In this document: positions 1 through 17,944 of the stretch, piece by piece
Position numbering within the stretch: the stretch's first letter is position 1
Layout: each line of letters opens with the position of its first letter
DNA from: Candidatus Rokuibacteriota bacterium
GTDB taxonomy: Bacteria; Methylomirabilota; Methylomirabilia; Rokubacteriales; JACPHL01
Direction of reading: 5' to 3'
Assembly (NCBI GenBank): GCA_016188625.1
Contig: JACPHL010000127.1
Location: 1-17,944, forward strand
DNA length: 17,944 bases
Notes under the pieces: generated by a model
Seen by the model: only the letters and a program-made list of their open reading frames with translations
Databases searched by the model: none
What the model was told of the DNA's origin: nothing
Made by a program: the position numbers and the translations under genes

Positions 1-2
1 CG

Positions 3-590
3 CTCGATCCCGAGGCGCGCCGGCGGTTCGAAGCGCTGGCGCTCCCCCACCTCGCCAGCGTGTACCGGCTGGCGGTGCGTCTGGCCGGGAACGCCCAGGA
101 TGCTGAAGACCTGGCCCAGGAGACCTATCTCAAGGCGCTGCGGGCCTTTCCCGGCCTCCGCGAGCCGGAACGGATCCGCGCCTGGCTCTTCCAGATCCTG
201 AACCGGCTGGTCCTGGATCGGCACCGGGGCGGGTCGCGCGAGTTCGCCGTGGGCGACCTCGAGGCACTGGACCGGTTCTCCCTCTACGACCAGATTTGGG
301 ACGAGGATCCCTTTCCCTATTCGGACCGCCTCCACGAGGACTTCCTGGCCCAGTTCGACGACGAGGAGGTGCGGCGGGCCTTGCTGGCCCTGCCGGAAGC
401 CTACCGGCTCCCCCTGCTGCTGCTCTACGTGGAGGAGCTGACCTATAAGGAGCTGGCCGAGGTGCTGGGGTGCCCCGTCGGGACGATCATGTCCCGCCTC
501 CACCGGGGCCGGAAGATCCTGGAGCGGGAGCTCTGGGAGTGCGCCAAGCGGCGCGGATTGGTGAGACCATGGGACACGAACAGCGATTGA
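3..590 (+). CDS. ECF-type RNA polymerase sigma factor (5' partial)
   Basis: Directs RNA polymerase to a dedicated promoter set. The frame is open from the first full codon at 3, and the residues before the first in-window GTG (position 60), such as RRRFEALALPHLASVYRLA, already look like sigma region 2, so the true start lies upstream of the window. Region 2 follows (AGNAQDAEDLAQETYLKA, then RAWLFQILNRLVLDRHR). Region 4 is near the C-terminus, with LPEAYRLPLLLLYVEELTYK and the helix-turn-helix stretch ELAEVLGCPVGTIMSRLHRG. The spacing between regions 2 and 4 and the absence of region 3 fit the extracytoplasmic-function class. It overlaps the zinc-finger anti-sigma gene by 23 bases, so the two are probably translationally coupled. 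The promoter it recognises cannot be read here. The Sec methyltransferase and cupin directly downstream are the natural first candidates for its regulon (inference). Confidence 0.93.
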   Translation, partial: LDPEARRRFEALALPHLASVYRLAVRLAGNAQDAEDLAQETYLKALRAFPGLREPERIRAWLFQILNRLVLDRHRGGSREFAVGDLEALDRFSLYDQIWDEDPFPYSDRLHEDFLAQFDDEEVRRALLALPEAYRLPLLLLYVEELTYKELAEVLGCPVGTIMSRLHRGRKILERELWECAKRRGLVRPWDTNSD

Positions 591-811
591 CCTGCGCGGA
601 CGCGATGCGGGAGTTCTTCGCCTACCTCGACCGGGCGCTCTCCGGCGAGTCGCTGGAGGCCCTCGAGGTCCACCTCGAGGAGTGCCTCGCCTGCTGCGAC
701 AAGCTGGCGTTCGCCCGCCAGCTCGACGCCTTCATCAAGGCCAGGCTGGGCGAGGCCCCGCTGCCGCCGCGTCTGGAAGAGCGGATCCGGCAGGCCCTGG
801 ACCACGCATAG
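569..811 (+). CDS. Zinc-finger anti-sigma factor (ZAS/zf-HC2 type)
   Basis: Small soluble 80-residue protein expected to bind and inhibit the sigma factor encoded just upstream. It carries the ZAS zinc signature: C9, then H35-x3-C39-x2-C42 (HLEECLAC), with an extra C43 beside it. In ZAS proteins such as RsrA these ligands hold zinc and, in redox-sensing members, oxidation of the cysteines releases the sigma factor. Whether this one is redox-responsive is inference. No transmembrane segment is visible, so it should act in the cytoplasm. The ATG at 569 lies inside the 3' end of the sigma gene, the usual coupled arrangement. A longer reading of the same frame back to 470 would cover the sigma region-4 codons and is rejected. 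The next gene begins 19 bases after the stop. Confidence 0.88.
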   Translation: MGHEQRLTCADAMREFFAYLDRALSGESLEALEVHLEECLACCDKLAFARQLDAFIKARLGEAPLPPRLEERIRQALDHA

Positions 812-830
812 CCCCGAGGAGGGAGAGACC

Positions 831-1634
831 ATGTCGTACTTCAGCGAGACGGAGGCCCGATCGATCATCCGTGACACCTACGGCCAGGTCCACTCCGACG
901 GGGTGGCGGTCGCCGAGGCCCTCTACTCGACCGAGGAGCTCGACCGCCTGCCTCGGGGCGCTGTGACCTTCGCCCTCGGGGTCGGCCATCCGGTCCGGCA
1001 CGCGGCGCTCAAGCCGGGCGAGACGGTGCTCGACCTGGGGTGCGGGGCCGGGATCGACACCCTCCTCGCGGCCCTGGCCGTGGGGCCCGGCGGCAGGGCC
1101 ATCGGGCTCGACATGACCCCGGCCATGCTGGAGCGGGCCCGGGAGCACGTCGGCCTGATCGGCCTCGGCAACGTCGAGCTCCGGGAAGGATTGCTGGAGG
1201 AGCTCCCGCTCCCGGACGCCTCGGTGGATGCGATCATCTCCAACGGCGTCCTCAACCTCTCGACCCGGAAGAGCCGCGCCCTGGCCGAGATGGTGCGGGT
1301 GCTGCGCCCGGGCGGGCGGGTCTCCCTCGCCGATCTCGTCATCACCGAGGCGCTGCCGGAGGAGGTCCTCAAATCCCCCGCGGCGCTCGCCGGGTGACTG
1401 GCCGGCACACTGGTGGAGCCAGTGTTGCTCAAGAAGTTCCACAACGTCGGGTTCGAGGCGGTCGAGGTCGTGGCCCGGAGGCCCTTCGGCCTCGGGGAGC
1501 TGGCGCGGTACCCCCTGTTCAGCAAGGAGTTCCTGGACTTCCTGCGGGGCGTCGTCCCCGAGCCGCGCCACGGGGAGCTCGTCTACTCCATCGTGGTGAC
1601 GGCCCGGAAGCCGGGGGAGCCGACGACCGCCTAG
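831..1634 (+). CDS. Selenocysteine-containing ArsM-like SAM methyltransferase (UGA at 1395-1397 read as Sec189)
   Basis: Class I SAM-dependent methyltransferase of the ArsM (arsenite methyltransferase) type, 267 residues if the in-frame TGA at 1395-1397 is read as selenocysteine. Seen: SAM motif I VLDLGCGAG (about 66-74), GLDMTPAMLERAR (92-104), ISNGVLNLS (136-144), RVLRPGGRVSLAD (156-168). Immediately after KSPAALAG the frame meets TGA and continues without shift as LAGTLVEPVLLKKF and GFEAVEVVARRPFG, the expected ArsM C-terminal region. ArsM proteins have a conserved Cys at this point (WAGCxAGAL), so U replaces it. A hairpin at 1405-1428 has the spacing of a bacterial SECIS. The other family cysteines are gone (GVG for GCG at 50-52, ISNGV for ISNCV), leaving only C71 in motif I. 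The substrate may therefore not be arsenite. A strong GGAGG-type site precedes the ATG. Alternative: a nonsense mutation, unlikely given two more Sec genes nearby. Confidence 0.85.
1405..1428 (+). promoter_or_regulatory. Putative bacterial SECIS hairpin for the methyltransferase
   Basis: The stem 1407-1413 (ACACTGG) pairs perfectly with 1419-1425 (CCAGTGT) around the loop TGGAG. It is extended by 1405-1406 with 1427-1428 across a bulged T at 1426. The loop begins 17 nt after the TGA (16 nt intervene) and has G within its first two bases. Both features match the general bacterial SECIS description. Confidence 0.72.
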
Positions 1635-1655
1635 GAGGGAGAAAGGAGGAGGACC

Positions 1656-2078
1656 ATGAAGGCTCGAGGGTGGCTCGGGGTGGTCGTGCTTGCCGTGGCG
1701 ACCGCGGCCGCGGTCGGGGCCGCCGAGGCCCCGAAGAGCGAGGTGTTCGACTTCAACGAGGAGGTCAAGAAGGGCGATCAGCGACCCGGCTTCACGTTCA
1801 GGCAATTCGTCAAGACCCCGAACTACACCGCGAGCGCGATCGGGGTCAAGGAAGAGATCAAGATGCACCGGCACAAGGACGGGAATCACGTGATCTACAT
1901 CGTCAGCGGGCAGGGCACGGCGATCCTCGACGGCAAGCCGATCACGTTGAAGCCCGGCACGGTCGTCCATATTCCCAAGGGGTCGGCCCACAACATCAAG
2001 GCGGAGGGGGGCGAGATGGTCATCCTGGACTTCGCCCAGCCGCCCTTCGACCCGGCGCAGATGGAGTGGATCAAGTAG
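1656..2078 (+). CDS. Exported cupin-domain protein
   Basis: 140-residue protein with an N-terminal signal peptide (MKARGWLGVVVLAVATAAA, probable cleavage near AAEA at 22-25), so it should act outside the cytoplasm. A single cupin barrel follows. Motif 1 is HRHKDGNHVIYIVSGQG from H71, with H71 and H73 as metal ligands and N77/H78 near where the acidic ligand usually sits. Motif 2 is GTVVHIPKGSAHN (101-113), with H112 as ligand. This is a compact mononuclear metal-binding fold; the sequence does not reveal whether it is an enzyme or a binding protein. It starts 21 bases after the methyltransferase behind a purine-rich ribosome binding site (about 1642-1652), so it belongs to the sigma/anti-sigma/methyltransferase operon. 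A strong terminator follows 54 bases after its stop. Confidence 0.86.
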   Translation: MKARGWLGVVVLAVATAAAVGAAEAPKSEVFDFNEEVKKGDQRPGFTFRQFVKTPNYTASAIGVKEEIKMHRHKDGNHVIYIVSGQGTAILDGKPITLKPGTVVHIPKGSAHNIKAEGGEMVILDFAQPPFDPAQMEWIK

Positions 2079-2132
2079 CCCCGGAGTCCTTGAAGGCGCC
2101 CTCCCTCGACGAGTCCTGCCGGCGTCCCCGCC

Positions 2133-2160
2133 AGGGGGGAGGGGCCAGCCCCTCCCCCCT
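2133..2160 (+). terminator. Rho-independent-type terminator after the cupin gene
   Basis: A 12-bp perfect GC stem (2133-2144 with 2149-2160) closes a four-base loop and is followed by the T-rich stretch GTTCTTCTT. It separates the sigma-led operon from the next unit. Confidence 0.72.
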
Positions 2161-2214
2161 GTTCTTCTTGCTCCGCGCGCCGCCATCGCCGAAACCCTGC
2201 CCGGGACCGGAGGG

Positions 2215-2223
2215 TGGTATAAT
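2215..2223 (+). promoter_or_regulatory. Extended -10 promoter ahead of the cyclic-nucleotide-binding gene
   Basis: TGGTATAAT is a perfect extended -10 (TGn plus TATAAT), conspicuous in this GC-rich background. No good -35 is visible 17 bp upstream, which extended -10 promoters tolerate. It lies between the terminator at 2133-2160 and the ATG at 2297, leaving a leader of roughly 65 nt. Confidence 0.6.
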
Positions 2224-2296
2224 CGGGCGACTTTTTACTATCTCGTCGTCAGACCGGCGTGGCCCGCGCGACCGCGCGGGGGGGGAGGGCAGCCGC

Positions 2297-2734
2297 ATGG
2301 CACTCTTCAGCCGACACAAGAAGATCGACCATCTCCGGAAGCTCCCGATCTTCCAGGGGTGCGGCCGTCGGGAGCTGACCGCCGTGGCCCGGATCGCCGA
2401 CCTCGTCGAGACGCCGGCCGGCAAGGTCCTGGCCCGCGCCGGCGCGACGGGACGGGAGTTCTACCTGATCCTCGAGGGGACGGCGCGGGTCGAGATCTCC
2501 CCCCGGAAGCGGGTCCGCCTCGGGCGGGGCGACTTCTTCGGCGAGATGAGCCTGCTGGACGGGGAGCCGCGCTCGGCGACGGTGATCGCCGAGACCCCCC
2601 TCCGCCTCCTCGTGATCGGCCGCCGCGCATTCTGGCCCCTGCTCCTCGAGGTGCCGCAGCTCACCCGAAGGATCATGGTGACCCTCTCGCAGCGCCTCCG
2701 CCGGGCCCAGGCCGAGCAGGCGATCCTGGGCTAA
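2297..2734 (+). CDS. Stand-alone cyclic-nucleotide-binding domain protein (Crp-like, no HTH)
   Basis: 145 residues consisting almost entirely of one cNMP-binding domain. Residues 17-110 form the beta-roll (LPIFQGCGRRELTAVA, then GREFYLILEGTARVEI), and the phosphate-binding cassette is FGEMSLLDGEPRSATV (81-96) with E83, R92 and S93 in the usual ligand-contact places. A C-terminal helix (about 119-141) follows where Crp/Fnr proteins have their dimer helix, but the chain ends there, so there is no DNA-binding domain. Such short proteins may act as partner-binding nucleotide sensors (inference; nothing nearby names a partner). The ATG at 2297 is preceded by GGGGGGAGGG. Its own promoter and the terminator upstream suggest a separate transcription unit, possibly including the following oxidoreductase gene 52 bases downstream. 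Confidence 0.88.
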   Translation: MALFSRHKKIDHLRKLPIFQGCGRRELTAVARIADLVETPAGKVLARAGATGREFYLILEGTARVEISPRKRVRLGRGDFFGEMSLLDGEPRSATVIAETPLRLLVIGRRAFWPLLLEVPQLTRRIMVTLSQRLRRAQAEQAILG

Positions 2735-2786
2735 GCCGGCCGCATCCCGCTCCCTCCGGACCCAGGAGGCGAACAGGAGGCCAGCG

Positions 2787-3731
2787 ATGAAGTTCGGCGT
2801 CTTCCTCCCGATCTCGGGCCGGGCGGCCAGCGCGGTCCTCATGGACGCGGCCCGCCGCGCCGAGGCCCTGGGCTTCGAGGCGGTCTGGGCGGCGGATCGC
2901 ATCGTCACCCCCTGGGAGATCCGCACCACCTACCCCTACAGCGCCGACCAGCGGTTCATCGTCCCCCCCGACATCCCCTTCCTGGAACCCCTGACCTGCC
3001 TGGCCTACCTGGCCGGCGGCACCGAGAAGGTCCGGCTCGGGATGAGCGTCCTGGTGATGCCCTACCGGCACCCGCTCCACTGGGCCAAGATCGCCACGAC
3101 GATCGATCACCTCTCCCGGGGGCGCCTCATCCTGGGGGTGGGGGTCGGCTGGATGGCGGAGGAGTTCGAGGCCCTGGGGGCCCCGTTCAAGGACCGCGGG
3201 GCGGTGGCCGACGAGCAGCTCCAGATCGTCGAGCGCCTCTGGACGGACGAGAGGCCCAGGTTCGAGGGGCGCTACTACCGCTTCCAGGAGGTGGGCTTCG
3301 CCCCGAAGCCCCTCCAGAAGCCCCGGATCCCCGTCTGGGTCGGCGGGGAAGGGGAACGCGCCCAGCGCCGGGCCGCCAGGTACGGCGACGCCTGGTTCCC
3401 CTACTTCGTCAGGACCACGCCCCGGGAGCTGGCCGCCCGCTTCGCCAACGTCCGGCGCTGGGCGGCCGAGGCCGGGCGGGACCCCGAGCAGGTCCGCCTG
3501 AACTGCTGCCTCCCCATCGAGCTGACCCACGAGCCCGTGCCCCAGGAGGAGGACCGCCTGGCCGGGACCCCGGAGCAGCTCATCGAGGCGCTTCAGGGGT
3601 TCCGGGCGATCGGCGTCGAGCACCTCTCGCTGCAGTTCATGGTCCCCAGGTGGCCGGACCGCCTGGAACAGATCGAGCGGTTCGCGCGAGGAGTCATGCC
3701 GGCGTTCCGGGACGGCTCCCCCGAGTGCTAG
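2787..3731 (+). CDS. LLM-class F420-dependent oxidoreductase
   Basis: 314-residue luciferase-like monooxygenase superfamily TIM barrel. Seen: the N-terminal strand MKFGVFLPIS; AEALGFEAVWAADRIVTP (25-42), which places the active-site face; EKVRLGMSVLVMPYRHPLHWAK; IDHLSRGRLILGVGVGWMAEEFEALG, the highly conserved family block; FAPKPLQKPRIPVWVGGEGERAQRRAARYGDAW; and a C-terminal GTPEQLIEALQGFRAIGVEHL helix. These are typical of the family often called TIGR03619, whose members generally use reduced F420 or FMN to oxidise or reduce small organic substrates. The exact cofactor and substrate cannot be read. The start is well supported by AGGAGG at 2775-2780, six bases before the ATG. A terminator-like stem follows the stop. 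F420 use would fit an actinobacterium-like or Rokubacteria/NC10-like metabolism (inference). Confidence 0.9.
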   Translation: MKFGVFLPISGRAASAVLMDAARRAEALGFEAVWAADRIVTPWEIRTTYPYSADQRFIVPPDIPFLEPLTCLAYLAGGTEKVRLGMSVLVMPYRHPLHWAKIATTIDHLSRGRLILGVGVGWMAEEFEALGAPFKDRGAVADEQLQIVERLWTDERPRFEGRYYRFQEVGFAPKPLQKPRIPVWVGGEGERAQRRAARYGDAWFPYFVRTTPRELAARFANVRRWAAEAGRDPEQVRLNCCLPIELTHEPVPQEEDRLAGTPEQLIEALQGFRAIGVEHLSLQFMVPRWPDRLEQIERFARGVMPAFRDGSPEC

Positions 3732-3736
3732 GGAAC

Positions 3737-3764
3737 TCGGAGGGGGGCCCTGCCCCCCTTCCGA
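3737..3764 (+). terminator. Terminator-like GC hairpin after the LLM oxidoreductase
   Basis: The core stem 3741-3748 pairs perfectly with 3752-3759 around CCT and is extended outward (3737-3740 with 3761-3764) across a bulged T. There is no long T-run, so this is a likely but imperfect intrinsic terminator. Confidence 0.55.
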
Positions 3765-3780
3765 ACCTCCCCCCAAAGTT

Positions 3781-3799
3781 GCGCGGGCCAAGCCCGCGC
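3781..3799 (+). repeat. Perfect 8-bp hairpin in the gap before the MFS gene
   Basis: GCGCGGGC (3781-3788), spacer CAA, GCCCGCGC (3792-3799). No T-run follows. It could be a second part of the terminator region or a leader structure. The rest of the 225-base gap (3800-3956) is very GC-rich and I see no gene in it. Confidence 0.4.
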
Positions 3800-3956
3800 C
3801 CGGAGCGGACCGTCCATCCGCGCGCCAAGGGTCAGAGCGCACGAGCCGCACAGCGTTACTCGGACGGGCTCCTAGGGGCCGGGAGGCCCGGGGGGCGGCG
3901 GCGCGCGGGCCGGAGACCGTCTCGACGGCACCGGATCGGGTGACCGGGGCGAGGGG

Positions 3957-5141
3957 ATGACGCGCTGGGCGGCCTTGACGCTGATCACCCTCGCCCACGC
4001 CCTCGGCTCGTTCTCGGTCCTGGCCGTCGCCCCCCTCTCCCCCTTCCTCCTCGACGCCCTCCAGCTCTCGCGCGCGCAGGTGGGGCTGTTCCTGCCGGCC
4101 ATCTACCTGGGAGGCGTCCTCATGTCGCTCCCCGCGGGCTGGCTCACCGACCGGTTCGGGGTCCGCCTCGCGCTGGGCCTCGGCCAGGGGCTCACCGGGG
4201 TGTCAATCGGCCTCGCCGCCCTGAGCCCGGATCTCCCGGCGCTCCTCGGCCTCCTCTTCCTCGGTGGCCTCGGCTGGAGCGCCCTCAACCCGGCCACGGG
4301 GAAGGCGATCCTGGACTGGTTCCCGCCCCAGGAGCGCGGCCTGGCCATGGGGATCAAGCAGACGGGGTTCACCCTGGGCGGGATCGCCGCGGCCCTGACC
4401 CTCCCGCCCCTGACCGTCCTCCGAGGCTGGCGGTGGGCCATGGCGACCGCCGCGGGGGCCTCCCTCCTCTCGGCGGGGCTCGTGGGGGGAGCGTACCGGA
4501 CCCCGCCCGGCCGCCCGACGGCGGCGCCGTCCGGCGCACCACGCCTCCCCGAGCTGGGGACCTTCCTCCTCCGGCCCGGCCTACTCGTCCTGTTCGGCTC
4601 GGGGCTGGCGCTCTCGACGGTCCAGTCCTCCGTGCTCTCCTACCTCGTCCTCTACGCCAAGGAGGCCCTCGGGAGCAGTGCGGTCGGGGCCGGTCGGCTC
4701 CTGGCGCTGGCCCAGGCCGGTGGGGCGGCCGGCCGCGTCGGCTGGGGGATCGTCAGCGATCGGCTCTTCGGCGGGCGCCGCCGGCCCGGCCTGGTCCTCA
4801 CCGCCCTGATCGGCGCCGGGGCCTACGTCCTCTTCTCCGCCGGCGGGTTCGCCGGGGACCTCACCGCGGCGCTCGCGGCGGTCGCCGGGGTGGGGGCGTT
4901 CGGGTGGGTGGGGCTCTACTTCGCCCTCGTCGCGGAGGTCGGCGGGTCGCGGTACGCGGGGCTGCTGACGGGGGTGGCGGTCGCCTTCGCCTGGAGCGGG
5001 GTGCTGGTGGGGCCGCCGATCTTCGGGCTCGTCCTCGACGCGACCGGCTCGTACCGCCTCCCCTGGCTCATCCTCTCGGCGGAGGCCCTGCTCGTCGCCG
5101 TCGCCCTGGCCTCCCTCAAGCCCCTCGTCCAGCGTCCCTAG
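3957..5141 (+). CDS. Major facilitator superfamily transporter
   Basis: 394-residue inner-membrane protein with about twelve hydrophobic helices in two six-helix halves. The first helix runs roughly 6-28, and the cytoplasmic loop between helices 2 and 3 carries MFS motif A as GWLTDRFGVR (61-70). A degenerate copy appears in the second half (GWGIVSDRLFGGRRRPG). ALNPATGKAILDWFPPQERGLAMGIKQTG is the conserved helix 4-5 region seen in MFS members resembling organic-anion or nitrate/nitrite-type carriers. The substrate cannot be assigned and neighbouring genes give no firm hint. The ATG at 3957 sits directly behind GAGGGG, unusually close for a Shine-Dalgarno, so the start is less certain than the rest. 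It ends at a large foldback structure (5156-5220) that may stop transcription. Confidence 0.9.
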   Translation: MTRWAALTLITLAHALGSFSVLAVAPLSPFLLDALQLSRAQVGLFLPAIYLGGVLMSLPAGWLTDRFGVRLALGLGQGLTGVSIGLAALSPDLPALLGLLFLGGLGWSALNPATGKAILDWFPPQERGLAMGIKQTGFTLGGIAAALTLPPLTVLRGWRWAMATAAGASLLSAGLVGGAYRTPPGRPTAAPSGAPRLPELGTFLLRPGLLVLFGSGLALSTVQSSVLSYLVLYAKEALGSSAVGAGRLLALAQAGGAAGRVGWGIVSDRLFGGRRRPGLVLTALIGAGAYVLFSAGGFAGDLTAALAAVAGVGAFGWVGLYFALVAEVGGSRYAGLLTGVAVAFAWSGVLVGPPIFGLVLDATGSYRLPWLILSAEALLVAVALASLKPLVQRP

Positions 5142-5155
5142 ATCGCCCGCCTCGA

Positions 5156-5220
5156 TTCGGAGCGATCACGCCGCTCATAGCGCTGCGCGGTCGCCCTTCG
5201 AGGCCGCGGGCCGCTCCGAA
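5156..5220 (+). repeat. Large RNA foldback between the MFS and OsmC genes
   Basis: The outer inverted repeat TTCGGAGCG (5156-5164) / CGCTCCGAA (5212-5220) is perfect over 9 bp. Inside it, GCGATCACGC (5162-5171) pairs with GCGCGGTCGC (5185-5194) except for one mismatch, topped by CGCT-CAT-AGCG (5172-5182). The two foldings share GCG (5162-5164), so they partly compete. There is no T-run. It could be a terminator for the MFS gene or a structured RNA. Confidence 0.5.
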
Positions 5221-5239
5221 GGCAGCCGGATCGATCGTG

Positions 5240-5245
5240 TAGAAT
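5240..5245 (+). promoter_or_regulatory. Possible -10 box for the Sec OsmC gene
   Basis: TAGAAT lies 51 bases ahead of the ATG and just past the foldback structure. No convincing -35 is visible 16-18 bp upstream, so the call is weak. Confidence 0.3.
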
Positions 5246-5296
5246 AGGGGGGCGTCGGGGCCGGATGCGAGGCCAGGGCGTCAAAGGAGGAGGGCC

Positions 5297-5767
5297 ATGG
5301 GCGATCTGATCCACGTCTCCAAGGTGCGGATCGTGAAGGACAAGGGGCCGGTGCGCCGGGCCTTCATCGAGCAGTTCCCCGATCCCGTCTTCTACGGGGT
5401 GCACGGCGGGATCAAGCGCTTCTACGGGGTGGAGCCCGAGGAAGAGCACCCCACCACCCTGGATCACGTCATCGCCGCGGTGGGGGGGTGAATGACCGGC
5501 ACGCTAGCCGTGGCGCTAGCGGCGCGCAAGATCCCGACCCAGCCGGACCGCCTCTCCTCCGAGGTCGAGGGGGTCATCGAGAACGTGGACGGCAAGCCCG
5601 TGATCACGCGGATCAAGGTCCACTACACCGTCAAGGTCCCGAAGGGGAAGCGCGAGGAGGCCCTGCGGGCCATCCAGGTCCACGAGAAGGGCTGTCCCGC
5701 CTCCCAGTCCGTCCAGCGCGGCATCGCCATCGAGTGGGACGGCGACGTGGAGGAGGCGGAGGGGTAG
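5297..5767 (+). CDS. Selenocysteine-containing OsmC-family peroxidase (UGA at 5489-5491 read as Sec65)
   Basis: OsmC/Ohr-like thiol peroxidases reduce organic hydroperoxides with two cysteines. The frame starting at the ATG at 5297 (AGGAGGAGGG upstream) runs TTLDHVIAAVGG, meets TGA at 5489-5491 and continues in the same frame as MTGTLAVALAARKIP, giving 156 residues, a normal OsmC length. In the family this junction is the peroxidatic Cys at the start of the central helix (GxCxxxTL), so U65 replaces it. The second family Cys is kept as C133 in HEKGCPASQSVQRG. A perfect hairpin begins 11 bases after the TGA. Read conventionally this would be a 64-residue orphan plus a headless OsmC starting at 5492, whose ATG has no ribosome binding site. 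The alpha/beta hydrolase begins 16 bases after its stop. Sec should raise peroxidatic reactivity (family knowledge of selenol chemistry). Confidence 0.86.
5502..5521 (+). promoter_or_regulatory. Putative bacterial SECIS hairpin for the OsmC-like gene
   Basis: CGCTAGC (5502-5508) pairs perfectly with GCTAGCG (5515-5521) around the six-base loop CGTGGC. The loop starts 18 nt after the TGA (17 nt intervene), with G as its second base. Spacing and loop match bacterial SECIS expectations. Confidence 0.72.
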
Positions 5768-5783
5768 GGGGCGAGGCCGGCCC

Positions 5784-6653
5784 GTGGGGGCGCCCATCTT
5801 CCGCGGCTACGACCGGGAGGCCCTGGACCGCGAGTACGACAACCGCGGCAAGGTGACGGACTCCGCCGACTACCTCGCCTGGTACCCGCGGGAGAGCGCG
5901 GCGGCCCGCCGGGAGCTCGCCTGCCGCCTCGACGTCCCCTACGGGCCGAGCCCCGCCGAGACCCTCGACCTCTTCCCCGCGCCGGGCGCCTCCCCGGCGC
6001 CGATCCAGGTCTTCATCCACGGCGGCTACTGGCGCGCCCTGGACAAGGCCGACTTCAGCTACGTCGCGCGCGCCTTCCGGCCGGCCGGGGCGGCGACGGT
6101 GGTGATCAACTACGGGCTGATCCCCTCGGTGGACATGGACGAGCTGGTCCGCCAGTGCCGCGCCGCCGTCGCCTGGGTCCACCGGAACGCCCGCTCCTTC
6201 GGCGGCGACCCCGAGCGGATCTTCGTCTCCGGCCACTCCGCCGGCGGGCACCTCGTGGCGATCCTCATGGCGACCGACTGGCCGGCCTTCGCCGGCCTGC
6301 CGGCGGACCTCGTCAAGGGCGGGTGCGGGATCAGCGGCCTCTACGACCTCGAGCCGATCCGCCTCTGCTTCCTGAACGAGACCCTGACGCTGACGCCCGA
6401 GCAGGCTCGGCGCTCGAGCCCGGTCCATCTCGCGCCCACCGGCCCCGGCCCCCTGCTCCTCCCCGTCGGGGGGCTGGAAGGCCCCGAGTACCACCGGCAG
6501 AGCGATGACCTGGCGGCCGCGTGGCGGCGGCACGGCCTCGCCGTGGAGGTGATGGACATGCCCGGCCTCCACCACTTCTCCATCGTCGCCCAGCTCAACG
6601 ACCCCTCGACCGGGCTGAGCCGCGCCGTCCTGCGCCAGATGGACCTCGCCTGA
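5784..6653 (+). CDS. Alpha/beta hydrolase, kynurenine-formamidase-like
   Basis: 289-residue alpha/beta hydrolase. HGGYW (79-83) is the oxyanion-hole motif typical of kynurenine formamidases and related esterases. GHSAGG (150-155) carries the nucleophile S152, and GLHHFS (261-266) carries the catalytic His (H263 or H264). The acidic member probably lies in the VGGLEGPEYHRQSDD segment (228-242). Conserved family blocks are QVFIHGGYWRALDKADFSYV, INYGLIP, and FGGDPERIFVSGHSAGGHL. Arylformamidase removes formate from N-formylkynurenine in tryptophan breakdown, but no other kynurenine-pathway gene is nearby, so a different ester or amide substrate is possible. The start is a GTG at 5784, 16 bases after the OsmC stop, so the two are likely co-transcribed. 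It converges on the mscS-like gene with an 18-base gap. Confidence 0.85.
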   Translation: MGAPIFRGYDREALDREYDNRGKVTDSADYLAWYPRESAAARRELACRLDVPYGPSPAETLDLFPAPGASPAPIQVFIHGGYWRALDKADFSYVARAFRPAGAATVVINYGLIPSVDMDELVRQCRAAVAWVHRNARSFGGDPERIFVSGHSAGGHLVAILMATDWPAFAGLPADLVKGGCGISGLYDLEPIRLCFLNETLTLTPEQARRSSPVHLAPTGPGPLLLPVGGLEGPEYHRQSDDLAAAWRRHGLAVEVMDMPGLHHFSIVAQLNDPSTGLSRAVLRQMDLA

Positions 6654-6671
6654 TCCGCCCCCCCCTCCGCG

Positions 6672-7502
6672 CTAACCCTGCCCGGGCCCTCGGGGCGACC
6701 AGCGGTTGAGGAACTCCCGGAGGACGGCCTGCTCGACGCGGCTCCGCTGCTCCACGGGCACAGGGAGACGGACGACCAGGTGCAGCTCCTCCGGGGTGGG
6801 GAGCTGGACGGCCACGCGGGGCTCGACGGCCAGGGTCTCCAGATACCGGCTCGCGGCCAGGAAGGCCAACCCGCGACGGGCGTCCTCGAGGAACGGCGCG
6901 CACTGCTCCGTCGCGACCGCCAGCAACACCTTCTCGGCCGTCCGCCAGTCGTCGGTCGCCCGCAGGGGCACGGTGAAGACATGCAGCGCGTAGCGCCCGC
7001 CCGGGGTCTCGTTGATCAGGGGTTCGGAGAGGAAGAGGCTGTTGGGGAGCACGATGAACCGCCCGCTCCGCTGCTGGAGCCGTCCGGGGCCGACCTCCAT
7101 GATGGTGGTCGCCAGCAGGGTCTGGTCCACCACCTCGCCGTGCATCCCCTTGATCTCGATCCGGTCGCCGACCGAGAAGGCGCGCGCCCCCATCTTGAAG
7201 AGCGAGCCGGCCAGGCAGAGGAGCAGCTCCTTCGTCGCGATGACCACGGCCACGGCCAGCGCGACCAGGGAGAGGGCGATGGTCCGCAGCTCGGTGGCCC
7301 AGACGACGGTCAGGCCCGCGGCCAGGGTCAGCACGGTGGCGGTGCGGATCTGAACCAGCCACCGCCGGCGTAGCTCCGGCTGGCTGACCTCGGCGACCTT
7401 GAGCAGCCGCACGAGCAAGAGACGGGCCAGCAGGACGAACACCACCCACACGGCCGAGGCGATGCCGTTCCTGACCAGCTCGTTGCTCAGCGACCAGAAC
7501 AT
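6672..7502 (-). CDS. MscS-family mechanosensitive channel-like protein
   Basis: 276-residue membrane protein. Three hydrophobic helices occupy about residues 11-35, 50-72 and 76-100. The third runs into KELLLCLAGSLFKMGARAFSVGDRIEIKG (91-119), the pore-helix and beta-domain junction that defines MscS proteins (the VGDRIEIKG turn is the hallmark). A beta domain (GEVVDQTLLATTIMEV, then IVLPNSLFLSEPLIN) and a C-terminal alpha/beta domain follow. It should sit in the inner membrane and release solutes on hypo-osmotic shock, although many small MscS paralogs have unknown gating. The start ATG at 7502 is backed by GGGAG seven bases upstream on the minus strand. It is divergent from the DinB-like gene and convergent with the hydrolase gene, so it is a single-gene unit. 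Confidence 0.88.
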   Translation of the reverse strand: MFWSLSNELVRNGIASAVWVVFVLLARLLLVRLLKVAEVSQPELRRRWLVQIRTATVLTLAAGLTVVWATELRTIALSLVALAVAVVIATKELLLCLAGSLFKMGARAFSVGDRIEIKGMHGEVVDQTLLATTIMEVGPGRLQQRSGRFIVLPNSLFLSEPLINETPGGRYALHVFTVPLRATDDWRTAEKVLLAVATEQCAPFLEDARRGLAFLAASRYLETLAVEPRVAVQLPTPEELHLVVRLPVPVEQRSRVEQAVLREFLNRWSPRGPGQG

Positions 7503-7602
7503 GCCGTCTCCCGAAAACCATCATTGCGCAGGGGCGCCTGCCGCGTCAACACCGGTTGCCGCCGCCTGGCCCGCCGGCGAGCCCCTGGCGCCGACCCGGG
7601 GG

Positions 7603-7631
7603 TTGACATCCATGCGCTCATCCGGTATGTC
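7603..7631 (+). promoter_or_regulatory. Promoter for the DinB-like/VOC gene pair
   Basis: A perfect -35 TTGACA (7603-7608), a 17-base spacer and TATGTC (7626-7631) as a moderate -10. It leaves a leader of about 60 nt to the ATG at 7697. The remainder of the 194-base divergent gap (7503-7696) holds no gene. Confidence 0.5.
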
Positions 7632-7696
7632 ATGGTTGACCTGCGGGGCGCGCGTCAGAGGCCCCCGAACCTCGCGACCCGGGAGAGAGGGCGTCG

Positions 7697-8167
7697 ATGG
7701 CCGTCGATCGCTCGTACATCGCCCAGAACGCGGCCCAGCGCGAGCGGCTCCGGGCGCTCGTCGATCGGCTCACCGACGAGGAGCTGCGCCGCCCTCTCAG
7801 CGCGGGCTGGACGATCGCCGGCGTGCTGGCGCACGTGGCGTTCTGGGATCAGCGTGTCCTCGTGCTCCTTCAGCGCTGGGAGCGCGACGGGAGCGGGTCG
7901 GCCCCGCCCCCCATCAATCCCGAAGACATCGACTGGATCAACGACACGGCCAAGGCGCTCTGCCTCGCGCTCCCTTCTCGCGCCGCGGCCGAGCTCGCGC
8001 TCGCCACCGCGGAGGCGGTCGATCGGAAGGTGGCCGCCCTGCCCGACCACCTGCTCGCCGCGAATGCCGCGGCCGGGTCCCCCATCAACCTCCGCCGCGC
8101 GGCGCACCGGCGGGAGCACCTGGACGAGATCGAGCGCGCGCTGGGGGGCGAGGAGCGACGGGGATGA
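7697..8167 (+). CDS. DinB/YfiT-like metal-dependent four-helix protein
   Basis: 156-residue protein of the DinB/maleylpyruvate-isomerase-like superfamily, four-helix bundles that bind a divalent metal with three histidines and often act as thiol-dependent transferases or isomerases. Seen: AGWTIAGVLAHVAFWDQRVL (36-55) with H46, and near the C-terminus HRREHLDEIERAL with H137 and H141. The H46 plus H137-x3-H141 pattern is the family triad. Helical N-terminus QRERLRALVDRLTDEELRRP fits. The specific thiol cofactor and substrate are unknown. The start has GGGAGAGAGGG upstream at good spacing. Its stop overlaps the start of the VOC gene (ATGA), so the two are translationally coupled and probably work in the same process. 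Confidence 0.82.
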   Translation: MAVDRSYIAQNAAQRERLRALVDRLTDEELRRPLSAGWTIAGVLAHVAFWDQRVLVLLQRWERDGSGSAPPPINPEDIDWINDTAKALCLALPSRAAAELALATAEAVDRKVAALPDHLLAANAAAGSPINLRRAAHRREHLDEIERALGGEERRG

Positions 8168-8613
8168 AGGCCAGGGAACTGGGCCACGTCGTGCTCTACG
8201 TCCGGGACATCGAGCGCTCGCTCCGGTTCTACCGGGACCTCCTCGGGTTCAGGGAGGTCGGCCGCGTGTTCGACGGCCGCGCGGCGGCGCTCACGGCGGG
8301 CCGCACCCACCACGAGATCCTCCTCATCGAGGTCGGGCCGGACGCGGCGCCCATGCCGCCCCACCCGCGCGTCGGCCTCTACCACATCGGGGTGAAGGTC
8401 GGGGACAGCCTGGACGAGCTCCGCGCGGCTTACCGGGAGCTCGTGGAGGCCGGCGTCCGGATCGTGGGGGCCTCCGACCACACGGTCAGCCAGAGCCTCT
8501 ACGTCCTCGACCCCGATGGGCACGAGGTCGAGGTCTACGTGGACGCGGACCCGTCCATCTGGCGCGACGACCCCGGGGCCGTGCTCGCGCCGATCAAGCC
8601 GCTCCGGCTCTGA
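8164..8613 (+). CDS. VOC-family (glyoxalase/extradiol dioxygenase fold) protein
   Basis: 149-residue vicinal-oxygen-chelate protein with two beta-alpha-beta-beta-beta modules. The first module is ELGHVVLYVRDIERSLRFYRDLLGF (5-29). The second starts at GLYHIGVKVGDSLDELRAAY (71-90) and ends with SLYVLDPDGHEVEVYVD (111-127). H8, H74 and E123 fall where these enzymes bind a divalent metal (two His, one Glu). This family includes glyoxalase I, ring-cleavage dioxygenases and fosfomycin-type resistance enzymes. The sequence does not tell them apart, although the compact length and DPDGHEVEVY ending are common in catechol-2,3-dioxygenase-like members. It overlaps the DinB-like stop by four bases and is the last gene of that pair. 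The next gene begins 192 bases further on. Confidence 0.86.
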   Translation: MKARELGHVVLYVRDIERSLRFYRDLLGFREVGRVFDGRAAALTAGRTHHEILLIEVGPDAAPMPPHPRVGLYHIGVKVGDSLDELRAAYRELVEAGVRIVGASDHTVSQSLYVLDPDGHEVEVYVDADPSIWRDDPGAVLAPIKPLRL

Positions 8614-8770
8614 GGCCGAGGACGGCCCGAGGGCTTCCCCGCCGTCCGGGCCCGCGTCCTCGGACCACCTCGCGGAACCCCCACATGCAGCTCGACCAGC
8701 AGCCCGGGGACCTGCCGTCCGCGAGGAGCTGGCCCGGCGGACGGGCACCCGGTGGGTGAACGCTCCGCGC

Positions 8771-8799
8771 TTGCCCTTGAGTGAGGTTTCCGCTACGCT
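8771..8799 (+). promoter_or_regulatory. Possible promoter giving a leaderless ATPase transcript
   Basis: TTGCCC (8771-8776), a 17-base spacer, TACGCT (8794-8799), then the GTG start only six bases later at 8806. No Shine-Dalgarno is present. Transcription from here would begin at or next to the start codon. Box matches are modest. Confidence 0.35.
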
Positions 8800-8805
8800 C
8801 GCCCT

Positions 8806-10372
8806 GTGGGAGAGACCCGCGTCGATCTGCTGCACCTCCTGGAAGACCTCCGCGACGCGTACCCCGGCGCCGCCGAGGAGACCATCCTCGCCGAGATCGT
8901 CGCCAACTCCCTGGACTCCGGGGCAACCACCATCGCGATCATCACGGATCCTGCCGGCTCCACGCTGACGATCGTGGATGACGGGGCGGGGATGCGGCGG
9001 CGCGAACTCGCGCGCTACCACGATCTTGCGGCCACGGCCAAGGTTCGGGGGAAGGGCATCGGCTTCGCAGGGGTGGGGATCAAGATCGGCCTGCTCGTCT
9101 CCGAGGAGGTGCTAACCGAGGCCCGGCGCGGCAAGCACCACATCTCCACGGTCTGGCACCTCGCCTCGCGCCACCGGGCGCCTTGGAAATGGGTCCCTTC
9201 TCCTGGACTCGTCACCGGCCACGGGACGGCCGTCCAGCTCCGGCTCAGGAAATCCCCTCTCCCCCCTGCTGGATCCCGGCTTCATCGAGGGGGCGCTGCG
9301 GCGCCACTTCCAGCCGCTCCTGGATCCCGCCCTGACGGAGATCCTCGTCACGCACTACCCGCGCGGCGTCCGCTTTGTCGTGAACGACCGGCCCCTTCCA
9401 CCCGAGACCTGGGAAGCTGCCGAGCGCGCGCTGATCACCGTGCGCCTGGCGCGCAAGCGCAGGCCCGTGGCGCTCGGTTACCTGGTCCGCGACGCCCTGC
9501 CGTTGCCGGAAGAGCGCCTCGGCCTGGCGATCAGCACCTTCGGCAAGATCATCAAGCGCGGGTGGGACTGGCTCGGGATCACGCCGTCGTCCCCCGACCG
9601 CGTCGGCGGGCTGATAGAAGCCCCGGCCCTGGCGCAGGCCCTCACGCTCAGCAAGGCCGACTTCATCCGCGTCGGGGCGCGGGGCGCGATCTACCTCGCC
9701 TACCGGAAGGCGATCCAGGAGGCCGTTGCGCGGCAGCTCGCCATCTGGGGCGATCTCCACGAGGCGGCCGCGTCGTCCCGGCGGCGCGGGACCCGGCCCC
9801 TCGAGCGGGATCTGGAGGCGGTCCTGCTGGATCTCGCCGATCAGTTCCCACTGCTGGCCACGCTCGTCGAGCGTCGCGCGGGCGGCCAGCGAAGCCTGCC
9901 GATAGGCGGAGGACCGGTCCCGCCGAACCGCGGTGAACTTTCGAGAGTGCCGTTCGGGCCGGCGACCGGACCGGCGCGCGAGGCGCCAGCCGAAGGGGAG
10001 CATCGTGAAGAGCCCGAGGCGCCGGCCCCTGACGCGCCGGAGCGGTTGCCGCCGGCTCCGCCGAGCGTCGAGGTCCCGGCGGCGCGCGCCTCGCGCCGGC
10101 CGGCGCGCTACGGTCTGAAGGTCCAGTTCGAGCAGCGCCCCGGCGATTCGGAGCTCGCCCGGCTCGTCGAAACGACGGTGTGGATCAACGAGGCGCACCC
10201 GGCATGCCGTCGGGCCGTCGCGTCCAGGTCGGAGGGGTATCACATCGCGGTCGCGACCGCCATGGCCCTCGCGCCGCTGGCGGTCGAGCCGGACAAGGAG
10301 CACGCGTTTGTCACGGCGTTTCTCGCGAGCTGGGGGGCCAAGATCGACCGGCGTAAAGGCCGGCGGTCGTGA
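8806..10372 (+). pseudogene. GHKL-type ATPase (MutL/HSP90/histidine-kinase-like), frameshifted
   Basis: ATP-binding protein of the GHKL superfamily, about 521 residues when repaired. N box ILAEIVANSLDSGA with E30 and N34; G1 box DDGAGM (58-63); G2 box GKGIGFAGVGIKIGL (83-97). The first frame runs to about 9250 (TAVQLRLRK) and then loses sense. The next frame continues with PLLDPGFIEGALRRHFQPLLDP, VVNDRPLPPETW and on to the stop at 10372. Dropping one A from AAA at 9250-9252 restores the natural reading RLRNPLSPLLDPGF, so a single-base insertion is the simplest cause. The C-terminal half has a Pro/Ala-rich linker (about 370-430 of the repaired chain) and a conserved tail (LVETTVWINEAHPACRRA). 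Role unknown; such proteins are often found in restriction, repair or unassigned loci. It may be a true pseudogene or a sequence error. Confidence 0.72.
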
Positions 10373-10458
10373 CAGGCGCGGGACGTGCGCTTCAGGGTGG
10401 GCGCCGCGTGGCAACCTTCGCGCCGCCGACCCCGGCCCGAGCGAGGCCAGGGCGGAAT

Positions 10459-10476
10459 CCCCGGGCCCGTCCGGGG
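10459..10476 (+). repeat. Hairpin in the leader of the Sec peroxiredoxin gene
   Basis: CCCCGG (10459-10464), loop GCCCGT, CCGGGG (10471-10476), 19 bases ahead of the ribosome binding site GGGAGG (10496-10501). The 135-base gap shows no gene. Role unknown. Confidence 0.3.
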
Positions 10477-10507
10477 CATCCAAACGAGCAGCGAAGGGAG
10501 GTGTGAC

Positions 10508-11161
10508 ATGACCCTGAAGGAACGGCTCGACAAGCTGAAGGAGGCCTCGAGGGGTCGCGTCCCCGAAGAGATCCACACCGTGATGGAGCGGGCGGTCGAG
10601 GACCTCCGCCGGTCCGGCATCCGCGACCGGGTCAAGAAGCCGGGCGACAAGGCCCCCGAGTTCAGCCTGCCCGACCCCGACGGGCGGCTGGTGAGCTCGA
10701 GGGACCTCCTGGCCCAGGGGCCGCTGGTCGTGACCTTCTACCGGGGCAAATGGTGACCGTACTGCAATGCAGAGCTGGCAGCTCTGCAGGAGGCGCTGCT
10801 CGAGATCCGGGCCACCGGGGCCGGCCTCGTCGCCATCTCCCCTCAGCTCCCCGAGCACAGCCGCGAGATCGCCGAGCGGCATAAGATCGCGTTCCCGGTC
10901 CTGAGCGACCGCGGGAACCAGGTCGCCCGCCAGTTCGGGCTCGTGTTCCAGGTCAGCGACGCGGTGAAGGCGATCTACCGGGAGAAGTTCAAGATCGACC
11001 TCGCCGCCGTCAACGGTGATGACTCCTGGACCCTCCCCATGCCCGGCCGCTTCGTGATCGACCAGACCGGGACGATCCGCGCCGCCGAGAGCGACCCCGA
11101 CTACACGCACCGGCCGGAGCCGGCGGCCACGGTGGAGGCGCTCCGCACGTTGGGTGGCTAG
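10508..11161 (+). CDS. Selenocysteine-containing peroxiredoxin-like (AhpC/TSA) protein (UGA at 10754-10756 read as Sec83)
   Basis: Thioredoxin-fold peroxidase of the AhpC/TSA peroxiredoxin-like family, 217 residues with Sec. N-terminal helix LKERLDKLKEASRGRVPEE, then GDKAPEFSLPDPDGRLVSS, then GPLVVTFYRGKW immediately before the TGA at 10754-10756. The same frame continues as PYCNAELAALQ. The family motif is FYRGxWCPYC, so the active site reads U83-P-Y-C86, a UxxC redox pair. The rest is normal for the family: GLVAISPQLPEHSREIAE, FPVLSDRGNQVARQFGLVF, and PGRFVIDQTGTIRAAESDPDYTHRPEP. Peroxide reduction using a selenol should be fast and could draw on thioredoxin-like donors (inference). The ATG at 10508 has GGGAGG six bases upstream. 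A longer same-frame reading back to 10385 has no support. A 9-bp perfect hairpin sits at SECIS distance. Confidence 0.93.
10768..10788 (+). promoter_or_regulatory. Putative bacterial SECIS hairpin for the peroxiredoxin-like gene
   Basis: TGCAGAGCT (10768-10776) pairs perfectly over 9 bp with AGCTCTGCA (10780-10788) around the loop GGC. The loop starts 21 nt after the TGA (20 nt intervene) and opens with GG, matching the bacterial SECIS preference for G at the loop start. Confidence 0.8.
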
Positions 11162-11176
11162 CGGTTCGGTGAAGGC

Positions 11177-11221
11177 GGGCGGGCCCCCCACCTGAGCCCC
11201 CTCAGAGGGCTCGCCCCGCCC
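11177..11221 (+). terminator. Possible terminator structure after the Sec peroxiredoxin
   Basis: An inner stem GAGCCC (11194-11199) / GGGCTC (11207-11212) lies inside outer pairing of GGGCGGGC (11177-11184) with GCCCCGCCC (11213-11221, one bulged C). No adjacent T-run; a T-run appears only at about 11258-11263. Confidence 0.4.
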
Positions 11222-11288
11222 TGTCCGGGCACTTCCCGACTTCATACATCTTGGGCATTTTTTCTATCATCCTACAGGATCTTGTGTC

Positions 11289-11317
11289 TTGACTGCTCAT
11301 CATGTGATAAGTATACA
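11289..11317 (+). promoter_or_regulatory. Promoter of the imuA-imuB-dnaE2 cassette
   Basis: TTGACT (11289-11294), a 17-base spacer and TATACA (11312-11317), in a stretch far richer in A and T than its surroundings. The expected start point (about 11324) is almost on the ATG at 11326, implying a leaderless message. Confidence 0.6.
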
Positions 11318-11319
11318 TG
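11301..11319 (+). promoter_or_regulatory. Candidate operator overlapping the imuA promoter
   Basis: Inverted repeat CATGT (11301-11305), nine-base spacer, ACATG (11315-11319), covering the -10 box. A second dyad, ATCCT-AC-AGGAT, lies at 11269-11280 upstream of the -35. imuA-imuB-dnaE2 cassettes are commonly LexA-controlled, so a LexA-type repressor is a fair guess, but neither dyad is a LexA box I recognise. Confidence 0.35.
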
Positions 11320-11325
11320 GGAATC

Positions 11326-11928
11326 ATGCCCTGGGCCGCCCCTGAGGCTCTAGAGTGGGTAGCCAGGCCGTCGGAGCACTGGATCCTTCCCGCGCTGGCC
11401 GGACGCCTGGTCGAGGTGTCGGGGATGGGGGCCGCGGGCTCGCTCACGCTCGCCTTCGGGCTCGTGCTGGACGCCCAGCGCCGTGGCGAGCCGGTGGCCT
11501 GGGTCACCCCCGCGGCGAGCAGTTTCTACCCTCCCGACGCTGCGGACGGTGGCATCGATCTCGACGCCCTGGTCGTCATCCGGGTCCCTGACCCGCGGGC
11601 CGGAGCGCGGGCGGTGGATCGGCTCGCGCGCTCGGGGGCGTTCGGGCTGATCGTCCTCGACCTCGGCGAGGCCGGAGCCCTCCCCACCCCTCTCCAAGCG
11701 CGTCTCCTGGGGCTCGCGCAAAGGCACTCCACCGCCATCGTCTGCCTGACGGCCAAGAGGGACATGGCCCCATCGCTGGGATCGCTCATCTCCCTGCGCG
11801 TGCACACCCGGCGAACGAGGGGCACCGACGAGCGGTTCAGGTGCGCGCTCACCGTCCTCAAGGACAAACGCCGGGGACCGACCTGGGCGCACGCGGAGGC
11901 GTGCCGTGGACCGGCTGGCCTGTGCTAG
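11326..11928 (+). CDS. imuA: ImuA-like RecA-fold protein of the mutagenesis cassette
   Basis: 200-residue protein with the position and fold of ImuA (SulA/RecA-like), which with ImuB helps DnaE2 carry out error-prone synthesis across DNA damage. Seen: a RecA-like start, [20 protein letters not shown], in which the Walker A equivalent (about 32-40) lacks the Lys, so ATP binding is doubtful. Further along are [17 protein letters not shown], a Walker-B-like hydrophobic strand [15 protein letters not shown] (about 103-117), and [18 protein letters not shown]. The ATG at 11317 lies inside the predicted -10 box, so the ATG nine bases later is preferred. No good Shine-Dalgarno precedes either. The 3' end overlaps imuB by 23 bases. 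The assignment rests mainly on context plus fold; similarity is weak in this family. Confidence 0.75.
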
Positions 11929-13289
11929 CGTCCCGGCGTTTCCCCTCCAGCTGCTGCTGCGGCGCCATCCGGAGTGGACGGCCCATCCCGTGGCCGTGGT
12001 CGCCGAGGAGACCCCCCGGGGCCTCATCCTCTGGGTGAACGAGACGGCCCGGCGGAGAGGCGTGCGCCCGGGCCTCCGCTACGCCGCTGGCCTGTCGCTG
12101 GCGACCGCGCTGCGCGCCGGGGTGGTCCCCCCGGCCGAGATCGCCGAGGGGATCGCCGCGCTCGCAGAGCAGCTGAGGCGCTTCACCCCCGATGTCGAAC
12201 CCTCCTCCGAGGAGCCGGGCGTCTTCTGGCTGAGCGTGACCGGGCTGCACCGGCTCTACCCCTCCCTGGACCGGTGGGCGCGGGCGGTGGCGGCCGACCT
12301 CGGGAGGGGAGGCTTCCGCGCCGGCGTGGTCGTGGGCTTCACGCGCTTCGGCACCTCCGCGGTCACCCAGATCCGGCAGGGCCCGGTGGTGCCGGGGAAC
12401 CCGGACGGTCGGGGCGCTGCTGCGCCTGCCGGCCGGTGGGCTGCTCGACCGCTTCGGGCCGCGCGTCTACCGCCTGCACCGGCTGGCCGCGGGCGGGCTG
12501 TGGGCGCCCCTCCAGCCGCATCCGGCCGAAGACCCGATCCAACGATGCCTCGTGCTCGACGAGCCCGCGACCACCGTCACGCACCTGCTCTTCTGCATCA
12601 AGCACCTCCTCCATCCCCTGCTGGCGGCGCTCGAGATCCGGGAGGAGCTGCTCGCCGAGCTGGCCCTTTACCTCCGGCTCGACGGGACGGAATGGCGCGA
12701 GGAGCGCGTCCGGCCGGCCGCGCCCACCCGGGATGCGAGGCAGGTGCTCGACCTCGTGCGGCTGCGCCTGGAGGCCGCGATGCTGCCCGCCGGGGTGGTC
12801 GAGATCGAGGCGACGGCGCGCGGGGTGCGCGCGGTGGGGGAGCAGCTCCAGCTCTTCACCGAGCGGCCGCAGCGCGACCTCGCCGCGGCCCACCAGGCCT
12901 TGGCCCGTATCCGGGCCGAGTTTGGCGACGACGCGGTGGTGCGCGCGCGTCTCACCGACGGGCATCTGCCCGAGGCCCGCTTCGCGTGGGAGCCGCTCGA
13001 GCAGGTCGCGCTCCCCCACCCGCGGGAGGGGGCGCCGAGGCCCCTGGTGCGCCGGATCCTCGCGGCGCCACTGCCCCTCCCCTCGTGGCGATGCCCAGCC
13101 CCAGAGGGCGGGCAGCGGACCCCCGGGTCGGTCACCCGCCTCCACGGGCCGTACGTCATCTCCGGCGGATGGTGGCGGGACGGGACGGAGCGCGAGTACT
13201 ACTTCGCCGAGACCCGGGACGGCGAGCTCCTGTGGGTCTACTACGACCGCAGCCGTCGGCGATGGTGCCTCCAGGGGCGGGTCGAGTAG
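11906..13289 (+). pseudogene. imuB: ImuB-like Y-family polymerase homolog, frameshifted with internal deletion
   Basis: ImuB is a catalytically inactive Y-family polymerase relative that bridges ImuA, DnaE2 and the sliding clamp. The GTG start at 11906 is backed by GGAGG. The first frame encodes [39 protein letters not shown] and [15 protein letters not shown] (up to about 12365). From about 12402 the sense continues in another frame: [58 protein letters not shown], and the family tail [17 protein letters not shown] ending at 13289. Only about 13 residues separate the two blocks where homologs have roughly 40-45, so about 30 residues are missing as well as the frame. The first frame happens to stay open into dnaE2, which would mislead a gene caller into one fused protein. 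It is either a real lesion or an assembly fault. Confidence 0.8.
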
Positions 13290-16200
13290 TCCCCGCCAGG
13301 GGGCCCTACGTCCCGCTCTGGTGCAAGAGCCACTTCTCGTTCCTCGAAGGGGCGAGCCACCCCGCCGAGCTGGTGGAGGAGGCCCACCGCCTGGGGTGTC
13401 CGGCCCTCGCCCTGACCGACCGCGACGGCGTGTACGGCATGGTCCAGGCGCACGTCGCGGCCCGAGCCCTCGGCCTCCGGCTGATCGTCGGCGCCCAGGT
13501 CACGGTGGACGACGGGTCGGTGATCGTCCTGCTGGCCCAGGACCGGAGCGGGTACGCCAACCTCTGCCGGCTCATCACCACGGGACGCCTCCGCGCCCCC
13601 AAGGGGGAGTGCGCCGTGACGTGGGACGAGGTCTCGGCGCATGCCCACGGGCTGCTCGCGCTGTGGGGCGGGGATCGCAGTCGGCTCGTCGGCGAGGGCG
13701 AGCCCGACGGCGTGGCCTCAAGGCTCCGCGACGCCTTCGGCGACCGGCTCTACGCCGTGGTGGTCCGGCACCGCCGGGCCGAGGAGATCCCGGAGGAGGC
13801 GCGACTGCGGGCACGCGCACGGCGCTACGGCCTGCCCCTCGTCGCGGCGACGGAAGCGCTCTACCATGCCCCGGCCCGGCGGCCCCTCCAGGACGTGCTG
13901 ACCGCGATCCGGCACGGCGTCCCCCTGTCGGCCGCAGGCCGGCGGCTCAAGCCGAACGCGGAGCACGCCCTCAAGGCCCCTGAGGCCTTCGCGGCGCTCT
14001 TCGCGGATGACCCGGCCGCCGTCGCCCGGACCCGGGAGGTAGCCGCCCGGTGCACGTTCTCCCTGGCCGGGCTCCGGTACCGCTACCCCTCGGAGCGCCT
14101 CCCCGACGGGACCACCTCGTCCCGGTGGCTCCGCCACCTCGCCTTCGAGGGGGCGCGGCGGCGCTACGGGGGGGCGGTGCCGTCCGAGGTCGCGGCGCAG
14201 CTCGACACGGAGCTCGCCCTCATCGACGCCCTCGACTACGGCGGCTACTTCCTGACGATGTGGGAGCTCGTCGAGTTCTGCCGCCGGCGCGGGATCCTCT
14301 GCCAGGGGCGGGGCTCGGCGGCGAACTCCGCCGTGTGCTACTGCCTCGGCATCACGGCCATCGACCCGGTGCGGATGGGGCTCCTGTTCGAGCGGTTCCT
14401 CTCCCGCGAGCGGGCCGAGCCCCCCGACATCGACCTCGACATCGAGCACGCCCGGCGCGAGGAGGTCATCCAACACGTCTACGAGGCCTACGGGCGCTCT
14501 CACGCCGCGATGGTCGCCAACGTGATCCGCTACCGGCCCCGGTCGGCGGTGCGCGACGTGGGCAAGGCCCTGGGGCTCCCGGCGACCGCGCTGGACCGCC
14601 TGGCCCGGCTCCTCTCCTCGGACAGCGCCCTCTCCCCCGAGGTGCTCGGACAAGCCGGGCTTGATCCCGAGGCGCCCGCCCATCGGCACCTGCTCCGGCT
14701 GGCCAACGAGATCCTGGATCTCCCCCGCCACCTCTCGATCCATCCCGGGGGATTCCTGCTGGGTCACGAGCCGGTCCACGACCTGGTCCCGATCGAGAAC
14801 GCCACCATGCCGGGGCGGACCGTGATCCAGTGGGACAAGGACGATCTGGAGGCGCTCGGTCTGTTCAAGGTGGACCTCCTGGGGCTCGGCGCCCTGACCC
14901 ATCTCGACCTCTGCTTCCGCCTGCTGAAGGAGCACCGCGAGATCGAGCTCTCGCTGGCCGCGATCCCGCCCGAGGACCCGGCGACCTACGACATGATCTG
15001 CCGGGCCGAGACCGTGGGCGTCTTCCAGATCGAGAGCCGGGCCCAGATGGCGATGCTGCCCCGTCTCCGGCCGCGCACGTTCTACGACCTGGTCGTGGAG
15101 ATCAGCCTCGTCCGGCCGGGCCCGATCACGGGCGACATGGTCCACCCCTACCTGCGCCGCCGGAACGGCGAGGAGCCGGTCGAGTACCCGCACCCGTGCC
15201 TGGTGCCCGTGCTCGAGAAGACCCTCGGCGTCCCGCTGTTCCAGGAGCAGGTGATGCGCCTGGCCGTGGTGGCCGCCGACTATACGCCCGGCGAGGCCGA
15301 TCAGTTACGCCGTGATATGGGGGCCTGGCGCCGGACGGGCCTGCTCGAGCGGCACCGGGAGCGGCTCATCTCGCGCATGCAGGCCAGGGGGATCGCCCCG
15401 GCGTTCGCGGAGCGGATCTTCTCGCAGATCCTCGGCTTCGGGGAGTACGGCTTCCCCGAGTGCGTCGTCGGCGAGACCCGGGTCATCGATGCCAGCACGG
15501 GGCGCTGGCTTACCATCGAGGACGTCGTGCAGCGTCGCACGCGGTTGCGGGCCACGCTCGTGTGTGATGCTAGGCTCCGTATCAAGAAACGCCGGGTGCT
15601 GGAGACGCTACGCCCGGGCGACCACATGGCCGCGGCGCGCCAGCTTCCCGCGCTGGGGCGCAAGCATTGGCCGCGCCACGAGATCGTCGTGCTCGCGGAT
15701 CTTCTGGCCGAAGGGAACCTGTGCCATCCCCGGACGCTGTATTTCTACACGGCGAACCCACTCCACCGAGACGAGTTCGTCCGCTGCGTGGAGCGCTTCC
15801 CCAACACGCGCGCCACCGTCGCGCGCCATCGGAGCGTCTGGAGCGTCCATGTCCGTCGCAAGGACGCCCCGCGGCCCATCGGGGTGGTCGAGTGGGCGCG
15901 CCGTCTCGGTCTGTGGGGCGTTGGTGCCCGCAACAAGCGACTTCCCGACGAGGTCTTCGAGCTCAGATCCGCGGACCTCGCCTTGCTGCTCGCCCGTCTA
16001 TGGGAAGGAGATGGCCATCTCTCGCCGGCGCTGCACGCCTCTTACGACACGGCCTCCCGCCGCCTCGCTGAACGAAGCCAGCATCTCCTCCTGCGACTGG
16101 GGATCATCTCGCGCCTCTATGAGCGCACCCGCCCTTACCGTGATCGGTCCGTGACGGGCTTCACGGTTACGGTGAGCGGCCTCGAGAATCTGGCCCGCTT

Positions 16201-17545
16201 TTACCAGTGGATCGGGCGGCGCTTCCTTGACCCGGCCAAGCGACAGGCCGCCTGCACCCTCGCCGCGGGTCCGGGCAATGGCCGCATGTCGCGCGACATC
16301 ATCCCGGTCAAGGTGCGGGACGTGATCCGTCGTGAGCGCGCCCGACGCGCTCTGACGTGGGTCGAGATCGCCCGCGCAACCGGCCTGGGCATCCGCGAGA
16401 TCCAGGCGCGCAGTAGCGCGAAGATCGGCTTTCGTCGCTGGGTCATCGCCCGCCTGGGACGCTACCTCGATTCGGATGAGCTCCTCCGGCTGGCGACGTC
16501 CCACATCTACTGGGATCGAGTGATTGCGATCGAGCCGCTTGGTGAGCAGGAGACGTACGACCTTCGCGTCGAGGGCGACCACAACTTCTTGGCCAATGAT
16601 CTCGTCGTCCACAACTCCCACGCCGCGAGCTTCGCCCTCATCGCCTACGCGACGGCGTGGCTCAAGTGCCACTACCCCGCGGAGTTCACCTGCGCGCTGC
16701 TCAACGCCCAGCCCATGGGGTTCTACGCCCCCGCGACCGTCGTCGAGGACGCCAAGCGCCACGGGGTGCGCGTCCTGCCCGTGGACGCGCCCCGGAGCGC
16801 CTGGGACTGCACCCTCGAGCCCTGCGCGGACAGCGCGACCGGCACCGCCGTGCGCATGGGCCTCCGGTACGTGAAGGGGCTCGGAACGAGCGACTGGACA
16901 CGGATCGAGGCGGCCCGCCAGGCCGTCCCCTTTGCGTCCCTGGCGGACTTCGTCCGCCGCACCGGACTGGACGAAGGGGCGCTGGCCGCGCTGGCCGAGG
17001 CGGGGGCCTTCGAGGGGTTGGGCCTGGATCGGCGCTCTGCGTTGTGGGACGTCCGGGGGCTCGTCCGGCTACGCGGGATGTCCCTGCCCCTGGGCCGCCC
17101 CGAGGCGGCTCCGGGGTTCGAGCCCCTCAGCGACGCCGAGCAGATCGCCTGGGACTATCGCCGCACAGCCCACAGCCCCCGAGGCCACCCGCTGGCGTCC
17201 GTGCGCGGGGACCTCTTGGCCCAGGGGCTCCCGGACGCCCGCACCGTCGCCTCCCTGCCGCACGGCCAGCGCGTGCGCTACGCCGGCCTGGTCATCTGCC
17301 GCCAGCAGCCCGCCAACGGCGCCGGGGTCGTGTTCATGACGCTCGAGGACGAGACCGGCTTCGTCAACGTCGTGCTCTGGGAGCGGGTCTTCGAGCGCTA
17401 TGCGGTGCTGGCGAAGACGGCGAGGCTCCTGGGCGTTACCGGGACGCTGGAGGTCGAGCAGGGGGTGGTCCACCTCGTCGCAGAGCGGTTATGGACCCCC
17501 CGCGTCCTGCAGCCGGAGAGCGCCCCCAGCCGGGACTTCCACTGA
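13262..17545 (+). CDS. dnaE2: DnaE2 error-prone DNA polymerase III alpha subunit, intein-containing
   Basis: Replicative-type C-family polymerase used in damage tolerance. The chain is 1427 residues with the intein and about 1042 without, the usual DnaE2 size. Seen: N-terminal PHP domain ([37 protein letters not shown]); polymerase core with [16 protein letters not shown]; catalytic Asp motif [59 protein letters not shown]; and [12 protein letters not shown], where an intein interrupts before [12 protein letters not shown] tandem helix-hairpin-helix region and an OB fold ([27 protein letters not shown]) end the chain. The start is the ATG at 13262, inside the 3' end of imuB by 28 bases; the GTG at 13265 is an alternative. 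Function requires the intein to splice, which is doubtful because its block B is missing. Confidence 0.92.
15461..16615 (+). mobile_element. LAGLIDADG homing-endonuclease intein in DnaE2, block B missing
   Basis: In-frame 385-residue insertion between FGEYGFPE and SHAASFAL of DnaE2. It begins with Cys1 ([10 protein letters not shown], block A) and ends with [15 protein letters not shown] (block F) and LVVHN (block G), followed by Ser+1. Two LAGLIDADG motifs are visible, LADLLAEGN (15692-15718) and [12 protein letters not shown] (15983-16018), each with its acidic residue, so the endonuclease may be intact. A helix-turn-helix-like stretch ([18 protein letters not shown]) follows. Unusually, residues after block A run from RIKKRRVLE straight into TLRPGDHMA, and no T-x-x-H (block B) exists before the first endonuclease motif; about 35-40 residues seem lost in frame. 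Codons are less GC-biased (TTG, CGT, TAT) than in the exteins, consistent with later acquisition. Confidence 0.88.
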
Positions 17546-17881
17546 TCCTCTGGGAGGGCTAAACCCGGGAAGGCTGTAGGGTACCGAGAACAGTCTTAGG
17601 CTGGTGGCCCCAAGGCGATTCGAACTTGACAGCGAAGAAGAAATCCTCCCCTTGCCTGCCCCCGGATCGCGCGGGCGACCAAGGCAAAAAGGAGCCTCCG
17701 GGTCGGACCAGCATGGCCCAACCCCTTGTTAACGACCTTTAGGCTCGCCGAGACCGCCTCTGCTCCCCGTCGCGGTGACGGGGCCGCCTCTATTCTACTC
17801 CCCCGGGGCTGGCCTGGGCCGCGAAGGGCCGCACCACGGCAGCCACGCGGAGACGCGACCCGGGAGATCGAGGATCACTTC
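17546..17881. other. 336-base gap without a convincing gene
   Basis: No open frame of note on either strand. A 7-bp hairpin CCCCGTC / GACGGGG (17765-17771 with 17777-17783) is flanked by two copies of CCGCCTCT (17753-17760 and 17784-17791). A TTGACA at 17626-17631 has no matching -10 at 17 bp. The region is somewhat less GC-rich than the coding sequence around it. Confidence 0.4.
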
Positions 17882-17944
17882 ATGATCACTCGCGTCGAAC
17901 GCGGCCGGATCTGGTTGGAGCCGATGATCGAGCGGGCCAAGGTC
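17882..17944 (+). CDS. Start of an unrecognised gene (3' partial)
   Basis: An open frame begins at the ATG at 17882 and runs off the window with 21 codons (MITRVERGRIWLEP, then MIERAKV). A GAGG about 8 bases upstream could be its ribosome binding site. The same frame is also open further upstream, so the true start is uncertain. I do not recognise the family from so few residues. Confidence 0.4.
   Translation, partial: MITRVERGRIWLEPMIERAKV

Follow-up and report, generated by a model that had tools for sequence, protein, structure and literature searches.

CmArsM, an arsenite methyltransferase, uses three cysteines to handle its substrates. All three are required for As(III), Cys174 and Cys224 are required for MAs(III), and DMAs(III) is bound by one thiol (PMC3877260). 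Substitution C72A led to the loss of iAs(III) methylation, and C174A or C224A to the loss of both steps (cited in PMC3877260). Selenocysteine (Sec) has been recorded in this family as well. Reviews describe Sec-ArsM by the motif UxxG (NF008823) and credit it to Fomenko et al. 2007 (PMC13188914), with WP_011987699.1 as a listed example of a Sec arsenite methyltransferase (PMC13188914, PMC9312934); PMC9312934 and PMC2398784 likewise refer to a selenoprotein ArsM. NCBIfam holds three Sec-ArsM fusion families, namely ArsM/DUF2284 (NF041536), ArsM/AhpD (NF041537), and the methyltransferase/UXPK-star double selenoprotein (NF047649). The initial annotation of the gene described here held Sec to be far less familiar in a metalloid SAM methyltransferase than in peroxidases or formate dehydrogenases, which is too strong as a claim of novelty since such proteins are already catalogued in these papers and families. 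A Methylomirabilota MAG was recently reported to carry 63 selenoprotein genes (PMC13188914).

The present gene lies in a 17,944-nt stretch of DNA (the window, meaning the whole stretch analyzed) from a 2.6 Mb Methylomirabilota MAG that is 84% complete, and very probably encodes a real selenoprotein. Its product resembles the UxxG proteins of PRK11873/NF008823 in fold, family, and Sec at the Cys224 column. Relative to CmArsM, however, it has no counterpart of Cys72 or Cys174; the N-terminal CC motif is missing too, and its score falls short of the family cut-off. Sampled NF047649 members (L150, L151, and L152) likewise have Sec at the column and neither partner cysteine; however, that family has its second Sec in an added C-terminal UXPK-star part, whereas the window protein has one Sec, no fusion, and 170 bits against a cut-off of 460. 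A Sec-ArsM domain is shared with NF041537 and NF041536, but their AhpD or DUF2284 fusions are absent here (scores of 174 vs 510 and 154 vs 575, respectively). With CmArsM, CrArsM, and human AS3MT (4fr0, 6cx6, 5evj, and 8xt7) the protein has in common the fold, the SAM motif, and the Cys224 loop; those enzymes are Cys throughout with three arsenic ligands, in contrast to one selenol. No earlier description of the missing partner cysteines or of the sigma/anti-sigma operon described below was found in the literature covered, the main recent Sec-ArsM paper lying outside it.

Decoding of the in-frame UGA

Translation of the methyltransferase gene (Table 1) confirmed a frame running from ATG 831, which is preceded by GGAGG, to TAG 1634 with the TGA as its sole interruption, yielding 267 residues with position 189 recoded. 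Conventional ORF calling reproduced the expected split into a 188-aa enzyme and a separate 73-aa ORF starting at GTG. GC content at codon positions 1, 2, and 3 is 0.76/0.48/0.95 before the TGA and 0.72/0.41/0.97 after it, unchanged across the codon.

Table 1. Features of the methyltransferase locus
Feature	Position	Strand	Evidence
ECF sigma factor, conserved upstream of orthologues	60..590	+	sigma70-ECF 81 bits
Anti-sigma factor, zf-HC2 zinc finger, HxxxCxxC motif, RsrA-like	569..811	+	antisig_RsrA 6.8e-12, zf-HC2 1.1e-6
Sec-containing ArsM-family class I SAM methyltransferase, 267 aa, U189 (very probable)	831..1634	+	profile search, AlphaFold model, structural match
UGA predicted to be read as selenocysteine 189 (CmArsM Cys224 column)	1395..1397	+	translation and alignments
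Putative bacterial SECIS-like hairpin, 7 bp stem, loop UGGAG	1407..1425	+	cross-species pairing, two-sided changes
Small cupin protein, apparent signal peptide, 21 nt past methyltransferase	1656..2078	+	ORF calling, locus comparison

Among 95 Methylomirabilota genomes searched, seven genes fell into the orthologous group, the window's gene included, with identities of 100, 74, 71, 69, 64, 54, and 51%. Each contains exactly one TGA, at column 189, so that the prospect raised in the initial annotation of close relatives ending at this stop was not borne out. Among 120 aligned homologues from many phyla, column 189, which corresponds to Cys224 of the solved CmArsM, is Cys in 88, Sec in 31, and a gap in a single truncated row; 119 of 120 are thus C or U, in agreement with the proposed position at a conserved ArsM cysteine, and a column devoid of Cys or Sec, also considered at the outset, was not what was found. 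Homology is conserved on either side of the UGA, and the tail downstream gave pN/pS below 1 in every orthologue pair, for example 0.17 (G001 vs G003b) and 0.38 (G000 vs G003a), with synonymous sites near saturation for the distant pairs. The downstream half had already been described as still under selection, and these values bear this out.

The genome encodes the full Sec machinery, whose absence had been put forward as grounds for doubt. Contig C273 carries selB (5.5e-114) and selA (1.6e-180) together with a tRNA-Sec with a UCA anticodon, and contig C179 carries selD (1.1e-118), whose own frame contains a TGA at the active-site position where Sec is usual (HGAGUACK).

Just past the UGA lies a SECIS-like hairpin formed by ACACTGG (1407-1413), loop TGGAG (1414-1418), and CCAGTGT (1419-1425), exactly the perfect 7-bp stem-loop noted previously, with the loop beginning 16 nt past the UGA. 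In this register, positions +10 to +16 after the UGA pair with +22 to +28, and the loop is mostly UGGAG, UGGAA, or CGGAG. Over the 31 Sec genes, 196 of 217 stem cells (90%) are paired, compared with 46% in Cys genes; 2000 shuffles gave a mean of 166 cells and a maximum of 180, and slid registers paired in 28-49% of cells. The window's copy forms 7/7 pairs and the more distant sister copies L103 and L099b only 4-5 of 7. Folding of the window hairpin as a single sequence was weak, without significance (MFE -14.5, z -1.06). The contrast between Sec and Cys genes, together with two-sided stem changes across species (TA/AT, GC/CG, and CG/GC), argues for an RNA structure, though a coding stretch could owe part of its pairing to protein constraint. 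Given a column of C or U, the Sec machinery in the genome, the TGA kept in relatives, and the hairpin pairing, insertion of Sec at this UGA appears near certain.

Fold, partner cysteines, and relatives

The best family for the protein is the PRK11873/NF008823 profile (5.5e-67, 226.1 bits), under its 263-bit cut-off. An AlphaFold model of the 267-aa protein (pLDDT 94.6) has the class I SAM-methyltransferase fold of ArsM type, with CmArsM and CrArsM as the nearest solved folds and CmArsM 6cx6 as the best structural match (Z 26.4, 2.0 A, 220 residues). The alignment puts Sec189 next to the SAM pocket, on the loop where CmArsM has its catalytic Cys224. The equivalents of Cys72 and Cys174 are Val51 and Gly139, respectively, and an N-terminal CC motif is also absent, leaving only the third of the three arsenic-binding positions, as Sec189. 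The initial label of an ArsM-like methyltransferase therefore stands for fold and family only, because one of the three positions is kept, and it does not extend to a proven arsenite methylase; that activity is best termed putative.

The loss of partner ligands is shared widely. In the first sample, Cys51, Cys139, and the N-terminal CC motif were missing in 31/31 Sec genes and both partner cysteines were present in 86/88 Cys genes; a second sample added 14 distinct Sec genes without Cys51 and Cys139, so that this "mono-selenol" layout is common to about 45 distinct Sec homologues. Wider sampling also recovered seven clear Sec-ArsMs from Thermodesulfobacteriota with both partner cysteines (L161-L166 and L180), not counting an eighth, L176, that is truncated and unreadable. 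A rule that Sec always accompanies partner-cysteine loss was rejected on the strength of these seven. As the second sample held both kinds of gene, Sec-ArsMs are best described, from their sequences, as having two layouts, "Sec plus two Cys" and "Sec alone." The sampled sequences indicate that the rule holds in one direction, since nearly every mono-chalcogen member found carries Sec. The single exception is L039, a Cys gene lacking both partner cysteines that is nested in a Sec group of the tree, a placement suggestive of reversion from Sec to Cys. Mono-selenol genes split apart in a 120-row tree but, once the Sec residue was masked, came together in a tree of 57 rows (support 79). The five Thermodesulfobacteriota Sec-ArsMs placed in the tree formed one branch within all-Cys ArsMs, so that more than one gain of Sec in ArsM is possible.

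Multiple copies were seen in some related genomes. G003 carries two Sec methyltransferase genes of the window gene's clade in tandem (L128, G003:C241), and a single contig of G078 carries one gene from each mono-selenol group (L129, G078:C143). In G001, a tandem copy is reduced to the C-terminal 58 residues with unrelated sequence adjoining and is either decayed or misassembled (L132/L006 1064-1237).

Operon context, proposed mechanism, and alternatives

Each of the five full orthologous loci has an ECF sigma/zinc anti-sigma pair ahead of the methyltransferase gene, which suggests that the gene is under stress control. The sigma factor, whose ORF was taken from GTG 60 with a true start that may precede the window, is 70-79% identical in G003, G078, G086, and G050, and the anti-sigma factor, whose antisig_RsrA match is under its own cut-off, is 58-70% identical in the four other orthologous loci. 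A cupin related to the downstream gene follows the orthologue only in G050. Other neighbors vary and include DsrE-like proteins (G078, G086, and G050), a TusA-like protein (G086), and DUF1326 with a PpoB2 "copper chaperone" (G003 and G001); these sulfur-carrier and metal-binding neighbors hint at soft-element chemistry, no substrate being named by them. The 17,944 nt contain no ars genes, and no member of an arsenic operon was found next to the orthologues.

A joint explanation of these features, which is likely to be correct, would run as follows. SelB with Sec-tRNA would read the UGA as Sec, aided by the hairpin, a step well supported by comparison across species. The product has the ArsM methyltransferase fold, as shown by profile, sequence, and model, and Sec189 occupies the Cys224 loop near the SAM pocket with both partner ligands lost. 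The lone selenolate may then bind or activate a soft substrate and present it to SAM. Because one chalcogen ligand is left, this substrate would be expected to need no more than one such ligand; dialkyl arsenicals such as DMAs(III), other metalloid or selenium/tellurium species, and a thiol or persulfide are candidates. To judge from the operon, the zinc anti-sigma factor probably releases expression under thiol, oxidant, or metal stress. We are evenly divided on a broader proposition, that the enzyme belongs to a widespread ArsM-descended "mono-selenol" class without partner cysteines, with one Sec and a different substrate, whose Methylomirabilota branch came under a redox- or metal-sensing ECF sigma/zinc anti-sigma switch. 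The sampled sequences indicate that many genes annotated as arsenite methyltransferase, or split at their UGA, are one-selenol enzymes unfit for the textbook three-thiol arsenite site, and in Methylomirabilota they tie a selenoprotein to a conserved operon that is probably under stress regulation.

The main competing account makes the protein an ordinary arsenite methyltransferase, with Sec merely taking the place of Cys224 and small thiols assisting the usual chemistry from As(III) to MAs/DMAs. The best family and the nearest solved folds point in this direction, as does the separate Thermodesulfobacteriota Sec-ArsM group that retains all three positions, and arsenite keeps some standing as a substrate because a partner protein, or glutathione and other free thiols, could supply the absent ligands. 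However, textbook three-thiol arsenite methylation is not expected from this sequence since Val51 and Gly139 replace two cysteines that are both required for it, the profile score falls short (226 vs 263 bits), and a distinct all-Cys ArsM with the complete cysteine set is already encoded in the same genome (G000:C190). Coexistence of the two enzymes fits a division of labor, and the ordinary reading is considered unlikely.

Much less probable are accounts in which the UGA is not Sec at all. In one, the gene is a truncated 188-residue enzyme or a pseudogene with a relic tail; in its favor, TGA normally means stop in this code, and annotation would yield two genes. This highly improbable reading was rejected because both the TGA, kept in 7/7 related genes down to 51% identity, and the tail, with its pN/pS, are conserved; in addition, homologues have Cys at the column and the genome decodes Sec. 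In the other, the UGA is suppressed with insertion of Trp, or of Cys through near-cognate reading, in place of Sec; recoding of TGA as Trp occurs in other lineages. Against it stand the tRNA-Sec and selA/B/D in the genome, the in-frame TGA at the catalytic Cys of a window peroxiredoxin and of SelD, both classical Sec sites, and the normal termination of ordinary window genes, making this the least probable of the alternatives.

Additional features of the window

The peroxiredoxin is a second selenoprotein candidate, of the AhpC/TSA type (10508-11164, + strand; Pfam 2.1e-30), with its TGA (10754-10756) at the catalytic Cys (YRGKWUPYC). A perfect hairpin, GCAGAGCT-GGC-AGCTCTGC, comes after this codon. 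Further downstream, a DnaE-type polymerase reading (11906-17545) that looks like error-prone DnaE2 contains an intein-like insert at approximately 15398-16597 (+ strand), which has a weak Intein_splicing match, under its cut-off, and a LAGLIDADG_3 domain (8.2e-15).
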